NCBI RefSeq assembly: GCF_025716945.1
Contig: NZ_JAOVZT010000003.1
Coordinates: 335,898 to 399,897, forward strand
DNA length: 64,000 nucleotides
Reading direction: 5' to 3'
DNA from: Geodermatophilus sp. YIM 151500
Lineage (GTDB): Bacteria > Actinomycetota > Actinomycetes > Mycobacteriales > Geodermatophilaceae
Shown here: piece by piece, positions 1-64,000 of the stretch
Numbering within the stretch: position 1 is the stretch's first letter
How the letters are laid out: every line of letters begins with the position of its first letter
The notes under the pieces: model-generated
Seen by the model: the letters and a program-made list of their open reading frames with translations, nothing else
What the model was told of the DNA's origin: nothing
Database searches by the model: none
Program-made: the position numbers and the translations under genes

Positions 1-269
1 GAATCGATATCGCAAGGGTCCTGAAACCGATTCCTGCGATCGTCACCGAACAGTCGGACGCGGACCGGACCCCTCGGGCGCGGCGCCCGTCGCTCCCGCG
101 GACGCGCGCACCGACGTCCACCCGAGGCCGCGGTCAGCAGCGCCCAGCCGTGGCGGGGCACTCGGGTCTCCGGCTCGGATCTCGGTCCGGCACGACCGGC
201 GGCCGGCAGCAGCGCCTGCCACGCGTGCGGCGTCGGGGGACGGCGACGCGGTGCGGCTCGGCGCGCAGG
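1..269. other. Left-edge intergenic region with LacI-type operator
   Basis: This stretch lies beyond the 3' end of the LacI gene and holds no convincing gene. The first 35 bases carry an 11-mer, GAATCGATATC (1-11), that recurs at 3136-3146 in front of the tartrate dehydratase gene. They also carry an operator-like site at 22-35. At 75-89 there is a small GC-only hairpin (CGGGCGC, one base, GCGCCCG) that could help end transcription of the LacI gene, but it lies about 180 bases past the stop and has no U run. The operators at the very edge suggest a promoter for a gene just left of the window. Confidence 0.5.
22..35. promoter_or_regulatory. Putative LacI-family operator (left edge)
   Basis: The sequence TGAAACCGATTCCT matches the reverse complement of the site at 2952-2965 (TGGAAACGATTCCA) at 11 of 14 positions. 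It has the central CG and the TTCC arm expected of LacI-family operators. Its place at the window edge, outside any gene, suggests that it controls a unit to the left. Confidence 0.5.
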
Positions 270-1379
270 TCAGACGGCTGCCCCGGCGCCGCGCCGCAGA
301 CCCGGCGCGCCGTCCCCGGATGCCCGCCGCCGGCCGGATCGCCGGCGGGACCTGTTCTGGGCGACGGCCTCCGCCGTCACGGCGGTGGAGGGACGCAACT
401 GCACCTCGACGGGGAGCACGACGGTGCGCGGCTGGATGCGGGAGCCCGCGAGCTGGTCGAGCAGCAGACGGGCGGCGACCCTCGCCAGCTCGTCCATGCT
501 CCGGCTCAGCGCCGTCACGGGCGGCTGGTGGAGCACGGCGAGCGGGGTGTCGTCGAGGCTGGCGAGGGCCACGTCCTGGCCCACGCGGACGCCGCGGGCG
601 TGTAGTTCCGTGAGGACGCCGGGGACGAACGGGTTGGGGCCGACGACGATCGCCGACGGCAGCGCGTCCCGGTCGAGCAGTTCGGCTATGACGTCACGCC
701 CGGCCTGGGCCACGGCTCGCGAGGCCCGGAGCAGGTCCGGGCGCATCTCGAGCCCGTGGTCCGCCAGCGCCGCCTGGAAGCCGCGGAGCCGCTCCCTCCC
801 GACGTGCGTCGTGTCCAGCAGGCCGCCGAGGTAGAGGATCTCCCGGTGGCCCGCCTCGAGCAGGTGCTCGGTCAGCCGGTAGGTGCCGCGGTAGTGGTCG
901 CTGACGACGGCGCTCGCGGTCTCGCAGGACGGGATCTCGCGGTCGAGGAGCACGACCGGTCCGGGGAAGCCGGCCAGCGCCTGCTGGAGCTCGGCATTCC
1001 GCTCGTCCACGCACATGACGGCGATGGCGTCCACGCGTCGCTGGTGCAGCGTGTGGACGCTGTCGGTGTCCCTCGCCGGATCACCATGGGAGTTGGCGAG
1101 CAGCACTGTGTACCCGGCCTGGCTGATCGCCATCTCCATGTAGTGCACGACTTCGGCGAGGAGAGGGTTGATGAGGTCGCTGACGATGATGCCGACGCAC
1201 CGGCTCGACCTCGACCGCAGTCCCGCGGCGAGCAGGTCCGGCTTGTAGCCGGTCTCGGCGACCGCAGCGAGCACCTTCTGCCGCAGCTCGTCGCTGACGT
1301 TGGGGTGCCCGCTCAGGGCCCGGGTGACCGAGGCCGGGGCGACACCGGCGCGCCGGGCGACCTCTTTGATCGTCGTCAT
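270..1379 (-). CDS. LacI-family transcriptional regulator
   Basis: This is a 369-residue DNA-binding repressor or activator. Residues 1-55 form the LacI headpiece (begins MTTIKEVARRAG, then the ASVTRALSG recognition helix and hinge). Residues 60-340 form the periplasmic-binding-protein-like sensor (GIIVSDLINPL, AIVVGPNPF, ALASLDDTP). The ATG is fixed by the canonical headpiece start. The gene lies 92 bases behind the FAD oxidoreductase on the same strand and may be co-transcribed with it. Operator-like palindromes in front of the oxidoreductase and the tartrate dehydratase point to local control, probably with a sugar acid or its breakdown product as effector. The last 30 residues are an Arg/Gly-rich tail that most LacI proteins lack. 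The effector cannot be read from the sequence. Confidence 0.93.
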   Translation of the reverse strand: MTTIKEVARRAGVAPASVTRALSGHPNVSDELRQKVLAAVAETGYKPDLLAAGLRSRSSRCVGIIVSDLINPLLAEVVHYMEMAISQAGYTVLLANSHGDPARDTDSVHTLHQRRVDAIAVMCVDERNAELQQALAGFPGPVVLLDREIPSCETASAVVSDHYRGTYRLTEHLLEAGHREILYLGGLLDTTHVGRERLRGFQAALADHGLEMRPDLLRASRAVAQAGRDVIAELLDRDALPSAIVVGPNPFVPGVLTELHARGVRVGQDVALASLDDTPLAVLHQPPVTALSRSMDELARVAARLLLDQLAGSRIQPRTVVLPVEVQLRPSTAVTAEAVAQNRSRRRSGRRRASGDGAPGLRRGAGAAV

Positions 1380-1471
1380 GTGGCCCCCCCGGGCGGCCGA
1401 TGAGGACGCGCACTCCCGTGTGCGCCTCCCGCACCGGACATCGTGCTGCCCGCCAGGACTGCTCGCTGCAT

Positions 1472-2938
1472 TCAATCCGCCTCGGGGGCGGTGAGCGCCT
1501 CCGCGACGAGCCGTCCCGAGGTCATCGCCCAGCCGATGTGGTGGCCATGGCCGAGGAGCAACATGCCCCCTTGCCCGACGCCACCGACCGCGTGCAGGCC
1601 TTCCACGGGCGTCCCGTCCTCGGTCAGGACGCGCAGCCGCCCGTCGACCCGCAGCCCGCCCTCCGTGACGGTGAGCATGCTGAGGACCGGGCCCATCGCG
1701 AAGTACGGAGCGGTGAACCCGCTGTCCGCGAGTGACTTCTCGAGGCTCGTCGAGTCCACTCCGATGCGGACCGCCAACCCGCTGATGTCGGTCGCTTCCT
1801 CCACGAGATCGGGCCGACCGCGCCGGTAGTCGTCGAAGTAGGCGAACGCGATGCCAGGTGCGGTGGAGATGGAATGCGGAGGCGTGTTGAAGCGCTGTGC
1901 GATGGCTCCGTCGAACACGATGTAGCCGAGCCCGTCCTCCTGGAAGGCCAGATCGGTGACCGCGGTCTCCGGTGAGCCGAACCGTTCCCCGTGCTTGTTG
2001 ACCAGCACGGCACCCGCCTCGAACATCGTCGAGGCGGGTGACATGTGGGTGATGAGCAGTGATTTCACGAAGGGCCGGAGCGCGGCGGCGGGGAGCCGCT
2101 GGACGAGGAACGCCTCGACGCGGCACAGCCACGACCACGTCGGCAGACGGTCGATGAGACCTGTCCGGGGAGGTGGGGGGAAACGCAACTGAGGACCGAA
2201 GGTCACGTCCATGGCACGCAGTTCGGCGCCGATCTGCTGCGCCAGCCGGTGACCGTCGCCGTTCGCGTGCGGGTTGATGGGCCGGGCCGCGGCCGCGGCC
2301 GGCGGTAGGAACGCCTCACGCATCGACCGGTTGCCGCTGAAGTCACCGCTGGCCAGCACCACGCCCCTGCCGGCCCGAACGCGACGATCACCGTCCGCAC
2401 CATGCACCACGGCACCGGTGACCCGACCGCCCTCCACCACGAGCTCCCCAACGGTCGTGCCGAGTCGGACGGCGACGCCCAGCCGCTCGGCGGCAGCCGA
2501 CAGGCGGGCGATGTAGGACCTCGAGTTCGGGATGACGTTGTGCATCCGCGGCACGCGGTGCGGTGGTTCGGGATAGGGGCCGACGAATGCCACGCCCAGC
2601 TCCTCCAGCCAGGACACCGTGGCCGCCGCCTCGTCGGCCAGAAGGCGCCGCAGGTCGGGAGCGTCGCCCTCGAGCAGCTCCGGCCGGAAGGCGTACATGT
2701 CTTCGAGGAAGGCCTGCGGGGAGTCCTGGACCCCGGCGCGTCGCTGCAGTCGCGTCCCCGCGGCCGTGATGGAGCCCACCGACAGGGCCGTCGAACCGCC
2801 GACCCGGTCCCGCTTCTCCACGACCAGCACGCGCGCGCCGCGCTGGGCGGCGCGGACGGCGGTCGCCAGCCCCGAGCCGCCTCCCCCGATGACGAGGATG
2901 TCGACTTCCTCCGCGGGGATGCCGGCAGCAGATGTCAC
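1472..2938 (-). CDS. FAD-dependent oxidoreductase (fumarate reductase / ketosteroid dehydrogenase-like flavoprotein)
   Basis: This is a 488-residue flavoprotein of the FAD_binding_2 group. The N-terminus has the dinucleotide fold (VDILVIGGGGSG, then VVEKRDRVGGST). The middle has a capping domain, and the C-terminus has the FAD-contacting segment VGGVGQGGMLLLGHG. The start is a GTG at 2938, seven bases after AAAGGAG. Upstream in-frame codons look non-coding and would run through the operator. The operator at 2952-2965 abuts the ribosome-binding site, so a bound repressor would block transcription near its start. The family oxidises or reduces carbon-carbon bonds next to carbonyl or carboxyl groups. 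With a tartrate-type dehydratase divergent to it, a hydroxy- or keto-acid substrate is plausible. The exact substrate is unknown, and a steroid substrate is less likely from the context. Confidence 0.8.
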   Translation of the reverse strand: MTSAAGIPAEEVDILVIGGGGSGLATAVRAAQRGARVLVVEKRDRVGGSTALSVGSITAAGTRLQRRAGVQDSPQAFLEDMYAFRPELLEGDAPDLRRLLADEAAATVSWLEELGVAFVGPYPEPPHRVPRMHNVIPNSRSYIARLSAAAERLGVAVRLGTTVGELVVEGGRVTGAVVHGADGDRRVRAGRGVVLASGDFSGNRSMREAFLPPAAAAARPINPHANGDGHRLAQQIGAELRAMDVTFGPQLRFPPPPRTGLIDRLPTWSWLCRVEAFLVQRLPAAALRPFVKSLLITHMSPASTMFEAGAVLVNKHGERFGSPETAVTDLAFQEDGLGYIVFDGAIAQRFNTPPHSISTAPGIAFAYFDDYRRGRPDLVEEATDISGLAVRIGVDSTSLEKSLADSGFTAPYFAMGPVLSMLTVTEGGLRVDGRLRVLTEDGTPVEGLHAVGGVGQGGMLLLGHGHHIGWAMTSGRLVAEALTAPEAD

Positions 2939-2951
2939 GGCGATGCTCCTT

Positions 2952-2965
2952 TGGAATCGTTTCCA
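2952..2965. promoter_or_regulatory. LacI-family operator between oxidoreductase and tartrate dehydratase genes
   Basis: TGGAATCGTTTCCA is a 14-base pseudo-palindrome with arms TGGAA/TTCCA and a central CG, the typical form of LacI-family operators. It overlaps the region just upstream of the oxidoreductase ribosome-binding site (complement of 2946-2952). The LacI gene is the obvious candidate to bind it. Confidence 0.75.
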
Positions 2966-3015
2966 CCGATGAGCGTGGTGACGCGCCTGATTTCGGCGGA
3001 GGGATTGCAGCGATG

Positions 3016-3045
3016 TTGACACACCAGGGCAGGGCTCACAAGGAT
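3016..3045 (+). promoter_or_regulatory. Candidate promoter for the tartrate dehydratase unit
   Basis: TTGACA at 3016-3021 is followed after 18 bases by AAGGAT at 3040-3045. This is a fair match to a housekeeping actinobacterial promoter. It would give a leader of about 165 bases containing the operator-like site at 3134-3147, which could then act as a roadblock. Confidence 0.4.
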
Positions 3046-3133
3046 GCAACCGCTAGCTCGCCCCGGTTGGCAGGACCGGAAGGGGCGGATCCACCGCTCG
3101 AGGCCCTCGCCCCCCGGCGTCCGACCCCATCCC

Positions 3134-3147
3134 TGGAATCGATATCC
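3134..3147. promoter_or_regulatory. Second operator-like site upstream of tartrate dehydratase
   Basis: TGGAATCGATATCC shares the half-site TGGAATCG exactly with the operator at 2952-2965, but its right arm is imperfect. The 11-mer GAATCGATATC inside it is also found at 1-11. It lies about 70 bases before the start codon of the dehydratase gene. Confidence 0.5.
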
Positions 3148-3219
3148 CCTCGCCGTGTCCGGCTGGAGACGGTCCGGACCCGGAGCTCCGAGCACCGCCC
3201 TCGCAGAAAGGCCCGAGCC

Positions 3220-4395
3220 GTGCGCATCGTCGACATCCGCGAGAAGACCGTTCCGATCGAAGCCGACATGTCCAATGCGTTCATCAACTTCTCGAGGATG
3301 AACGTGAGCGTCCTCGCGATCGTCACCGACGAGATCCGGGACGGGGAGCCGGTCATCGGCTACGGCTTCAACTCCAACGGCCGGTACGCGCAGGGCGGCC
3401 TGCTGCGCGAACGCATCATCCCCCGCGTGCTGGAGGCCCCCGGGGACAGCCTGATCGGTGTGCACGGAGACCTGGATCCCGAACTGATCTGGCGCGCCGC
3501 CATGCGCGACGAGAAACCCGGAGGCCACGGGGACCGGGCCGTAGCGATGGGCATCCTCGACATGGCGGCGTGGGACCTGGCCGCGAAGCTGGCCGACGTC
3601 CCGCTCTACCAGCTGCTCAGCGATCGCGCCCGGGACCCGCGGACGCCCGGAGCCCCGCTGGAGAAGGTCTGGGTCTACGCGGCGGGGGGCTACTACTACC
3701 CCGACCGGGGCCTCGAGGCCCTGCAGGCGGAGATGCGGTCCTACGTCGACATGGGATACCGCACCGTCAAGATGAAGATCGGTGGCGCCCCGCTCGACGA
3801 GGACCTGCGCCGCATCGAAGCCGTCCTCGACATCCTCCCCGACGGCTGCGACCTGGCGGTCGACGCGAACGGGCGGTTCGAGCTCGACCGGGCCCTCGAG
3901 TACGGCGATGCCCTCAGCGCGTATCCCCTCCACTGGTACGAGGAAGCCGGGGACCCGCTGGACTACGACGCGCTCCGTCGGTTGGCCGAGCGCTACGAGG
4001 GGCCGCTGGCGACCGGCGAGAACCTCCTCTCCTTCCACGAAGCACGCAATCTCATCCGGTACGGGGGCCTGCGCCCGGACCGCGACATCCTCCAGATGGA
4101 CCCGGCGCTGAGCTACGGGCTCACGGAGTTCAGGCGCACCGTCGCGATGCTCTTCGATGCCGGCTGGAACCCGAACCGGTGCGTCCCTCACGGCGGCCAC
4201 CAGTTCAACCTGTCGATCGCCTCGGCCTTCCACCTCCACGGGTGCGAGTCCTACCCCGGGATCTTCGAGCCCTTCGGCGGCTTCGCTGACGGCTACCCCA
4301 TCGAGGACGGTCACGTGCGACTGCCGGATGCCCCGGGGATCGGGCTGGAGCAGAAGAAGTCCCTCGCGCCCGTGCTGAAGGACGTCCTGGCCTGA
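3220..4395 (+). CDS. tarD: D-tartrate dehydratase-type enolase superfamily enzyme
   Basis: This 391-residue member of the mandelate racemase subgroup of the enolase superfamily closely resembles the characterised Bradyrhizobium D-tartrate dehydratase as I recall its sequence. Shared landmarks are GYGFNSNGRY near residue 48, EKPGGHG near 98, the catalytic KMK at 184-186, metal ligands in VDANGRF (D215), YEEAGDPLDY (E241/E242) and GEN (E267), and the acid/base His in PHGGH (H324). The expected reaction is D-tartrate to oxaloacetate plus water, in the cytosol. The start is a GTG at 3220 behind AGAAAGG with 8-base spacing. The transporter gene follows after 81 bases on the same strand. Length and active-site spacing match the family. 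A related acid sugar as substrate cannot be excluded. Confidence 0.85.
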   Translation: MRIVDIREKTVPIEADMSNAFINFSRMNVSVLAIVTDEIRDGEPVIGYGFNSNGRYAQGGLLRERIIPRVLEAPGDSLIGVHGDLDPELIWRAAMRDEKPGGHGDRAVAMGILDMAAWDLAAKLADVPLYQLLSDRARDPRTPGAPLEKVWVYAAGGYYYPDRGLEALQAEMRSYVDMGYRTVKMKIGGAPLDEDLRRIEAVLDILPDGCDLAVDANGRFELDRALEYGDALSAYPLHWYEEAGDPLDYDALRRLAERYEGPLATGENLLSFHEARNLIRYGGLRPDRDILQMDPALSYGLTEFRRTVAMLFDAGWNPNRCVPHGGHQFNLSIASAFHLHGCESYPGIFEPFGGFADGYPIEDGHVRLPDAPGIGLEQKKSLAPVLKDVLA

Positions 4396-4476
4396 CCCGG
4401 CCGCCGCCCGCAAGGCGCCGGATCGGCCGCCAGGCGGCGTGCACGGGCCGATCGGTTGAAGGGAGTCCCGCAAGGC

Positions 4477-5787
4477 GTGGCCGACCCCCGACGCCCGCCG
4501 CGGCATGAGCTCCTGGCCGCGCTGCTGCTCGGCGCGATGATCGTCGTCACGGGCCTCTGCGTGGTCGTCGACACGGCCCGACTCGCGGCCGGGGCACTGG
4601 CGTGGACCGCCGCCGCCCTCCTGGTGCACCGCCTCTCCGTACGGCAGAGGGTCGCAACGGCGGCGCTGTGCACCCTGGGGCTGATCGCGATCGTGTGGAC
4701 CGCCGCAGCGGGACATCCACCTGACTGGCGGGCGATGCTGGCGGCCAATCAGCCGCTGATCGGGATGCTGGCCGCGGTGTCGTTCCTGCGTCTGGTCGCC
4801 CCCGCACGGTCTCCGGCCGCCATGGTCCCGACTGGTCGAGGCGGGGTCTGGCAGACGATGCTCGGACTCCACCTGTTCGGCTCGGTCATCAACATCCCCG
4901 CGGTGGACATGGTGGGCGACCGGTTCACGGCCACGAACCGTCGGCTGGAGCAGGGGCACTTCCTCCTCCTGTCCCGCGCCTACTCCAGCGCTGCCTTCTG
5001 GTCACCGTTCTGGGGAGCCGCCGCGGCGGCCCTGACGTACGCCCCGGCTGCGCGCGTGGAAGTCCTGATGGCGGTCGGCGCCTGCCTCGCGGCCAGCGCC
5101 CTCGTCATCAGTGGCGTCACGGTGACGAGAGCGTTCGGTCCCCGGCTGGGCGAGTTCCGGGGCTATCCGCTGACCGTGCGGTCGCTGGCCGCGCCGGTGA
5201 CCCTCGTGGTGCTGGTGCTCTCGGTGCACCTCGTGCTGCCCGAGATCCCCATCGTCGCGATCATCACGATCGCCGCCCCCCTCCTGGCCCTGCTGCTGGT
5301 CACGCTCGCCGCGCCGCGCGCCATGCCGCAGCGGGTCGCGGGCCATGCGCTGCGCCAGCTCCCGGCCATGAGCGGCGAACTGTTCCTGTTCCTGTCCGCC
5401 GGGCTTCTCGTCGCGGGGGTCAGCCCTGTCGCCGGCGGCGCAGCCGGCTGGCTGCCCATCGCGACCTTCTCGGCATGGGAGGCTTGGGGCCTCGTCGGGA
5501 TCATGGCGGCGGTGTCGGGACTGGGCCTGCACCCGGTGATCAGCATCGCGATCAGTGCGAGCGTGCTGAGTCCTCTGCAGCCCGACCCCACGCTGTTCGC
5601 GATGGCCGGACTGATCGCCTGGGGTCTGCAGGGGGCGGGCGGTCCCCTGTCCGGTCTCAACGTGGTGCTGCAGGGCAGGTACGGCATCGACAGCTTCACC
5701 ATGGCCAGGTGGAACCTGAAGTACGTCGGGGCCATGCTGCTGCTGGCCGGCGGTGCGCTCGCGCTCTGCCAGCGACTGGCCCGCTGA
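4477..5787 (+). CDS. Polytopic membrane protein, putative organic-acid transporter
   Basis: This is a 436-residue protein with about ten to eleven hydrophobic segments (for example ELLAALLLGAMIV, VTLVVLVLSVHLVL, IVAIITIAAPLLALL). I do not recognise the exact family. The re-entrant-looking GLGLHPVISIAI and the LQGAGGPLSGLN stretch recall ion-transporter-superfamily carriers such as DASS or ArsB types, but this is a weak resemblance. I start it at GTG 4477 because AAGGGAG at 4459-4465 lies upstream at workable spacing. A TTG at 4456 would place the Shine-Dalgarno inside the gene. Being the only membrane protein in the cluster, it most likely imports the acid handled by the dehydratase. It is convergent with the next gene, leaving 34 bases between them. 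Confidence 0.65.
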   Translation: MADPRRPPRHELLAALLLGAMIVVTGLCVVVDTARLAAGALAWTAAALLVHRLSVRQRVATAALCTLGLIAIVWTAAAGHPPDWRAMLAANQPLIGMLAAVSFLRLVAPARSPAAMVPTGRGGVWQTMLGLHLFGSVINIPAVDMVGDRFTATNRRLEQGHFLLLSRAYSSAAFWSPFWGAAAAALTYAPAARVEVLMAVGACLAASALVISGVTVTRAFGPRLGEFRGYPLTVRSLAAPVTLVVLVLSVHLVLPEIPIVAIITIAAPLLALLLVTLAAPRAMPQRVAGHALRQLPAMSGELFLFLSAGLLVAGVSPVAGGAAGWLPIATFSAWEAWGLVGIMAAVSGLGLHPVISIAISASVLSPLQPDPTLFAMAGLIAWGLQGAGGPLSGLNVVLQGRYGIDSFTMARWNLKYVGAMLLLAGGALALCQRLAR

Positions 5788-5821
5788 ACCGGCGGTGATC
5801 GTCCCTACGCGGCGGGGGGCC

Positions 5822-6814
5822 TCAGCCCGGAGTGCGTCGGGTCGACCGGAAACCGGCGAGGACGCGGTCTGTCACCCACGCCGTCCTCGCCGCGCTGTCC
5901 CCTGTGCTCGGGCACCTGCCGATGCCGTTCAGTTCGTCCACGATCGTCTGCACCAGCGGTTGGTGCACGTGCGGCGGGTCCTCGACGTCGATCTGCCGCT
6001 CCCCGCTCGCGTCGACGAGCCAGATCGGCTCCCGACGCGAGGTCGAGAAGCCGAGCCGCCCGGACGTACCCGAGACGACCGTCCTGTCGACATCCCTGTC
6101 GGCGGCGTAGCACCACGAACCGCTGCCCAGGACACCGCTCCGGAAGCGGTAGCTCGCGGTGACCGTGTCCTCGACCCCGTACAGGCCAGCGAGATTGCTC
6201 GCCACCCCGTACACCTCCTCGACAGGGCCGAACAGCAGGTCGAGGAAGTCCAGCGTGTGGCAGGCACCGTCGAAGAACAGGCCACCGCTCGCGTGCCGCC
6301 CGTCGAGGCGCCAGGGCAGAGTCCCTTCCCCGGACGTCGTGGTCGCACGTTCCAAGCGCTCGGACCGGACCACCCGCACGTCGCCGATCGCTCCACCCTC
6401 GATGAGCTCCTTCACGGCCAGGAAGCGCGGCAACGCCCGGCGGTAGTAGGCGACCCACAGGGGGACGCCGGCCGCCCGGCACGTCCGCACCATGTCCACG
6501 CACTCGTCGTGCGACATCCCCATCGGCTTCTCGACGTACACGGCCTTGCCCGCAGCGGCGCAACGCAGCACGTACTCGCGGTGTGTGCTCGTCGGTGTGG
6601 CGACGTACACGGCGTCGATGTCGTCGGCCTGGATGACCTCGTCCGCGTCGTCGTGCCACCGGGCGATCCCGTGGCGGCGCGCGTACTCCTCTGCCAGCGC
6701 ACCGTTGCGCCGCATGACCGCCACGAGGGTCGACCCTCTGGCCCGGTAGAGGGCGGGCCCGCTCTTGACCTCGGCCACGTCGCCGCAGCCGATCATGCCC
6801 CAGCGGACGGTCAT
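5822..6814 (-). CDS. Gfo/Idh/MocA-family NAD(P)-dependent oxidoreductase
   Basis: This is a 330-residue dehydrogenase of the glucose-fructose oxidoreductase/inositol dehydrogenase group. The N-terminal Rossmann fold begins VRWGMIGCGDVAE. The signature EKP at 95-97 (AVYVEKPMG) carries the catalytic lysine, and DGACHTLDFL near residue 180 gives the conserved histidine. The C-terminal half is the alpha/beta substrate domain. It should oxidise or reduce a sugar, inositol or sugar-acid hydroxyl with NAD(P). The start ATG at 6814 overlaps the stop of the aldo/keto reductase gene by four bases (ATGA), so the two are translationally coupled with the reductase translated first. The substrate is not readable. 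Confidence 0.88.
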   Translation of the reverse strand: MTVRWGMIGCGDVAEVKSGPALYRARGSTLVAVMRRNGALAEEYARRHGIARWHDDADEVIQADDIDAVYVATPTSTHREYVLRCAAAGKAVYVEKPMGMSHDECVDMVRTCRAAGVPLWVAYYRRALPRFLAVKELIEGGAIGDVRVVRSERLERATTTSGEGTLPWRLDGRHASGGLFFDGACHTLDFLDLLFGPVEEVYGVASNLAGLYGVEDTVTASYRFRSGVLGSGSWCYAADRDVDRTVVSGTSGRLGFSTSRREPIWLVDASGERQIDVEDPPHVHQPLVQTIVDELNGIGRCPSTGDSAARTAWVTDRVLAGFRSTRRTPG

Positions 6815-7785
6815 CGGGCCCGCTCCAGCGCCGCGTCGATCTGCTGCAGCTCGTCGTCGTCGAGCGGCCCGTGGGCCAGCGCGCCGGCGTTCTCGCGTGC
6901 CTGGGCGATGGTCCGGAATCCCGGGATGGGCACGAGGACGTCGCTGCGGGCCAGGAGCCAGCACAGGGCACCTTGGGCCATGGTCCGCCCGCCTGAGCAG
7001 AGGACATCGCGCACCCGGTCGACGGCGCTGATGATCTCGGCATCCGCGCCTGTGAAGTCGAATCTCGTGCTCCGGACGTCGTCGCCGCCGAACGTGCTCT
7101 CGCGCGAGAACTTGCCGCTCAGCGCCCCCATGGCGAGCGGACTCCGGGCGAGCCCTGCTACCCGGCGCGTCTCGCACACGTCGAGGACGGGCGAGTCGCC
7201 GTGCAGCACGTTGAAGGCGAACTGGATGGCCGAGCAGTGCCCGCCCCTGGCGAAGACCGCGGCCCGCGCGGGGTCATCGGTGCTCCATCCGTACGACCGA
7301 ACCTTGCCCTCCGCGACAAGCTCCTCGAGCACGGCGACCACGTGCTCGGCGCCGTCCGGGTCGTAGTCGCCGAGGTGGAGCTGGTAGACGTCGATGACCT
7401 CACGTCCCAACCGGCGCAGACTCGCCTCGCACTGCTCGCGGACCGACGCGGGCGATGCGTCCCGGCCGGTGGCCGTGCGCGTCTCCTCGTCGAAGAGATG
7501 CCCGAACTTGGTGGCCACGACGACCGTGTCCGGCACACCCCGCAGCGCGTGACCGAGGATCCGCTCGCTGTGCCCGGCACCGTAGATGCTCGCGGTGTCG
7601 AACAAGGTCACGCCCGCGTCGACCGCGGCGTGGATCGCGGCGATGGACTCCCGGTCGTCGACCTTCCCCCATCCGATCGGCCTGCCGTCGCGGTACGCCG
7701 GGCCGCCGATGGCCCAGCACCCCAGGCCGACGGCACCGACCCGGATCCCACTGCTGCCGAGCGTTCGCGTCGGCGAGGACTCCAC
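6811..7785 (-). CDS. Aldo/keto reductase
   Basis: This 324-residue TIM-barrel NADPH-dependent oxidoreductase has the full catalytic tetrad: D63 and Y68 in FDTASIYGAG, K93 in ATKFGH, and H137 in YQLHLGD. The C-terminal cofactor segment is VPIPGFRTIAQARENAG. The start is a GTG at 7785, 8 bases behind AGGAG (complement of 7794-7798). Longer in-frame readings upstream run into the neighbouring pseudogene remnant. It heads a two-gene unit with the Gfo/Idh dehydrogenase, which suggests stepwise oxidation and reduction of one carbohydrate-like compound. No LacI-type operator is visible upstream, so control may differ from the divergent pair at 3 kb. Confidence 0.88.
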   Translation of the reverse strand: MESSPTRTLGSSGIRVGAVGLGCWAIGGPAYRDGRPIGWGKVDDRESIAAIHAAVDAGVTLFDTASIYGAGHSERILGHALRGVPDTVVVATKFGHLFDEETRTATGRDASPASVREQCEASLRRLGREVIDVYQLHLGDYDPDGAEHVVAVLEELVAEGKVRSYGWSTDDPARAAVFARGGHCSAIQFAFNVLHGDSPVLDVCETRRVAGLARSPLAMGALSGKFSRESTFGGDDVRSTRFDFTGADAEIISAVDRVRDVLCSGGRTMAQGALCWLLARSDVLVPIPGFRTIAQARENAGALAHGPLDDDELQQIDAALERAR

Positions 7786-7909
7786 GCTGCGCTCTCCTCT
7801 CTCCTCGACCAGGAGGAACGGCCACATCATGCCCGTCCGGCTGGTCGATCCCGCCGAGCGGCGGTTCGGCAAGCGCATGTGCACCGCACCGGGTCCGCGG
7901 GGGCATCCC

Positions 7910-9382
7910 TCACGCGCGGGACGGTGCGGCGTCCCGTCCGGTCGAGGGCGCGCTGCCGGGGGTGATGGGCGAGGGCCGGAAGCCCTTGGCGACCAGCCAG
8001 ACGCCGAGCGACAGCTCCCAGAAAAGATCGGTGCGACGGCGAGCGTGGACCACGGGCTGGTGTCGTCGATGACGCCGAACACCGTCACGACCTGGGCGGC
8101 GAGCAGCAGGGGGGCTCCGACGAGTCCCATGAGCGGGAGAACCCGGGGGACGAGGCCGGAGCGGTACACGAGGGTGCCCAGCAGCAGCGCGTTCACGGCC
8201 GGCATGACGCCGGGCCCGAGCAGGAAGGTCCAGTCCCGGACGGCGACGAGCACCGCCCCGACGGGGACGAGCGAGGCGTCGTCCGTGCCGGGCGCCCCGG
8301 CCAGCTCCTGCCGCAGGGTCACGACCGCGAAGAGGCTCAGGACGCCGATGAGGATGATCGCCGCCTCGAGGACGCGGGAGGTGACGAAGCCGAGCGCCAG
8401 CGACTCGTCCTGTCGCTTGGCCACGGGGACAGCACGACGGCGGTACCGATGCAGGCGAAGGCGTCGACCACGTCAGGAGACCGCCGACGAGGACCTGGGT
8501 GTCCGCGCCCGGGCCGACGACGTCCCGAGGGTCGCTCAGGACGGGGACCAGGAACGCGTCGGAGAGGTGCCCGGCCGGCTCCAGGTCTGCCATGGCTTCG
8601 GCGTACCAGCGGTGCCCTGCGGCGAGGTCGCCGGACGTCCACGACGCGAGTCCCCGGAGCGCGACCGGTGCTCCGCGGCCGAGGTGGTCGTCCTGCTCGG
8701 CGAGGTCGAGGGCGCCGGGCGAGCGTCGTGGTGCCGGAGACGTCGCCGAGGACCAGGGTCTGCCCGGCGCGGTACATGGCGACCGCACCGGGGAGACGAC
8801 GGAACGTCTCGTCGTCCACGACGACCACCCCCGCCGCCGGACCCGCTCCCCTGCGTTCGCCGGGCGGGGTCCAGCCACCGCTCGGCGTCCCGCAGGCGTT
8901 GCTCGACGCCCTCGAGCTCGCCCCGGGCCATGAGCGCTCCGACGTACCCGACGCCGAGCACCAGCCGGACCCGGAGCAGCTCGTCCGGGAGCGCGTCGAG
9001 CCAGCGGCGCAGCGTCGCCTCCTGCCGGTCCCGGTGCAGTGCCGGGAGCGCCCGCTCGACGAGGTCCGCCGCCAGCACGGCCGTGCCGCCGTCCCCGCCG
9101 GGCCACCTGCAGCGCGGCGATGACGCACCGCCAGAACGTCGTCGGGTCGTCGTCCCGCTGGTCGAGCGAGAGCCACGCAACGGACGGCGCGCCGGCCGGG
9201 GCGGCGACCAACCACTCCGCCAGCAGCGTCGTTCTGCCGAACCCGGCCGGCACCGACACCAGGATCACGGCCGCGTCCGCCGCACGGTCGAGGCGCTCGG
9301 CCAGCCTCGGACGCGCGACCAGGCCGCGGGACCGCCGGGGGGCGTGGAGCTGGCTCGCCAGCAGCGGGGCGGACATCACCAT
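7910..9382 (-). pseudogene. Fused decaying pseudogene: LuxR/MalT-type regulator joined to DUF4386 membrane protein
   Basis: Reading the minus strand from 9382, the start (MVMSAPLLASQLH) and P-loop region of a large ATP-binding LuxR-type regulator run to about 9103. The reading then shifts frame near 9103, 8870 and 8720, with recognisable regulator segments in turn: DLVERALPALHR, then GVVVVDDETFRRLPG, then ASWTSGDLAAGHRWYAEAM. At about 8550 the similarity switches, without a gap, to a DUF4386 membrane protein (GADTQVLVGGLL). That protein continues through shifts near 8470, 8424 and 8022 (CIGTAVVLSP, VAKRQDESLALGF, WELSLGVWLVAKGFRP) to a stop at 7910. The regulator lacks its tetratricopeptide half and HTH, and DUF4386 lacks its N-terminus. 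A deletion probably fused two adjacent genes, which then decayed. Confidence 0.8.
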
Positions 9383-9652
9383 CCCCGGGTGGAGCCGGGT
9401 CGCGTGCGTCACCGGAGGGGCCGGGTCGCCGAAGCCCGACGCGGGGGGGGTCGCGCCAGCATGGCACCGCGGGTGCGTGATCGTGGCGCTGCGCCGTCCT
9501 CCGTCGCCGGTGGCCGGTGCAGACCGCGGTGCCTGTTCGCGCTGCGCAGCGGACGCGACCGTGCACCTCGCGCCGTACCGACGAGTTCGGCGCGAGCACG
9601 GAGTCCCATCCGTGAGCAGCGCCCCCGCTGGAACCCGACGAGAAGAGGCGGA

Positions 9653-10537
9653 ATGGACCGGACCCTGATCGAACCGACGACGCGCACGCTGGAGGTCCCG
9701 GGGGCGGTGCTGACCTACGACGTCCGCACCGGCGGGACCGCCGGTGCGCCGGTCCTGCTGCTGATCGGATCGCCGATGGGCGCCGCCGGCTTCGGCACGC
9801 TCGCCCGGCACTTCGCCGACCGCACCGTCGCGACCTACGACCCGCGCGGTGTGGAACGCAGCCGGCGCACCGACGGCGCAGCGACGACGACGCCCGAGGA
9901 GCACGCCGACGACCTGCACCGGCTCATCACCGCCCTGGGTGGCGGGCCGGTCGACCTGTTCGCGAGCAGCGGGGGCGCGATCAACGCCCTCGCCCTGGTC
10001 GCGCGTCATCCCGAGCAGGTGCGGACGCTGGTCGCCCACGAACCGCCGGCGGCGGCGCTGCTGCCGGACCGGGAGGCCGCGCTGGCCGTCGCGCGGGACA
10101 TCCACGAGACCTACCGGCGCGACGGGCTCGGCCCGGCGATGGCCGAGTTCCTCGTGCTCGTCACCCACAAGGGACCGGTCCCCGCCGACCACCTCCGGCG
10201 ACCGGTCCCGGACCCGGCGGTGTTCGGGCTGCCGACCCAGGACGACGGCTCCCGGGACGACCCGCTGGTCGGCCAGAACATCGTGACCTGCACGCACTTC
10301 GAACCCGACGTCGAGGCGCTGCGGGCGGCGCCGACCCGCATCGTCCTGGCGGCGGGCGTGGAGTCCGAGGGAGAGCTGGCCCATCGCGGCGCGTGCGCCG
10401 TCGCCGAGCGGCTCGGCACCGAGCCGGTGACCTTCCCGGGCGGCCACGGCGGTTTCCTCGGCGGCGAGTACGGCCAGACGGGCGCTCCGGAGGCGTTCGC
10501 GGCCCGCCTGGGGGAGGTCCTCACCGCCCGGGTGTAG
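9653..10537 (+). CDS. Alpha/beta-fold hydrolase
   Basis: This is a 294-residue protein of the alpha/beta hydrolase superfamily. The sequence shows LLLIGSPMG at the oxyanion region, the nucleophile elbow ASSGG (S106), and the C-terminal histidine in FPGGHGGFLG. The elbow has Ala in place of the usual first Gly. Actinobacterial relatives with this form are common and usually uncharacterised. The ATG at 9653 has AGAAGAGG upstream and follows a 270-base gap that faces away from the pseudogene. It stands alone on its strand. The substrate is unknown, with ester or lactone hydrolysis being the family default. Confidence 0.85.
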   Translation: MDRTLIEPTTRTLEVPGAVLTYDVRTGGTAGAPVLLLIGSPMGAAGFGTLARHFADRTVATYDPRGVERSRRTDGAATTTPEEHADDLHRLITALGGGPVDLFASSGGAINALALVARHPEQVRTLVAHEPPAAALLPDREAALAVARDIHETYRRDGLGPAMAEFLVLVTHKGPVPADHLRRPVPDPAVFGLPTQDDGSRDDPLVGQNIVTCTHFEPDVEALRAAPTRIVLAAGVESEGELAHRGACAVAERLGTEPVTFPGGHGGFLGGEYGQTGAPEAFAARLGEVLTARV

Positions 10538-10579
10538 CCGGGAGGGCGAGGCCTCTCGTCCGGTCCGGCGGCGCAGGCA

Positions 10580-10623
10580 CGCCCCGGACACGGGCGAAGG
10601 CGCGCCCCGGACGAGGACGAAGG
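10580..10623 (+). repeat. Two 21-base imperfect direct repeats upstream of hsp20
   Basis: CGCCCCGGACACGGGCGAAGG at 10580-10600 and a near-copy at 10603-10623 have a period of 23 bases. They lie in the 160-base gap before the Hsp20-like gene. No HspR or HrcA type box is visible there. The repeats may be regulatory or simple slippage. Confidence 0.4.
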
Positions 10624-10696
10624 ACCCTGCCTCGGCCCGGCCGTCCCGAGGACCGTGGGAGGCGCACCACTACTCCTCGCATCGAGGACAGCACCG

Positions 10697-11740
10697 ATGC
10701 CCGACCAGCAGGTTCCTGCCGCGCGTGCTCACGGGCTCCCGTGGACCCGGTTCGACCGCCTCCTCGGCGAACTCCGGCGATCCCCGGTGCGCCGCCTGCT
10801 CGGCGGCGGGACGCCCGGCCGGCCGCCCATCCGCGTGGACGAGTACCGCGACGACGACGCCGAGGTGATCCGCGCCGACCTCCCGGGGCTGCATCCGGAC
10901 GAGGACGTCGACCTCACCGTCCGGAGCGGTGCACTCCGGATCGATGCCCGGCGCCGCGTCGAGCCCGGCGAGCACGAACGCCTCGTCCGCCGTGAGACGC
11001 GCTACGGCAGCCGCACCCGCACGCTGCCGCTCCCACCGGGAGCGACCGGGGAGGGCATGACGACCACCTACGCGGACGGCGTCCTCGAGATCCGGGTCCC
11101 GGTGTCCCGCCCCTCGGCCGCGGCCGGACCCGCGGAGGTCGCAGCCTCCGCGCCCGCACGGCGACGTCCGCCCCACCGGTCCTGGCGCATCCCCGCCCCC
11201 CGCGCCGCGTCCGACCCGGGCGTGACCGGCGCGACGAGGACCGCACACCCGGGGCACCCGGCGTCCCCGGCCCCCCCGGCGTCCCCGGCGCCGGTCCCCG
11301 CACCTCACGTCCAGGACGGCCCACCGCACCGGACCCGCGTCCGCAGCGCGGACGGGCGGCTCTGGGAACTGGTCACACAGCCGACCGGCGTCACCGCCGC
11401 CGCGGCGGCCGGGACCGTCGCCGAGGCCCTCGTGTCGCAACACGACGAGACGGTGGTCGTGGAGTTCTGGACCGATGGCCGGAACTGGCCGGGCGACCTG
11501 TGTGCCGACCTGGTCGACCGGGCCTTCTCCCTCCCGGCGGTCCGGGAGCACCGCCCGGTCGTCGTCTGCGTGCCTCGACACGACGGTGAACTGCTCGCGC
11601 ACGCGCGCCGGCACGTGCGGGAGGCGTGGACCCGGGCCGCCGGCGGGACCTGCATCGTGGAGGGCCGCGTCGGCCATCGCCGTGACACCGCCTCGCACGG
11701 GAGGCACGAGACCGCCGTCGGCTCCGGCGCGACCGGCTAG
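10697..11740 (+). CDS. Hsp20-type small heat-shock domain fused to an unrecognised C-terminal domain
   Basis: This is a 347-residue protein, more than twice the usual Hsp20 length. Residues 46-137 are a clear alpha-crystallin domain: VDEYRDDDAEVIRADLPG, with the closing ADGVLEIRVPV. Residues 140-210 are a low-complexity Pro/Ala/Arg linker. Residues 211-325 form a compact domain I do not recognise (RLWELVTQPTG, VVVEFWTDGRNWPGD, RPVVVCVPRHDGELL) with alternating beta-strand and helix character. The ATG at 10697 follows GAGGA at 10684-10688. The chaperone part suggests holding of unfolded proteins. The C-terminal part could be a partner-binding or nucleotide-like domain, but that is a guess. Confidence 0.8.
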   Translation: MPDQQVPAARAHGLPWTRFDRLLGELRRSPVRRLLGGGTPGRPPIRVDEYRDDDAEVIRADLPGLHPDEDVDLTVRSGALRIDARRRVEPGEHERLVRRETRYGSRTRTLPLPPGATGEGMTTTYADGVLEIRVPVSRPSAAAGPAEVAASAPARRRPPHRSWRIPAPRAASDPGVTGATRTAHPGHPASPAPPASPAPVPAPHVQDGPPHRTRVRSADGRLWELVTQPTGVTAAAAAGTVAEALVSQHDETVVVEFWTDGRNWPGDLCADLVDRAFSLPAVREHRPVVVCVPRHDGELLAHARRHVREAWTRAAGGTCIVEGRVGHRRDTASHGRHETAVGSGATG

Positions 11741-11898
11741 GCATCCCCCGATCGCGTCCGGGAAGCATGGCCGGCGTCCGTCGCGACCCGCCGGCGCGCA
11801 GCGGCCGCCCCCGCTCGTCGGACATGATCGTGCCCGGGCCGGTGACCGGGTGCCGGCCCTGCCGTCGCCCGCGGGCGCGGTCGTCGGGAGGTGCGTGG

Positions 11899-12900
11899 AT
11901 GAGGGTGACCGTGCTCGGGGCCGGCTCGTGGGGGACGACGGTCGCCGCGCTGCTGTGCCGCCGCGACCACGAGGTGCTGCTGTGGGCCCGCAAGCCGGAG
12001 GTTGCCGCCGAGGTCGACGAGCAGCGGAGCAACGCCGCCTACCTGCCCGGCGCCCGGCTGCCCGCCCGGCTGCGCGCGACCGCCGACCTCGAGCGGGCCG
12101 CCAGGCACGCCGAGCTGCTGGTGGTGGGCGTGCCGACCGGCGCCTTCCGGGAGACCCTCGAGCGCGTCCGGCCGCACCTGGCGCCGTGGATCCCGGTGGT
12201 CAGCCTGAGCAAGGGCCTCGAGCGCGGCACCCACCTGCGCATGACCGAGGTGATCAAGGAGGTGCTGCCCGGGCGGCCGGCGGCGGCGCTCACCGGGCCC
12301 AACCTGGCCCGGGAGATCATGACCGGCCAGGCGGCGGCCAGCGTGATCGCCACGGAGGACCTGAGCGTCGCGGCGGCGCTGCAGCGCGAGGTGCGCCGCG
12401 GGGTGTTCCGGGTCTACACCCACCACGACGTCGTCGGCTGCGAGGTCGGCGGCGCGCTCAAGAACGTCATCGCCATCGCCACGGGCATGGCACAGGGCCT
12501 GGGCGTGGGTGACAACACGCGGGCCGCGGTGATGTCCCGCGGGTTGGCCGAGCTCACCACGCTCGCCGTGGCGATGGGCGGCGAGCCGGCCACCCTCGCC
12601 GGGCTGGCCGGCATGGGCGACCTCGTCGCCACCTGCATGAGCCCGCAGAGCCGCAACCGGCACGTCGGCGAGCAGCTCGGCCTGGGCCGGTCGCTCGACG
12701 AGGTGCTGGGCGAGATGCGCATGGTCGCCGAGGGCGTGAAGACGGTGTCCACGGTGGTGGAGCTGGCCGACCGGCACGGGCTGCACATGCCGATCGCGCG
12801 CACCATCCACGACGTCGTCACCGGCCGGATCCGCGCCGCCGACGCCTACCGGGGCCTGAGCCGGGCGGTTCCCGCGGGGCACGAGTCCCAGCCCGGGTGA
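11899..12900 (+). CDS. gpsA: NAD(P)-dependent glycerol-3-phosphate dehydrogenase
   Basis: This 333-residue cytosolic enzyme interconverts dihydroxyacetone phosphate and sn-glycerol-3-phosphate for phospholipid synthesis. The N-terminal Rossmann motif is VTVLGAGSWGTT. SLSKGLE carries K105, GPNLAREI the substrate loop, GGALKNV the catalytic K188, DNTRAA the phosphate-binding turn, and LAGMGDLVATC the C-terminal signature. Length and motifs are complete. The ATG at 11899 follows GGGAGG; a longer reading from 11767 begins with an unlikely Arg/Pro-rich stretch. The next gene, a lipase-like hydrolase, follows on the same strand, so both may serve glycerolipid turnover. Confidence 0.93.
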   Translation: MRVTVLGAGSWGTTVAALLCRRDHEVLLWARKPEVAAEVDEQRSNAAYLPGARLPARLRATADLERAARHAELLVVGVPTGAFRETLERVRPHLAPWIPVVSLSKGLERGTHLRMTEVIKEVLPGRPAAALTGPNLAREIMTGQAAASVIATEDLSVAAALQREVRRGVFRVYTHHDVVGCEVGGALKNVIAIATGMAQGLGVGDNTRAAVMSRGLAELTTLAVAMGGEPATLAGLAGMGDLVATCMSPQSRNRHVGEQLGLGRSLDEVLGEMRMVAEGVKTVSTVVELADRHGLHMPIARTIHDVVTGRIRAADAYRGLSRAVPAGHESQPG

Positions 12901-12980
12901 GCCGTCGGGTTGCCGCATCGAACCCCGGCGGGGCGGGTAGCGGCCCCGCCGGATGGTCGGACGGATCAGGTGGAGGCGTC

Positions 12981-13820
12981 GTGGCGCGGTCCCGGGAGTG
13001 GCAGTACGACGGGGTGCACGGCCGGCTCGTGGCCCGGACCTGGAGCGGGACCGGCGAGCCGACGCACGTCGTCGTCATCGCCCACGGCTACGGCGAGCAC
13101 GTCGGCCGCTACGAGCACGTCGCCGACGCCTTCGTGGCCGACGGCGCGGTCGTGCACGCCGTCGACCACGTCGGCCACGGCAAGAGCGAGGGCGAGCGGG
13201 TCCTCGTAGCGGACTTCGAGGATGTCGTCACCGACCTGCACGCCCTCGTGCGGACCGCCCGCGGCGAGCACCCCGGGCTGCCGGTGGCGCTGCTCGGCCA
13301 CTCGATGGGCGGCCTGATCGCGGCCCGCTACGCCCAGCGCCACGGCGCGGAGCTGACCGCGCTCGTGCTCTCCAGCCCGCTGGTGGGGACGTGGACGGCG
13401 GCCGGGCAGCTGCTGGCCCTGGAGGAGATCCCGGACGTGCCGCTCGACGTCACCACGCTGTCACGCGACCCGGCCGTCGGCGAGGTGTACGCCGCCGACC
13501 CGCTCGTCTGGCACGGCCCCTTCAAGCGACCGACCCTGGAGGCGGTGCAGCGCGGCCTGCAGGCGGTCGCCTCCGGTCCCGCCCTCGGCGACCTGCCGCT
13601 GTTGTGGATCCACGGCGAGGACGACCAGCTGGTGCCGATCGAGGGCACCCGCGTCGGTATCGCGCACCTGCGCGGACCCGACCACGTCGAACGGACCTAC
13701 CCCCAGGCCCGGCACGAGCTGTTCAACGAACTGAACGCCGAGGAGGTCATCGCGGAGGTCACCGCGTTCGTGCGCGACCGGGTGGGCCGTGCCGCCCCGG
13801 GCGGCCGGGCGCGCCGCTAG
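12981..13820 (+). CDS. Alpha/beta hydrolase of the monoacylglycerol lipase family
   Basis: This 279-residue hydrolase has VVIAHGYGEHVGRY at the oxyanion loop, nucleophile S108 in GHSMGG, the acid in HGEDDQLVP and the histidine in ARHELFNE. These are the marks of monoacylglycerol lipases, which release glycerol and fatty acid from monoglycerides. I start it at GTG 12981, just before the conserved ARSREWQYDGVHG. A GTG at 12897 overlapping the gpsA stop is possible but would add a Gly/Ser-rich segment. The TAG stop at 13818-13820 doubles as the first half of the -10 box of the next gene. Confidence 0.87.
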   Translation: MARSREWQYDGVHGRLVARTWSGTGEPTHVVVIAHGYGEHVGRYEHVADAFVADGAVVHAVDHVGHGKSEGERVLVADFEDVVTDLHALVRTARGEHPGLPVALLGHSMGGLIAARYAQRHGAELTALVLSSPLVGTWTAAGQLLALEEIPDVPLDVTTLSRDPAVGEVYAADPLVWHGPFKRPTLEAVQRGLQAVASGPALGDLPLLWIHGEDDQLVPIEGTRVGIAHLRGPDHVERTYPQARHELFNELNAEEVIAEVTAFVRDRVGRAAPGGRARR

Positions 13821-13823
13821 CGT
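13818..13823 (+). promoter_or_regulatory. Leaderless-type -10 box (TAGCGT)
   Basis: TAGCGT ends 6 bases before the GTG at 13830, so transcription should start at or next to the start codon. No Shine-Dalgarno is present. The box includes the stop codon of the preceding gene. Confidence 0.55.
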
Positions 13824-13829
13824 GGCGGC

Positions 13830-14774
13830 GTGCTCGCCTTCGTGACCGGAGGAACCGGCGCGCTGGGCAGCCCGACCGTCGCGCTGCTGCGGACCCGGGG
13901 GCACGAGGTGCGGGCCCTGGCGACCGGACCGGCATCGGCGGAGAGGCTCCGCGCCGCGGGGGCAACTCCGGTGCAGGGCTCGCTGTTCGACCCGGACCTC
14001 GTCCGGTCCGCCCTCGCCGACGTCGACGTCGTCCTCCACCTGGCCACCCGGATCGCCCCGCTGTCGTCGGCGCGGCGCCGTTCGGCGTGGACGGACAACG
14101 ACCGCCTCCGGGCCGAGGGCACCAGACTGCTCATCGACGCGGCGCTCGCCGCCGGGGCAGGGATCGGGGCGGTGGTCTACCCGAGCTTCGCCCCCGTTTA
14201 CGCCGACGGCGGGGCGACCTGGCTGTCCTACGGCTCGCCGATCGCACCCACGGACATCCTCGAGTCCACGATCGTCGCCGAGGACCAGGTCGAGCGCTAC
14301 GCGGCCACGGGCGGTCGCGGCGTGACCCTGCGGATGGCAGGCATCTACGGCCCGCACTCGGCGGCGACGCGCGACCTGCTCGCCCTGGCGCGCCGGGGCG
14401 TCTCTGGCTTCGTCGGCCCCGCCGATGCGTACCAGCCGCTGGTGTGGGACGAGGACGCCGCGGCCGCGGTGGTCGCCGCCGCCGAGTCCCCGGACCTGCA
14501 CGGGACGTACGACGTGGCCGACGACGAACCGCTCACCCGGGCCCAGCTGGCGCGTGCCTTGGCGGACGCCGTGGGTCGGCGCGCGGTCCGCCGTCCGCCG
14601 ACCGCGCTGGCGCGGCTGGTGCTGGGCCGCCGGCTGGACTTCTTCCTGCGCAGCCAGCGCGTCTCGAACCGGTCGTTCCGGGAGGCCACCGGCTGGGGGC
14701 CACGGGTGCCATCGGCCAGGGACGGGTTGCGACGGCTGACCCGCCGGGCCGACCCGTCGTCACCGCTGTGCTGA
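13830..14774 (+). CDS. NAD-dependent epimerase/dehydratase family protein (SDR)
   Basis: This is a 314-residue extended short-chain dehydrogenase-like protein. The nucleotide-binding start is LAFVTGGTGALGS. VVLHLATRIAPL, LRMAGIYGPH and the C-terminal substrate-domain helices follow. The usual catalytic YxxxK is not evident: the segment around YPSFAPVYADG and GSPIAPTDI lacks a clear Tyr-x3-Lys, so this may be an atypical SDR that binds NAD(P) without classical epimerisation. The GTG start has no Shine-Dalgarno but sits 6 bases after a TAGCGT box, which supports leaderless expression separate from the upstream lipase. The substrate is unknown. A paralogue-like gene is cut by the right end of the window. 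Confidence 0.8.
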   Translation: MLAFVTGGTGALGSPTVALLRTRGHEVRALATGPASAERLRAAGATPVQGSLFDPDLVRSALADVDVVLHLATRIAPLSSARRRSAWTDNDRLRAEGTRLLIDAALAAGAGIGAVVYPSFAPVYADGGATWLSYGSPIAPTDILESTIVAEDQVERYAATGGRGVTLRMAGIYGPHSAATRDLLALARRGVSGFVGPADAYQPLVWDEDAAAAVVAAAESPDLHGTYDVADDEPLTRAQLARALADAVGRRAVRRPPTALARLVLGRRLDFFLRSQRVSNRSFREATGWGPRVPSARDGLRRLTRRADPSSPLC

Positions 14775-14783
14775 GCCGGCGGG

Positions 14784-14814
14784 CCGAGTCGGTGCGCCGA
14801 GTCGGTGCGCCGAG
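14784..14814 (+). repeat. 13-base tandem repeat between convergent genes
   Basis: CCGAGTCGGTGCG occurs twice head to tail (14784-14796 and 14797-14809), followed by a partial third copy (14810-14814). It fills the gap between the epimerase stop and the sigma factor stop. Each unit contains a small self-complementary CCGAGTCGG, so it may form hairpins that help terminate either transcript. Confidence 0.55.
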
Positions 14815-14836
14815 GGCCTACGGCCCGGACGCGGCG

Positions 14837-16108
14837 TCAGTCCGGCCGCCCGAGCTCGCGCAACCGCCCCGCGAGGAAGTCCCGCTCCACGGAGTTCTCG
14901 GTGAGCAGCAGTGCCTCTCGGTAGGCCAGCCGGGCCTCGTCCACCCGGCCCAACCGCCGGAGGAAGTCCGCCCGCGCCGCCGGCAGGTAACCGTAGCCGG
15001 CCAGCTGCGGTTCGGCGGCGAGCGCGTCGAGGGCGGCGAGCCCGGTGGCGGCTCCGTGCGCGAAGCCGGCCGCGACGGCGCGGTTGAGCGCCACGACCGG
15101 CGACGGCCACACGTCGACGAGGACGTCGTACAGCGCCACGATCTCGTGCCAGTCGGTGTCGTCCCACGTCGGGGACTCGGCGTGGACGGCGGCGATGGCG
15201 GCCTGCAACGCGTAGCGGTTCGGCGGACGGGCCCGCAGGGCCTCCCGGACCAGGGCCGCGCCTTCGGCGATGGCGCGGTGGTCCCACCGCGCCCGGTCCT
15301 GGTCCTCGAGCAGGAGGAGCCGGCCGTCGGCGTCCGTGCGGGTCGCGCGCCGGGCATCGGTGAGCAGCAGCAGTGCCAGCAGGCCGGCCACGGCGGGGTC
15401 CTGCGGCAGCAGGCCGCGCAGCATCCGGCACAGCTGCACCGACCGCTCGACCAGGTCGCGGCGCACCAGCTCCTCCCCCGCCGGCGTCGTGTGCCCGGTG
15501 GTGAACAGCAGGTGCACGACCGAGAGGACGGCGTCCACCCGCTCGGGCAGCTCCGCCGCGGACGGCACCCGGTACGGGATGCGGGCCACCGCGATCTTCT
15601 TCTTCGCCCGGGTGATGCGGGCGGCCATGGTGGGCTCGCTCACCAGGAAGGCACGGGCCACCTCGGCGGTGGACAGCCCGCACACCAGCCGCAACGTCAG
15701 CGCGACCTGGGCCGACCGGTCCAACGCGGGGTGGCAGCAGGTGACGACCAGCCGCAGCCGGTCGTCGGGCAGCTCCGCCCCGCCGGACCGGTCGTCGAGC
15801 AGGTCGCCTGGGCCGGGCACGGTCGCGTCCTCGACCAGCAGCGGCAGGTACTGGTGCTCGACGCCCCGGTGGCGCAGGACGTTGAGCGCCCGGCGCTTCG
15901 CCGTCGTGGTCAGCCAGGCCCCGGGCCGGGCCGGCACGCCGCGGGCGTGCCAGTCGGTGAGCGCCGCCGCGAACGCGTCCTGCACGCACTCCTCGGCGAC
16001 GTCGAGGTCCCGCGTGACGCGCACCGTCGCGGCGAGCACGAATGCCCACTCGCGACGGTGCGCGTCAGCGACCGCGGCGGCGACGGCGGCCGTGTCGGCG
16101 GCGGTCAT
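14837..16108 (-). CDS. ECF-family RNA polymerase sigma factor, ECF42 type
   Basis: This 423-residue sigma factor is much longer than a plain ECF factor. Residues 15-80 are sigma region 2 (AEECVQDAFAAAL, RPGAWLTTTAKRRAL). Residues 115-175 are region 4 (CGLSTAEVARAFLVSEPT). Residues 185-420 are the C-terminal extension typical of ECF42 (LLFTTGHTTPAG, ALQAAIAAVHAES, PSPVVALNRAVA, then TPR-like helices). Such factors are encoded beside a DGPF/YCII protein, as here, where the DGPF gene lies 20 bases upstream. The pair usually controls its own operon and a few targets, and no classical anti-sigma factor is needed. The ATG at 16108 is the first methionine before the conserved region. Confidence 0.92.
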   Translation of the reverse strand: MTAADTAAVAAAVADAHRREWAFVLAATVRVTRDLDVAEECVQDAFAAALTDWHARGVPARPGAWLTTTAKRRALNVLRHRGVEHQYLPLLVEDATVPGPGDLLDDRSGGAELPDDRLRLVVTCCHPALDRSAQVALTLRLVCGLSTAEVARAFLVSEPTMAARITRAKKKIAVARIPYRVPSAAELPERVDAVLSVVHLLFTTGHTTPAGEELVRRDLVERSVQLCRMLRGLLPQDPAVAGLLALLLLTDARRATRTDADGRLLLLEDQDRARWDHRAIAEGAALVREALRARPPNRYALQAAIAAVHAESPTWDDTDWHEIVALYDVLVDVWPSPVVALNRAVAAGFAHGAATGLAALDALAAEPQLAGYGYLPAARADFLRRLGRVDEARLAYREALLLTENSVERDFLAGRLRELGRPD

Positions 16109-16128
16109 CGGCCTCGGCCCGGCGCCGC

Positions 16129-16473
16129 TCAGTCGAAGGTCATGACCGGGCGGACCTCGACCCCGCCGAACCGGGCAGGGCACAGCCGGCCGATCCGCAG
16201 TGCCGTGTCGAGGTCGGGAGCCTCGATGAGGTAGTAGCCGCCCAGCGCCTTCTTCGTCTCCACGAACGGACCGTCGGTCACCTCCGAGCCGCTGCGCACG
16301 CTCGTCGCCGTGCCCGTCGGCTCCAGCGCCTCGCCACCGAGCAGCTTCGCGCCGTGCTGAGGCACCTGGGCGGTGAAGTCGTCGTGCGCCTTCATGACCT
16401 CGCCGAGCACCTCGGGCGACGCGTTCGCGTACGCGGCCTCGTCCTCGTAGATCAGGATCACGTACTGGGCCAT
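16129..16473 (-). CDS. YCII-related DGPF-domain protein
   Basis: This 114-residue protein starts MAQYVILIYEDE and carries the name-giving motif TDGPFVETKKALGGYY around residue 72. The fold is a dimeric ferredoxin-like YCII domain. The ATG at 16473 is preceded by AGGAGG with 5-base spacing, a strong site. It is the first gene of a two-gene unit with the ECF42 sigma factor, a widespread pairing in which the DGPF protein is thought to sense a signal or act as an enzyme whose role is not settled. Its promoter lies in the 173-base gap shared with the divergent LuxR-type regulator. Confidence 0.92.
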   Translation of the reverse strand: MAQYVILIYEDEAAYANASPEVLGEVMKAHDDFTAQVPQHGAKLLGGEALEPTGTATSVRSGSEVTDGPFVETKKALGGYYLIEAPDLDTALRIGRLCPARFGGVEVRPVMTFD

Positions 16474-16634
16474 CTCGTCCTCCTGGTTCGAGGCCCGCCG
16501 ATCGGGCCTCCACCTGTTCGACACGCGCACCCGGCCGGGATCGACAGGTCCACCCGGGAGGAGTGGCCCACGGCGACCGGTCCGGCAGGTTCCGCCGGGC
16601 GGGCGACGGCGTTCCCACCGGCGCATCCGCTCCC

Positions 16635-16640
16635 TAGCAT
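16635..16640 (+). promoter_or_regulatory. Leaderless-type -10 box (TAGCAT)
   Basis: TAGCAT ends 6 bases before the ATG at 16647 of the STAND-LuxR regulator gene. There is no Shine-Dalgarno upstream of that start, so a leaderless mRNA is likely. Confidence 0.55.
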
Positions 16641-16646
16641 GCGGGC

Positions 16647-18581
16647 ATGGGCCAGCCCCGACCACGGGGTTCCGTATCCGACCGGCTCGCGGCCGCGGCG
16701 GCCGGCGCGCTGGTCGGCCGGGCGGAGGAGCGCGCGCGGCTCACCGCGCTGCTGGCACCGGACGGGCCTGCCGCCGTGTTCGTGCACGGCCCCGGCGGGA
16801 TCGGCAAGACCAGCCTGGTCACCGGGACGCTGGCATCGCTCCCCCTCCGCACGACCTGGCTCGACGGGCGCCGCACCGAGCCGACCGTCCCCGGAGCGCT
16901 CGCCGCGCTGGGCGCCGCGCTCGGCGTGCCGGCCCCCCCGTCGGCCGCCGCGGCGGCCGACAGGATCGCCGACGCCCGGACCGACGTCCTGGTCGTCGAC
17001 GCTTTCGAGCGGCTCAACCTGCTCGACGGCTGGATCCGGAACGAGCTGACCAGCGCGCTCCCCGCCTCCGTCACCACGCTGCTGGTCGGCCGGCGCGGAC
17101 CGAACGTCGCCTGGCGCACCGCACCCGGCTGGCGCGCCCTGCTGGCCGAGCTGGTCGTCGGCCCGATGACCGCCGAGGACGTCGACGAGCTGCTCGCCGC
17201 CCTCGGCGTCGGGGGCCCCGACGCCGAGCGGATGGTGGCTTTCGCCCGGGGCCACCCGCTGGCCGCGGTGGTCGCCGCCGAGGCGCTGGCCCGCCGTCCC
17301 GGGCGGCCGCTCGGGTCCGGCGCGCCGGCCGACGTGGTCGAGGAGTTGTTCGCGGTGATGCTCGACGACCTCGCGCCACGGGAGCGGGCCACCGTGGAGG
17401 CCGCGTCGGTGCTCCGCCGGGTGACCCTGCCGCTGCTGACCGCCGTCGTCGACGAGCCGGACACCGAGCAGGCCTGGCGGACCCTGCGGGCGCTGCCCTT
17501 CACGACCACCACCTCGGCCGGGGTGGAGCTGTCCGGGGTGGCGGCGCCGGTCCTGCTCGAGGCCCTGGAGCTGCGCGACCCGTCCCGGGTGCGGGAGCTG
17601 CGCGCCCGCGCCGCGCGCGCCGTCCTCGGGCACGCTCCGCACGGCCCGGACTGGGAGACCACCGCCGACCTGCTGCACCTCGTGCAGAACCCGCTGATCC
17701 GCAACGCGTACGCGCCGCCGGGAAGGCTGCAGCACCCGGCCGAACGGGTCCGCGCCGAGGACCGCGACCGGATCCTCGCCATCACCCGGCGCTTCGCCGG
17801 ACCGGGGTCCGCCCGGCTCGCCGAGCGCTGGTGGCGGGCCCGGCGGGACGCCTTCTCCGTGGTGCGCGGGGGCGACGGCGACGTCGTCGCGTTCTCGGCC
17901 ACCACGGCGGTCGACGGCTGCGACGGGCTGGGCGAGGACCCCGTGGTCCGGGGCGTCGCGGCCCGGCTGCGCACCGATCCGCTACCGCCCGGCGCGCAGG
18001 CGCTGCTGTTCCGCTGGGCGCTGGGCTGCCGGTTCGGCGAGCGGACCACGCCGGAGGTGGCCACCCTGGTCGTCGACCTCAAGCGCACGTACCTGGAGCT
18101 GCGGGCGACGCTGCGCCGGGTGTACACCGCGGTCGCCGACTGGCGCGCAGCGGCTCCGGTGTTGCGGGTGATGGGCTTCGACGCGCTCGAGGAGGTCGTC
18201 GTCGGCGAGCGGCGGTACGTCCTGGTGTGCCTGGACTTCGGCCCGGGCGGCGTGGACGCGTGGATCGGTCGGCACGTCCTGTCCGAACAGGCGACCCCCT
18301 CCCCCGCCACGGGCGGCCGGGACGGCGGGACCGCCGGCACCCCGGTGCCCGGAGCCGCGGCACCGGGAGGCCGACGGCCCGCCCTGCTGACGCTGACCGC
18401 CCGGGAGCAGGAGGTGCTGGCGCTGCTCGCCGAGGGGATGACCAACGCCGAGCTGGCCGGGACCCTGTTCATCAGCGAGCGCACCGCCAACCGGCACGTC
18501 AGCAACATCTTCACGAAGCTCGGTGTGCACAACCGGACCCAGGCGGCCCGGGTCGCGGTGGCCGCGGGCCTGTCCGGCTGA
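16647..18581 (+). CDS. STAND-type ATP-binding LuxR-family regulator with a GNAT-like middle segment
   Basis: This is a 644-residue regulator. Residues 22-340 form an AAA/STAND ATPase with Walker A in GPGGIGKTS (about residue 48) and Walker B in DVLVVDAFER. Residues about 390-545 (WWRARRDAFSVVRGG, RATLRRVYTAV, LRVMGFDALEE) look like an acetyltransferase-type fold, as the final strand-helix pattern resembles GNAT proteins. Residues 575-640 are a canonical LuxR helix-turn-helix (LTAREQEVLALLAEGMTNAE, ERTANRHVSNIF). Such proteins act as ATP-dependent activators. It is divergent from the DGPF/sigma unit and its 3' end is three bases from the convergent acyl-CoA dehydrogenase stop. The target is unknown. 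The nearby inverted repeat at 19820-19861 is a candidate site. Confidence 0.87.
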   Translation: MGQPRPRGSVSDRLAAAAAGALVGRAEERARLTALLAPDGPAAVFVHGPGGIGKTSLVTGTLASLPLRTTWLDGRRTEPTVPGALAALGAALGVPAPPSAAAAADRIADARTDVLVVDAFERLNLLDGWIRNELTSALPASVTTLLVGRRGPNVAWRTAPGWRALLAELVVGPMTAEDVDELLAALGVGGPDAERMVAFARGHPLAAVVAAEALARRPGRPLGSGAPADVVEELFAVMLDDLAPRERATVEAASVLRRVTLPLLTAVVDEPDTEQAWRTLRALPFTTTTSAGVELSGVAAPVLLEALELRDPSRVRELRARAARAVLGHAPHGPDWETTADLLHLVQNPLIRNAYAPPGRLQHPAERVRAEDRDRILAITRRFAGPGSARLAERWWRARRDAFSVVRGGDGDVVAFSATTAVDGCDGLGEDPVVRGVAARLRTDPLPPGAQALLFRWALGCRFGERTTPEVATLVVDLKRTYLELRATLRRVYTAVADWRAAAPVLRVMGFDALEEVVVGERRYVLVCLDFGPGGVDAWIGRHVLSEQATPSPATGGRDGGTAGTPVPGAAAPGGRRPALLTLTAREQEVLALLAEGMTNAELAGTLFISERTANRHVSNIFTKLGVHNRTQAARVAVAAGLSG

Positions 18582-18584
18582 GCC

Positions 18585-19778
18585 TCACCAGCGTGGTCCG
18601 GTCCGATCCACGCCGAGCAGCGCCTTGCCGACCGTCTCGTGGGTGAACGCGTCGGTGCCCGGGTGGAAGCGCGCGGCGCGCACGTCCCGCGACAGCCGCT
18701 CGAGCTCGGTCCCGCGGCGGTAGGCCGACCCGCCGACGACCTCGAAGGCCAGGTCCCCCACCCGGTTCGCGGCCATCGTGGCCTGCCACTTGGCGGCCAG
18801 CACCTTCGGTCCCCACATCGGCCCGTGGTCGACCCCGGCTCCCCAGTCCCGGGCGACGGCGTCGACGCAGGCGCGGGCAGCGTCGAGGGCCAGGTACATG
18901 TCCGCGACCTGGTGCTGCACCAGCGGGTGGTGCGCGAACGTGCTCCGCGGAACGGCGATGGACGTGCGCCGGTTCGCCTGCGCGACGGCGATCTCCAGCG
19001 CCCGCTCGGCGATGCCGACGTACACGTTGGCGATCAGGGTCAGCGCCCACACCTGCATGACCGCGACCGCCGGGTGGCTCGGCGGGCCGGCCGGGACGAC
19101 GCACAGCACGTCGGCATCCGGCACGACCACCCCGTCGAGCACCGTGTCGTGGCTCTCGGTCGCCCGCATGCCCTGGGCGTCCCAGTTGCGGACCGTCGTG
19201 AGCCCGGGCGCGCCGCGGGGCACGAAACCGTGCACGACGACGGGCGCGGCCGGGTCGCCGGCGTCCATGGCGTGGAACCCGAGCCGGTCCCAGTGCTCAC
19301 CGAGCGAGCCGAACATCTTCCGGCCGGTGATCCGCCACCCGCCGTCGACCCGCGTCGCCGACGTGGTGGACAGCGCGATCGGGACGTCGTTGCCGACCTC
19401 CGCGTGCCCCGACGCGAGGACGTCGCCGTCGGTGACGTAGCCGGTGACCAGGTCGGCTTCGGGCCGGCCCATCCGGCGGAGGTCGGCGGCCAGGCCGACC
19501 CAGTAGTGGTGCATGCAGGTCGACAGCGCCGTGGCCGGCGAGTAGCGCGCCATGCGGCGCTGCTCGGCGCCGAGCCCGGCCAGGTCGAGGCCGGAGCCGC
19601 CGAGGTCGTCCGGCAGCGCCGCCCGGAACCAGCCGGCGGCGCGGAGCTCGGCGAGGTCGTCGGCGGCGACGACGCCGGCGGCGTCGTGGTCGGCGGCGCG
19701 CTCCCGGAACCGGAGGAGCAACTCCTCGGGCAGGGAGCGGGTCCTGGGGAGGATCCTGGGGAGGGTCGAGGTGTCCAT
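18585..19778 (-). CDS. Acyl-CoA dehydrogenase family protein
   Basis: This 397-residue flavoprotein has the acyl-CoA dehydrogenase layout: an N-terminal helical domain (GWFRAALPDDLGGSG), a middle beta domain (ITGRKMFGSLGEHWD, GMRATESHDTVLDGV) and a C-terminal helical bundle (FEVVGGSAYRRGTELERLSRDVR). The classical catalytic glutamate cannot be placed with confidence. The protein could be a true dehydrogenase or a monooxygenase-like member of the family such as those acting with flavin reductases. The ATG at 19778 lies 7 bases after a TAGCGT box and lacks a Shine-Dalgarno. The gene is divergent from the YdhR/CYP102 genes and shares with them a control region holding a perfect inverted repeat. 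Confidence 0.85.
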   Translation of the reverse strand: MDTSTLPRILPRTRSLPEELLLRFRERAADHDAAGVVAADDLAELRAAGWFRAALPDDLGGSGLDLAGLGAEQRRMARYSPATALSTCMHHYWVGLAADLRRMGRPEADLVTGYVTDGDVLASGHAEVGNDVPIALSTTSATRVDGGWRITGRKMFGSLGEHWDRLGFHAMDAGDPAAPVVVHGFVPRGAPGLTTVRNWDAQGMRATESHDTVLDGVVVPDADVLCVVPAGPPSHPAVAVMQVWALTLIANVYVGIAERALEIAVAQANRRTSIAVPRSTFAHHPLVQHQVADMYLALDAARACVDAVARDWGAGVDHGPMWGPKVLAAKWQATMAANRVGDLAFEVVGGSAYRRGTELERLSRDVRAARFHPGTDAFTHETVGKALLGVDRTGPRW

Positions 19779-19785
19779 GGCGGCG

Positions 19786-19791
19786 ACGCTA
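19786..19791 (-). promoter_or_regulatory. Leaderless-type -10 box for acyl-CoA dehydrogenase (TAGCGT)
   Basis: On the minus strand, TAGCGT is followed after 7 bases by the ATG at 19778. The inverted repeat at 19820-19861 starts about 30 bases further upstream, where an activator or repressor could act. Confidence 0.55.
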
Positions 19792-19819
19792 GGAACGGCC
19801 GGGGTGCCCGCTCCTCGGT

Positions 19820-19861
19820 CGAACGCTCCATCCCGCGCTCCATCCGGCGATGGAGCGTTCG
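19820..19861. promoter_or_regulatory. 13-bp perfect inverted repeat in a divergent control region
   Basis: CGAACGCTCCATC (19820-19832) and its exact reverse complement GATGGAGCGTTCG (19849-19861) flank a 16-base spacer. The spacer itself contains another CGCTCCATC (19836-19844). The element sits between the divergent acyl-CoA dehydrogenase and YdhR-like genes. Three copies of one 9-mer suggest binding of a multimeric regulator. Confidence 0.65.
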
Positions 19862-19943
19862 GCCGATGAGCGGCGTCGAGCGGTGCTCCTAGCGTCGGCG
19901 GTTGCCAGCTCCGCACAGGCGATCCGCTCAGGGAGGAACCGCC

Positions 19944-20333
19944 ATGCGCATCCGCATCGTCACCTTCGGCCTCGACGTCCCCGCCGAGGACTACCTCGAC
20001 CTCGCCACGGGGGTGGCCCCGGCGTTCACCTCGTGGCCCGGCCTGCTCGCCAAGTGGTGGCTCGGGGACGCGGGCACCGGGACGTACGGGGGCGTGTACC
20101 TGTTCGCGTCGCGGGAGGACGCCGACCGGTCCCGGGACACCGACCTGTTCCGGGGCATGTGCGCCGACCCGGCGCTGCGGGAGGTCACCGTCCGGGAGTA
20201 CGACGTGCTCGACGGGCCGACCGCGGTGACCGCCCCGGCACGGGCGGTCGGAGGGCTGCCCCAGGGGAGCGGCGCCGCCTCGGGGCGTGAGGGACGGGCA
20301 GACAGGGCGGGCAGGGACGCCGGGGTTCGTTGA
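19944..20333 (+). CDS. YdhR-like putative monooxygenase
   Basis: This 129-residue protein is of the YdhR group (dimeric ferredoxin-like alpha/beta barrel). The start MRIRIVTFGLDVP, WPGLLAKWWLGD and TYGGVYLFASREDADR match the family, which is proposed to act as a cofactor-free oxygenase on aromatic substrates, without firm proof. The ATG at 19944 follows GGGAGG with 7-base spacing. The C-terminal 25 residues (after about 105) are Gly/Arg-rich and probably disordered. It is followed after 242 bases by the CYP102 gene on the same strand and may form a divergent regulon with the acyl-CoA dehydrogenase. Confidence 0.82.
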   Translation: MRIRIVTFGLDVPAEDYLDLATGVAPAFTSWPGLLAKWWLGDAGTGTYGGVYLFASREDADRSRDTDLFRGMCADPALREVTVREYDVLDGPTAVTAPARAVGGLPQGSGAASGREGRADRAGRDAGVR

Positions 20334-20382
20334 CCGGGTCCGGGCCCGGGTGTAGAACAACGGCCGCTCGCGCCGCCCGGGA

Positions 20383-20457
20383 CCCCGTGGTCGTGCACCC
20401 GGCTCCCGGGCACGGGCCGCCGGGGACGTGCCGGCGAGGACCGGCACGACCACGGGG
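20383..20457. promoter_or_regulatory. 14-bp perfect inverted repeat upstream of the CYP102 gene
   Basis: CCCCGTGGTCGTGC (20383-20396) and its exact reverse complement GCACGACCACGGGG (20444-20457) are separated by 47 bases. They lie in the gap between the YdhR stop and the P450 start. This could be a looping operator pair or a large hairpin. There is no U run to mark a terminator. Confidence 0.55.
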
Positions 20458-20575
20458 CACGGCCCTCGCGACGTCCCCCGGCGGTCGATCGATCCGTCCG
20501 ACCATCCCGCTCGTGTTCCGGCCGCGTGCTGACGGGGGCGACGCGCGCCGGCCCGCCGGCCACCGGAGCCCCGCC

Positions 20576-23500
20576 ATGACCGCCACCATCGGCCTCGACC
20601 AGATCCCCGGTCCCCGCGGCGTGCCGCTGCTGGGCAACATCCTGGACCTGGACCCCGCCGGCCCGATCCTGAGCCTGCTCCACCTGGCCGAGGAGCACGG
20701 GCCCATCTACAAGCTGGTGACGCCCGCCGGGGTCACCGTCGTGGTCTCCTCGCCGGACCTGGTCGCGGAGGTCTGCGACGACACCCGCTTCGACAAGCTC
20801 GTCGGCGCCGCGCTCCACCGGCTCCGCGAGGGCGCCATCGGCGCGGGCCTGTTCACCGCCGACACCGACGACCCGCTGTGGCGCCGCGCGCACGACATCC
20901 TCCTGGCCCCGTTCAGCCAGCAGGCGATGCGCGACTACCTGCCCCGGATGCTGGACGTCGCCGACCAGCTGATGGACAAGTGGAGCAGGCTCAACCCCGG
21001 CGAGGACGTCGACGTCCCGGCCGACATGACCCGGCTCACCCTCGACACGATCGCGCTGTGCGGCTTCGGCTACCGGTTCAACTCCTTCTACCGGGAGACC
21101 GACCACCCGTTCGTCCAGGCGATGTTCCGCACGCTCGGCGAGTCGCAGGCGCGGACCACCCAGCTGCCCCTCCAGACCCGGCTCCGGGTCCGCGCGCAGC
21201 GCCAGCTGGACGAGGACCAGGCCTTCATGGACGACCTGGTCGGCCGGCTGGTCGTCGAGCGCCGGGCACAGGGCGACGCGGCCGACAACTCCGACCTGCT
21301 CGGCCGGATGCTCACCGGGGTGGACTCGGCCGGTGAGCGGCTGCCGGACGCCAACATCCGGGCGCAGTGCGTCACCTTCCTCGTGGCCGGGCACGAGACG
21401 ACCTCCGGCCTGTTGTCCTTCGCCACCTACTTCCTCGTGAAGAACCCCCGGTTCATGGAGCGGGCCCGGGCCGAGGTCGACGAGGTGCTGGGCAGCAGCG
21501 CGGCGCCGACGTACGAGCAGCTGCAGCGGCTGCGCTACGTGCGGCAGGTGCTCGACGAGTCGCTGCGGCTGTGGCCCACCGCACCGGGGTTCAACCGCGC
21601 CCCTCGCGCCGACACCGTCATCGGCGGCCGCTACGCCATCCCGAAGGGCACGGCCACGAGCGTGATGGCGGCGGCGCTGCACCGGGACACGTCCGTGTGG
21701 GGCGAGGACGCCCGGGACTTCGATCCCGACCACATGGCACCCGAGCGCCTCGCCGCCGTCCCGCCGCACGCCTACAAGCCGTTCGGGACCGGCCTGCGGG
21801 CCTGCATCGGCCGGCAGTTCGCGCTGCAGGAGGCCACGCTCGTCCTGGGCATGCTGCTCCAGCGCTTCGAGCTGGTCGACCACCTCGACTACCAGCTGCA
21901 GGTGAAGAGCACGCTCACCATCAAGCCCGCCGACTTCCGCCTGCAGGTGCGGCCGCGGACCGACGTGGTGATCGAGCCGACCGGCCCGGCCGCGGCACGC
22001 GCAGCGGCACGGACCGGTCCCGCGGCTCCGCTGCCCGAGCCGGCGATCCCGCAGGTCGCGCGGCACGGGACGCGGTTGTCGGTGCTGTTCGGCTCGAACC
22101 TGGGCACCGCGGAGGCCCTGGCCACCCGCCTCGCCCGGGAGGGCACCGACCGCGGCTTCGACGTCACGCTCGGGCCGCTGGACGACCACGTCGGCGACCT
22201 GCCGGCGGGCGGCGCGCTGCTCGTCGTCTGCGCCTCCTACAACGGGATCCCCCCGGACAACGCGACCGCGTTCTGCCGCTGGATCGCCGGCGCCGACGCC
22301 GATGCGGCCACCGGCGTGGCGTACTCGGTGTTCGGCTGCGGCAACACCGAGTGGCGGGCCACCTACCAGGCCGTGCCCACGCTGCTCGACACCGAGCTCG
22401 CGGCGCACGGAGGACGGCGCCTGCGCGACCGGGGCGAGGGGAACGCGGCCGCGGACTTCGACGCCGAGTACCGCTCCTGGCACGGCGGCCTGTGGACCGA
22501 CGTCGCCACCGCCCTCGACCTGCCGCCGGAGGTGGCCGCTCCCGCGCCGGCCGGTCCTCGCCTGTCGATCACCCTGACCAACCGGCAGCTCACCAACCCG
22601 GTGATCATGTCCTACCGCGCCCGGCCCGCCCGGGTCCGGGCCAACCGGGAGCTGCTCGGGGTGAGCCCGTCGGCCGGGACGCCCGGACGGTCCACCCGGC
22701 ACATCGAGATCACCCTGCCGCCGGAGACGCGCTACCGGGCCGGCGACCACCTCGGGGTGCTCCCCCGCAACCGCATCGACGTGCTGCGGCGGGTGCTGGT
22801 CCGGTTCGGGCTCGACCCGGGGCAGTACATCACCATCATCCCGACCACCCCCGACGGGCACACCCACCTGCCGATCGACGAGCCGACCCCGCTCGTCGGC
22901 GTCCTGGCCAGCTGCGTGGAGCTGCAGGACGTCGCCACCCGGGCCGACGTCGAGGTGCTCGCCGACCACACCGACGACCCGGGGCAGCAGGCCGAGCTCG
23001 GCTCGTGGACCGGTGAGGACGAGGACGCGCAGGCCCGGTACCGGGAGCGGGTGTTCGCCCCGAACCGGTCGGTGCTCGACCTGCTCGAGCAGTTCCCGGC
23101 GTGCCGGCTGCCCTTCGAGGTCTACCTCGACATGCTCCCGCCGCTGCGTCCGCGCTACTACTCCATCTCCTCGTCACCGCTGGTCAGCCCGGACGTCTGC
23201 AGCATCACGGCGGGCGTGCTGCGGGCACCGGCCCGGTCCGGCACGGGCACGTTCTCCGGCGTGGCCTCCACCCACCTGGAGGAGCTGCCGGAGAACGGCA
23301 CCGCGTTCGTCTTCGTCCGCGAGCCGACCATCGCGTTCCGGCCGCCGGAGGACCCCACCGTGCCGATGCTCATGGTCGGGGCCGGAACGGGTCTGGCACC
23401 GTTCCGCGGGTTCCTGCAGGAGCGTGCCGCGTTGCGCGGGCAGGGGGTGCAGGTGGCCGCGTCGCTGCTGTTCTTCGGCTGCCGTGAGCCGCAGGCCGAC

Positions 23501-23821
23501 CTGCTGTACGCCGAGGAGCTCCTCGGCTACCAGCGGGACGGCCTGGTGCGGGTCGAGAACGCGTTCTCCCGCGAGCCCGGCCGGCCCTGCCGGTACGTCC
23601 AGGACGCGATGCTGGACTGCGCCGACGAGGTCTGGTCGGTCCTGCAGCGCGACGCGGTCGTGCTGGTGTGCGGGAACGCATCGACGATCGCGCCGGGCGT
23701 GCGTAGCTCGCTCGTGCGGATCTTCCGAGATCGCACCGCGACGTCGGAGGCGGACGCCGCGGCGTGGTTGGCGGGGCTGCGCGCGGCCGACCGGTTCGTC
23801 GAGGACATCTGGGGAGGTTGA
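20576..23821 (+). CDS. Self-sufficient cytochrome P450-reductase fusion (CYP102/P450-BM3 type)
   Basis: This 1081-residue fusion enzyme hydroxylates fatty-acid-like substrates with NADPH and oxygen. The heme domain covers residues 1-470: I-helix AGHETTSG (271-278), ExxR in DESLRLW, and heme ligand C410 in FGTGLRACIGRQFALQEA, very close to P450-BM3. From about 500 comes a flavodoxin-like FMN domain (LSVLFGSNLGTAEA, FGCGNTEW). From about 670 to 1081 comes the FAD/NADPH reductase (RYYSISSSP, GVASTHLEELP, MVGAGTGLAPFRGFLQER, FFGCREPQADLLY). The ATG at 20576 is preceded by GGAG with 7-base spacing. No TetR repressor of the Bm3R1 kind is adjacent. Control may run through the repeats upstream. Confidence 0.95.
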   Translation: MTATIGLDQIPGPRGVPLLGNILDLDPAGPILSLLHLAEEHGPIYKLVTPAGVTVVVSSPDLVAEVCDDTRFDKLVGAALHRLREGAIGAGLFTADTDDPLWRRAHDILLAPFSQQAMRDYLPRMLDVADQLMDKWSRLNPGEDVDVPADMTRLTLDTIALCGFGYRFNSFYRETDHPFVQAMFRTLGESQARTTQLPLQTRLRVRAQRQLDEDQAFMDDLVGRLVVERRAQGDAADNSDLLGRMLTGVDSAGERLPDANIRAQCVTFLVAGHETTSGLLSFATYFLVKNPRFMERARAEVDEVLGSSAAPTYEQLQRLRYVRQVLDESLRLWPTAPGFNRAPRADTVIGGRYAIPKGTATSVMAAALHRDTSVWGEDARDFDPDHMAPERLAAVPPHAYKPFGTGLRACIGRQFALQEATLVLGMLLQRFELVDHLDYQLQVKSTLTIKPADFRLQVRPRTDVVIEPTGPAAARAAARTGPAAPLPEPAIPQVARHGTRLSVLFGSNLGTAEALATRLAREGTDRGFDVTLGPLDDHVGDLPAGGALLVVCASYNGIPPDNATAFCRWIAGADADAATGVAYSVFGCGNTEWRATYQAVPTLLDTELAAHGGRRLRDRGEGNAAADFDAEYRSWHGGLWTDVATALDLPPEVAAPAPAGPRLSITLTNRQLTNPVIMSYRARPARVRANRELLGVSPSAGTPGRSTRHIEITLPPETRYRAGDHLGVLPRNRIDVLRRVLVRFGLDPGQYITIIPTTPDGHTHLPIDEPTPLVGVLASCVELQDVATRADVEVLADHTDDPGQQAELGSWTGEDEDAQARYRERVFAPNRSVLDLLEQFPACRLPFEVYLDMLPPLRPRYYSISSSPLVSPDVCSITAGVLRAPARSGTGTFSGVASTHLEELPENGTAFVFVREPTIAFRPPEDPTVPMLMVGAGTGLAPFRGFLQERAALRGQGVQVAASLLFFGCREPQADLLYAEELLGYQRDGLVRVENAFSREPGRPCRYVQDAMLDCADEVWSVLQRDAVVLVCGNASTIAPGVRSSLVRIFRDRTATSEADAAAWLAGLRAADRFVEDIWGG

Positions 23822-24143
23822 CGCCCGCACCGTCCGCCGGAGCTGCGCCGTCCGCGGCGTCGGCCCCCGCTCGGCCGCCGTCCCAGGGCCCGCTGGGTCG
23901 ACGGTGGAGAGCGGAGGACGTGTCACGGCCCCGGCGCGGGTTCGACGACCACGCCGGGGCCGGTCGCCCGGCGCTTCCCGCAACCGGGCGAGGGCAAACA
24001 TCGAGCGGCGCACGCTGGCGGGCGGGGGCGCACCCGAGGAGCGCCCCAGGGCCCCGCCCGCGGCTCGCGGAACGGCTCCGCAACAGATGTCCAGGACGTC
24101 TCCCCTGGGGCGTGGGCCTCCGCCAGCGACCGGCGGCCGAGGC
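23822..24143. other. Intergenic stretch, no feature seen
   Basis: About 320 bases lie between the CYP102 stop and the stop of the convergent helix-hairpin-helix gene. Open frames here have no recognisable protein content and no start site. I see no clear hairpin with a U run, tRNA or repeat. Confidence 0.6.
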
Positions 24144-24779
24144 TCAGGCCGCGCCGTCGGTCCCGGCACCGTCGGCCGGGTCGCCGCGCCGCCGCACGCA
24201 ACGCGCCGGCGCGCGGACCGACCACAGCGCCAGTCGCACGGGAGCGCCCAGCAGGGCGCGAGCGCCGCGGGCGCCCAGGTGCGCCAGATCCGACCACTCC
24301 GCGGGGCGAGGACCGCCGGCGGTGGGACCGGTGGTGCGGGGCCCGGCCGCCGAGGTGGCGGGCCCGGTCGCCGGAGCGGGCTCGGTCACCGGAGCGGCGG
24401 GACCGGTCGGCGGCCCGGGCACCAGCAGGTCGACGGCGCTGCGGCGCCGCGGACCCCGCAGCGACTCCACCGACGGGATCACCGGCGACTCGCGCGGCTC
24501 ATCCGGTTCGTCGGCACCGGGGCCGGCCGGGCCGGTGCGCACCCGGGCGCCGGCTGCCCGCGGCGACCCGGCACGGGACGCGCCCGGCTCCGGCACGACG
24601 CGCCGGATCGCGGTGATCATGGCCGGACCCAGCCCGCCGATCGCCTCCAGGTCCTCGCGGGTGAGCGTCGCGAGGCCCGCGACGTCGGTGATCCCCGCGC
24701 GGGTCAGCGCGGTCACCGCCCGCCCGGGCAGCTGCAGGTCCCGGATGCTCCCGGCGGGCCCGGGTGACCTGGTCGGCAT
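24144..24779 (-). CDS. Helix-hairpin-helix domain protein
   Basis: This is a 211-residue protein. Residues 10-60 (LQLPGRAVTALTRAG, then GLATLTREDLEAIGGLGP) match the helix-hairpin-helix fold seen in the alpha subunit C-terminal domain of RNA polymerase and related DNA-contact modules. The rest is a Pro/Ala-rich, probably disordered region ending in a short Arg-rich helical part (GARGARALLGAPVRLALW). The start ATG 24779 sits 6 bases behind TACGGT, so the mRNA is probably leaderless. The function is unknown. DNA or protein binding is likely from the fold alone. Confidence 0.75.
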   Translation of the reverse strand: MPTRSPGPAGSIRDLQLPGRAVTALTRAGITDVAGLATLTREDLEAIGGLGPAMITAIRRVVPEPGASRAGSPRAAGARVRTGPAGPGADEPDEPRESPVIPSVESLRGPRRRSAVDLLVPGPPTGPAAPVTEPAPATGPATSAAGPRTTGPTAGGPRPAEWSDLAHLGARGARALLGAPVRLALWSVRAPARCVRRRGDPADGAGTDGAA

Positions 24780-24785
24780 GGCCCC

Positions 24786-24791
24786 ACCGTA
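24786..24791 (-). promoter_or_regulatory. Leaderless-type -10 box (TACGGT)
   Basis: On the minus strand, TACGGT is followed after 6 bases by the ATG at 24779 of the helix-hairpin-helix gene. Confidence 0.55.
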
Positions 24792-24887
24792 TCGGCGCGC
24801 GCGCTGGACGGATCGGGTGCCCACGGGTCCGGACGACGCGGCGCGGGATCGGACTCCTACGGCGACTCGTGCGGCCCGGCGCCGGGC

Positions 24888-25799
24888 TCAGCCCCGGTAG
24901 TTCACGTGGACGTGGTCCATGTGGTTGGCCGTCGCGCTGCCGCGGTCGCTCATCGGCTTCCAGGCGCCGCCCGGCGAGCTGAGCATCCGCTGCTGCCAGA
25001 TGACGTACTCCACGCCGAGCTCGTCCCAGTGGGCGATGTGGTACTCGGCGATCGCGTCCCCCAGGGCGGGCGCGACCATGTAGTCCAGCGCCAGCCCGGA
25101 CGGGTGGCCGCCGGGGTCGGCCGCGCTCGGGCGGGTGCCCCCGATGGTGATGCCGTCGGCGCCGGGCACGTTGCTGACCACCGCGTCGGCCGCGGCCTGC
25201 GCCGGGGCCTTGACCTTCCCCGCGCTGTTGGAGATGCGCGCGACCGCGGTGGCCGCCACCGAACCGGACGGCGCGGGTGCGGCGGCCTGCCGGGAGGCGG
25301 GCGCCCCGGCCGGGGCGTCGTCCGCGGCCTCCTCGGCGGCCCGGGCGGCGGCCTCCTCGGCCGCCGCCGCAGCCGCGGCCTCCTCGGCCGCGCGCGCCGC
25401 CTCGGCCTCGGCCGTCTGCCGGTCGAGCTCGGCCTGGTCGGCGGCGGCCTGCGCCTGCGCGGCCGCGGTCTGCTCGGCCTCCCGGGTGTCGCGGCTGGCC
25501 GCCAGGTCGTGCAGCGGCTCGACGATCTGCTGCGCGTCGGGCTCGACCGGCGCGGCGGGGGGCGCGCCCTCGCCCGTCAGCCCGAGCTGCCGGGCGACGC
25601 TGACCGACTGCGGCACCCCGGCCTCGGCCTGGGCCGCGGGGTCGCCACCGAGGAGCACGTTCGCGACGACCGCGCCGGCCGTGACCATCCCGAGGTACAG
25701 GCCGGGACGGCGGACGGCGGCGAGCGGACGGCGGCGGGGACGACCCGTCCGGCTGCGGCGGTCGGCGGCGCGACCGGACGAGGTGGTGCGGGGATCCAT
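24888..25799 (-). CDS. Membrane-anchored exported protein with coiled coil and M15-like C-terminal domain
   Basis: This is a 303-residue protein. An Arg-rich cytoplasmic start is followed by one membrane segment (about residues 33-52, GLYLGMVTAGAVVANVLLGG). Then comes a long Ala/Glu/Gln coiled coil (about 95-180) and a C-terminal domain of about 105 residues with GHPSGLALDYM, YVIWQQRML and NHMDHVHVNY. The His-Asp pair and the HxH-type end resemble the metal site of M15-type peptidoglycan peptidases and the ARB_07466-like domain. An outer cell-envelope role in wall turnover is likely, and catalysis is unproven. The ATG at 25799 has only a weak ribosome site. A good promoter lies 170 bases upstream. 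Confidence 0.82.
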   Translation of the reverse strand: MDPRTTSSGRAADRRSRTGRPRRRPLAAVRRPGLYLGMVTAGAVVANVLLGGDPAAQAEAGVPQSVSVARQLGLTGEGAPPAAPVEPDAQQIVEPLHDLAASRDTREAEQTAAAQAQAAADQAELDRQTAEAEAARAAEEAAAAAAAEEAAARAAEEAADDAPAGAPASRQAAAPAPSGSVAATAVARISNSAGKVKAPAQAAADAVVSNVPGADGITIGGTRPSAADPGGHPSGLALDYMVAPALGDAIAEYHIAHWDELGVEYVIWQQRMLSSPGGAWKPMSDRGSATANHMDHVHVNYRG

Positions 25800-25968
25800 G
25801 GGGAGGGAGGGCTCCGAGCAGGACGGGCGCAGCCGGGCAGGGCAGGCTGCGACGGGAGTGCGGGCGACGAGGTCTGCGGCGGTCGGGACGGGCCGTGACC
25901 CGGAGGGTGACGCGGCGGCGTCCGCTCGGCCTCCCGAACGGGGGCCTGGCGACCGACCGGACCGGGCC

Positions 25969-25998
25969 ACCGTACGCGCCGTTATGCAGTCGTGACAA
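25969..25998 (-). promoter_or_regulatory. Promoter of the exported coiled-coil protein gene
   Basis: On the minus strand, TTGTCA (complement of 25993-25998) and TACGGT (complement of 25969-25974) are separated by 18 bases. Transcription should begin near 25962 and leave a GC-rich leader of about 160 bases before the start codon. I see no known riboswitch core in it. Confidence 0.6.
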
Positions 25999-26094
25999 TC
26001 CGGAGGCGGAGTTTCGTCGGTGGCACGCGCCGCGGGGGCACCGCCCCGGGGCCGGGATGGTGCTCCGCCCCGGCCGGCCCGGGATCCCTCGCGC

Positions 26095-26871
26095 TCAGGC
26101 CGGCCGGTCGAGCGCGCGGGCGAACTCCTGCTCGATGTCCCGCGTGGTCAGCGCCAGCGCGGCGACGATCCGCGGGAGGTCCTCCTCGGAGAACCGGACG
26201 CTCGGCATCGACACCGAGACCGCCGCCTCGGCCCGCCTCCCGTCGAGCCGCACCGCCCGGCCGATCGCGGTGAGCCCGTCCTCGGTACGGCCGGCGTTGA
26301 TGGCGAAGCCCCGTTCCCGGACCGTGCGCAGCTCCCTCCGCAGAGCCGCCAGGTCGGGGCGCTGACCGGGGCGGTCGGTCCACTTCTCCTCGGCGTAGAA
26401 GGTCTCGACCTGGGTGTCGGGCAGGTCGGCGAGCATCGTCTTGCCGCCGGACACCAGGTGCGCCGGGAAGACCATCCCCTCGCGGTCGCTGACCCGCAGC
26501 GCCCGGTTGCACTCCACCGACGCGATGAAACGCACGTGGTCGCCCGCGAGGATCTGCAGGTTCACCGTCTCGTCGACCCGCTCGACGAGCGCGTGCAGGT
26601 GGGGCATCGCGACGGTGCGCAGCAGCGCCGTCCGCGACTGGGACGAGGCGCCGAGGGAGAGCACGGGGCCGGCGGCGTACCGCCGGTCGCCGTCCCGGAC
26701 GGCGAAGTCGCGGTAGACCAGCATCGCCAGCAGCCGGTGCGCCGTCGACCGGGCCACGCCGAGCCGGGTGGCCGCCTCGCTGACGCTGAGCGACCCCTCG
26801 ACCTGGAGCGCGGTGGCCAGCTGCAGCGCGTGGTCGACGCTGGAAATCGCGTACGGCGGTGGGTTCTTCAC
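26095..26871 (-). CDS. genR: IclR-family regulator of the 3-hydroxybenzoate/gentisate cluster
   Basis: This 258-residue regulator has a winged helix-turn-helix at residues 10-65 (LSVSEAATRLGVARSTAHRLL) and the IclR effector domain at 75-250 (FIASVECNRALRV, AHLVSGGKTMLA, GRTEDGLTAIGRAV). It is divergent from the transporter-dioxygenase operon. The arrangement mirrors the gen cluster of Corynebacterium glutamicum, where the IclR protein GenR controls 3-hydroxybenzoate and gentisate genes. I infer the same role. The start is a GTG at 26871, with TAAGAT 6 bases upstream on the minus strand and no Shine-Dalgarno, so it is probably leaderless. Confidence 0.88.
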   Translation of the reverse strand: MKNPPPYAISSVDHALQLATALQVEGSLSVSEAATRLGVARSTAHRLLAMLVYRDFAVRDGDRRYAAGPVLSLGASSQSRTALLRTVAMPHLHALVERVDETVNLQILAGDHVRFIASVECNRALRVSDREGMVFPAHLVSGGKTMLADLPDTQVETFYAEEKWTDRPGQRPDLAALRRELRTVRERGFAINAGRTEDGLTAIGRAVRLDGRRAEAAVSVSMPSVRFSEEDLPRIVAALALTTRDIEQEFARALDRPA

Positions 26872-26877
26872 AGCAGA

Positions 26878-26905
26878 ATCTTATGGACCGATCTGCAGAA
26901 CACAA
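26878..26905 (-). promoter_or_regulatory. genR promoter with embedded TCTGCAGA palindrome
   Basis: On the minus strand, TTGTGT (complement of 26900-26905), a 16-base spacer and TAAGAT (complement of 26878-26883) precede the GTG by 6 bases. The 8-base palindrome TCTGCAGA (26892-26899) fills half of the spacer in the 49-base divergent gap. It is a good candidate for GenR binding, which would control both directions. Confidence 0.6.
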
Positions 26906-26920
26906 CCCACGCTGTGACGC

Positions 26921-28240
26921 ATGACGTCCACCGCCCCCCGCGCCCGGCCCGTCGGCACCCGCGGGGCCTGGCTGGTGCCGGCGCTGTGCTGGCTGATCGT
27001 CGTCTTCGACGGCTACGACCTGATCGTCTACGGGACGACGATCCCGCTGCTGCAGGAGGAGCCCGGCTGGGACCTCAGCGCCTCCGCTGCGGGCTTCGTC
27101 GGCAGCCTCGCCTTCGCCGGGATGCTGCTGGGCGCCCTCGGGGCCGGGCACCTGGCCGACCGGCTGGGCCGGCGCCGCACGATCCTCTGGTCGACGCTCT
27201 GGTTCTCGCTGTTCACGGGCCTGTGCGCGTTCGCACCCGGGCCGGAGGTCTTCGGGCTGTTCCGCCTGCTCGCCGGGCTGGGCCTGGGCGGGCTGGTGCC
27301 GTCGGCCAACGCGTTGACCGCGGAGTTCGTCCGCGTCCGCACCCGGTCCGCGGTCGCCACGTTCATGATGTCCGGGGTGCCGATCGGCGGCTCGGCCGCC
27401 GCTCTGCTCGGCCTGTGGCTGCTGCCCGCCTTCGGCTGGCGCGCCATGTACGCCGTGGCCTTCCTGGCCGTGGTCGTGCTGCTGCCGGTGTGCGTGGCGG
27501 TGCTGCCGGAGTCACCGGTGTGGCTGCGCTCCCGGGGCCGCGCGGCGGAGGCCCGGCGGATCGAGGTCGCCTACGGGCTCGACCCGGCCGGGGACGGGCA
27601 CGACGCGGACTCCGCGGCCGGGCTGCGCGCCCTGTTCGCCCCGCGGTGGGCCCTCGCGACCGCGCTGTTCGCGCTGGCCACGGTGTTCACCCTCTTCGCC
27701 TGGTACGGCCTGGGCACCTGGCTGCCCAAGCTGATGGCCTCCGACGCCCGCTTCGACATGGGCGCCCCGCTGTCGTTCCTGCTCGCCCTCAACCTGGGCG
27801 CCGTCCTCGGCTCGTTCGTCACCGCCTGGGCGGGCGTGCGCTACGGCCCCCTGCGCAGCGCGGTCGGAGCGGCCGCCGCCGCCGCGGCCGGCCTGGCCTT
27901 CCTGCTCACCTACCCGTCGAGCACCCTGCCGATCTACGCGGCGCTCGTCCTCGCCGGCGTCGGCACCCACGGCGCGCAGTGCCTGGTCATCGCCGCCGTC
28001 GCGAGCCACTACCCGCCCCGGCTGCGCGGCACCGCCCTGGGCTTCGCGCTCGGCACCGGCCGGATCGGCGCCGTGCTGGCCCCCCAGGTCGGCGGCTGGC
28101 TGCTGGACGCCCGGCTCGGGGTCGGCAGCAACTTCCTCGCCTTCTCGCTGGCCGCCGCGACGGCCGCCGTCCTGCTGTTCGCCACCACGACCACCACCCG
28201 GCCGGTCCCCCGCGACCGGGTCGAGGTCCTCGCCCACTGA
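26921..28240 (+). CDS. genK: MFS aromatic-acid transporter
   Basis: This 439-residue, 12-segment carrier is of the aromatic acid:H+ symporter family. The first membrane segment holds the charged signature FDGYDLIVYG, where the family keeps two essential aspartates. The loop between segments 2 and 3 has GHLADRLGRRRT. It should import 3-hydroxybenzoate and/or gentisate with protons, by analogy to GenK. The gene heads the operon, 34 bases ahead of the dioxygenase gene. The ATG at 26921 has no obvious Shine-Dalgarno, and the upstream 50 bases are shared with the genR promoter. Confidence 0.88.
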   Translation: MTSTAPRARPVGTRGAWLVPALCWLIVVFDGYDLIVYGTTIPLLQEEPGWDLSASAAGFVGSLAFAGMLLGALGAGHLADRLGRRRTILWSTLWFSLFTGLCAFAPGPEVFGLFRLLAGLGLGGLVPSANALTAEFVRVRTRSAVATFMMSGVPIGGSAAALLGLWLLPAFGWRAMYAVAFLAVVVLLPVCVAVLPESPVWLRSRGRAAEARRIEVAYGLDPAGDGHDADSAAGLRALFAPRWALATALFALATVFTLFAWYGLGTWLPKLMASDARFDMGAPLSFLLALNLGAVLGSFVTAWAGVRYGPLRSAVGAAAAAAAGLAFLLTYPSSTLPIYAALVLAGVGTHGAQCLVIAAVASHYPPRLRGTALGFALGTGRIGAVLAPQVGGWLLDARLGVGSNFLAFSLAAATAAVLLFATTTTTRPVPRDRVEVLAH

Positions 28241-28274
28241 CCACCCCGCCCTGCCCCCCGAAAGGAGCACCGCA

Positions 28275-29420
28275 GTGACCCAGCACCTGACCTCACCGAT
28301 CTCGCTGACCACCGTCGACGCCCCCGACCAACCCTCACCGACGCCCGCGCTCGAGGAGCTCTACCGGGGCTTCGAGCGGGAGCTGCTCGTGCCGCTGTGG
28401 ACCGAGATCGGTGACCTCATGCCGGCGCACCCGCGGTCGCGGGCCGTGCCCCACGTGTGGCGCTGGCAGAACCTGCTGGGCCTGGCCGACCGGGCCGGCT
28501 CGCTGGTCCCCGTCGGCCGCGGCGGTGAGCGCCGCGCGATCGCGCTGGCCAACCCGGCGCTGGGCGGCCGGCCGTTCGCCACGCCGACGCTGTGGGCGGC
28601 CATCCAGTACCTGATGCCGGGCGAGGACGCGCCCGAGCACCGGCACACCCAGCACGCCTTCCGCTTCGTCGTCGAGGGCGAGGGCGTGTGGACCGTCGTC
28701 GGGCGGGACCCGGTGCCGATGAACCGCGGCGACTTCCTCCCGCAGGCCGGGTGGAACTGGCACGCCCACCACAACGCCGCGGACCGGCCGATGGCCTGGC
28801 TCGACGGGCTGGACATCCCGTTCCAGTACGGCACCGAGTCGCAGTTCTTCGAGTTCGGCCGCGACTCGATCAGCGACGAGGAGCGGACCACGCCGGAGCG
28901 CTCCCGGTCCCAGCGGCTGTGGGGCCACCCGGGGCTGCGGCCGGTGTCGGCGCCGGGCACGACCTCCGCCACGCCGCTGCTGAACTACCGCTGGGTCGAC
29001 ACCGACGCCGCGCTGGCCGACCAGCTGGAGCTGGAGGACGACGGGTCCGCCGGCACCGTGGAGCCCGGCCACGCCGCCGTCCGCTACACCAACCCGACCA
29101 CCGGCGGCGACGTGCTGCCGACCATCCGCGCCGAGATGCACCGCGTCCGCCGCGGCGTCGAGACCGCGCCGCGCCGCGAGGCCGGCTCCTCGGTGTTCCA
29201 GGTGTTCGACGGGAGCGGCACCGTGACCGTCGGCGACGCCTCCTGGCGGGTGGAGCGCGGCGACCTGTTCGTCGTCCCCTCCTGGGAGCCGCTGTCGGTC
29301 CGCTCCGAGGCCGGCCCGTCCGACTCCGACTCCGGCGCGCTGGACCTCTTCCGGTTCAGCGACACCCCGATCCTCGAGGCGCTGCGCCTCGACCGCACGG
29401 CCGTGGAGGCGACCCGGTGA
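28275..29420 (+). CDS. genD: Gentisate 1,2-dioxygenase
   Basis: This 381-residue bicupin iron enzyme opens the ring of gentisate to maleylpyruvate. The N-terminal cupin holds EHRHTQHAFRFVVEGEG and WHAHHN, the metal-binding histidines. The C-terminal cupin is the degenerate one (VFQVFDGSGTVTVGD, VVPSWEP). The length and the opening ELYRGFERELLVPLW match the family. The start is a GTG at 28275 with AAAGGAG at 28261-28267. Its TGA overlaps the GTG of the next gene. The catalytic step sits between ring hydroxylation (the last gene of the operon) and isomerisation. Confidence 0.93.
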   Translation: MTQHLTSPISLTTVDAPDQPSPTPALEELYRGFERELLVPLWTEIGDLMPAHPRSRAVPHVWRWQNLLGLADRAGSLVPVGRGGERRAIALANPALGGRPFATPTLWAAIQYLMPGEDAPEHRHTQHAFRFVVEGEGVWTVVGRDPVPMNRGDFLPQAGWNWHAHHNAADRPMAWLDGLDIPFQYGTESQFFEFGRDSISDEERTTPERSRSQRLWGHPGLRPVSAPGTTSATPLLNYRWVDTDAALADQLELEDDGSAGTVEPGHAAVRYTNPTTGGDVLPTIRAEMHRVRRGVETAPRREAGSSVFQVFDGSGTVTVGDASWRVERGDLFVVPSWEPLSVRSEAGPSDSDSGALDLFRFSDTPILEALRLDRTAVEATR

Positions 29421-30259
29421 AGCTGGCGACCATCCGCACCCTGGACGGCGGGACGCGCGCCGTCCGCGTCGAGGACGACCTGCTGGTCGACCTCGGCGCC
29501 GACGACCTCGGCGTCCTCCTCGCCGACCCGGCCTGGGCCGAGCGTGCCGCCGCCGCGACCGGCCCGGTGGCGGAGGTCGGGAGCGCGGCGTTCGCGCCCG
29601 TCGTCCCCCGCCCCGGCAAGATCGTCTGCGTCGGCCTCAACTACCGGACCCACATCCTCGAGATGGGCCGGGACCTCCCCGCCCACCCGACGCTGTTCAG
29701 CAAGTACGCCGACACCCTGGTCGGCGCCGCCGACGGCATCGTCAAGCCGCCGGAGACCGACGCGCTCGACTGGGAGTGCGAGCTGGCCGTGGTCATCGGC
29801 GCCCCGGTCCGCCGCGCCCGCGGCGCGGACGCCGAGCGCGCCATCGCCGGCTTCGCCGTGCTCAACGACGTGACCTGCCGCGACTGGCAGTTCCGCACCC
29901 GCGAGTGGCTGCAGGGCAAGAACTGGGAGGCCACCACCCCCCTCGGCCCGTACCTGGTCACCCCCGACGAGCTGCCCGGCGGCGTCCGGCCGGCCCTGGA
30001 GATCAGCACGAAGGTCGACGGCGAGACCGTGCAGGAGGACAGCACCGCCGACCTGCTGTTCGACCCCGTCGCGCTGGTCGAGTACGTCTCCACGATGGGC
30101 ACCCTGCGGCCCGGTGACGTGATCGCCACCGGCACACCCGGTGGCGTCGGCCACGCCCGCAGGCCGCCCCGCTACCTGGAGGTCGGGCAGCACCTGACCA
30201 CCGAGGTCAGCGGCCTGGGCCGGTGCGAGAACCCGGTCGTCGCCGGGCCCGGAGCGTGA
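29417..30259 (+). CDS. genF: Fumarylpyruvate hydrolase (FAH family)
   Basis: This is a 280-residue protein. Residues 70-275 are the fumarylacetoacetate hydrolase fold: KIVCVGLNYRTH, the metal-binding DWECELAVVIG, then QGKNWEATTPLGP and IATGTPGGVGHAR. It should cleave fumarylpyruvate to fumarate and pyruvate, the end of the gentisate route. The GTG start overlaps the stop of the dioxygenase gene (GTGA), and its own stop overlaps the start of the isomerase gene in the same way, so the three are tightly coupled. The N-terminal 65 residues are the short family-typical leader domain. Confidence 0.92.
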   Translation: MKLATIRTLDGGTRAVRVEDDLLVDLGADDLGVLLADPAWAERAAAATGPVAEVGSAAFAPVVPRPGKIVCVGLNYRTHILEMGRDLPAHPTLFSKYADTLVGAADGIVKPPETDALDWECELAVVIGAPVRRARGADAERAIAGFAVLNDVTCRDWQFRTREWLQGKNWEATTPLGPYLVTPDELPGGVRPALEISTKVDGETVQEDSTADLLFDPVALVEYVSTMGTLRPGDVIATGTPGGVGHARRPPRYLEVGQHLTTEVSGLGRCENPVVAGPGA

Positions 30260-30969
30260 CCGCGGTGCACGAGCTCGCCGCCGCCCGGACCTGGGCCGAC
30301 GAGGGCACCGCCCTCTTCCTCGCCGCCCTGGCCCGGACCGGAGACGACGCCCTCGCCGGCCCGACCGCCCTGCCGGGCTGGACCGGCGCGCACCTCGTGG
30401 CCCACGTGGCGGGCAACGCCGAGGCGCTGCTCAACCTGGCGCGCTGGGCCGCCACCGGTCAGGAGACGCCGATGTACTCCTCCCCCGCGCAGCGCGCGGC
30501 CGACATCGAGGCCGGCGCCCGGCGGACTCCGGTCGAGCTGCGCCGGTGGGTGGCGGAGTCGGCCGCCCGGCTCGCCGGCGCCCTGGACGCGCTCACCGGC
30601 GAACAGTGGTGCCGGCCGGTCCGCACCGCGCAGGGCCGGCCGGTGCCGGCGACCGGCATCCCGTGGCTGCGGGCGCGCGAGGTCCTCGTGCACGCGGTCG
30701 ACCTCGACCCGCGGCTGGGCTTCGCCGGCCTGCCCGGGGCCTTCCTGCTCGCCCTGGTCGACGACGTCGTCACCCGGCGCTCGGGCGGCGACCAACCGGC
30801 GCTCGTCCTGACCGCCGACGGCCGGCGCTCCTGGGAGGTCACCGGCCACGGCGACCCCACCGCGGTGCACGGCTCCCTCGCCGGCGTGGCCGCCTATCTC
30901 ACCGGCCGTCCCGGAGGCGACGTGACGTCGCCGTCCGGCGCGGTTCCCGATCTCCCGCCCTGGCTGTAG
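30256..30969 (+). CDS. genM: Mycothiol-dependent maleylpyruvate isomerase
   Basis: This is a 237-residue DinB-fold enzyme. The likely zinc ligands are H50 (HLVAHVAGNAE) and E142/H146 (REVLVHAVDL). Their spacing equals that of H52, E144 and H148 in the characterised Corynebacterium enzyme. It converts maleylpyruvate to fumarylpyruvate using mycothiol, so it also shows that the host makes mycothiol. The GTG at 30256 overlaps the genF stop. The C-terminal part (SWEVTGHGDPTAVHGSL) is the usual SCP2-like small domain. Confidence 0.92.
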   Translation: MTAVHELAAARTWADEGTALFLAALARTGDDALAGPTALPGWTGAHLVAHVAGNAEALLNLARWAATGQETPMYSSPAQRAADIEAGARRTPVELRRWVAESAARLAGALDALTGEQWCRPVRTAQGRPVPATGIPWLRAREVLVHAVDLDPRLGFAGLPGAFLLALVDDVVTRRSGGDQPALVLTADGRRSWEVTGHGDPTAVHGSLAGVAAYLTGRPGGDVTSPSGAVPDLPPWL

Positions 30970-30986
30970 AACCCGGAGGAACTCCC

Positions 30987-32234
30987 GTGAGCACGATCCA
31001 CAGCGACACCGACGTCCTGGTCGTCGGCGGCGGCATCGGCGGGCTGGCCACCGCGCTCGCCCTCACCCGCACGGGCCTGCGGGTGCGCCTGCTCGAGCGC
31101 GCACCCGAGTTCGGCGAGGTCGGCGCCGGCATGCAGATCGCCCCCAACGCCACCCGGATCCTGGACGCCTGGGGGCTGCTGCCCGAGGTCCTCTCCCTGG
31201 GCGTGCAGCCGGGCAACCTGGTCATGCGGGACGGCGTCGACGGCACCGTCCTCACCCGCCTCGACCTCGCCGACGTCCGGCGGCGCTACGGCTCCCCCTA
31301 CGTCGTCATCCACCGCAGCGACCTGCACGGCATCCTGCTGCGGGCCTGCCGCCGCGGCGGCGTGGACCTGGTCAACGGCGTGCAGGTGACCGGGTACGAG
31401 CACCTGCCGCAGGGCGTTGCCGTGCTCCACGCCGGCGGCGCCGAGGTGGCTCCCGTCGTCGTGGCCGCCGACGGCCTGTACTCGGTCGCCCGCCGCCTGA
31501 TCAGCGACGACGAGCCGGTCAGCTCGGCCTACGTGGCCTACCGCGGCGCGATCCCCGCCGCGACGGTCGCGAACATGGACGTGTCGATGTCGGACGTCGT
31601 GGTGCACGTCGGGCCGCACAGCCACTTCGTGCAGTACCCGCTGCGCTCGGGCGAGATGTTCAACCAGGTGGCGGTGTTCCGCTCGCCCCGGGCGCTCGCC
31701 GGCGAGGAGGGCTGGGGCACCCCCGACGAGCTGGACGCGGCCTTCGCCGGGTGCAGCGAGCAGGTCCGGGCCGGCCTGCCGCTGATGTGGCGCGACCGCT
31801 GGTGGCGGATGTACGACCGCGACCCGATCCCCAGCTGGGTGCAGGGCCGCCTCGCGCTGACCGGGGACGCCGCCCACCCGCCGCTGCAGTACCTGGCGCA
31901 GGGGGCGGTCATGGCCCTCGAGGACGCCTGGGTGCTGGCCGAGCACGTCCGGGCGGGACTGGCCGCCGGCCGGCTCGACTGGGACGCAGCCCTCGCGGCG
32001 TACGACGCCGTGCGGCCGGAGCACTGCCGGCGGGTGGTGACGACGGCGCGCTCGTGGGGGGAGCTCTGGCACCTCACGGGCGCGGAGCGGGAGGCGCGCA
32101 ACGCCTTCCTGCGGCAGCGCGACGTGCGGGACTACGGCTTCGTCGACTGGCTCTACGGGCCGACCGCGCTCACCCCCGGTCAGGAGCCGGCGATGTTCAC
32201 CCCGCAACGGCTCGCGCTGCCGGTGGGCGCCTGA
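30987..32234 (+). CDS. genH: 3-Hydroxybenzoate 6-hydroxylase (FAD, NADH-dependent)
   Basis: This is a 415-residue single-component flavin hydroxylase. Motifs are GxGxxG in VVGGGIGGLATAL, the DG motif in VVAADGLYSVARRL and the GD motif in LTGDAAHPPLQYLAQG. It should convert 3-hydroxybenzoate to gentisate, the first step of the encoded pathway. The GTG at 30987 follows GGAGGA at 30975-30980, 17 bases after the isomerase stop. A salicylate-type hydroxylase is the main alternative, but the gentisate operon makes 3-hydroxybenzoate the better choice. It is convergent with the following MFS gene. Confidence 0.88.
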   Translation: MSTIHSDTDVLVVGGGIGGLATALALTRTGLRVRLLERAPEFGEVGAGMQIAPNATRILDAWGLLPEVLSLGVQPGNLVMRDGVDGTVLTRLDLADVRRRYGSPYVVIHRSDLHGILLRACRRGGVDLVNGVQVTGYEHLPQGVAVLHAGGAEVAPVVVAADGLYSVARRLISDDEPVSSAYVAYRGAIPAATVANMDVSMSDVVVHVGPHSHFVQYPLRSGEMFNQVAVFRSPRALAGEEGWGTPDELDAAFAGCSEQVRAGLPLMWRDRWWRMYDRDPIPSWVQGRLALTGDAAHPPLQYLAQGAVMALEDAWVLAEHVRAGLAAGRLDWDAALAAYDAVRPEHCRRVVTTARSWGELWHLTGAEREARNAFLRQRDVRDYGFVDWLYGPTALTPGQEPAMFTPQRLALPVGA

Positions 32235-32254
32235 CCGACGCCGGGCCGCCCACG

Positions 32255-33427
32255 TCAGGGCCGGCCCCGGTCCCCGCCGCCCCGCAGTGCCCACAGCGCG
32301 CACGCCGCCGGGACGAACGCGACACCCAGGAGGAGCAGCAGCCAGGTCGCGTCCCGGCCGGCCCCGAGCAGGGACCCGCCGGCGACCGGGGCCAGCAGCC
32401 CGGCCGCGCCCCAGCCGGTGAACACCCAGCCGTACGCCGTGGGGAAGGCGTCGGGGCCGACCGCGTCGGCCGTGGCCGCCGGGACCAGCGACGACACGGC
32501 GCCGTAGGCCAGCCCCGTGCCGAGGAAGCCGGCCACGACCAGGCCGGGCGCGGCCGGGCCGGCCAGGCAGCCGAGCGACGCGGCACCGGCGCCCAGCGCG
32601 GTGGCCAGCGCCACCGGCCGGCCGGTCCGGTCCGACCACGTCCCGCCGGCCACCCGCCCGGCCAGGTTGCCGGCGGCCAGCGCGGACAGGGCCAGCCCCG
32701 CGGCCGCCGCGTCGAGGCCCCGGCCGGCCGCCAGCGGCACGGCGTACGCGAACACCGCCAGGGCGGGCGCTGTCCCCCCGGCGAAGACCAGCCACAGCAG
32801 GACGACGGGCCGCCGCACCCGGCGGAGGGCCCCCCGGCCCGCGCGGGGGCGGCCCGGGGCCCCGTCCGGGGGCGCGAGCTGCGCCGCCACCAGCAGCAGC
32901 CCGGCCACGACCGCGCCCAGCACCGCGAGGCACACCTGCCACCCCGCCGTCCGCAGCGCCGGTGGCGCGACCGCGCCGAGCGCCACCGGTCCGGCGGCGT
33001 AGGCGGCCACCACGGCGCCGGTCGCGGCGCCCCGGCGGCGGGCGGGCACCCGGGCGGCCAGCGCGGCGGCGACGCCGTAGGCCAGCCCGTTGGCGGTGCC
33101 GAACAGCAGGGCGACCCCGGCCCACAGCGCCAGGGGCCCGCCGCCGGTCGCCGCGAGCAGCAGTCCCCCGCCGCCGAGGACCGCGGCTGCCCGCAGCAGC
33201 GGCCGGGTGCCCCACCGCCGCAGCGCGCGGCCGACCCACAGCAGCACGCCGGCGAAGACGGCGACCGCGGTGGCGAACACCGCACCGGCGACGCGCGGCG
33301 TCGTCCCCACCGCGGCCGCCGCCTCGCGGGCCACCAGGCTCCACGCGAAGAGCGTGCCCACCGCGAGGTTGGCGACGGCGCCGGCCAGGACGGGGCGGCC
33401 CGCGGCGGCAGCGGGCGGCCGCGTCAC
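32255..33427 (-). CDS. MFS transporter, monocarboxylate/OxlT-like
   Basis: This 390-residue, 12-segment carrier is strongly Ala/Gly-rich. Short signatures include AVANLAVGTLFAWSLV in segment 1, GLAYGVAAALAAR, and GRVAGGTWSDRTGRPV in the central loop, a layout near oxalate/formate and monocarboxylate carriers. It is the third gene of the minus-strand unit after the flavin monooxygenase and alcohol dehydrogenase, only 25 bases from the latter. Import of their substrate or export of a product is therefore likely. The start is a GTG at 33427 with a poor ribosome site, consistent with coupling to the upstream gene. Confidence 0.8.
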   Translation of the reverse strand: MTRPPAAAAGRPVLAGAVANLAVGTLFAWSLVAREAAAAVGTTPRVAGAVFATAVAVFAGVLLWVGRALRRWGTRPLLRAAAVLGGGGLLLAATGGGPLALWAGVALLFGTANGLAYGVAAALAARVPARRRGAATGAVVAAYAAGPVALGAVAPPALRTAGWQVCLAVLGAVVAGLLLVAAQLAPPDGAPGRPRAGRGALRRVRRPVVLLWLVFAGGTAPALAVFAYAVPLAAGRGLDAAAAGLALSALAAGNLAGRVAGGTWSDRTGRPVALATALGAGAASLGCLAGPAAPGLVVAGFLGTGLAYGAVSSLVPAATADAVGPDAFPTAYGWVFTGWGAAGLLAPVAGGSLLGAGRDATWLLLLLGVAFVPAACALWALRGGGDRGRP

Positions 33428-33452
33428 GGCGGGGCCGCGGTCACCGGGGGCA

Positions 33453-34508
33453 TCACGGCCGGACGAGGATCTTGACGTTCTCCTCCTTGTTGTCGACCAG
33501 CTCGCGGAAGCCCCGCTCGACGATGTCGTCGAGGCCGATGCGCCCGGTGATGAACTGGAAGGGGTCGACCCGCCCGTCGGCCACCATCGCGATCGTCGCC
33601 GGGTGGTCGTGCGCGTACGCCAGGCTGCCGAGCACCGACACCTCGCGGAAGACCAGGTCGTTCATGCTGACCGAGGCGTCGTGCCCCCAGATGGCGACGT
33701 TCACGCAGGTACCGCCCGCCCGGGTGGCGCGGATGGCCGTGCCCAGCACGGCGTCGACGCCCGCGCACTCGAAGGTGACGTCGGCCCCCCGCCCCTTGGT
33801 CAGCTCGGCGACGGCGGGGAGGACGTCGGTCTCCCGCGGGTCGAGCACGACGTCGGCGCCGGCGGTGGCCGCCTTGGCCTTGCGCGCCCCGGCCGGTTCG
33901 ACGACGAGCACCTGCTCCACACCGGCCGCCTTGAGCGCCGCGGTCGTGACCAGCCCGATCGGGCCGGCACCGAAGACGACCGCCGAGTGCTCCGGCCGGG
34001 CACCGGACAGCCGGACGGCGTGGTATGCCACCGCGAGCGGCTCGACCAGCGCCCCCACGTCGGTGCCCAGATCGCCCAGCGGGTGCACCCACCGGCGCTC
34101 GGCCACGACGTACCGGGAGAAGCCGCCGCCACCGCCGGACAACCCGACGAAGCCCAGGGTGGCGCAGACGTTGTAGCGGCCCTGGCTGCAGGCGTCGCAG
34201 CGGCCGCACACGATGTAGGGCTCCACCGCCACCCGGTCGCCGACCGACAGGCCGTCCACCCCGTTCCCGGTCTCGGCGACCACGCCGGCGAACTCGTGGC
34301 CGAGGACGACCGGCACGGTCTCCCCGGTCAACGGGTGCGGCGTCCCCGCCGGCGGCGCGAAGATCGGTCCCTCCAGGTACTCGTGCAGGTCGGTGCCGCA
34401 GATGCCGCACCACTCGACCTCGACGGCCACGGTCCCCGGGCGCACCGCCGGCTCGGGGACCTCCTCGACGCGGACGTCGCCGCGGCCGTGGAAGCGTGCT
34501 GCCTTCAC
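33453..34508 (-). CDS. Zinc-dependent medium-chain alcohol dehydrogenase (butanediol dehydrogenase-like)
   Basis: This is a 351-residue NAD-dependent dehydrogenase. The catalytic zinc ligands are C37 (CGICGTDLHEY) and H71/E72 (VVLGHEFAG). The structural zinc uses C101, C104, C107 and C115. The Rossmann motif is VVFGAGPIGL. The overall sequence recalls (R,R)-butanediol dehydrogenases (YLEGPIFAPP, ECAGVDAVLG). The GTG at 34508 has AGGAG 8 bases upstream; longer in-frame readings start in Pro/Arg-rich non-coding sequence. It lies 114 bases behind the flavin monooxygenase gene and likely acts before or after it on the same alcohol or ketone. Confidence 0.88.
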   Translation of the reverse strand: MKAARFHGRGDVRVEEVPEPAVRPGTVAVEVEWCGICGTDLHEYLEGPIFAPPAGTPHPLTGETVPVVLGHEFAGVVAETGNGVDGLSVGDRVAVEPYIVCGRCDACSQGRYNVCATLGFVGLSGGGGGFSRYVVAERRWVHPLGDLGTDVGALVEPLAVAYHAVRLSGARPEHSAVVFGAGPIGLVTTAALKAAGVEQVLVVEPAGARKAKAATAGADVVLDPRETDVLPAVAELTKGRGADVTFECAGVDAVLGTAIRATRAGGTCVNVAIWGHDASVSMNDLVFREVSVLGSLAYAHDHPATIAMVADGRVDPFQFITGRIGLDDIVERGFRELVDNKEENVKILVRP

Positions 34509-34622
34509 GACGTCAACTCCTCGTGCCGACCGCCCTGGCGGGCGGGAGCCGGCGCTGCCGGCGGGTGGGTGTGGTGCCGGGCGTGGGGACCGGCTCACCG
34601 GCCCGGCCCCCGCGCCCGGGGC

Positions 34623-36446
34623 TCAGCTGCGGTGGTGCACCTCCTGCAGGCCGTGGACCGGGGTCGGGATCCCCTCGTGCCGGGCCTTGAGCTGCAGGGC
34701 GAGGTACAGCGAATAGTGCCGCGACTGGTGCAGGTTGCCGCCGTGGAACCACAGCGCCTCCTGCTGGGTCGGCTTCCACATGTTGCGCTGCTCGCCCTCC
34801 CACGGACCCGGGTCCTTGGTGGTGTCGGACCCCAGGCCCCAGCACTTGCCGACCTTGTCCGCGACTTCCTGGCTGATCAGGTCGGCGGCCCAGCCGTTCA
34901 TCGACCCGTAGCCCGTGGCGTAGACGACGAGGTCGGCCGGCAGCACGGTGCCGTCCTCCAGGACGACGGCGTCCTCGGTGAGGTGGTCGACCCGGCCGTG
35001 GGCGAGCCCCACGTCGCCCTCGGCCACGAGGTCAGCGGCGCCCACGTCGATGTAGTAGCCCGATCCGCGGCGCAGGTACTTCATGAAGAGCCCGGAGCCG
35101 TCGTCGCCCCAGTCGAGCCAGAAGCCGGCCTTCTCCATGCGGTCGTAGAAGTCGGCGTCGCGCTGCTTCATCTGCTCGTAGAGCGGGATCTGGAACTCGT
35201 GCAGGATCCGGTACGGCAGCGACGCGAAGATCAGATCGGCCTTCTCCGTGGTCACCCCCGCCGCCAGCGCCTGCTCGCTGTAGAGGGCGCCGAGCCCGAT
35301 CTCCATGAGGCTGTCGCTCTTGACGATGTGCGTCGACGACCGCTGCACCATCGTCACGTCGGCGCCGCTCTCCCACAGCGCGCCGCAGATGTCGAAGGCG
35401 GAGTTGTTGCTGCCGATCACCACGGCCCGCTTGCCGGCGTAGGCGTCCGGACCCGGGTGGGCCGAGGAGTGGTGCTGGTCGCCGCGGAAGACGTCCTGCC
35501 CGGGGATGACCGGCACGTTCGGCTTGCCCGACATGCCGGTGGCGAGGACGACGTGCTTCGGGCGCAGGGTGAGCGGTGCCCCCTCGCGCTCGAGCTGCAC
35601 GGTCCACTCGGCGGTCGCCGGGTCGTAGGACGCGCTGGTCGCCACGGTGCTGCCCCAGTAGGGCACCTCCATGACCTTCACGTACGACTCGAGCCAGTCG
35701 CCGATCTTGTCCTTGGGCGAGAACACCGGCCAGTTGTCCGGGAACTTGAGGTAGGGCAGGTGGTCGTACCAGACCGGGTCGTGCAGGCACAGCGACTTGT
35801 ACCGGCCGCGCCACTGGTCGCCGGGCCGCGGGTGCTTGTCGATGACGAGGCTGGGCACGCCGAGCTGCCGCAGCCGCGCACCGAGCGCGATGCCGCCCTG
35901 CCCCCCACCGATGACGAGCACGTAGGGCTGCACCGCGGTGCCCAGCTCGGCCTCCTCCTTCTCCCGCCGCTCCAGCCAGGTCAGGCGGTCCCGGTTGGCG
36001 CCGTGCTCGGCGCCCATCGGTCGCGCGGGGCCGCGCGGCTCCTCGTGGCCCTTCAGCTCGTGGAGCGTGGTGAGGAAGGTCCAGGCACGCGTGTCGCCGT
36101 CCTCCTCGACCAGCCGGGCCAGGCCGCGGCCGCGGCCGACGGCGGTCTCGAAGGTGAACCAGACGGTGGTGACCCCGTCGGCCTCCTCGGGCGGCTCCTC
36201 GACGGCGAACCCGGAGGGGTCGGTGCGGTCGAGGGTGGCGGTCAGCAGCTCGGTGACGCCGTGCCGGTCCTCGACCGTGGAGATGTTCCAGCTGAAGGCG
36301 ATCAGGTCGCGCCAGAAGCTCGTCGCGGCGAACATGCCGGCCGCCCGCTCGACGTCCCGGCCGCGCAGGGCCTCCTCGAAGTCGGACAGCCAGTTCTCGG
36401 CCCGCTGTGCGGGCGTGGTCGCGGGGGCGTCCAGCGTCTGCGTCAT
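34623..36446 (-). CDS. Flavin-containing monooxygenase with an N-terminal SnoaL/NTF2-like domain
   Basis: This is a 607-residue protein. Residues 15-150 form an NTF2/SnoaL-like domain (ENWLSDFEEALRGRD, SWNISTVEDRHGVTE). From about 175 comes the FAD fold (VLVIGGGQGGIALGARL) and from about 340 the NADPH fold (AVVIGSNNSAFDICGAL). The linker FRGDQHHSSAH is related to the FMO and Baeyer-Villiger fingerprint FxGxxxH but not identical to either. It should insert one oxygen into a ketone, amine or similar compound. ATG 36446 follows GGGAGG. The unit monooxygenase-dehydrogenase-carrier is divergent from a GAF regulator, as in several ketone or alcohol degradation loci. The substrate is unknown. Confidence 0.85.
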   Translation of the reverse strand: MTQTLDAPATTPAQRAENWLSDFEEALRGRDVERAAGMFAATSFWRDLIAFSWNISTVEDRHGVTELLTATLDRTDPSGFAVEEPPEEADGVTTVWFTFETAVGRGRGLARLVEEDGDTRAWTFLTTLHELKGHEEPRGPARPMGAEHGANRDRLTWLERREKEEAELGTAVQPYVLVIGGGQGGIALGARLRQLGVPSLVIDKHPRPGDQWRGRYKSLCLHDPVWYDHLPYLKFPDNWPVFSPKDKIGDWLESYVKVMEVPYWGSTVATSASYDPATAEWTVQLEREGAPLTLRPKHVVLATGMSGKPNVPVIPGQDVFRGDQHHSSAHPGPDAYAGKRAVVIGSNNSAFDICGALWESGADVTMVQRSSTHIVKSDSLMEIGLGALYSEQALAAGVTTEKADLIFASLPYRILHEFQIPLYEQMKQRDADFYDRMEKAGFWLDWGDDGSGLFMKYLRRGSGYYIDVGAADLVAEGDVGLAHGRVDHLTEDAVVLEDGTVLPADLVVYATGYGSMNGWAADLISQEVADKVGKCWGLGSDTTKDPGPWEGEQRNMWKPTQQEALWFHGGNLHQSRHYSLYLALQLKARHEGIPTPVHGLQEVHHRS

Positions 36447-36478
36447 GGTGTTCCTCCCGCCCCGCCGCGTCGCCACGG

Positions 36479-36567
36479 CGGGATGTCGGAGTGCCGGGAT
36501 GTCGTGGTGTGATGGGGAGCACAGCGCAGCGGTGCCGGGCGCGGAAGCGTTGCAGCGTGTTGCACGC
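36479..36567. promoter_or_regulatory. Repeats in the divergent control region of the monooxygenase operon
   Basis: CGGGATGTCG occurs at 36479-36488 and 36495-36504 (16-base period). GTTGCA occurs at 36549-36554 and 36559-36564, exactly one helical turn apart. The second lies inside the palindrome GCGTG-TTG-CACGC (36555-36567). These are likely binding sites for the adjacent GAF-domain regulator or for polymerase positioning. Confidence 0.5.
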
Positions 36568-36589
36568 CGGGTCGCCGGAAGGGGTGGAC

Positions 36590-37786
36590 GTGGCCGGTTT
36601 CTCCGCGATCGCGCCCGGGACCGACCTCTCGCAGCACGCGCGCGTGCTCCTGCGGGTGCACGACGCCGTCCTGGGGGGAGCTCGTCCCCCCGTTCCCCCG
36701 CGGCGGGTGGTCCAGCGGTCGTGGTCCCGCGTGCTCGGGCTCGGGCTGGACGCCTCGCGACGCGGCCCCCGGGACCCGCTGCCGTTCGTCGAGGTGGAAC
36801 AGCGGCGGCAGCGGTCGGCGCTGTCGCTGGTCGTCGACGAACTGCGGCAGGTGCTGGTCAGCGCGGCCGACGCCGCGCAGTTCCTCGTCGTGGTCACCGA
36901 CGCCGACGGGGTCATCCTCTGGCGCGAGGGGTCGGCGGCCGTGCGGCTGCGGGCCGACCGGCTGGGCTTCACCGAGGGCGCGCTGTGGACCGAGGCCGCG
37001 GTCGGCACCAACGCCATCGGGACGGCGCTGGCCGAGGCCGCGCCGGTGCAGCTGTTCTCGGCCGAGCACTTCGAGCAGGCCCAGCACCCCTGGTACTGCA
37101 CGGCCGCCCCGGTCCACCACCCGGTCACCGGCGAGCTGCTCGGCATCGTCGACGTGAGCGGCCCGGCGCTGACCCTCCACCCGGTCATCGGCACACTCGT
37201 CGAGGCCGCGGTCCGGCTGGCCGAGGACCGGCTGCGGCGCGCGCACGAGCGGCACCTGGCGCGGCTCCGGGACCGGGCCCGGCCCGTGCTCGCCGCGGCC
37301 CGGGGGCCGCTGCTGCTCGTCGACGACGACGGCTGGGTGGCCCACCGATCCGGCGTCGACGTGCGCACCCGGGTCGCGGCCCCGCGCGCCGACCGGGTCA
37401 TGTCCGTCCCGGGCCTGGGCCTGTGCATCCCCGAGCGGCTGGACGAGGGGTGGCTGGTCCGCCCCCGCGCGGCCCGGTCGACCGTCACCGCGGAGCTGCA
37501 CGTCGGCGACGTGCCGGTGCTGCACGTGCGGTCGGACGCCGAACCGTGGCGGACGACGCTGACCCGGCGGCACGCGCAGATCCTGGAGCTGCTCCAGCGG
37601 GCCGGCCGGGCCGGCGTGAGCGCTCCCCAGCTCAGCACCGCCCTGTTCGGCGACGAGGAGCACTGCGTGACGGTGCGCGCGGAGATCTCCCGGCTGCGCC
37701 GGCTGGTCGGCGCCCTGCTGACCGCCAGCCCCTACCGGCTCGCCGACGGCGTCACGCTCACCGTGGTCGGGTCCGCCGGCCCCTGA
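36590..37786 (+). CDS. GAF-domain transcriptional regulator (acetoin/glycerol regulator-like, no AAA domain)
   Basis: This is a 398-residue protein. Residues 70-220 form a GAF sensor in the style of DhaR/AcoR proteins (FLVVVTDADGVILWREG, LWTEAAVGTNAIGTAL, HPWYCTAAPVHHPVTG). The C-terminal 75 residues (RRHAQILELLQRAG, VSAPQLSTALFG, VRAEISRLRRLVG) look like a winged helix. The sigma-54 activating ATPase domain of AcoR is absent, as in many actinobacterial homologues. I start it at GTG 36590 behind GGAAGGGG. A longer reading from 36407 would run through the repeats. It is divergent from the monooxygenase-dehydrogenase-MFS unit, which it probably activates. Confidence 0.83.
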   Translation: MAGFSAIAPGTDLSQHARVLLRVHDAVLGGARPPVPPRRVVQRSWSRVLGLGLDASRRGPRDPLPFVEVEQRRQRSALSLVVDELRQVLVSAADAAQFLVVVTDADGVILWREGSAAVRLRADRLGFTEGALWTEAAVGTNAIGTALAEAAPVQLFSAEHFEQAQHPWYCTAAPVHHPVTGELLGIVDVSGPALTLHPVIGTLVEAAVRLAEDRLRRAHERHLARLRDRARPVLAAARGPLLLVDDDGWVAHRSGVDVRTRVAAPRADRVMSVPGLGLCIPERLDEGWLVRPRAARSTVTAELHVGDVPVLHVRSDAEPWRTTLTRRHAQILELLQRAGRAGVSAPQLSTALFGDEEHCVTVRAEISRLRRLVGALLTASPYRLADGVTLTVVGSAGP

Positions 37787-37843
37787 CGTCTGCGAGATGC
37801 TGCGCGCGAGGGTCGAGCGCGTCACCGGCGAGGAGGAGGGTCC

Positions 37844-39490
<1,647 letters not shown>

Positions 39491-39502
39491 TCGCCGCGGT
39501 CG

Positions 39503-39523
39503 GGCCGTCCGCGATCGACGGCC
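39503..39523. terminator. Hairpin between convergent pgi and LMF-type gene
   Basis: GGCCGTC (39503-39509) and GACGGCC (39517-39523) form a perfect 7-bp stem with a 7-base loop in the 43-base gap between convergent genes. There is no U run, as is common in actinobacteria. It could serve both directions. Confidence 0.5.
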
Positions 39524-39533
39524 GCCCCGTCGC

Positions 39534-40982
39534 TCAGCGGGACGGGGTGCGCAGCCGGTCGAGCGACACCGGGTCCACCAGGACGGCGACCGGCGCGCGC
39601 GACCACCACGCCCCCGTCGCCCGGCGCTCCTGCCTCGTCGTGAACCGGTAGCGGAACAGCCGCAGCCGCACGAACGCCGGCGGCGACCCCGGCGGGAACG
39701 GCGAGCGGCGCAGCAGCCGCAGCGTCGCCGGGTCGCCCTCCAGCAGCAGCCGGAGGAAGGCCGGCAGCCAGCGGCCGCCGTAGCCGGGGTCGATCGCGAC
39801 GAACCACATGAGCCAGTCCAGACGCAGGTGGTACGGCGCGACCTGGGGCGGCCGGCGGCGCACGTCGCCCGGCTTGCCGCGGAATTCGTACTCCTGCCAG
39901 ACGGCCTCCGGCCCGGCGGCCGGGTCGTCGGTGCCCTCGACGACCACCTCGTATCGGGTGCGGGTCACCGAGCCGAAGGCGCCGTAGGTGTTCACCAGGT
40001 GCAAGGGGTCGAAGCTGGCGTTCATCAGCTGGTTCCGCGACACGAGGTTCCGCGCGGGCCGCCAGCTCAGCGCGAGCAGCCCGGCGGTCACCACGACCAC
40101 GAGCACGGCGTGCCAGGTCGGCGGCGCCGCCAGATCCGCCGGCGGGTCGACCGGCAGCACCGCGGCCCACACCCGGCCGTCGACGGCCGACGTCGCGAGG
40201 ACGAGGGCGAGCCAGTTGAGCCAGGAGAAGTTGCCGCTGAGCACCAGGTAGGCCTGCGTCGCGATCACGACGAGCGCCGCGACCGTCGCCACCGGCTGCG
40301 GCAGCAGCAGGCCCCACACCACGACCAGCTGGGTGGCGTGGTTGCCCAGCGTCTCCACGGTGTGCCACCGCGGCGGCAGGTGGTGGAACCACCAGCTGGC
40401 CGGGTTGGGCATCGGCTGGGTCTCGTGGTGGTAGCGCAGGCAGGTGAGGTCGCGCCAGCACCGGTCGCCGCGCAGCTTGATCAGGCCGGCGCCGAACTCC
40501 AGCCGGAACAGCAACCAGCGCAGCAGCCACAGCACCAGGACGGGCGGGGCGACGTCGGCCGGCCCCAGCCAGATGGCCAGGAAGCCCGCCTCGAGCAGCA
40601 GCGACTCCCAGCCGAAGCCGTACCAGGTCTGCCCCACGTTCACGATCGACAGGTACAGCGCCCACAACAGGGCCCAGACCGCGATCCAGGCCTCCAGCGG
40701 CGCCCGGTCGACCAGGCCGGCGAGAGCGGCCGCCGAACCGGCGATGCCCACCCAGCAGACGCCGGCGAAGAACCGGTCCGACCAGTGCAGGTGGAACAGG
40801 CTCGGCGCCCTGCGGAACGGCGTCCGGGCCAGGTGGTCCGGCACGGGCAGCATCCCGGCCGTACCGACCAGCGGCCGGAACTGGCGCAGCGCGACCACGA
40901 ACGCGATGAGGTAGGTCAGCGCCAGACCGCGGGTGAACACCAGCCGGCTCGCCCAGTAGCCAGGGTCGGAGAGCCAGTCCAC
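39534..40982 (-). CDS. Lipase maturation factor family membrane protein
   Basis: This is a 482-residue polytopic membrane protein. The N-terminal half carries about seven membrane segments (GLALTYLIAFVVAL, WIAVWALLWALYLSIV). Signature stretches are QTWYGFGWESLLLEAGFLA, FRLEFGAGLIKLRGD, CLRYHHETQPMPNP and NASFDPLHLVNTYGAFG. They match the lipase maturation factor (LMF1-like) family, whose animal members help fold lipases in the endoplasmic reticulum. The bacterial role is unknown. The start is a GTG at 40982 (DWLSDPGYWASRL follows) without a clear Shine-Dalgarno. Confidence 0.88.
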   Translation of the reverse strand: MDWLSDPGYWASRLVFTRGLALTYLIAFVVALRQFRPLVGTAGMLPVPDHLARTPFRRAPSLFHLHWSDRFFAGVCWVGIAGSAAALAGLVDRAPLEAWIAVWALLWALYLSIVNVGQTWYGFGWESLLLEAGFLAIWLGPADVAPPVLVLWLLRWLLFRLEFGAGLIKLRGDRCWRDLTCLRYHHETQPMPNPASWWFHHLPPRWHTVETLGNHATQLVVVWGLLLPQPVATVAALVVIATQAYLVLSGNFSWLNWLALVLATSAVDGRVWAAVLPVDPPADLAAPPTWHAVLVVVVTAGLLALSWRPARNLVSRNQLMNASFDPLHLVNTYGAFGSVTRTRYEVVVEGTDDPAAGPEAVWQEYEFRGKPGDVRRRPPQVAPYHLRLDWLMWFVAIDPGYGGRWLPAFLRLLLEGDPATLRLLRRSPFPPGSPPAFVRLRLFRYRFTTRQERRATGAWWSRAPVAVLVDPVSLDRLRTPSR

Positions 40983-41095
40983 GTCCCCCTCCCGGGGCGG
41001 TCCGGGGCACCGGGCCCCGGCACGGCGACGTCCGCCGGACCCCCTGGACTACCCGGCCGACCGCCAGGCGTACCGACGGGCCGGCCTGCTCGTGG

Positions 41096-41830
41096 TCAGC
41101 GCAGCGACCAGCGCACCTCGGCGGTCACCGTCACCGTCGCCGACCCGGGGGCGAGCGGCAGCGCCTCGCCGCCGGCGGCGTCCCCGGCGGGCAGGGGCTC
41201 GGGGCCGGACGGCGAGCGCCGCTCGCGCACCTCCAGGACGTCACCGAGCTCCCGGCCGGCCAGGGCCGCGTACTGCTCGGCCGTCCGCCGGGCGGCCGCG
41301 AACGCCTCCGCCCGCGCCTGCTCCCGAAGAGCCGCGGAATCCTCGAGCGCGTAGGTGAGGCCGTGCACGCGGGCGGCGTCGCCCCCGGCCTCCACCACCG
41401 CGGTGATCGTCCCGCCGGCCCCGCTCAGGTCGCGCAGCGTGACGTCGAGGTCGTGCCGCGCGGTGTACCCGGTGACGCTCTGCCCGTCGCCCCCGTAGGT
41501 GGGGTGGACGGAGACGTTCACCGTGCGGACGTCGCGGTCGGGCACGTCCTCCGTCCGCAGCGCCTCCAGCAGGCGGCGGGCGGCGTCGTCCGCCGTCGCG
41601 AGTGCCTCGTCGACGGTGCCGGCCGTCGTCTCGACGCCGAGGGTGACCCGGAGGAGGTCCGGCGTGCCCGTGGCCGTGCCGACGCCCTCGACCTGCACGC
41701 TCGCGGCGGCCGCGGGCTCGGCGGGCGCCGCGCGCACCGGTCCCGGCGCGTCGGCGAGCGTGTAGACCAGGACCGCACCCACGACGGTGACCGCGGCCAG
41801 CAACGGCGGAAGGGAGCGGCGAGCGGGCAC
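41096..41830 (-). CDS. Exported SIMPL-domain protein
   Basis: This 244-residue protein has an N-terminal signal or anchor (RRSLPPLLAAVTVVGAVLVY) and the SIMPL (DUF541) fold: SVQVEGVGTATGTPD, the TTAGTVDEAL region, GYTARHDLDVTLRD and VTVTAEVRWSL at the end. SIMPL proteins are periplasmic or surface proteins that form oligomers, with stress-related roles in some species. The GTG at 41830 has GGAGG closely upstream. It precedes the LMF-type gene on the same strand by 113 bases, which may or may not mean one transcript. Confidence 0.88.
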   Translation of the reverse strand: MPARRSLPPLLAAVTVVGAVLVYTLADAPGPVRAAPAEPAAAASVQVEGVGTATGTPDLLRVTLGVETTAGTVDEALATADDAARRLLEALRTEDVPDRDVRTVNVSVHPTYGGDGQSVTGYTARHDLDVTLRDLSGAGGTITAVVEAGGDAARVHGLTYALEDSAALREQARAEAFAAARRTAEQYAALAGRELGDVLEVRERRSPSGPEPLPAGDAAGGEALPLAPGSATVTVTAEVRWSLR

Positions 41831-42032
41831 GGGGGCCTCCGTCCGACGGCGTGTGCTGGGAAACGCCTGGTCGGCGGGCCGGGTTCCGGTCCCGGGTCAC
41901 GACTCGGCCACGGACGCCTCGCGCAGCGGGGATGCGGTCAGCGGCCGTCGAGGACGTAGAGCCCCGGCCGAGATCGGGCCGCGCTCCCGATCGCCCCGGC
42001 CGACCCTCCGCCGGGGGCGACCGCACGCCCCC

Positions 42033-42059
42033 GTGACCAGGACCACCGCCCTGTGACCA
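42033..42059 (+). repeat. GTGACCA direct repeat with 20-base period
   Basis: GTGACCA occurs at 42033-42039 and 42053-42059. The surrounding bases are also alike (GTGACCAGGACCACC and GTGACCAAGACACC). A 20-base spacing puts both on the same DNA face, about 70 bases before the small ORF at 42130, as expected of a dimeric regulator site. Confidence 0.5.
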
Positions 42060-42129
42060 AGACACCACTCGGGTTGCCGACCCGGTGCCGGCGTCGGCGG
42101 GAGACTGGAGAGGGAGAAAGGAGGAACCC

Positions 42130-42273
42130 ATGGACACGCTGATGATCGAGCTCCACGAGCACTACGTGCACGCCGTCAACGAGGCCGTCGCCGAGGACCG
42201 GATGGACCGGGTCGAGGAGTTGAGCGACCAGTACCTCGAGGAGGCGCTGCAGCTCATCCTGGCCACCGCCTGA
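42130..42273 (+). CDS. Small acidic helical protein, 47 residues, unknown
   Basis: The start MDTLMIELHEHYV, EAVAEDRMDRVEEL and QYLEEALQLIL give an acidic, amphipathic helical protein with no known domain that I recognise. The ribosome site is excellent (AAAGGAGG at 42117-42124, 5 bases before the ATG), and phased direct repeats lie upstream. Both argue that it is truly expressed. It is a single gene between the SIMPL protein (divergent) and dhaK, 173 bases from the latter. It may be a small regulator or a binding partner. No function is assigned. Confidence 0.7.
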   Translation: MDTLMIELHEHYVHAVNEAVAEDRMDRVEELSDQYLEEALQLILATA

Positions 42274-42446
42274 GCGGGCGGCCACCCGCGACCGGCCCCG
42301 CCCATCCCACCGGTGCGACGCGGCCGGCGCCCCGACCGCACCCGCCCGCACGTCCTGGCAGCCGGGGGCCGCTTGTGCGCCGCGGTGGCCGCCCATAGCC
42401 TCCTGCCGTCCCCCCGCCCCGCGCACGGGAACGCCTGAGGCTCGCG

Positions 42447-43448
42447 ATGAAGAAGCTCGTCAACGATCCCGCCGACGTCGTCGCCGACGCGCTGCGCGGG
42501 CTGGCCGCGGCCCACCGGGAGCTGCGCGTCGCCCACGCCGACCGGGTGGTGTTCCGCGCCGAGGCCCCGGTGCGGGGCAAGGTGGGCCTGGTCTCCGGCG
42601 GCGGCTCCGGGCACGAGCCGATGCACGCGGGGTTCGTCGGGCGGGGCATGCTCGACGCGGCCTGCGCGGGCGAGGTGTTCACCTCGCCGGTCCCCGACCA
42701 GGTGGTGGCCGCGACCCGGGGCGTCGACGGCGGCGCCGGGGTGCTGCACGTCGTGAAGAACTACACCGGCGATGTCATGAACTTCGAGATGGCCGCCGAG
42801 CTGGTGGCCGCGGAGTCCGACACCGAGGTGGTCGCCGTCGTCACCGACGACGACGTCGCCGTCCAGGACAGCCTGTACACCGCCGGCCGGCGCGGTGTCG
42901 GCGTCACCGTCCTCGTGGAGAAGCTCGCCGGCGCCGCGGCCGAGGAGGGCAGGCCGCTGGCCGAGGTCGCCGAGATCGCCCGCCGGGTCAACGGCAACGG
43001 GCGCAGCATGGGCCTCGCGCTGACCTCCTGCACGGTGCCCGCCGCCGGCCGGCCGACGTTCGACCTGCCCGACGACGAGATGGAGGTCGGCATCGGCATC
43101 CACGGCGAGCCCGGCCGGCGCCGCGTGCCGCTGGCCCCGGCCCGGGAGATCGCCGAGATGCTGGTCGAACCGGTGCTCGCCGACCTCGACTTCACCGGCG
43201 GCGACGGGGTCATCGCCTTCGTCAACGGCATGGGCGGCACCCCGCTGCTCGAGCTCTACCTCATGTACGCCGAAGTGGCCGCCGTCCTGGACAAGGCCGG
43301 CATCGGCATCGCCCGCAACCTCGTCGGCTCCTACATGACCAGCCTCGACATGGCCGGCTGCTCGGTGACCCTCGTCCGGGCCGACGACGAGCTGCTGCGG
43401 CTCTGGGACGCCCCGGTGCGCACCCCCGCCCTGCGCTGGGGCGCCTGA
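42447..43448 (+). CDS. dhaK: Dihydroxyacetone kinase subunit DhaK (substrate-binding)
   Basis: This 333-residue subunit binds dihydroxyacetone covalently as a hemiaminal. The Escherichia coli active-site residues are conserved at nearly the same numbers: H56 in [11 protein letters not shown]109 in [12 protein letters not shown] and H219 in GIGIHGEPG. It is the first gene of dhaK-dhaL-dhaM, with dhaL starting 2 bases after its stop. The ATG at 42447 has a GAGG-type ribosome site. The product, dihydroxyacetone phosphate, joins glycolysis and meets the GpsA/Pgi steps also found in this window. Confidence 0.95.
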
Positions 43449-43450
43449 CC

Positions 43451-44086
43451 GTGGCCGACGCGGTCGACGCCGCCGGCCTGACCGCCTGGGTGCAGGAGTT
43501 CGCCCGGCTCGTGCGCGAGCAGCGCGACGTGCTCACCGAGCTCGACGCGGCGATCGGCGACGCCGACCACGGCGCCAACCTCGACCGCGGCCTGACCGCG
43601 GTGGTGTCCGCGCTCGACGCCGACCCGGCGGCCGATCCCGCCGCCGTCCTGAAGACGGTCGCCACGACGCTGATCCGCACGGTCGGCGGCGCGAGCGGTC
43701 CGCTGTACGGGACCTTCTTCCTGCGCGCCTCGGGGACCCTCGGCGGCGGTGACGGCGCCGCCCTGGCCGCCGCGCTGCGGGCCGGGCTCGACGGCGTCGC
43801 GGCCCGCGGCAAGGCCGGACCGGGTGACAAGACGATGCTCGACGCGCTGGCGCCGGCCTGCGACGCGCTCGACGAGGCGCTCGCCGACGGCCGGCCGCTC
43901 GACGAGGCGCTGCGGGCCGCCGCGGAGGCGGCCGCGGGCGGCCGGGACGCGACCGTGCCGATGGTCGCCCGCAAGGGCCGGGCCAGCTACCTCGGCGAGC
44001 GCAGCGCCGGACACCAGGACCCCGGTGCCACGTCGGCGGCGCTGATGCTCCAAGCTGCCGCGACCGCGCTGACCGGCCGGGGCTGA
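43451..44086 (+). CDS. dhaL: Dihydroxyacetone kinase subunit DhaL (ADP-binding)
   Basis: This 211-residue helical-barrel subunit carries bound ADP that passes a phosphate to dihydroxyacetone. The magnesium-binding aspartates lie in LDAAIGDADHGANLDRG (D32, D37, D39). GGASGPLYGTFF and ARKGRASYLGERS are further family motifs. The GTG at 43451 follows the dhaK stop by 2 bases and the next gene starts 3 bases after its own stop, so expression is coupled. Length and motifs are complete. Confidence 0.95.
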   Translation: MADAVDAAGLTAWVQEFARLVREQRDVLTELDAAIGDADHGANLDRGLTAVVSALDADPAADPAAVLKTVATTLIRTVGGASGPLYGTFFLRASGTLGGGDGAALAAALRAGLDGVAARGKAGPGDKTMLDALAPACDALDEALADGRPLDEALRAAAEAAAGGRDATVPMVARKGRASYLGERSAGHQDPGATSAALMLQAAATALTGRG

Positions 44087-44089
44087 GCC

Positions 44090-44503
44090 GTGCCCGTCGG
44101 GCTGGTGGTCGTGTCGCACAGCCGCCCGCTCGCCGACGCCGCCGTCCACCTCGCCCGGGGCATGCTGCCCGGCCGCGAACTCGCCGTCGAGGTCGCCGCC
44201 GGTGACGTCGACGGCGGGCTGGGCACCGACGCCACGGCGATCGCCGACGCCATCACGGCGGCCGACAGCGGGGACGGCGTCGTCGTCCTCATGGACCTCG
44301 GCAGCGCGGTGCTGTCGGCGGAGACAGCGCTGGAGCTGCTCGACGACGCCGTCCGCGAGCGGGTGGTCCTCTCCCCCGCGCCGCTGGTGGAGGGGCTCGT
44401 CGGCGCCGCGGTCACCGCGGCCGCCGGCGCCGGGCGGGACCGGGTGGCGGCCGAGGCGCTGCGCGGCCTGGCGCCCAAGCAGGCCCACCTGACCGGCGGC
44501 TGA
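44090..44503 (+). CDS. dhaM: Phosphotransfer subunit DhaM (EIIA-mannose-type domain)
   Basis: This is a 137-residue protein of the EIIA-Man fold. The phosphorylated histidine is in VVVSHSRPLADA (H10). GDGVVVLMDLGSAVLSAE is the second family motif. It accepts phosphate from HPr and re-phosphorylates ADP on DhaL. Only the EIIA part is present, unlike the longer Escherichia coli DhaM, which also carries HPr- and EI-like parts. General EI and HPr from elsewhere in the genome are therefore required. Confidence 0.92.
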   Translation: MPVGLVVVSHSRPLADAAVHLARGMLPGRELAVEVAAGDVDGGLGTDATAIADAITAADSGDGVVVLMDLGSAVLSAETALELLDDAVRERVVLSPAPLVEGLVGAAVTAAAGAGRDRVAAEALRGLAPKQAHLTGG

Positions 44504-44541
44504 CCCGGTCGGCCGCGCGGGCCGGGGGTCGGCGGACCGGG
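44504..44541. terminator. Possible bidirectional terminator after dhaM
   Basis: CCCGGTC (44504-44510) and GACCGGG (44535-44541) can pair across a GC-rich 24-base loop in the 46-base gap between convergent genes. This is weaker than the pgi hairpin because the loop is long. Confidence 0.35.
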
Positions 44542-44549
44542 CGTCACGG

Positions 44550-46181
44550 TCAGTGGCCCCGGAAGGCCTCCTCCAGCCACCACGACGGCTCGTCGCGGGC
44601 CACCTTCGCGTCGACCAGCAGCGGCGCCGAGCGGGGACCGGCCAGCCACGTGGCCACCCCGTCGAGGTCGCGCCCGTCGCGGACGGTGACCGCCGCGAAG
44701 CCGTGGCCCCGGGCGATCGCGGCGAAGTCCGTCTCCGGGAAGCGCACGGTGTCGAGCGGGTGGCCGTCCGGGCCGAAGTGGTGCACCTCGGCGCCGTAAC
44801 CGGCGTCGTCGTAGACGACGACCACCATGGGCAGCCGCAGCCGGACGACGGTCTCCAGCTCCGAGGCGCCCATCAGCGCGCCGCCGTCGCCGAGGGCGGC
44901 CACCGGCAGCCGGTCGGGCCGGGCCAGCGCCGCGCCGATCGCCGTGGCCAGGCCCAGCCCCACCGACTGGAAGGCCTGGGTGAAGCAGAAGCCGTGCTCG
45001 TCGGGCACGTCGAGGAACATGCTCGGGTAGCCCATGAAGTTGCCCGAGTCGACGGCCACCACGCGCTCGGCGGGCAGCAGGTCGTCCAGCGCGGCGGTCA
45101 GACCACGCGGGTCGACCCGCCCCGCTCCCCCGGCGTCGGGGAACGGCTCGTCGCGCCACCGCCCCCGCGTGGCGAGCGCGGCGCGCACCTCCGGCGTCCG
45201 GTAGCCGGTCGCCGGCTCCCCGAAGGCCGCGGCCGCCGCCCGCGCCACCGCCCGCACGTCGCCCTCGACGCCGAGGGCGATCTCGCGCTGCGCGCCCAGC
45301 GCCGCCGGCTCGACGTCGACCTGGACGACGACGGCGTCGTCGGCGACCAGCCGCCCGTGCCGCATCGTCCACATGCCCAGCGCGCAGCCCCAGCCCACGA
45401 CCAGGTCGGCCGCGCCGATCAGCTCGGCGGCCAGCGGCGTGGCGAACCCGCCGGACACGTCCAGGTCCCACGGGCTGCCGCGGAACAACCCCTTGGCCAC
45501 CGCGGAGGTGGCCAGCAGCGCGCCGCAGCGGTCGGCCAGCTCCTCCAGCGCCGCGCGGCAGCCGGGCCCGCGGGAGCCGCGGCCCGCCACGAAGACCGGG
45601 CGGCGGGCCGCCCGGAGGGCCGCGACGAGGGCGCCCAGGTCGGCCGGGTCCGGCGCCGGCTCGCGCCGCGCCGCTGGGGGCGGCGGCTCGGCGGACGGCG
45701 CGTCGCGGCCCTGCACGTCCAGCGGCAGGTTCAGGACGACGACCCGCCGCTCGTCCCGCGCGGTGTCGACCGCCGCGGCGGCCCGGGCGACCGCGTCGTC
45801 CGCCGACGCGACCCGCAGCGGCACCGCCCCGACCGCGCGCGCCAGCGCCGCCTGGTCGACGAAGAAGTTCGACCGCGGCGAGGTCGCCTCCGCCGCCAGC
45901 ACCACCAGCGGCGTGCGGCTCTTGGCCGCCTCGGTGATCCCGGTCAGCGCGTTGGTGAACCCGCAGCCCTGGTGCACGCTCAACGCCGCGACGTCGCCGC
46001 TGGTGCGGGCGAACGCGTCGGCCATCGTGGCCGCGCCGCCCTCGTGACGGGCGGCGACGTAGCGGGCGCCCGCCGCGACCATCGCGTTGGTGACGTGGAA
46101 GTTGCCCGAGCCGACGACGCCGAAGACGGTGCCGACGCCGCGCCGGACGAGGGTCTCCCCGACCGCCCGCGCGGCGTTCAT
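44550..46181 (-). CDS. Thiamine-diphosphate-dependent enzyme (acetolactate synthase/decarboxylase family)
   Basis: This is a 543-residue three-domain ThDP enzyme. The N-terminal PYR domain has VFGVVGSGNFHVTN and the catalytic glutamate in RHEGGAATMADA. The centre binds a nucleotide or is degenerate. The C-terminal PP domain has GDGGALMGASELETVVR followed by YDDAGYG, where most members show an Asn pair. The ATG at 46181 overlaps the cyclase stop (ATGA), so it is coupled to that gene. Such a cyclase-ThDP pair could hydrolyse a cyclic amide or ester and then decarboxylate the resulting 2-oxo acid. An isatin/isatinate type route is one example, but the substrate is not readable. Confidence 0.83.
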   Translation of the reverse strand: MNAARAVGETLVRRGVGTVFGVVGSGNFHVTNAMVAAGARYVAARHEGGAATMADAFARTSGDVAALSVHQGCGFTNALTGITEAAKSRTPLVVLAAEATSPRSNFFVDQAALARAVGAVPLRVASADDAVARAAAAVDTARDERRVVVLNLPLDVQGRDAPSAEPPPPAARREPAPDPADLGALVAALRAARRPVFVAGRGSRGPGCRAALEELADRCGALLATSAVAKGLFRGSPWDLDVSGGFATPLAAELIGAADLVVGWGCALGMWTMRHGRLVADDAVVVQVDVEPAALGAQREIALGVEGDVRAVARAAAAAFGEPATGYRTPEVRAALATRGRWRDEPFPDAGGAGRVDPRGLTAALDDLLPAERVVAVDSGNFMGYPSMFLDVPDEHGFCFTQAFQSVGLGLATAIGAALARPDRLPVAALGDGGALMGASELETVVRLRLPMVVVVYDDAGYGAEVHHFGPDGHPLDTVRFPETDFAAIARGHGFAAVTVRDGRDLDGVATWLAGPRSAPLLVDAKVARDEPSWWLEEAFRGH

Positions 46182-46954
46182 CCGCGCTCGACGAGGGCGA
46201 GCACCCGCGACGGCGACCCGGAGCCGGACACGATCGGCAGCGGCGCCACGACCAGCAGCGCCCCGGTCGCCGGCAGCCGGGCCAGGTTCTGCAGCTGGGT
46301 CAGCCCGTACTTGCCGCTGCCCATGAGCGCCGCGTGGCACGGGAACGGCGGCTCGAAGGAGTGCGCGGCGCCGGCGTCGGTGCCGACCGTCTCCACGCCC
46401 AGCCCGATGACCGGCGACTCCTCGGCCAGCCACCGCGCGCACGACGGGGACACCCCCGGGGTGTGCGGGCCGGTGTCGTCGGCGTTGAGGAAGTCCTGCT
46501 GGGAGGACGAGCGGGCGTCCCAGCCGGTGCGGTAGAGCAGCCAGCCGCCGTCCGGCAGCGGGCCGTGCGCCGCCTGCCACTGCTCGACGTGCTCCACCTC
46601 GAGCAGGAAGTCGGGGTCCTCGGCGGTCTCGGCGGAGAAGTCCAGGACGGCGGCCGGGGCGACGAGCCGCCGCGCGGGCACCGAGGCGACGTCGTCGCCG
46701 TCCCGGCCGGTGACCCAGTGGTTCGGCGCGTCGAAGTGCGTGCCGGTGTGCTCGCCGGTCCGGAAGTTGTTCCAGTACCAGGCCGGGCCCCGGTCGTCGT
46801 AGCGGCTGAGCTCCTCCAGCTCGAACCGGGCCGTCTGCGCGAACGGCGGCGGCAGCTGGATGACCGGGGTCTCGGCCGACAGCGGGGCGGTGAGGTCGAC
46901 GACCTCCACGCCTCCGGTGGTCAGCGCCTCGGCGAGGTCGGAGAGCAGCGACAT
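46178..46954 (-). CDS. Cyclase-family amidohydrolase (kynurenine formamidase/isatin hydrolase-like)
   Basis: This is a 258-residue protein of the cyclase (PF04199-type) fold. The metal-binding motif HTGTHFDAPNHW lies near residue 75. WNNFRTGEH and LLYRTGWDARSS are further family features. It hydrolyses cyclic or N-acyl compounds with manganese or zinc. ATG 46954 follows AAGGGA. The stop overlaps the start of the ThDP enzyme, so one substrate chain is likely. It is divergent from an MFS carrier whose leaderless promoter lies in the 72-base gap, so that carrier may supply the substrate. Confidence 0.85.
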   Translation of the reverse strand: MSLLSDLAEALTTGGVEVVDLTAPLSAETPVIQLPPPFAQTARFELEELSRYDDRGPAWYWNNFRTGEHTGTHFDAPNHWVTGRDGDDVASVPARRLVAPAAVLDFSAETAEDPDFLLEVEHVEQWQAAHGPLPDGGWLLYRTGWDARSSSQQDFLNADDTGPHTPGVSPSCARWLAEESPVIGLGVETVGTDAGAAHSFEPPFPCHAALMGSGKYGLTQLQNLARLPATGALLVVAPLPIVSGSGSPSRVLALVERG

Positions 46955-47013
46955 CGGGGTCCCTTCGTGCGGAGCCTGAACCGGCCGCCAGCTAAGCACG
47001 GGCGGCACGCCGG

Positions 47014-47019
47014 TACGGT
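47014..47019 (+). promoter_or_regulatory. Leaderless-type -10 box (TACGGT) of the MFS gene
   Basis: TACGGT ends 7 bases before the GTG at 47027. No Shine-Dalgarno is present. This decides the start over longer in-frame readings that run antisense through the cyclase gene. Confidence 0.6.
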
Positions 47020-47026
47020 CGCCCGC

Positions 47027-48193
47027 GTGCGGGGGGCCCGGTCCGGACGCTGGCCTCCCATCCGGCTGCTGCAGCTGAACGCGTTCGTCAGCATCCTCGA
47101 CCGCTTCGCGATGCCTCCGATGCTCATCGCCATCGCGACCGACCTGGGGGTCCCGCTGGCGAGCGTCGTCCAGGCGGCGGGCGCGTACTTCCTGGCGTAC
47201 GGGCTCAGCCAGCCGGTCTGGGGGCTGGTGTGGAACGCGCTGGGGCGGGTGCGCACCATGCGGCTCGCGCTGCTGGTCGCCGGCGCCGCCGCGCTGGCCG
47301 CCGCGGCGGCCTGGAACCCGCTCGTCCTCGGCCTGGCCCGCGGCGTCGGCGGCGCCTTCTTCGGCGCCGCGTACCCGGCCGGGATCATCTACGTCGGCGA
47401 CACGGTGCCCCCGGCGCGCCGCCAACGGGAACTGACCCGCCTCATGGTGGGGGTCGCGTGCGGCACGGCGCTGGCCTCGGTGGGAGCCGGGGTGGTCGCG
47501 CAGCTGCTCAGCTGGCGGCTGGTCTTCGTGGTCACCGGCCTCGCCGCGCTGGCGCTGGCCGTTCCGCTGCGGTCGCTGCCCGAACCACCGACGACCCGGA
47601 CCGGTGGGCACCCGGTCGTCCCGCTGCTGGCCGTCGCCCGTTCCCGGGCGGCCGTGTTCCTGCTGGGACTGGCCTTCGTCGAGGGCGGGGTGCTGGTCGG
47701 CGTTCTCACGCTGCTGCCGTCCGCGGTCGAGGCGGCCGGGGCCCCGCCCGCCCTCGCCGGCGGCGTCACGGCCCTGTACGGCGTCTTCGTCCTCGTCTTC
47801 GCGGGTCCGGCCGGGAGGCTATCGCGGCACGTGCACCCCTCGCGGCTCATCGCCGTCGGCGCGACGGCGGCCGTCGCCGCCTGCCTGCTGTTCTCCCTGT
47901 CGCGGACCGCGGCCGCGGCGGTCGCCGTGACGCTGCTGCTGGGCCTCGCGTGGACCTTCATGCACTCGTCGCTGCAGGCGTGGGCCACCGAGGTGCTGCC
48001 GGCCGCCCGGGCCACCGTGGTCTCGCTGTTCGCCGGGGCGCTCTTCTGCGGCAGCGCGCTCGCCGCGGTGGCCGTCGCCGACCTGGCCGACGCCGGGCGC
48101 TTCGGGACGATCTTCGCGAGCGCCACCCTGGTGGCCGTCCCGCTCGGGGTCGTCGCCGTGTGGGGGCGGGCCCGGTGGCAGCGCGCCGCCTGA
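47027..48193 (+). CDS. MFS transporter
   Basis: This 388-residue, 12-segment carrier of the major facilitator superfamily begins with LLQLNAFVSILDRFAMPPML in segment 1. The loop has WNALGRVRTMR, and VARSRAAVFLLGLAFVEGG opens the second half. The closest style is drug or small-acid efflux carriers of actinobacteria. The GTG start is set by a TACGGT box 7 bases upstream. Being divergent from the cyclase-ThDP pair, it may transport their substrate or product. No substrate can be assigned from the sequence. Confidence 0.85.
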   Translation: MRGARSGRWPPIRLLQLNAFVSILDRFAMPPMLIAIATDLGVPLASVVQAAGAYFLAYGLSQPVWGLVWNALGRVRTMRLALLVAGAAALAAAAAWNPLVLGLARGVGGAFFGAAYPAGIIYVGDTVPPARRQRELTRLMVGVACGTALASVGAGVVAQLLSWRLVFVVTGLAALALAVPLRSLPEPPTTRTGGHPVVPLLAVARSRAAVFLLGLAFVEGGVLVGVLTLLPSAVEAAGAPPALAGGVTALYGVFVLVFAGPAGRLSRHVHPSRLIAVGATAAVAACLLFSLSRTAAAAVAVTLLLGLAWTFMHSSLQAWATEVLPAARATVVSLFAGALFCGSALAAVAVADLADAGRFGTIFASATLVAVPLGVVAVWGRARWQRAA

Positions 48194-48244
48194 TGGGCGG
48201 GGTGGGCCGCTGATCCCGCGGCGCCGACCTGCGACGATGCCGCC

Positions 48245-49777
48245 GTGCTGTTCGCCGAGGTCGTCGCCGCGTCGGCCGCCGTCGCGGCCACGCGCTCACG
48301 CACGCAGAAGGCACGGGCGATCGCAGACCTGCTGCGGGGGGCGGACGGCGACGAGGTGCGTCAGGTCACCGCGTGGCTGGCCGGAGAACCGCTGCAGGGC
48401 CGGCTCGGCGTCGGCTGGCGGACCCTGGCCGGTGCGGCACCCGACCCGGCGCCGGCGGCGTCGCTGACCGTCGCCGGCGTCGACGCGGCGCTCGACGAGC
48501 TGACCACCATCGACGGCGCCGGTTCCGCGGCCCGCCGGGACGCCGTCCTGCGGGGGCTGCTCGGCGCGGCGACGGACGACGAGCAGCGCTTCGTCGTCCG
48601 GCTGCTCACCGGTGAGCTCCGCCAGGGCGCGCTGGAGGGCGTCGTGCTCGACGCCGTCGCCACCGCCGCCGGCGTCGCGGCGGAGGGTGTCCGGCGGGCG
48701 TTCATGCTGTCGGGCAGCCTGCCGGAGACGGCGGCCACGGCCCTCACCGCGGGCACGGCGGGCCTGGCCGCGGTGCACCTGGCGGTCGGCCGTCCGGTGC
48801 GGCCGATGCTGGCCAGCCCGGGCTCCTCGCTGGACGCCGCGCTCGCCGACCTGGGCGCCGACGTGACGGTCGAGTTCAAGCTGGACGGCGCCCGGATCCA
48901 GGTGCACCGCGACGGCGACGACGTCCGGGTGTGGACCCGCAGCCTGCGGGAGGTCACCGGCGGCGTGCCGGAGGTCGTGGCGCGCATCCGGGCGCTGCCC
49001 TGCCGCACCGCCGTCCTCGACGGCGAGACGCTCGCCCTCGACCCCGACGGCCGGCCGCGCTCGTTCCAGGACACGATGAGCCGCTTCGGCAGCGACACCC
49101 CCGACCCCGGCGTGCTGCTCAGCCCGTTCTTGTTCGACGTGCTGCACCTCGACGGACGCGACCTGGTCGACGAACCGCTGCGGGTGCGCCTCGACGCGCT
49201 GGCCGGCCTGCTGGCCGACGACGCGCACGCCGCGCTGCGCATGCCCGGGGTCCGCTCCCCCGCCGCCGACCAGGCGGCCGGCGTGCTCGACGACGCGCTC
49301 GCCGCCGGGCACGAGGGCGTCGTCGTCAAGGCCCTCGACGCGCCCTACGCGGCCGGCCGCCGGGGCCGGGCGTGGCAGAAGGTCAAGCCGGTGCACACGC
49401 TCGACCTCGTCGTCCTCGGCGCGGAGTGGGGCTACGGCCGCCGCACCGGGAAGCTGTCGAACATCCACCTCGGCGCCCGCGACCCCGACGGCGGCGAGCC
49501 GATCATGGTCGGCAAGACGTTCAAGGGGATGACCGATGAGCTGCTCGACTGGCAGACCCGCACCTTCCCCGGGCACGCCCGCGAGACGGCGGGCTGGGGC
49601 GTGCTGCTGCGCCCTGAGCTGGTCGTCGAGGTCGCCCTGGACGGCGCCCAGCGCAGCCCCCGCTACCCCGGCGGCGTCGCCCTCCGCTTCGCCCGCGTCG
49701 TCCGTTACCGCCCGGACAAGACCCCGGCCGAGGCCGACACCATCGACGCCGTCCGCGCCCTGCTCCCCGGCGGCTGA
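48245..49777 (+). CDS. ligB: ATP-dependent DNA ligase, LigB type
   Basis: This is a 510-residue ligase. Residues 1-185 are the N-terminal DNA-binding domain. Residues 186-400 are the adenylation domain with nucleotide lysine K212 in VEFKLDGARIQ, motif III FLFDVLHLDG, motif IV EGVVVKAL and motif V WQKVKPVHT. The C-terminal OB fold follows (VGKTFKGMTDELL, ALRFARVVRYRPDK). Size and layout match mycobacterial LigB, an extra ligase beside the essential NAD-dependent LigA, with a likely repair role. The GTG start has GACGAT 6 bases upstream, a weak leaderless-type box. Confidence 0.95.
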   Translation: MLFAEVVAASAAVAATRSRTQKARAIADLLRGADGDEVRQVTAWLAGEPLQGRLGVGWRTLAGAAPDPAPAASLTVAGVDAALDELTTIDGAGSAARRDAVLRGLLGAATDDEQRFVVRLLTGELRQGALEGVVLDAVATAAGVAAEGVRRAFMLSGSLPETAATALTAGTAGLAAVHLAVGRPVRPMLASPGSSLDAALADLGADVTVEFKLDGARIQVHRDGDDVRVWTRSLREVTGGVPEVVARIRALPCRTAVLDGETLALDPDGRPRSFQDTMSRFGSDTPDPGVLLSPFLFDVLHLDGRDLVDEPLRVRLDALAGLLADDAHAALRMPGVRSPAADQAAGVLDDALAAGHEGVVVKALDAPYAAGRRGRAWQKVKPVHTLDLVVLGAEWGYGRRTGKLSNIHLGARDPDGGEPIMVGKTFKGMTDELLDWQTRTFPGHARETAGWGVLLRPELVVEVALDGAQRSPRYPGGVALRFARVVRYRPDKTPAEADTIDAVRALLPGG

Positions 49778-49789
49778 CCCCGGCGGTCG

Positions 49790-50431
49790 TCACGAGCCGC
49801 GGAAGGCGGCGACCACGTCGTCGGCGGAGCAGCGGTAGGTCAGCAGGCTGTGGTCCAGGCTCGCCAGCGACCGGCGTGCGGCCTCCTCGTCGACCACGCC
49901 GCACGCGTCGTCGACGACGACCGGCAGGAACCCCAGGTCGGCCGCGTGCCGGGCCGTCGGCTCGATGCCGATCTCCAGCACGGCGCCGACCAGGACGAGC
50001 GTCGTCACCCCGCGGTCGCGCAGGACCGCCTCGACCGGGGTGCCGACGAGCGCCGACATGCCGAGCTTGTCGAACACCGGCTCGCCGGCGACCGGGGCCA
50101 GCTCGTCGACGATGCGGGTGTGCACGGCGTCCGGCGGGAACGCCACCCGGACCTGGTCGGCGCGGTCGGTGCGCTGCCAGGCCATGGCCGTGCGCAGCGC
50201 GGCCACGCCCAGGTGGGTCGGCGGCAGCGACACGTGGCGGACGTACAGCACCGGCACGGTGGCCGCGCGGGCGGCCGCCAGCACCGCCGCCGTCCGCTCG
50301 ACCAGCCGGTCGAGTTCGTGCACGTGGGCGAGGATGCCCACCTGCGCGTCGTAGACCAGCACCGCGCTCGCGGTGGGACGGCACATCTCCGCGACCGTCT
50401 CGGGGACCGCCATGCCGAAGGCCTGCTGCAT
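49790..50431 (-). CDS. Isochorismatase-fold hydrolase with Cys-to-Gly active site
   Basis: This is a 213-residue protein of the isochorismatase-like superfamily. D28 (LVYDAQVGI) and K122 (FDKLGMSAL) are conserved. The usual catalytic cysteine is replaced by glycine: LEIGIEPTARHA (G155) stands where cysteine hydrolases have VCVESTAR. EntB and PhzD isochorismatases also lack this cysteine, so vinyl-ether hydrolysis or another cysteine-free reaction is more likely than amide hydrolysis. I start it at ATG 50431; ATG 50413 is also possible. No siderophore or phenazine genes are near, so the substrate is open. Confidence 0.82.
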   Translation of the reverse strand: MQQAFGMAVPETVAEMCRPTASAVLVYDAQVGILAHVHELDRLVERTAAVLAAARAATVPVLYVRHVSLPPTHLGVAALRTAMAWQRTDRADQVRVAFPPDAVHTRIVDELAPVAGEPVFDKLGMSALVGTPVEAVLRDRGVTTLVLVGAVLEIGIEPTARHAADLGFLPVVVDDACGVVDEEAARRSLASLDHSLLTYRCSADDVVAAFRGS

Positions 50432-50519
50432 GCCGGGAGCCTGCCAGCCCGACCGCCGCACGACTACGCGGACGGCGGGGCCGGTGCAGGTACCGGCGGT
50501 CCCCCTACCGCGGCGGTGG

Positions 50520-51467
50520 TCAGCCCCCCGGGCGCCCGGGCGGCGGGCCGCCGCCGGGGCGGCCGCCCGCTGTCCCGCCCCCCGTCGGGGTGGTCGTCGT
50601 GTCGACACCCACGGCGAGGGAGACGGTGTAGCCACCGGTGACGTCGCCGGTCACGGTGGCGAGCTGGCCGGCGCCGCCGTCGTCGCCGAACACGTTGTCG
50701 CCGGCCAGGCTCACCCGGCCGAGGTTGGTCACCGACGACTCGTAGCCGCTGGCCGCGTAGACCGCGTCGCACATGTCCTGGGGAAAGGCGACCTGCGAGG
50801 TCGCGATGGCGTTGGCCGCGTCGGTGATGCTGCCCTCGTCGGGATAGACCTCGAAGTGGACGTGCGGCCACCGCCCGTCGTAGCAGCCCGGCACGATGCT
50901 GGTGAAGCGCACCCGGCCGTCGGCGTCGGCGATCTGCACGCCGCGCAGGTAGTTCTGGTCGGTGAGGCCGTCGGAGTACATCGAGTAGCCGCCGTCGCGG
51001 TCGCAGTGCCACACGTACACGGCCACGCCGGCGAACGGGACCCCGCCGTTCGCGAGGTCGGCGACGGTCAGCTCCAGGGTCATCGGCACGCCCTCCGCGG
51101 TTCCGCTCGACCCGCCGAAGCCGGAGCGGATGTCGCTGCGGACGATGCCGCTCTGCTCGAGGGCGTCGGGGCCGTTGGACCCGTCACCCGGGTACGGACC
51201 CGCGGTCTCGTCCGGGATCTCGCCGGACGCCGCGGCCGCCGTCGTCCCGGACGCCGACGAGGAACCGGTGCCCGACGAGCCGGTGGTGCTGCTCCCGCAG
51301 GCGGCGAGCCCGACCGTCGCGGCGCCCAGGCCGAGGACCTGCAGCACGCGGCGGCGGCTGACCAGGGTGCCGACGTCGAAGGCCAGACCCTGGTCGACCA
51401 CCTCCTCGGCGGGCCGCGGAAGGAGCCGGCCCTCGTAGGAGAGCCGGCCGGGCCGGTGGTGCGTCAT
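50520..51467 (-). CDS. Exported intradiol ring-cleavage dioxygenase, Tat-type lipoprotein
   Basis: This is a 315-residue protein. A twin-arginine signal SRRRVLQVLG (37-46) runs into a lipobox LAAC (54-57), so it is probably folded in the cytosol, exported and lipid-anchored. Residues 80-290 match intradiol dioxygenases, with likely ferric-iron ligands in GYSMYSDG, NYLRGVQ and RWPHVHFEV. The last 25 residues are a Gly/Pro repeat tail. Family members open catechol-type rings. Surface-anchored ones may act on lignin-like or plant phenolics. ATG 51467 follows GGAGG. The unusual 36-residue stretch before the Tat motif is family-typical for a longer n-region, but a later start is possible. Confidence 0.85.
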   Translation of the reverse strand: MTHHRPGRLSYEGRLLPRPAEEVVDQGLAFDVGTLVSRRRVLQVLGLGAATVGLAACGSSTTGSSGTGSSSASGTTAAAASGEIPDETAGPYPGDGSNGPDALEQSGIVRSDIRSGFGGSSGTAEGVPMTLELTVADLANGGVPFAGVAVYVWHCDRDGGYSMYSDGLTDQNYLRGVQIADADGRVRFTSIVPGCYDGRWPHVHFEVYPDEGSITDAANAIATSQVAFPQDMCDAVYAASGYESSVTNLGRVSLAGDNVFGDDGGAGQLATVTGDVTGGYTVSLAVGVDTTTTPTGGGTAGGRPGGGPPPGRPGG

Positions 51468-51564
51468 GGGTCCTCCGTCGCGTCGTGGGGTGCACGACCG
51501 AGGGTGGCCTGCGATGCGGGGCGCCGGCTGGGACCGCCCTGTGCGTCCGCTGTGGGCCCGCGGA

Positions 51565-52593
51565 TCAGGCGCCGGCGACCTTCGGCGCCACCTCCGTGCC
51601 GAGCAGCTCGATGCCGCGCAGCAGGTCGGCGTGCGCCAGCCGCGGGTTGGTCATCTGCAGCGCGACCCGGTCGACACCTCCCAGCTGCTCGGAGACCCGG
51701 ACCAGCTTGGCCGCCACGGTCTCCGGGTCACCCATGAAGAACGCGCCGTCCGGACCGCTGGTCGCGTCGAACTGGGCCCGCGTCGGCGGCGCGAAGCCCC
51801 GCTCGCGCGAGATCTTGGCGAACATCTCGTGCCAGCCCGGGTAGATGGTGTCGGCCGCGGCCTGCGTGCTCTCCGCGACGAAGCCGAAGACGTGCAGCCC
51901 GACCTGCAGCCTGTCGGGCGCGTGCCCGGCCTGCGCCCCCGCCCGCCGGTACAGCTCGACCAGTGGCGCGAACCGCCGCGGCTCGCCGCCGATGATCGCC
52001 ACCATCAGCGGCAGCCCGAGCAGCCCGGCGCGGACGAACGACTCCGGGGTGCCGCCGACGCCGACCCAGACCGGCAGCGGGTCCTGCAGCGGCCGCGGGT
52101 ACACCCCCTGCCCGGTGAGCGGCGGCCGGTGGCGGCCCGACCAGGTGACGTGCGGCGTCTCCCGGATGCGCAGCAGCAGGTCGAGCTTCTCGGCGAACAG
52201 CGCGTCGTAGTCCTCCAGGTCGAGGCCGAACAGCGGGAAGGCCTCGATGAACGAGCCGCGCCCGACGACCAGGTCGATGCGCCCCTTCGCGATCAGGTCG
52301 AGCGTCGCGATCTGCTGGAAGACCCGGACCGGGTCGGCGGCGCTGAGCACCGTCACCGCGCTGCCGAGCCGGATCCGGGAGCTGCGGGCGGCCGCGGCGC
52401 CGAGGATCACCGGCGGCGCGGAGTCGTAGTACTCCTCGCGGTGGTGCTCGCCGATGCCGAACGAGTACAACCCGACCTGGTCGGCGAGGGCTATCTCGTC
52501 GAGCAGGTGCGCCATCCGTTCCTCGGGCCCGACGACGCGCCCGGTCGACGGGTCGGTCACCGCCGCGACGAAGCTGTCGACGCCGAGATGCAT
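51565..52593 (-). CDS. LLM-class flavin-dependent oxidoreductase
   Basis: This is a 342-residue TIM-barrel protein of the luciferase-like monooxygenase family (F420 or FMN). Motifs are DSFVAAVTDPSTGRVVG near the start, FGIGEHHREEYYDSAP, GRIDLVVGRGSF and PVWVGVGGTPESFVRA. Such enzymes oxidise small organics or reduce with F420. ATG 52593 follows GGAGGA. A longer in-frame reading begins at 52707 but has no ribosome site. It lies 97 bases ahead of the exported dioxygenase on the same strand, which may be coincidental. The substrate is unknown. Confidence 0.88.
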   Translation of the reverse strand: MHLGVDSFVAAVTDPSTGRVVGPEERMAHLLDEIALADQVGLYSFGIGEHHREEYYDSAPPVILGAAAARSSRIRLGSAVTVLSAADPVRVFQQIATLDLIAKGRIDLVVGRGSFIEAFPLFGLDLEDYDALFAEKLDLLLRIRETPHVTWSGRHRPPLTGQGVYPRPLQDPLPVWVGVGGTPESFVRAGLLGLPLMVAIIGGEPRRFAPLVELYRRAGAQAGHAPDRLQVGLHVFGFVAESTQAAADTIYPGWHEMFAKISRERGFAPPTRAQFDATSGPDGAFFMGDPETVAAKLVRVSEQLGGVDRVALQMTNPRLAHADLLRGIELLGTEVAPKVAGA

Positions 52594-52805
52594 GGGATCG
52601 TCCTCCAGGGTGATCGGTGCGGCGTCACCGACGGACGCCGGATCTCGTCGCGTGCTCAACCAGCGGAGGGCCGTTCGCATGCCGGCCTTCCGCAGATGTG
52701 ACGCCACTGTTGGGGATAACGGTTTGGTCGGGCCGGGCCACCTGGGTCCGGATCCCGGTGCCGTCCGGCCGTCTGACCCGACCGCCGGGCGGGTAGCGCG
52801 GGGAC

Positions 52806-53468
52806 GTGACCGAGTACGTCGACGTGACGGTGCCGCTCGTCCCGGGGCGGGTGCCGCTCTACCCCGGCGACACCGACCTCGTCGTCCGGCGCGACCAGCG
52901 GCGGTCCCTCGGCGACCTGGCGAACGTGTCGTCGATGACCTGCTCGCTGCACTGCGGGACGCACGTCGACGCCCCGGTGCACTTCCTCGACGGACGGGAG
53001 GGCGTCGACGCCGTCCCCCTCGACGCGCTCGTCGGACCGGCGTGGGTGGCCGACGCGACCGGGGTGCGCGGGGACATCGACGCCGCGGCCTTGGAAGGCA
53101 TCGACGTCCCGGACGACGCGACCCGGGTGCTGTTCCGGACGACGAACTCGGCGCTGTGGGACGAGCCGGCGTTCGTCGAGGACTACGTGTCCCTCACCCC
53201 CGACGCGGCCGCGGCGCTGGTCCGCCGCGGCGTCCGGCTCGTCGGGATCGACTACCTGTCCGTCGCCTCCTACCGCGAGCCGGCGCCCACGCACGAGGTC
53301 CTGCTCGACGCCGGGGTGGTCGTCCTGGAGACGCTCGACCTCCGCGCCGCCGAGCCGGGCCGGTGGCAGCTCACGTGCCTGCCCCTGCGCATCCCGGGCG
53401 CCGACGGCGCACCGGCGCGGGCCGTGCTGAGCCGGCCGGCCGCGGCCGGCGGGGGGCCGAGCCGCTAG
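52806..53468 (+). CDS. Second cyclase-family amidohydrolase
   Basis: This is a 220-residue protein of the cyclase/kynurenine formamidase fold. The start is VDVTVPLVPGRVPLYPGD. The metal site is HCGTHVDAPVHF (near residue 50), followed by LFRTTNSALW and the C-terminal LVGIDYLSVA. It is shorter than, and different from, the cyclase at 46178. The GTG at 52806 sits 6 bases after TAGCGC, close to the leaderless pattern, and has no Shine-Dalgarno. It may form a unit with the next two genes on the strand, which follow at short gaps. The substrate is unknown. Confidence 0.85.
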   Translation: MTEYVDVTVPLVPGRVPLYPGDTDLVVRRDQRRSLGDLANVSSMTCSLHCGTHVDAPVHFLDGREGVDAVPLDALVGPAWVADATGVRGDIDAAALEGIDVPDDATRVLFRTTNSALWDEPAFVEDYVSLTPDAAAALVRRGVRLVGIDYLSVASYREPAPTHEVLLDAGVVVLETLDLRAAEPGRWQLTCLPLRIPGADGAPARAVLSRPAAAGGGPSR

Positions 53469-53528
53469 CGCCGGCCCCGGCGCCGAGAGCCGGGGACCGC
53501 GGACCGGCGCGTCGGGCAGACTCCGGGG

Positions 53529-54113
53529 GTGACCCCAGGCACCCCCATCAGCCGGTTCCCCGTGGCGCCCCGGGCGTCGCTGCCCGCCGACCTGGCCGAG
53601 CGGTACGACGCGGTCGAGGAGCGGGCCGGCTTCCTGCCCAACATCTTCGCCGCCCTGGCGTGGCGCCCCGACGAGGCCCGCGCCTTCTTCGCCCTGCACG
53701 ACGCGCTGATGGACAAGGACACCCCCGGCCTGTCGAAGGGCGACCGGGAGCTGGTCGTCGTGGCGACCAGCGGGGCGAACGGCTGCCTGTACTGCGTCGT
53801 CGCGCACGGGGCGGTCGCCCGCATCCGCACCCGCGACCCCCACCTCGCCGACGAGGTGGCCGTCGACTGGCGGAAGGCGCCGCTGAGCCCGCGGATGCAC
53901 GCCGTCCTGGAGGTGGCCACCCGGCTGGCCACCGACCCGGCCGCGGTCACCGCGGACGACCTCGCCCGGCTGACCGGGCACGGCCTCACCGAGGACGACG
54001 TCTGGGACGTCGGCGCCATCACCTCGCTGTTCGCGCTGTCGAACCGGCTGGCGCACTTCGCCGCGATCCGGCCGAACGCCGAGTTCTTCTCGATGGGGCG
54101 CGAGCCGCGGTGA
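53529..54113 (+). CDS. Carboxymuconolactone decarboxylase/AhpD-like peroxidase-related protein
   Basis: This is a 194-residue protein of the CMD/AhpD fold. The redox CxxC motif is GCLYCVVAHGAV (near residue 80) and the following helix is conserved. GFLPNIFAALAWRPD and GLTEDDVWDVGAITS match peroxidase-related members, which act as disulfide reductase partners or peroxidases. The GTG at 53529 has a CAGACT box 6 bases upstream, near the leaderless pattern. It lies between the cyclase and the endonuclease V-like gene, on the same strand as both. Confidence 0.87.
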   Translation: MTPGTPISRFPVAPRASLPADLAERYDAVEERAGFLPNIFAALAWRPDEARAFFALHDALMDKDTPGLSKGDRELVVVATSGANGCLYCVVAHGAVARIRTRDPHLADEVAVDWRKAPLSPRMHAVLEVATRLATDPAAVTADDLARLTGHGLTEDDVWDVGAITSLFALSNRLAHFAAIRPNAEFFSMGREPR

Positions 54114-54158
54114 GGCCGGCCGCGAGGCTCCGCACCGGCGCCGGGTGAGCCCTGCCCG

Positions 54159-54893
54159 GTGACCCCGGAGGCGCACCCCCGCGGAGCCGGCGCGCTCTGG
54201 TCGGCCGACCCCGCGGCCGCCCGGGCCGAACAGCGGCGGCTGGCCGCCCTCGCCCCGCCGACCTGGCAGCCCGGCCCGCCGCCGTGGACCGTGGCCGGGG
54301 TCGCGCTCACCGCCGGCCCGGCCGACCACGAGGGCCGGGACCCGGTGCGGGCGGCCGCGGTCCTGCTGCGGGGATCGGAGGTCCTGGCGACCCGGGTCGA
54401 GGAGGCCGTCGCCCCCGCGCCCTACGTCGCCGGGCTGCAGGGCGTGCGCGAAGGCCCGCTGCTCGCCGTCGCGGTGCGCGGCCTCGGACGGCGTCCCGAC
54501 GTGCTGCTCGTCGCGGCGGCGGGCCGCGACCACCCCCGGCGGGCCGGTCTGGCGCTGCAGCTCGGCGCGGTGCTCGACGTCCCCACCGTCGGCGTCACCG
54601 ACCGCCCGCTGGCGGCCCGCGGGCCCCAGCCCGGCCCGGGCCGGGGCAGCACCGCTCCCCTGTTGCTCGACGGCGCCGACGTCGCCCGCTGGGTGCGGAC
54701 GGCGACCGGCGTCCGCCCGGTGGTCGCCTCCGCCGCCTGGCGGACGACCGCCGGGGTCGCGGCCGCCGTCGTGCTCGCGACGAGCTCGGGCGCGCGCACG
54801 CCGGAGCCGCTGCGCGAGGCCCGGCGGCTCGCGCGCACGGCGGGCCACGGCACGGCGGGGCAGCGCGCGGCGGGTGCGCGGCTCACGCGCTGA
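54159..54893 (+). CDS. Endonuclease V homologue lacking catalytic residues
   Basis: This is a 244-residue protein with the endonuclease V layout: PYVAGLQGVREGP (residues 88-100), DVLLVAAAGRDHPRRAGLAL (from 114) and a C-terminal ARTPEPLREARRLA. Active enzymes have an Asp in G-V-D, an Asp in LLVDGHG and a His in SPGHR. Here these are A49 (AGVALTA), A119 and the W of SAAWR, so three of the four catalytic residues known from the Thermotoga enzyme are lost and only the Glu (E98) remains. The reading frame is intact. It is probably a pseudoenzyme that still binds deaminated DNA or RNA. The stop overlaps the convergent YjdF-type gene by 11 bases. Confidence 0.8.
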   Translation: MTPEAHPRGAGALWSADPAAARAEQRRLAALAPPTWQPGPPPWTVAGVALTAGPADHEGRDPVRAAAVLLRGSEVLATRVEEAVAPAPYVAGLQGVREGPLLAVAVRGLGRRPDVLLVAAAGRDHPRRAGLALQLGAVLDVPTVGVTDRPLAARGPQPGPGRGSTAPLLLDGADVARWVRTATGVRPVVASAAWRTTAGVAAAVVLATSSGARTPEPLREARRLARTAGHGTAGQRAAGARLTR

Positions 54894-55518
54894 CGTCCTC
54901 GCGGGTGTTCACGCCGGGGATCCGGCGCACCGAGCCCCAGCCGAAGCGGGCCCAGGCGACCAGCAGCGCCGCCCCGACCAGCGAGCCGAGCGTGTCGCGC
55001 ACCAGGTCACCGTTGGTGTCGTCGTTGTCCTCGGACAGCTCGGTGCCGAACCAGGCGTCGGAGCGCCACTCGTACACCTCCCACAGGGCGCCGATCGAGA
55101 TGCCCAGGGCCGCGGTGACGACCGCGATGCCGACGTAGTGCGGCAGGTGGGTCTCGTCGCGGGGGTCGGGCACGACCTCCGCCCGGGCGAGGGCGATGTA
55201 GACGACCGGCGCGGTGAGCATCGGGAGGGTGACGTGCACCAGGTCGTCGAAGCGGACGAACTGGTCGTACAGGCCGAAGGTCTCGCCGAAGCCCTGCAGC
55301 ACCATGGCCAGCGTCAGCGACAGGTCGTAGACGCGCGGCAGGTTCAGCAGCCGCGCGGCGAGGGTGACCGCACCGAGCAGGGCCAGCAGCGCCGCCGCCG
55401 ACGTCCGGCCGGCCACCGCGTACGCGACCGCACCGCCGAGCAGCAGCAGCCGCAGGACGTCGATGCCGTCGCGGACCACCGGCGTCCAGTCGCCGAGCAG
55501 CAGCGTGCGCGCGTCCAC
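54883..55518 (-). CDS. YjdF/DUF2238-type membrane protein
   Basis: This 211-residue protein has about five membrane segments (VLRLLLLGGAVAYAVAG, VHVTLPMLTAPVVYIAL, GIAVVTAALGISIGALWE) and the family signatures RFDDLVHVTLP, ALWEVYEWRSD and DTNGDLVRDTLGSL. The function is unknown in all species. The GTG at 55518 has TAGTCC 6 bases upstream on the minus strand, near the leaderless pattern. It lies 28 bases behind the flavin monooxygenase gene, so it may also be read as the third gene of that unit. Confidence 0.83.
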   Translation of the reverse strand: MDARTLLLGDWTPVVRDGIDVLRLLLLGGAVAYAVAGRTSAAALLALLGAVTLAARLLNLPRVYDLSLTLAMVLQGFGETFGLYDQFVRFDDLVHVTLPMLTAPVVYIALARAEVVPDPRDETHLPHYVGIAVVTAALGISIGALWEVYEWRSDAWFGTELSEDNDDTNGDLVRDTLGSLVGAALLVAWARFGWGSVRRIPGVNTREDVSA

Positions 55519-55546
55519 GCGCGCGGACTACCCGGCGTCGGCCTGC

Positions 55547-56812
55547 TCACCCGCCGGGCGGGACGTGCTCGGGCAGGACGCCGAGGCCGATGACCCGGGC
55601 CGGCACGCCCTGCAGGGCGGGACGGCGCTGCAGCACCTTCAGCAGCCCGGGGGTGCCGATGGGCTCGTCCCCGGCGAGCACCCGGGCGAGGAACCGCTGC
55701 TGGATGAGCCGCTGCACGGCCTGGGTGACCACGGTGGGCACCGTCCGGCGGCGCTGCACCCGGGCCAGCGCGCCGTCGGGCACCCGGCCGGTGCGCAGCG
55801 ACGGCGCGAGGATCCGGGCGGCCGCGGCGGCGTCCTGGACGGCGAGGTTGATGCCGACCCCGCCGATCGGCGACATCGCGTGCGCGGCGTCGCCGATGAG
55901 CAGCAGCCCGGGCAGCCACCACCGGCGCAGCCGGTCGACCCGCACCGACAGCACCTTCACGTCGTCCCAGGACCGGACCTCGGCGATGGACTCCTCCCGG
56001 CCGGGCAGCAGTCGGCCCAGGTCGGCGCGGAACGCCTCGATGCCGCGCTCCTGCAGCGCACCGAAGCCGCCCTTGGGCACCAGGTAGGCGGTCTGCACGT
56101 AGTCGCCCCGGTCGATGAGGACGAGCAGCCGTCCGCGGCTGAGCCGCCCGGCGCCGCCGAACGGCGGCCCGGCGGCGTCCGGCGACTTCCGCAGCCGGAA
56201 CCAGAGCACGTCCATCGGCGCGCCGAAGGCGCGCACGGCCAGGCCGGCCCGCTCCCGCAGCGTCGAGTGCCGCCCGTCGGTGGCCACGGTCAGCGGCGCC
56301 TCGACCCGCCCGGTCCGGCCGTCGGCCGTGACGTACCGGACGCCGGTGACCGTGCCGTCCCGCCGGAGGAGGTCCACCGCCTCGGCGCCCATGACGAGCC
56401 GGAATCCCGGGTACCGCGCGGCCTCCCGGGCGAGGAAGTCGAGGAAGTCCCACTGCGGCACCAGGGTCAGGAACCGGTACCTGCCGGGCAGCCGGCTGAA
56501 GTCGGCGACGGCGAACGTGCCTTCGTCGGTCGTCACCCCGATCCGCTCGACCTCCTGGTGCGGCAGCCCCAGGAAGGCCTCGGCGAGGCCGAGCTCGTCG
56601 AGCATCCGCAGGGTGGACGGGTGCACGGTGTCGCCGCGGAAGTCGCGGAAGAAGTCCGCGTGCTTCTCCAGGACGACGACGTCGACGCCCGCCCGGGCCA
56701 GCAGCAGGCCCAGCACCATGCCGGCCGGGCCGCCCCCGACGACGGCGCAGCCGGTTGCGACCACCTCCGCGCCGGCCTCGGCCGGCCGGGACGGCTCTCC
56801 TCCCGTGCTCAC
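55547..56812 (-). CDS. FAD-dependent aromatic-ring hydroxylase-type monooxygenase
   Basis: This is a 421-residue flavoprotein of the p-hydroxybenzoate hydroxylase fold. Motifs are GxGxxG in AVVGGGPAGMVLGL, the DG motif in VATDGRHSTLRERAG and the GD motif in LLIGDAAHAMSPIGGVG. FRGDTVHPSTLRMLDELG is shared with homologues that oxidise polyketide-like or aromatic compounds. The GTG at 56812 has GGAGGA 7 bases upstream. A much longer open frame that continues upstream is an artefact of base composition. It follows the EthD-like gene by 29 bases. The substrate is unknown. Confidence 0.87.
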   Translation of the reverse strand: MSTGGEPSRPAEAGAEVVATGCAVVGGGPAGMVLGLLLARAGVDVVVLEKHADFFRDFRGDTVHPSTLRMLDELGLAEAFLGLPHQEVERIGVTTDEGTFAVADFSRLPGRYRFLTLVPQWDFLDFLAREAARYPGFRLVMGAEAVDLLRRDGTVTGVRYVTADGRTGRVEAPLTVATDGRHSTLRERAGLAVRAFGAPMDVLWFRLRKSPDAAGPPFGGAGRLSRGRLLVLIDRGDYVQTAYLVPKGGFGALQERGIEAFRADLGRLLPGREESIAEVRSWDDVKVLSVRVDRLRRWWLPGLLLIGDAAHAMSPIGGVGINLAVQDAAAAARILAPSLRTGRVPDGALARVQRRRTVPTVVTQAVQRLIQQRFLARVLAGDEPIGTPGLLKVLQRRPALQGVPARVIGLGVLPEHVPPGG

Positions 56813-56841
56813 GAGCGGCTCCTCCGTGCCGTGGCGCGCCG

Positions 56842-57171
56842 TCAGCTCCCCGCCGGAACGCCCCGCTGGTGCGGTTCGGCGGCGAACATGGTGACCAGGT
56901 CCGCGCCGCCCCAGGACTGCAGATCCTCGCCGGCGGCGGCCCACTCCGGCGAGCGGAACGCCTGCTTCATCGCGTCGGTGGACTCGAAGACCAGCTCCGC
57001 GAGCAGGTGGTAGGCCGGGTGACCGACGTACTGGCGGGTCACCCGGTGCACCCGGTTCTCGACCAGCCCCGGCGTCTTCTCGATCAGCGGCACGTGCGTG
57101 CCGAAGTAGTGGCGTTCGAACTCGGCCGGGTCGTCGGGGGTCCGGTACAGGGCGAAGTAGCTGACGGTCAT
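56842..57171 (-). CDS. EthD-domain protein
   Basis: This 109-residue ferredoxin-like protein is of the EthD group (MTVSYFALYRTPDD, FGTHVPLIEKTPG, YHLLAELVFEST, MFAAEPHQRG). Relatives assist ether-degrading P450 systems or degrade small metabolites, often as partners of oxygenases. It is the first gene of a unit with a flavin monooxygenase and a YjdF-type membrane protein. The ATG at 57171 has TAACAA 6 bases upstream on the minus strand and no Shine-Dalgarno. Confidence 0.87.
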   Translation of the reverse strand: MTVSYFALYRTPDDPAEFERHYFGTHVPLIEKTPGLVENRVHRVTRQYVGHPAYHLLAELVFESTDAMKQAFRSPEWAAAGEDLQSWGGADLVTMFAAEPHQRGVPAGS

Positions 57172-57337
57172 GCCGGATTGTTACCGCCCCGGAGCCGGTC
57201 GGTGAACCTCGGTCGCCGGCGCGAGCGCGGCGCACGGTCGCCGGCGCGGGCGGGGTGCGCGGTCGCGGCGCCGTCGGTCCTCGCGCCGCCGCGGCCGCCG
57301 GTGGCAGGGTGGGCACCCCGACCCCGATGGGAGCACG

Positions 57338-58117
57338 ATGGCCTTCCGCAACCTCATGGCGCGCCTGGGCTCGGGCGGCGCCGGCGTCGACGCCGTCCTC
57401 GACTCGCCGGACACCACGCCCGGCGGCACCGTGACCGGCACCGTGCACGTCACCGGCGGCTCGGTGCCGCAGGAGGTCAACGAGATCCGCGTCGCCCTGG
57501 AGGCCACCGTCGAGGTGGAGAGCGGTGACCACTCCTGGCGGGAGGACGTCAGCTTCGGCACCACCGCCGTCGCCGGCAGCGGGCGGATCGAGCCCGGCGC
57601 GCGGCACGCCGTCCCGTTCCGCTTCGCCGTCCCGTGGCAGTGCCCGATCACCGCGATCGACGGGTGGCACCTGCGCGGCATGCGGATCGGCCTGGTGACC
57701 CGGATCGACATCCCCGGCTCGCTGGACGCCACCGACCTCGACCCGGTCACCGTGCTGCCGCTGCCGGTGCAGCGGAGCGTGCTGGTCGCCCTCGACTCCC
57801 TCGGCTTCGCGTTCCGGGGCGCCGACGTGGAGAAGGGCCGGCTGCACGGCAGCGACCTGCCCTTCTACCAGGAGGTGGAGTTTGCTCCGCCGCACTCGCT
57901 GCGCGGGCGGGTCAACGAGCTCGAGGTGACGTTCCTCGCCGATCCCCAGGGCGTCGAGGTCGTGCTCGAGGTCGACCGCCGCGGCGGGCTGCTCACCGAG
58001 GGCCGCGACGCGTTCGGGCGGCTGCGGTTGAGCCACCGCGACACCGACGTCCGCGCGGTCGCGGCGCAGCTCGACGCCGCCGTCCGGCAGCTCGGCGCCC
58101 GGCGCGGCTGGCTGTAG
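57338..58117 (+). CDS. Spo0M-like sporulation-control protein
   Basis: This 259-residue protein has the arrestin-like fold of Spo0M/SpoOM proteins. GTVHVTGGSVPQEVNEIRVAL, PFRFAVPWQCPITAIDG and a C-terminal four-strand part (GRVNELEVTFLADPQG, LSHRDTD) match the family. In Bacillus it affects sporulation and morphology, while in actinobacteria the role is unproven. The ATG at 57338 has a GGGAG ribosome site. It stands alone, divergent from the EthD unit and convergent with gamma-glutamyltranspeptidase. Confidence 0.85.
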   Translation: MAFRNLMARLGSGGAGVDAVLDSPDTTPGGTVTGTVHVTGGSVPQEVNEIRVALEATVEVESGDHSWREDVSFGTTAVAGSGRIEPGARHAVPFRFAVPWQCPITAIDGWHLRGMRIGLVTRIDIPGSLDATDLDPVTVLPLPVQRSVLVALDSLGFAFRGADVEKGRLHGSDLPFYQEVEFAPPHSLRGRVNELEVTFLADPQGVEVVLEVDRRGGLLTEGRDAFGRLRLSHRDTDVRAVAAQLDAAVRQLGARRGWL

Positions 58118-58194
58118 CCACGGCCTCGGGACGCCGGCCGGGGCGGGGCGGGCAGCGCCGGTGCGGCCTGGGGGCGCCGGCGCGGGCCGGCCGG

Positions 58195-60045
58195 TCAGCC
58201 CGCGTCGCCGATGTCGGGTGCGAGCCCGGCGGCGTCCGCCGCGGCACCGCCGACCTCCTCCACCACGCCGGCGCTGCCGCCGCCCCGGCGCTCGGGCTCC
58301 GCGGCGGCGAGCAGCAGCCCGTCCGGCAGGTACTCGATGCCGGTGGCGGCGCCGATCTCGGCCGTCTCGGTGAACACGTGGCCCAGCACGGCGAGCTCGG
58401 CGCCGTAGGCCGCGAGGAAGGCCGGCTCGGCGTTCACCGTCTCGGTGTTGCGCTGGGTGGCCCGCGGTGCGGCGATCGCCTCGACCAGGTCGAGGTCGCG
58501 GTCGATGCGGCCGACCAGCGTCTGCAGGACGGTGGTGATGATCGTGCTGCCGCCGGGTGAGCCGACGGCCAGCAGCGGCTCGCCGTCGTCCAGCACGATG
58601 GTCGGCGACATGCTGCTGCGCGGCCGCTTGCCCGGGGCGGGCAGGTTGGGCTCGGGTGCCGCCGGGTCCGCCGCCGCGAAGGTGAAATCGGTCAGCTCGT
58701 TGTTGAGGATGAAGCCGGCGTCCGGGACGGTGATGCCGCTGCCCCCGGTCTGCTCGATCGTCAGCGTGTAGCTGGCGATGTTGCCGTCGGCGTCGCCGAC
58801 GGTGAGGTGCGTCGTGGACGGCCCTTCGGCGCCGCCGTCCGCGGAGGCCGCCGCCGCACCCGGGCACGGCCCGTACTCCCCGTCCGGTACCCCGGCGTCC
58901 ACCGGCTTCGTCGCCGCCTTCCCCGGGTCGATCGCGCAGGCCCGCTCCGTGGCGAAGCCGTCGGACAGCAGCTCGCCCAGCGGCACCGGTGCGTAGGCGG
59001 GATCGCCCACGTACCGGTTGCGGTCGGCGAAGGCCACCGCGCTCGCCTCCAGGAAGTGGTGCAGCGCCGACACCTCGGAGACCGATCCCAGCGGGAACTG
59101 CTCGAGGACGTTCAACCCCTCGCCCACGGTCGACCCGCCGCTGGACGGCGGAGCCATGCCGTAGACCTGCAGCCCGCGGTAGTCGACCCGCGTCGGGGCG
59201 CGCAGCGGGGCGTCGTAGCGGGCGAGGTCGCCCTCCTCGAGCAGGCCCGGTCGCACCTCCTCCGCGCCGGCGGCCTCCGGCGGGTCCTGGACGGTCGCCA
59301 CGATCGCCTCGGCCAGCTCGCCGGTGTAGAACGACCCGACCCCCTCGGCGGCCAGCGTCCCGTAGGTGCGTGCCAGATCGGGGTTGCGGAACACCGAGCC
59401 GACCTCGGGCAGTGCGCCGCCCGGGAGGAACAGCTCGGCGGTCGGGGCGAAGCGGCGGAACTTCTCCTCGTTCTCGGCGGTCTGCTCCCGGAAGGTCTCG
59501 TCGACGACGAACCCCTCCTCGGCCAGCCGGATGCCGCCCGCCAACGCCTCGGCGAGCGAGAGGGTGCCGAACTCCTCCAGGGCGCGCACCCAGGTCAGCG
59601 GCGTGCCGGGTGTGCCCACCGACAGGCCGCTCTGGACCGCCTCGTCGAAGTCGAGCGGGTTGCCCTCGGCGTCGAGGAAGGCGTCGGCGCCCATCGCCAG
59701 CGGCGCGGTCTCCCGGCCTTCGATCGTGCTCACCTCGCCGGTCGCGGCGTCGAAGTGCACGAAGAAGCCGCCTCCGCCGACACCGGCGGAGTACGGCTCG
59801 GTCACGCCCAGAGCCGCGGCCGCGGCCACCGCGGCGTCGGCGGCGTTGCCGCCGGCCGCGAGCACCTCCAGGCCCACCCGCGTCGCGTCGGGGTCGACGG
59901 TGGCGACCGCGCCCCCGGTGCCCACCGCCAGCGGCACCTTCTCCGGCAGCGGCTCCGCGCCCGCCGGGGAGGCGGGGCCCGCGGCGGCGAGCAGGCCCGC
60001 GGTCAGGCCGACGACGGCCGGCAGCGCAGTCCTTCGACGCGGCAT
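58195..60045 (-). CDS. ggt: Gamma-glutamyltranspeptidase, exported
   Basis: This 616-residue N-terminal-nucleophile hydrolase has a signal peptide at residues 1-30 ending ASPAGA. The large subunit carries GTGGAVATVDP and GRETAPLAM. The autocleavage threonine is T411 in GPSTTHLTVGDADGN. The small subunit then has GSGITVPDAGFILNNELTDF and RPRSSMSPTIVLDDG. It should transfer or hydrolyse gamma-glutamyl groups outside the cell, possibly recycling thiol or polyglutamate substrates. ATG 60045 follows AGGAGG. It ends 77 bases from the convergent Spo0M gene. Confidence 0.93.
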   Translation of the reverse strand: MPRRRTALPAVVGLTAGLLAAAGPASPAGAEPLPEKVPLAVGTGGAVATVDPDATRVGLEVLAAGGNAADAAVAAAAALGVTEPYSAGVGGGGFFVHFDAATGEVSTIEGRETAPLAMGADAFLDAEGNPLDFDEAVQSGLSVGTPGTPLTWVRALEEFGTLSLAEALAGGIRLAEEGFVVDETFREQTAENEEKFRRFAPTAELFLPGGALPEVGSVFRNPDLARTYGTLAAEGVGSFYTGELAEAIVATVQDPPEAAGAEEVRPGLLEEGDLARYDAPLRAPTRVDYRGLQVYGMAPPSSGGSTVGEGLNVLEQFPLGSVSEVSALHHFLEASAVAFADRNRYVGDPAYAPVPLGELLSDGFATERACAIDPGKAATKPVDAGVPDGEYGPCPGAAAASADGGAEGPSTTHLTVGDADGNIASYTLTIEQTGGSGITVPDAGFILNNELTDFTFAAADPAAPEPNLPAPGKRPRSSMSPTIVLDDGEPLLAVGSPGGSTIITTVLQTLVGRIDRDLDLVEAIAAPRATQRNTETVNAEPAFLAAYGAELAVLGHVFTETAEIGAATGIEYLPDGLLLAAAEPERRGGGSAGVVEEVGGAAADAAGLAPDIGDAG

Positions 60046-60189
60046 GGGTGCCTCCTGAGGCGGTGCCGGCCCGGGCTGTCCATCGCACACCCGCCGACCG
60101 CTCCCCGCCACCGGGCGGTGCGCCCCGCGACCCACCCGGACGGGGTGGGTGGCCGGGCGGGTCCGCCGCCGGGCCGGGCGCGGAGCGGG

Positions 60190-60852
60190 TCAGCCGATGT
60201 CGACCCGCACGAAGTCGAGGAGGCCCGGGTACCAGTCGGTGCCGTCGCCCTTGCTGCCGATGTACACCGGCGAGGAGTTCTTGATCGATCCGAGCGCCAG
60301 GGACACCGACGTCGACTTGCCCGCGGCGCTCACCGTGACCCCCTTGGCGGTCTTCCGGCAGCTGACTTCCTGGAAGCCCCTGCCCGCCAGGTCGGCGCTG
60401 CCGTACACGTCGCCGGTCCGCCCCTCTCGGTCGCGGAAGCGGCAGGCGACGACGGCGCGCCCGGACGACGACCGGGTGATCTCCATCTTGTAGTAGCCGC
60501 CGCTCGTGTTGGTCACGCCCTTGCGGACGATGTCGAAGGTCTGGCCCACGCGGGGCACGCGGTCGAACTTGACCCTCGCGCTCAGCGTGATCGGGGCGGT
60601 CCCGGGGTCGAGGTTCGCCTTGTCCGGCACGGTCGCGTACGCGCCCCTGCCGCCGAAGTCGTAGGCACCGCCGGAGAGCCTGACGTTCGTCGTCTTCCCG
60701 TTGTTGTCGCCGCCGGCGCTGTCGGCCATCTTCGGCACCGCGTCCATGTTCCACAGCGCCACGACGGTCGAGGCCGCCTGCGCCGGTGCCGCCAGACCGG
60801 TGATCGCCGCCGTCGCCGCCGCGACAGCCCACAGCCGAACGCTTTTCCGCAT
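60190..60852 (-). CDS. Exported LamG/concanavalin A-like protein
   Basis: This 220-residue protein has a signal peptide (VAAATAAITGLAAPAQA, cleavage near residue 26). It is followed by one jelly-roll domain resembling LamG (VVALWNMDAVPKMADSAGG, YDFGGRGAYATVPDK, LSARVKFD, GYYKMEIT, YIGSKGDGTDWYPGLLDFVRV). It is most likely a sugar- or surface-binding protein with no catalytic domain. ATG 60852 has GGCGGAG upstream. It precedes ggt on the same strand by 144 bases. Confidence 0.83.
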   Translation of the reverse strand: MRKSVRLWAVAAATAAITGLAAPAQAASTVVALWNMDAVPKMADSAGGDNNGKTTNVRLSGGAYDFGGRGAYATVPDKANLDPGTAPITLSARVKFDRVPRVGQTFDIVRKGVTNTSGGYYKMEITRSSSGRAVVACRFRDREGRTGDVYGSADLAGRGFQEVSCRKTAKGVTVSAAGKSTSVSLALGSIKNSSPVYIGSKGDGTDWYPGLLDFVRVDIG

Positions 60853-60892
60853 GCCAACTCCGCCCCGTCATGTCGGATGAGAACCGGCGGGG

Positions 60893-60907
60893 ACCGTACC
60901 TGCAGGT
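60893..60907 (-). promoter_or_regulatory. Candidate -10 and palindrome upstream of the LamG-like gene
   Basis: On the minus strand, TACGGT (complement of 60893-60898) lies about 40 bases before the start. Overlapping it by one base is a 10-base perfect palindrome, ACCTGCAGGT (60898-60907). It is a plausible regulator site shared with the divergent DUF3500 gene. Confidence 0.4.
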
Positions 60908-61060
60908 GAGCGACGATGGGAGGCCCGCTGACCTGGCGACTCCAGGTATCGCGCATATCACGCCATCGGGTACCAGCAGGTTGCCGACTCCTGCAGCCGG
61001 TGGTAAGGGAACCGGAGCCGCCCGGCGGCCCGGGCCATCGCGGTCGCGGTCGGGCCGCCG

Positions 61061-61066
61061 TACGGT
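61061..61066 (+). promoter_or_regulatory. Leaderless-type -10 box (TACGGT) of the DUF3500 gene
   Basis: TACGGT ends 8 bases before the ATG at 61075. No Shine-Dalgarno is present. This decides the start over the longer in-frame reading from 60916. Confidence 0.5.
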
Positions 61067-61074
61067 CCTGCGCC

Positions 61075-62130
61075 ATGGAGGATTCCCCGCCGGACGGGCG
61101 TGCGACGCAACGGATCGTCGCCGACGCGATGGCGGCGGCGGCCACCGCATGGCTGGACTCGCTGGACGCCGAGCAGCGGTCCGACGCCCGGCGGCCCGGC
61201 CCGCGGGATGGTCCCGACGCCGAGGTCGAGCGCCGGCGCTGGAACTACACACCGGTCGACCACGGTGGTCTGACCCTGGGACGGCAGCGGCCCGCCCAGC
61301 AGTCCCTGGCGATGCGGCTGGTGGCCACGGGGCTGTCCGCGGCCGGCTACGCGACCGTCTGCACGGTGATGGGGCTGGAGACCGTGCTCGACGGGGCCGA
61401 GGGGTTCCGGGAACGCGGCCGCTTCGAGCGCTACCGCGACCCCGCGCGCTACTACCTGCGCGTCTTCGGCGAGCCCGGGACCGACGCGCCCTGGGGTTGG
61501 CGGCTGGGCGGTCACCACGTCTCGCTGAACAACCTCGTCGTCGGTGGCCGGGTCGAGGCCGTCACCCCGTGCTTCGTCGGCGCCAACCCGGCGGCCACCG
61601 CGCTGCTGGGCGGCGCGTCGCTGCGGCCGCTCGGGGCGACGGAGGACCTCGCGCGGCAACTGGTGCGCTCGCTCCCCCCCGACCTGGCCGCGCGCGCGGT
61701 GCTGCTGGACCGGGCGCCGTCCGACATCGTCAGCCGCGACCGGCCGCGCCTGCCGGCCGGGCACGAGGTGCTCCCGGCGTCGGACGGCGAGGAGCGGCTG
61801 GCCCTCTCCGCGCGGCCGCGGGGCCTGCCGGCGCGGGAGCTGGACGCCGAACAGCGCCAGCTGCTCGGGCACCTGCTGGGCGCCTACACCGGCCGGGTGC
61901 CCGACGGGCTGGTGCCTCCGGTGGACCTCGACACCGTGCACGTCGCCTGGGCCGGCTCCACCGAGCCCGGGCGGCCGCACTACTACCGACTGCACGGGCC
62001 GCGGCTGCTGGTCGAGTGGGACAACACCCAGAACGGCGGCAACCACGCGCACTCGGTGTGGCGGGATCCGCAGGCCGACTTCGGCGCCGACGCGCTGGCC
62101 GCACACCTGGCGGAGGACCACGCCGGCTGA
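61075..62130 (+). CDS. DUF3500 protein
   Basis: This is a 351-residue soluble protein. SLDAEQRSDARRPG, WNYTPVDHGGLTL, AAGYATVCTVMGLE, WGWRLGGHHVSLN and VEWDNTQNGGNHAHSVWRDP are characteristic of DUF3500 proteins. The histidine-rich GGHHVS and NGGNHAHS segments suggest metal binding or hydrolytic chemistry, but no activity is established that I know of. The start is set by the -10 box 8 bases upstream. It is followed after 50 bases by the YihY-type gene. Confidence 0.85.
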   Translation: MEDSPPDGRATQRIVADAMAAAATAWLDSLDAEQRSDARRPGPRDGPDAEVERRRWNYTPVDHGGLTLGRQRPAQQSLAMRLVATGLSAAGYATVCTVMGLETVLDGAEGFRERGRFERYRDPARYYLRVFGEPGTDAPWGWRLGGHHVSLNNLVVGGRVEAVTPCFVGANPAATALLGGASLRPLGATEDLARQLVRSLPPDLAARAVLLDRAPSDIVSRDRPRLPAGHEVLPASDGEERLALSARPRGLPARELDAEQRQLLGHLLGAYTGRVPDGLVPPVDLDTVHVAWAGSTEPGRPHYYRLHGPRLLVEWDNTQNGGNHAHSVWRDPQADFGADALAAHLAEDHAG

Positions 62131-62180
62131 CCACCGGGCGAGGGTCCGGGAGTCGCCCCGCGGCGGCGGGAGGAGGAGCG

Positions 62181-63134
62181 ATGTCGGAGGGCGCCGGGGC
62201 CAGCGACGCCACCGCGCCGGGGCGGATGCCCGCACCTGCCTGGGCCGAGGTCCTGCGGCGCACCTGGCAGCGGATCTGGGCCGACCGGCTGCCGCAGCTG
62301 TGCGCGGCGGTCGCCTTCTTCGCCGTCCTCTCCGTGGCACCCGTGCTGGTGACGGCGCTGTCGGTCTACGGCACGGTGAACGACCCGGAGCAGGCGCTGG
62401 AGCAGCTGTCGGCCGTGGCGGGCATGCTGCCCGACCAGCTCGAGCCGATCGTGGCCGACCAGCTCGTGACGATCACCACCGCCTCCACCCAGGTGCTCAC
62501 CTGGCGGGGGCTCGCCGCCCTCGTCATCGCGCTGTGGACGGCGACGATGGCGGCGGTCGACCTGATCGACGCGCTGACCGTCGCCTACCACGAGCGGGAG
62601 ACCCGCGGTCTCCTGCACCGCGCCGCGCTGGCCCTGGCGTTCGTGCTCGGCGGCGCGCTGCTGCTGGGCGGGGTGATCGCGCTCGCCGGCGCCGCCTCCG
62701 ACGGGCTCGCCGGCACCTCCGACGCCGTCCGCACCACCGCGCAGGTGCTGGTGTGGCCGGCCCTGGCGGTGCTCATGGCCGCCGTCCTGGCCGTGCTGTA
62801 CCGCTTCGCCCCCGACCGGAGGCGGGCCCGGTGGCGGTGGATCAGCTGGGGCGCGGCGACCGCCACCGTGCTGTGGGTGCTGAGCTCGGCGGGTCTGTTC
62901 GCCTACGTGCAGAGCCTGGGCACCTACGAGGCGACCTACGGGTCGCTGGCCGGCGTGGCGATCAGCATGTTCTGGCTGTGGCTCACCGTCTTCCTCGTCG
63001 TCGCGGGCGGGGTGCTCAACGCCGAGTCCGAGCGGCAGACCGCCCGCGACTCGACCGTCGGGCCCGAGCGGCCGCTCGGGCAGCGCGGCGCCGTCGTGGC
63101 CGACAGCGTCCCGCCCTATCCCGACGGTGCCTGA
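62181..63134 (+). CDS. YihY/BrkB-family membrane protein
   Basis: This 317-residue protein of the YihY/virulence factor BrkB family has six membrane segments: LCAAVAFFAVLSVAPVLV, LAALVIALWTATMAAVDLI, ALAFVLGGALLLGGVIALA and others. The central YRFAPDRRRARWRWISWGA and the end LWLTVFLVVAGGVLNAE are typical. Earlier calling as RNase BN is an error in the literature, and the present role is unknown. ATG 62181 follows GGAGGAG. Confidence 0.9.
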   Translation: MSEGAGASDATAPGRMPAPAWAEVLRRTWQRIWADRLPQLCAAVAFFAVLSVAPVLVTALSVYGTVNDPEQALEQLSAVAGMLPDQLEPIVADQLVTITTASTQVLTWRGLAALVIALWTATMAAVDLIDALTVAYHERETRGLLHRAALALAFVLGGALLLGGVIALAGAASDGLAGTSDAVRTTAQVLVWPALAVLMAAVLAVLYRFAPDRRRARWRWISWGAATATVLWVLSSAGLFAYVQSLGTYEATYGSLAGVAISMFWLWLTVFLVVAGGVLNAESERQTARDSTVGPERPLGQRGAVVADSVPPYPDGA

Positions 63135-63248
63135 CGGCCCCCGACCACGGCGGCCGCACCGGCGGGCCCGTCCCGGGCGGTGACCCGTTGACGGCGCCCT
63201 CCGGACCACGCCAGCATCCCGGTGCTCGATGCGGAGCTGGGGGCAACC

Positions 63249-64000
63249 ATGCGCGTGCTGGTCACCGGGGGGACGGGCTACGTCGGAGCGCACAGCGTCC
63301 GGGCCCTGGTCGCCGCCGGGCACGACGTCCGGCTCCTGGTCCGCGACCCCGGGCGCATCCGGCCGGCGCTGGACCCCCTCGGCGTGGACCCGCCCGAGCA
63401 CGTCAGCGGTGACGTCACCGATCCGGCCGCCGTGCGTCGGGCGCTCGACGGCTGCGAGGCCGTGCTGCACGCGGCGAACGTGTACGCCCTCGACAGCCGC
63501 CGGGCGCGGGAGATGGCGGAGGTCAACGTCCACGGCACCGAGCTGGTGCTGCGGACGGCGCACGACATCGGCCTCGACCCGATCCTCCACGTGTCCAGCT
63601 ACGTCGCCCTGCTGCCGCCGCCGGACGGGCGGCCGCTGTCGGCGGATTCGCCGGTCGGGCGGCCCGCGGGGCCGTACAGCTCCACCAAGGCCGCCGCCGA
63701 GCGGGTGGCCCGGCGGCTGCAGGAGGAGGGCGCCCCCGTCGTCGTCACGAACCCCGGCGGCGTCTGGGGTCCGCACGACCCGCACCTGGGCGACACGGCG
63801 CGGGTGGCGGTGCGGATGCTGCACGGCCGGCTCCCCGTGCTGCCGCCGGGTCCGATGGCGGTCGTCGACGTCCGCGACGTCGCCGCCGCGCACGCCGCGG
63901 CGATGACCCCGCGACGGGGACCGCGCCGCTACCTGCTCGTCGCCGAGGACGTGCCCTTCGCCGATCTGGTCGGCATGGTGCGGCGTGCGACGGGCCGGCG
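63249..64000 (+). CDS. NAD-dependent epimerase/dehydratase family protein, cut by the right window edge
   Basis: This partial gene has 250 codons visible and no stop before the end of the window. The Rossmann start is MRVLVTGGTGYVGAHS. ALDGCEAVLHAANVY follows, and the SDR active site is visible in HVSSYVALLP and YSSTKAAAER (Tyr-x3-Lys). It is therefore a classical extended SDR, unlike the gene at 13830. A GGGGG-type ribosome site precedes the ATG. The substrate is unknown. Confidence 0.85.
   Translation, partial: MRVLVTGGTGYVGAHSVRALVAAGHDVRLLVRDPGRIRPALDPLGVDPPEHVSGDVTDPAAVRRALDGCEAVLHAANVYALDSRRAREMAEVNVHGTELVLRTAHDIGLDPILHVSSYVALLPPPDGRPLSADSPVGRPAGPYSSTKAAAERVARRLQEEGAPVVVTNPGGVWGPHDPHLGDTARVAVRMLHGRLPVLPPGPMAVVDVRDVAAAHAAAMTPRRGPRRYLLVAEDVPFADLVGMVRRATGR

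Follow-up and report, generated by a model that had tools for sequence, protein, structure and literature searches.

The window, a 64,000-nucleotide stretch of the Geodermatophilus sp. YIM 151500 genome, carries on its forward strand an endonuclease V (EndoV)-like gene at positions 54159–54893, supported by the open reading frame list, a PF04493 match and an AlphaFold model. The gene starts with GTG, encodes 244 amino acids and ends in a stop codon at 54891–54893, and its GC content by codon position (0.88/0.67/0.96) is coding-like, so the intact frame described in an initial annotation of this DNA holds. A sequencing error or pseudogene in the window genome was rejected, as the frame is intact and the gene is one of seven intact copies in Geodermatophilaceae. 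An antisense open frame of 730 aa (52656–54848, reverse strand) spans the gene; GC content by codon position (0.96/0.60/0.80) identifies this frame as a shadow ORF produced by high-GC sequence. Upstream on the same strand, positions 52806–54113 encode a putative cyclase (PF04199) and a carboxymuconolactone decarboxylase-like protein (PF02627), and the intervals in the run formed by these genes and the EndoV-like gene measure about 60 and 45 bases. This upstream arrangement is not kept at the loci of relatives.

The window protein is an EndoV homologue with a complete EndoV fold

The window protein matches PF04493 (Endonuclease_5) over residues 44–221 with 109.2 bits (cut-off 23.4), as do all 17 members of the clade set A2, and phmmer pairs it with Streptomyces avermitilis EndoV (3goc, E = 1e-25). 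The AlphaFold model (pLDDT 86.9, pTM 0.85) aligns with Thermotoga EndoV (2w36) over 215 residues with Z 28.1 and rmsd 2.0 Å; confidence is low in the pocket loop A120–G130 (pLDDT about 61). A structure search with the model returned EndoV for all of the top 22 matches (Z 23–28). The protein is therefore an EndoV homologue with a complete EndoV fold, as first proposed from the sequence. Its score against the NCBIfam deoxyribonuclease V equivalog NF008629 (104.9 bits) lies below the cut-off of 230, compared with 374 for the E. coli enzyme.

We also compared the protein with Endo_dU. The PF01949 (Endo_dU) profile gives 12.2 bits against a cut-off of 32.7, a weak C-terminal match that classical EndoVs show similarly, and kinship with Endo_dU was rejected on this sequence evidence. 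The model aligns with Endo_dU of A. fulgidus (2QH9) over 148 residues at Z 14.9, well under the value for EndoV (Z 28).

Loss of the catalytic residues

We use Thermotoga (Tm) EndoV as the reference numbering, in an alignment with 48 classical EndoVs including Thermotoga, and clade counts refer to 25 aligned members. The roles of D43, D110, K139, H214 and the base pocket in EndoV have been described (PMC4650699). In the window protein, Tm D43, E89, D110, K139 and H214 correspond to A49, E98, A119, D148 and R222; all features given below lie on the forward strand and were placed by alignment. Among the metal ligands D43, E89 and D110, only one of the three is kept, E98 (54450–54452), with A49 (54303–54305) and A119 (54513–54515) at the positions of the two lost aspartates. 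Both phosphate-binding residues, K139 and H/D214, are absent, with R222 (54822–54824) standing where Thermotoga has the catalytic H214 (D210 in E. coli). As aligned, four of the five EndoV catalytic residues are gone and E98 alone is kept. The two alanines and the sole remaining glutamate agree with the initial annotation. Its claim that three of four catalytic residues were lost was right as to the loss and wrong as to the count, as it omitted K139 (D148). It had also read the active-site histidine as replaced by tryptophan; this residue, W194, sits at Tm H185, a column that is variable in active EndoVs (H 30, N 9, S 3 and F 3 of 48 classical sequences), and the true fourth position is R222.

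The same losses recur among relatives. The D43 column is never Asp in the clade (F 12, A 6, V 3, Y 2, W 2), compared with Asp in 45 of the 46 classical EndoVs that have a residue there. D110 is lost in 19 of 25 members (N 10, A 7, D 6, H 2), K139 in 25 of 25 and H/D214 in 25 of 25 (R in 24, V in one), and the E89 column reads Glu in 20, Asp in two and Ile, Val or Ala in three. Alanine itself is present in 6/25 members at the D43 column and 7/25 at the D110 column. Classically invariant columns were lost at four of five catalytic positions and at 9/40 others (Fisher p = 0.02). None of the profile, pairwise or multi-sequence alignments restores the catalytic residues; the three agree and 25 relatives share the losses, and an alignment error masking these residues was rejected. 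Because the losses are common to the whole 25-member clade and fixed in it, they are not chance decay, as had been suspected at the outset.

A largely retained base pocket and new invariant residues

The wedge tyrosine (Tm Y80) is kept as Y89 (54423–54425), and its column in the clade is Tyr in 23 members and Phe in two. The pocket loop AAGRDHPRRAG (A120–G130, 54516–54548) retains G122 and G130 (Tm G113 and G121) and H125-P-R, and carries a new invariant residue, D124, at Tm A115. In T147-D148-R149-P-L151 (54597–54611), K139 is lost and T147 and R149 are new, while the pocket leucine L151 (Tm L142) is kept. The tetrapeptide S191-A-A-W194 (54729–54740) ends in the new invariant W194, the tryptophan whose conservation was to be checked, found in 25 of 25 clade members; at position 191 (Tm S182), 23/25 members have a new His and the window protein has Ser.

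The six hypoxanthine pocket positions G83, L85, G111, G113, G121 and L142 are G92, Q94, A120, G122, G130 and L151 in the window protein, so the pocket is largely retained: four positions are identical to Tm, and the wedge Tyr Y89 is also present. L85, which is Gln in the window protein, is Leu in 21/25 of the clade. Tm G111 is always Ala in the clade, and likewise in 12/48 classical EndoVs, and the G83 column varies within the clade. H116 and R118 (Tm) are nearly constant, as are G113, G121, L142 and Y80.

Four residues atypical of classical EndoV are invariant in all 25 members (D124, T147, W194, L218), and two more, R149 and R222, are present in 24. T147, R149, L218 and R222 correspond to Tm A138, S140, T210 and H214, and the signature of the clade can be written GxDHPR - GVTxRPL - (H)xxWR - PLRxAR. 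The C-terminal helix R219–R226 is strongly conserved. Entropy within the clade is zero at Tm columns 111, 113, 115, 116 (H116), 121 and 142, and reaches 1.8–1.95 at the columns of D43, D110 and K139, above the clade median of 1.40. As the catalytic columns drift and most pocket columns are fixed, the cutting machinery has been freed from selection and the base-handling machinery held and modified. About 30 columns are invariant across the aligned members, and the window copy deviates from clade-conserved residues at three positions only.

A patchy clade with probable horizontal transfer

The clade comprises at least 25 proteins from Geodermatophilaceae, Acidimicrobiia, other Actinomycetota, Anaeromyxobacter and one Acidobacteriota MAG. 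In the tree, computed with catalytic and signature columns masked, all 25 fall on one side of a 100/100 branch. Orthologues from Blastococcus and Geodermatophilus with the same losses are 59–65% identical. A search of 84,980 named genomes added members from the Myxococcota species Anaeromyxobacter terrae and A. soli, together with MAGs of Acidimicrobiia and one of Acidobacteriota, and class and phylum samples yielded additional ones. The A2 profile cleanly separates the clade from classical EndoVs in the phylum sample (237–294 bits, with one truncated member at 175, versus at most 146). Intact copies share 47–67% identity across at least three phyla. A search of the accessible literature for an inactive bacterial EndoV clade found none, and the clade appears to be a previously unnoticed EndoV-derived branch.

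Presence is sporadic: Geodermatophilaceae have seven intact copies and two remnants in 115 genomes, and the gene occurs in 4/22 genomes of family f22 and 4/17 of family f55. The grouping of Anaeromyxobacter with Geodermatophilaceae (96/83) and the placement of f22 members in two parts of the tree point to horizontal transfer. Broken copies in Geodermatophilus aquaeductus (L009/L023, truncated), G045 (L011, with a stop) and G537 (second copy L133 on contig C33, frameshifted) indicate repeated gene loss. The broken G. aquaeductus copy lies in synteny with the intact G. saharensis gene.

Two other EndoV variants were seen alongside the clade. The sole non-clade EndoV found in Geodermatophilaceae (L010, G063:C1:1128650-1128910) has a very long branch (1.8), shows an apparent Gly in the D43 column, lacks Lys at K139 (GLTRKLL) and keeps E89, D110 and HPRR; by these residues it is possibly another partly degenerate EndoV. 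A reciprocal variant in f22 (L131/L147, G268:C3:2087919-2088284, minus strand) has D43-, E89-, D110- and K139-like positions (GAVDVQY, TREL, VIDGY, GVAKTPF), and its HPRR pocket loop is replaced by DGYATLDPSGRPGLGAHA, such that the recognition loop is lost and the apparent catalytic residues are kept.

Selection and genomic context

We estimated dN/dS by the Nei-Gojobori method for pairs from three lineages and for the window gene versus L003. The Anaeromyxobacter pair gave 0.37, the Blastococcus pair 0.34, the f22 pair 0.19 and the comparison of the window gene with L003 0.35. These values lie inside the range seen for genuine neighbour genes at the same loci or somewhat above it (about 0.13–0.43, from a list that contains some shadow ORFs). 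Substitutions among clade copies are biased to the third codon position. The gene is under constraint, moderately relaxed.

Clade loci have no gene neighbour conserved across genera beyond closely related genomes. Flanking genes are unrelated between loci (Rieske, PAC2, HSP20, alkaline phosphatase, AzlC and others), and the PAC2 neighbour recurs solely in two members of one family; an operon-based function was rejected because neighbours differ across genera. Viral or plasmid carriage was also rejected, as no relative turned up in IMG/VR and the plasmid matches stayed below 60% identity, with none reaching 80% query coverage; those that carry an annotation are labelled nfi. PADLOC anti-phage models gave no match for three clade members, and the only PHROGs match was non-significant (E = 0.065). 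The window genome has one PF04493 match, and a classical EndoV alongside the clade gene was absent from every carrier searched, so that an accessory paralogue beside a normal EndoV was rejected. Mutual exclusion with classical EndoV is suggestive and confounded by taxonomy, since carrier families rarely have classical EndoV.

A probable base binder and its alternatives

On the established chemistry of EndoV, with its metal and phosphate clamp, a protein that lacks D43, D110, K139 and H214 should be unable to cleave, and cleavage by the classical EndoV mechanism appears very unlikely from the residues present. Our leading reading, to which we give a probability of roughly 0.45, is that the window protein belongs to a non-cutting EndoV-fold clade and is most likely a base-flipping nucleic-acid binder. 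We infer base binding, the ligand, the absence of any cleavage and a cellular role as follows. The wedge tyrosine would part the strands, the retained glycine/leucine pocket would hold hypoxanthine or a related purine as the modified or deaminated base, and the new Asp124 and Thr147 may tune specificity. With D43, D110, K139 and H214 gone, the phosphodiester would be left unhydrolysed and the protein would remain bound as a marker or shield. The initial suggestion of a reader of deaminated bases would be compatible with such a role. Several observations weigh against a binder. Hypoxanthine may no longer be the ligand, as G111 is Ala, G83 varies and an invariant acid adjoins the pocket; ligand preference may thus have changed, given this fixed Asp in a loop modelled with low confidence. 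The retention of E89 in 20/25 members would be odd for a metal-free site, no conserved neighbour gene indicates a pathway, and Endo_dU offers the analogy of an EndoV-fold protein that cuts without the tetrad.

The main alternative, a serious one though less probable than the binder, is a rebuilt active site in which D124-H125 and E98, together with R149, W194 and R222 as new residues, would carry out nucleic-acid cleavage or another base or nucleotide reaction. D124, T147 and R149 beside the pocket could point to new chemistry or to a different ligand, and the invariance or near-invariance of six residues atypical of classical EndoV and the mostly kept E89 favour this explanation, as does the lack of classical EndoV in carriers, which the clade protein might replace. 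Endo_dU (DUF99) lacks the first Asp and carries a positively charged residue in fourth place, yet cuts dU DNA; this activity requires the last of the conserved residues, an H/D/R in its final helix (PMC11585767). However, the PF01949 match is far under the cut-off and equally seen in classical EndoVs, the old site has no constant acidic cluster (three members have I, V or A in place of E98, and N, A, D or H occurs at position 110), and D124 is placed by alignment in the low-confidence loop after the pocket. It is unlikely that the gene is instead a relaxed accessory, gained by transfer, with little function and decaying: patchy presence, the seven intact copies and two remnants, the damaged copies in G. 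aquaeductus, G045 and G537 and the moderate dN/dS (0.19–0.37) would fit, but the identity kept across at least three phyla with about 30 invariant columns, the third-position bias and the few deviations of the window copy argue against it, and a new signature would not survive decay. Scaffold proteins commonly arise when an enzyme loses catalysis and keeps its fold, and the conserved helix R219–R226 would suit a dead nuclease fold that acts in regulation or protein-protein contacts without base recognition; we regard this as improbable, as conservation is highest in the wedge and pocket loop, which face the nucleic acid, rather than on random surface.

Taken across the binder and rebuilt-site readings, we consider it likely that this is a separate, horizontally mobile EndoV-derived family that exchanged inosine cleavage for a stand-alone role as reader or shield of purines, deaminated or otherwise modified, in DNA or RNA, or for a new catalytic centre beside the pocket. 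The initial observation of an EndoV-derived protein is confirmed and enlarged to a clade, and its non-cutting interpretation is plausible on the residues retained and lost.

Implications and comparison with known systems

We know of no established bacterial proteins that recognise inosine without cutting. If the clade proteins only bind, they would be natural binders of inosine or a modified base, usable as probes, and EndoV would follow the route from nuclease to non-cutting binder taken by inactive Argonautes. If they hold a new active site, they would represent a new repair or restriction enzyme family. They receive the endonuclease V label from automatic annotation and should not be called deoxyribonuclease V; on either reading, genomes with the clade form alone should not count as having EndoV repair.

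The window protein shares with classical EndoV (Nfi; PF04493; T. maritima 2W35, E. coli 4XPU, S. avermitilis 3GOC) the whole fold, the wedge Tyr, most hypoxanthine-pocket residues, the HPR loop and E89. It differs in the loss of D43, D110, K139 and H214 and in belonging to a clade of its own, marked by a distinct set of invariant residues. Endo_dU (DUF99, PF01949; 2QH9) has an RNase H-like fold related to EndoV, likewise lacks conservation of the first Asp and has a basic residue at the fourth tetrad position, and is without the EndoV N-terminal helix. Engineered inactive EndoVs (mouse D52A; Tm D110N and E89Q in the PDB) have lost a metal ligand and keep fold and substrate binding, a binding that is predicted for the window clade. 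Mouse D52A, altered at the equivalent of D43, has no incision activity left yet gives a stronger shift of inosine RNA than the wild-type enzyme (PMC4842958), and serves as the precedent for the base-binder reading. These are laboratory point mutants, whereas in the window clade four positions were changed by evolution.
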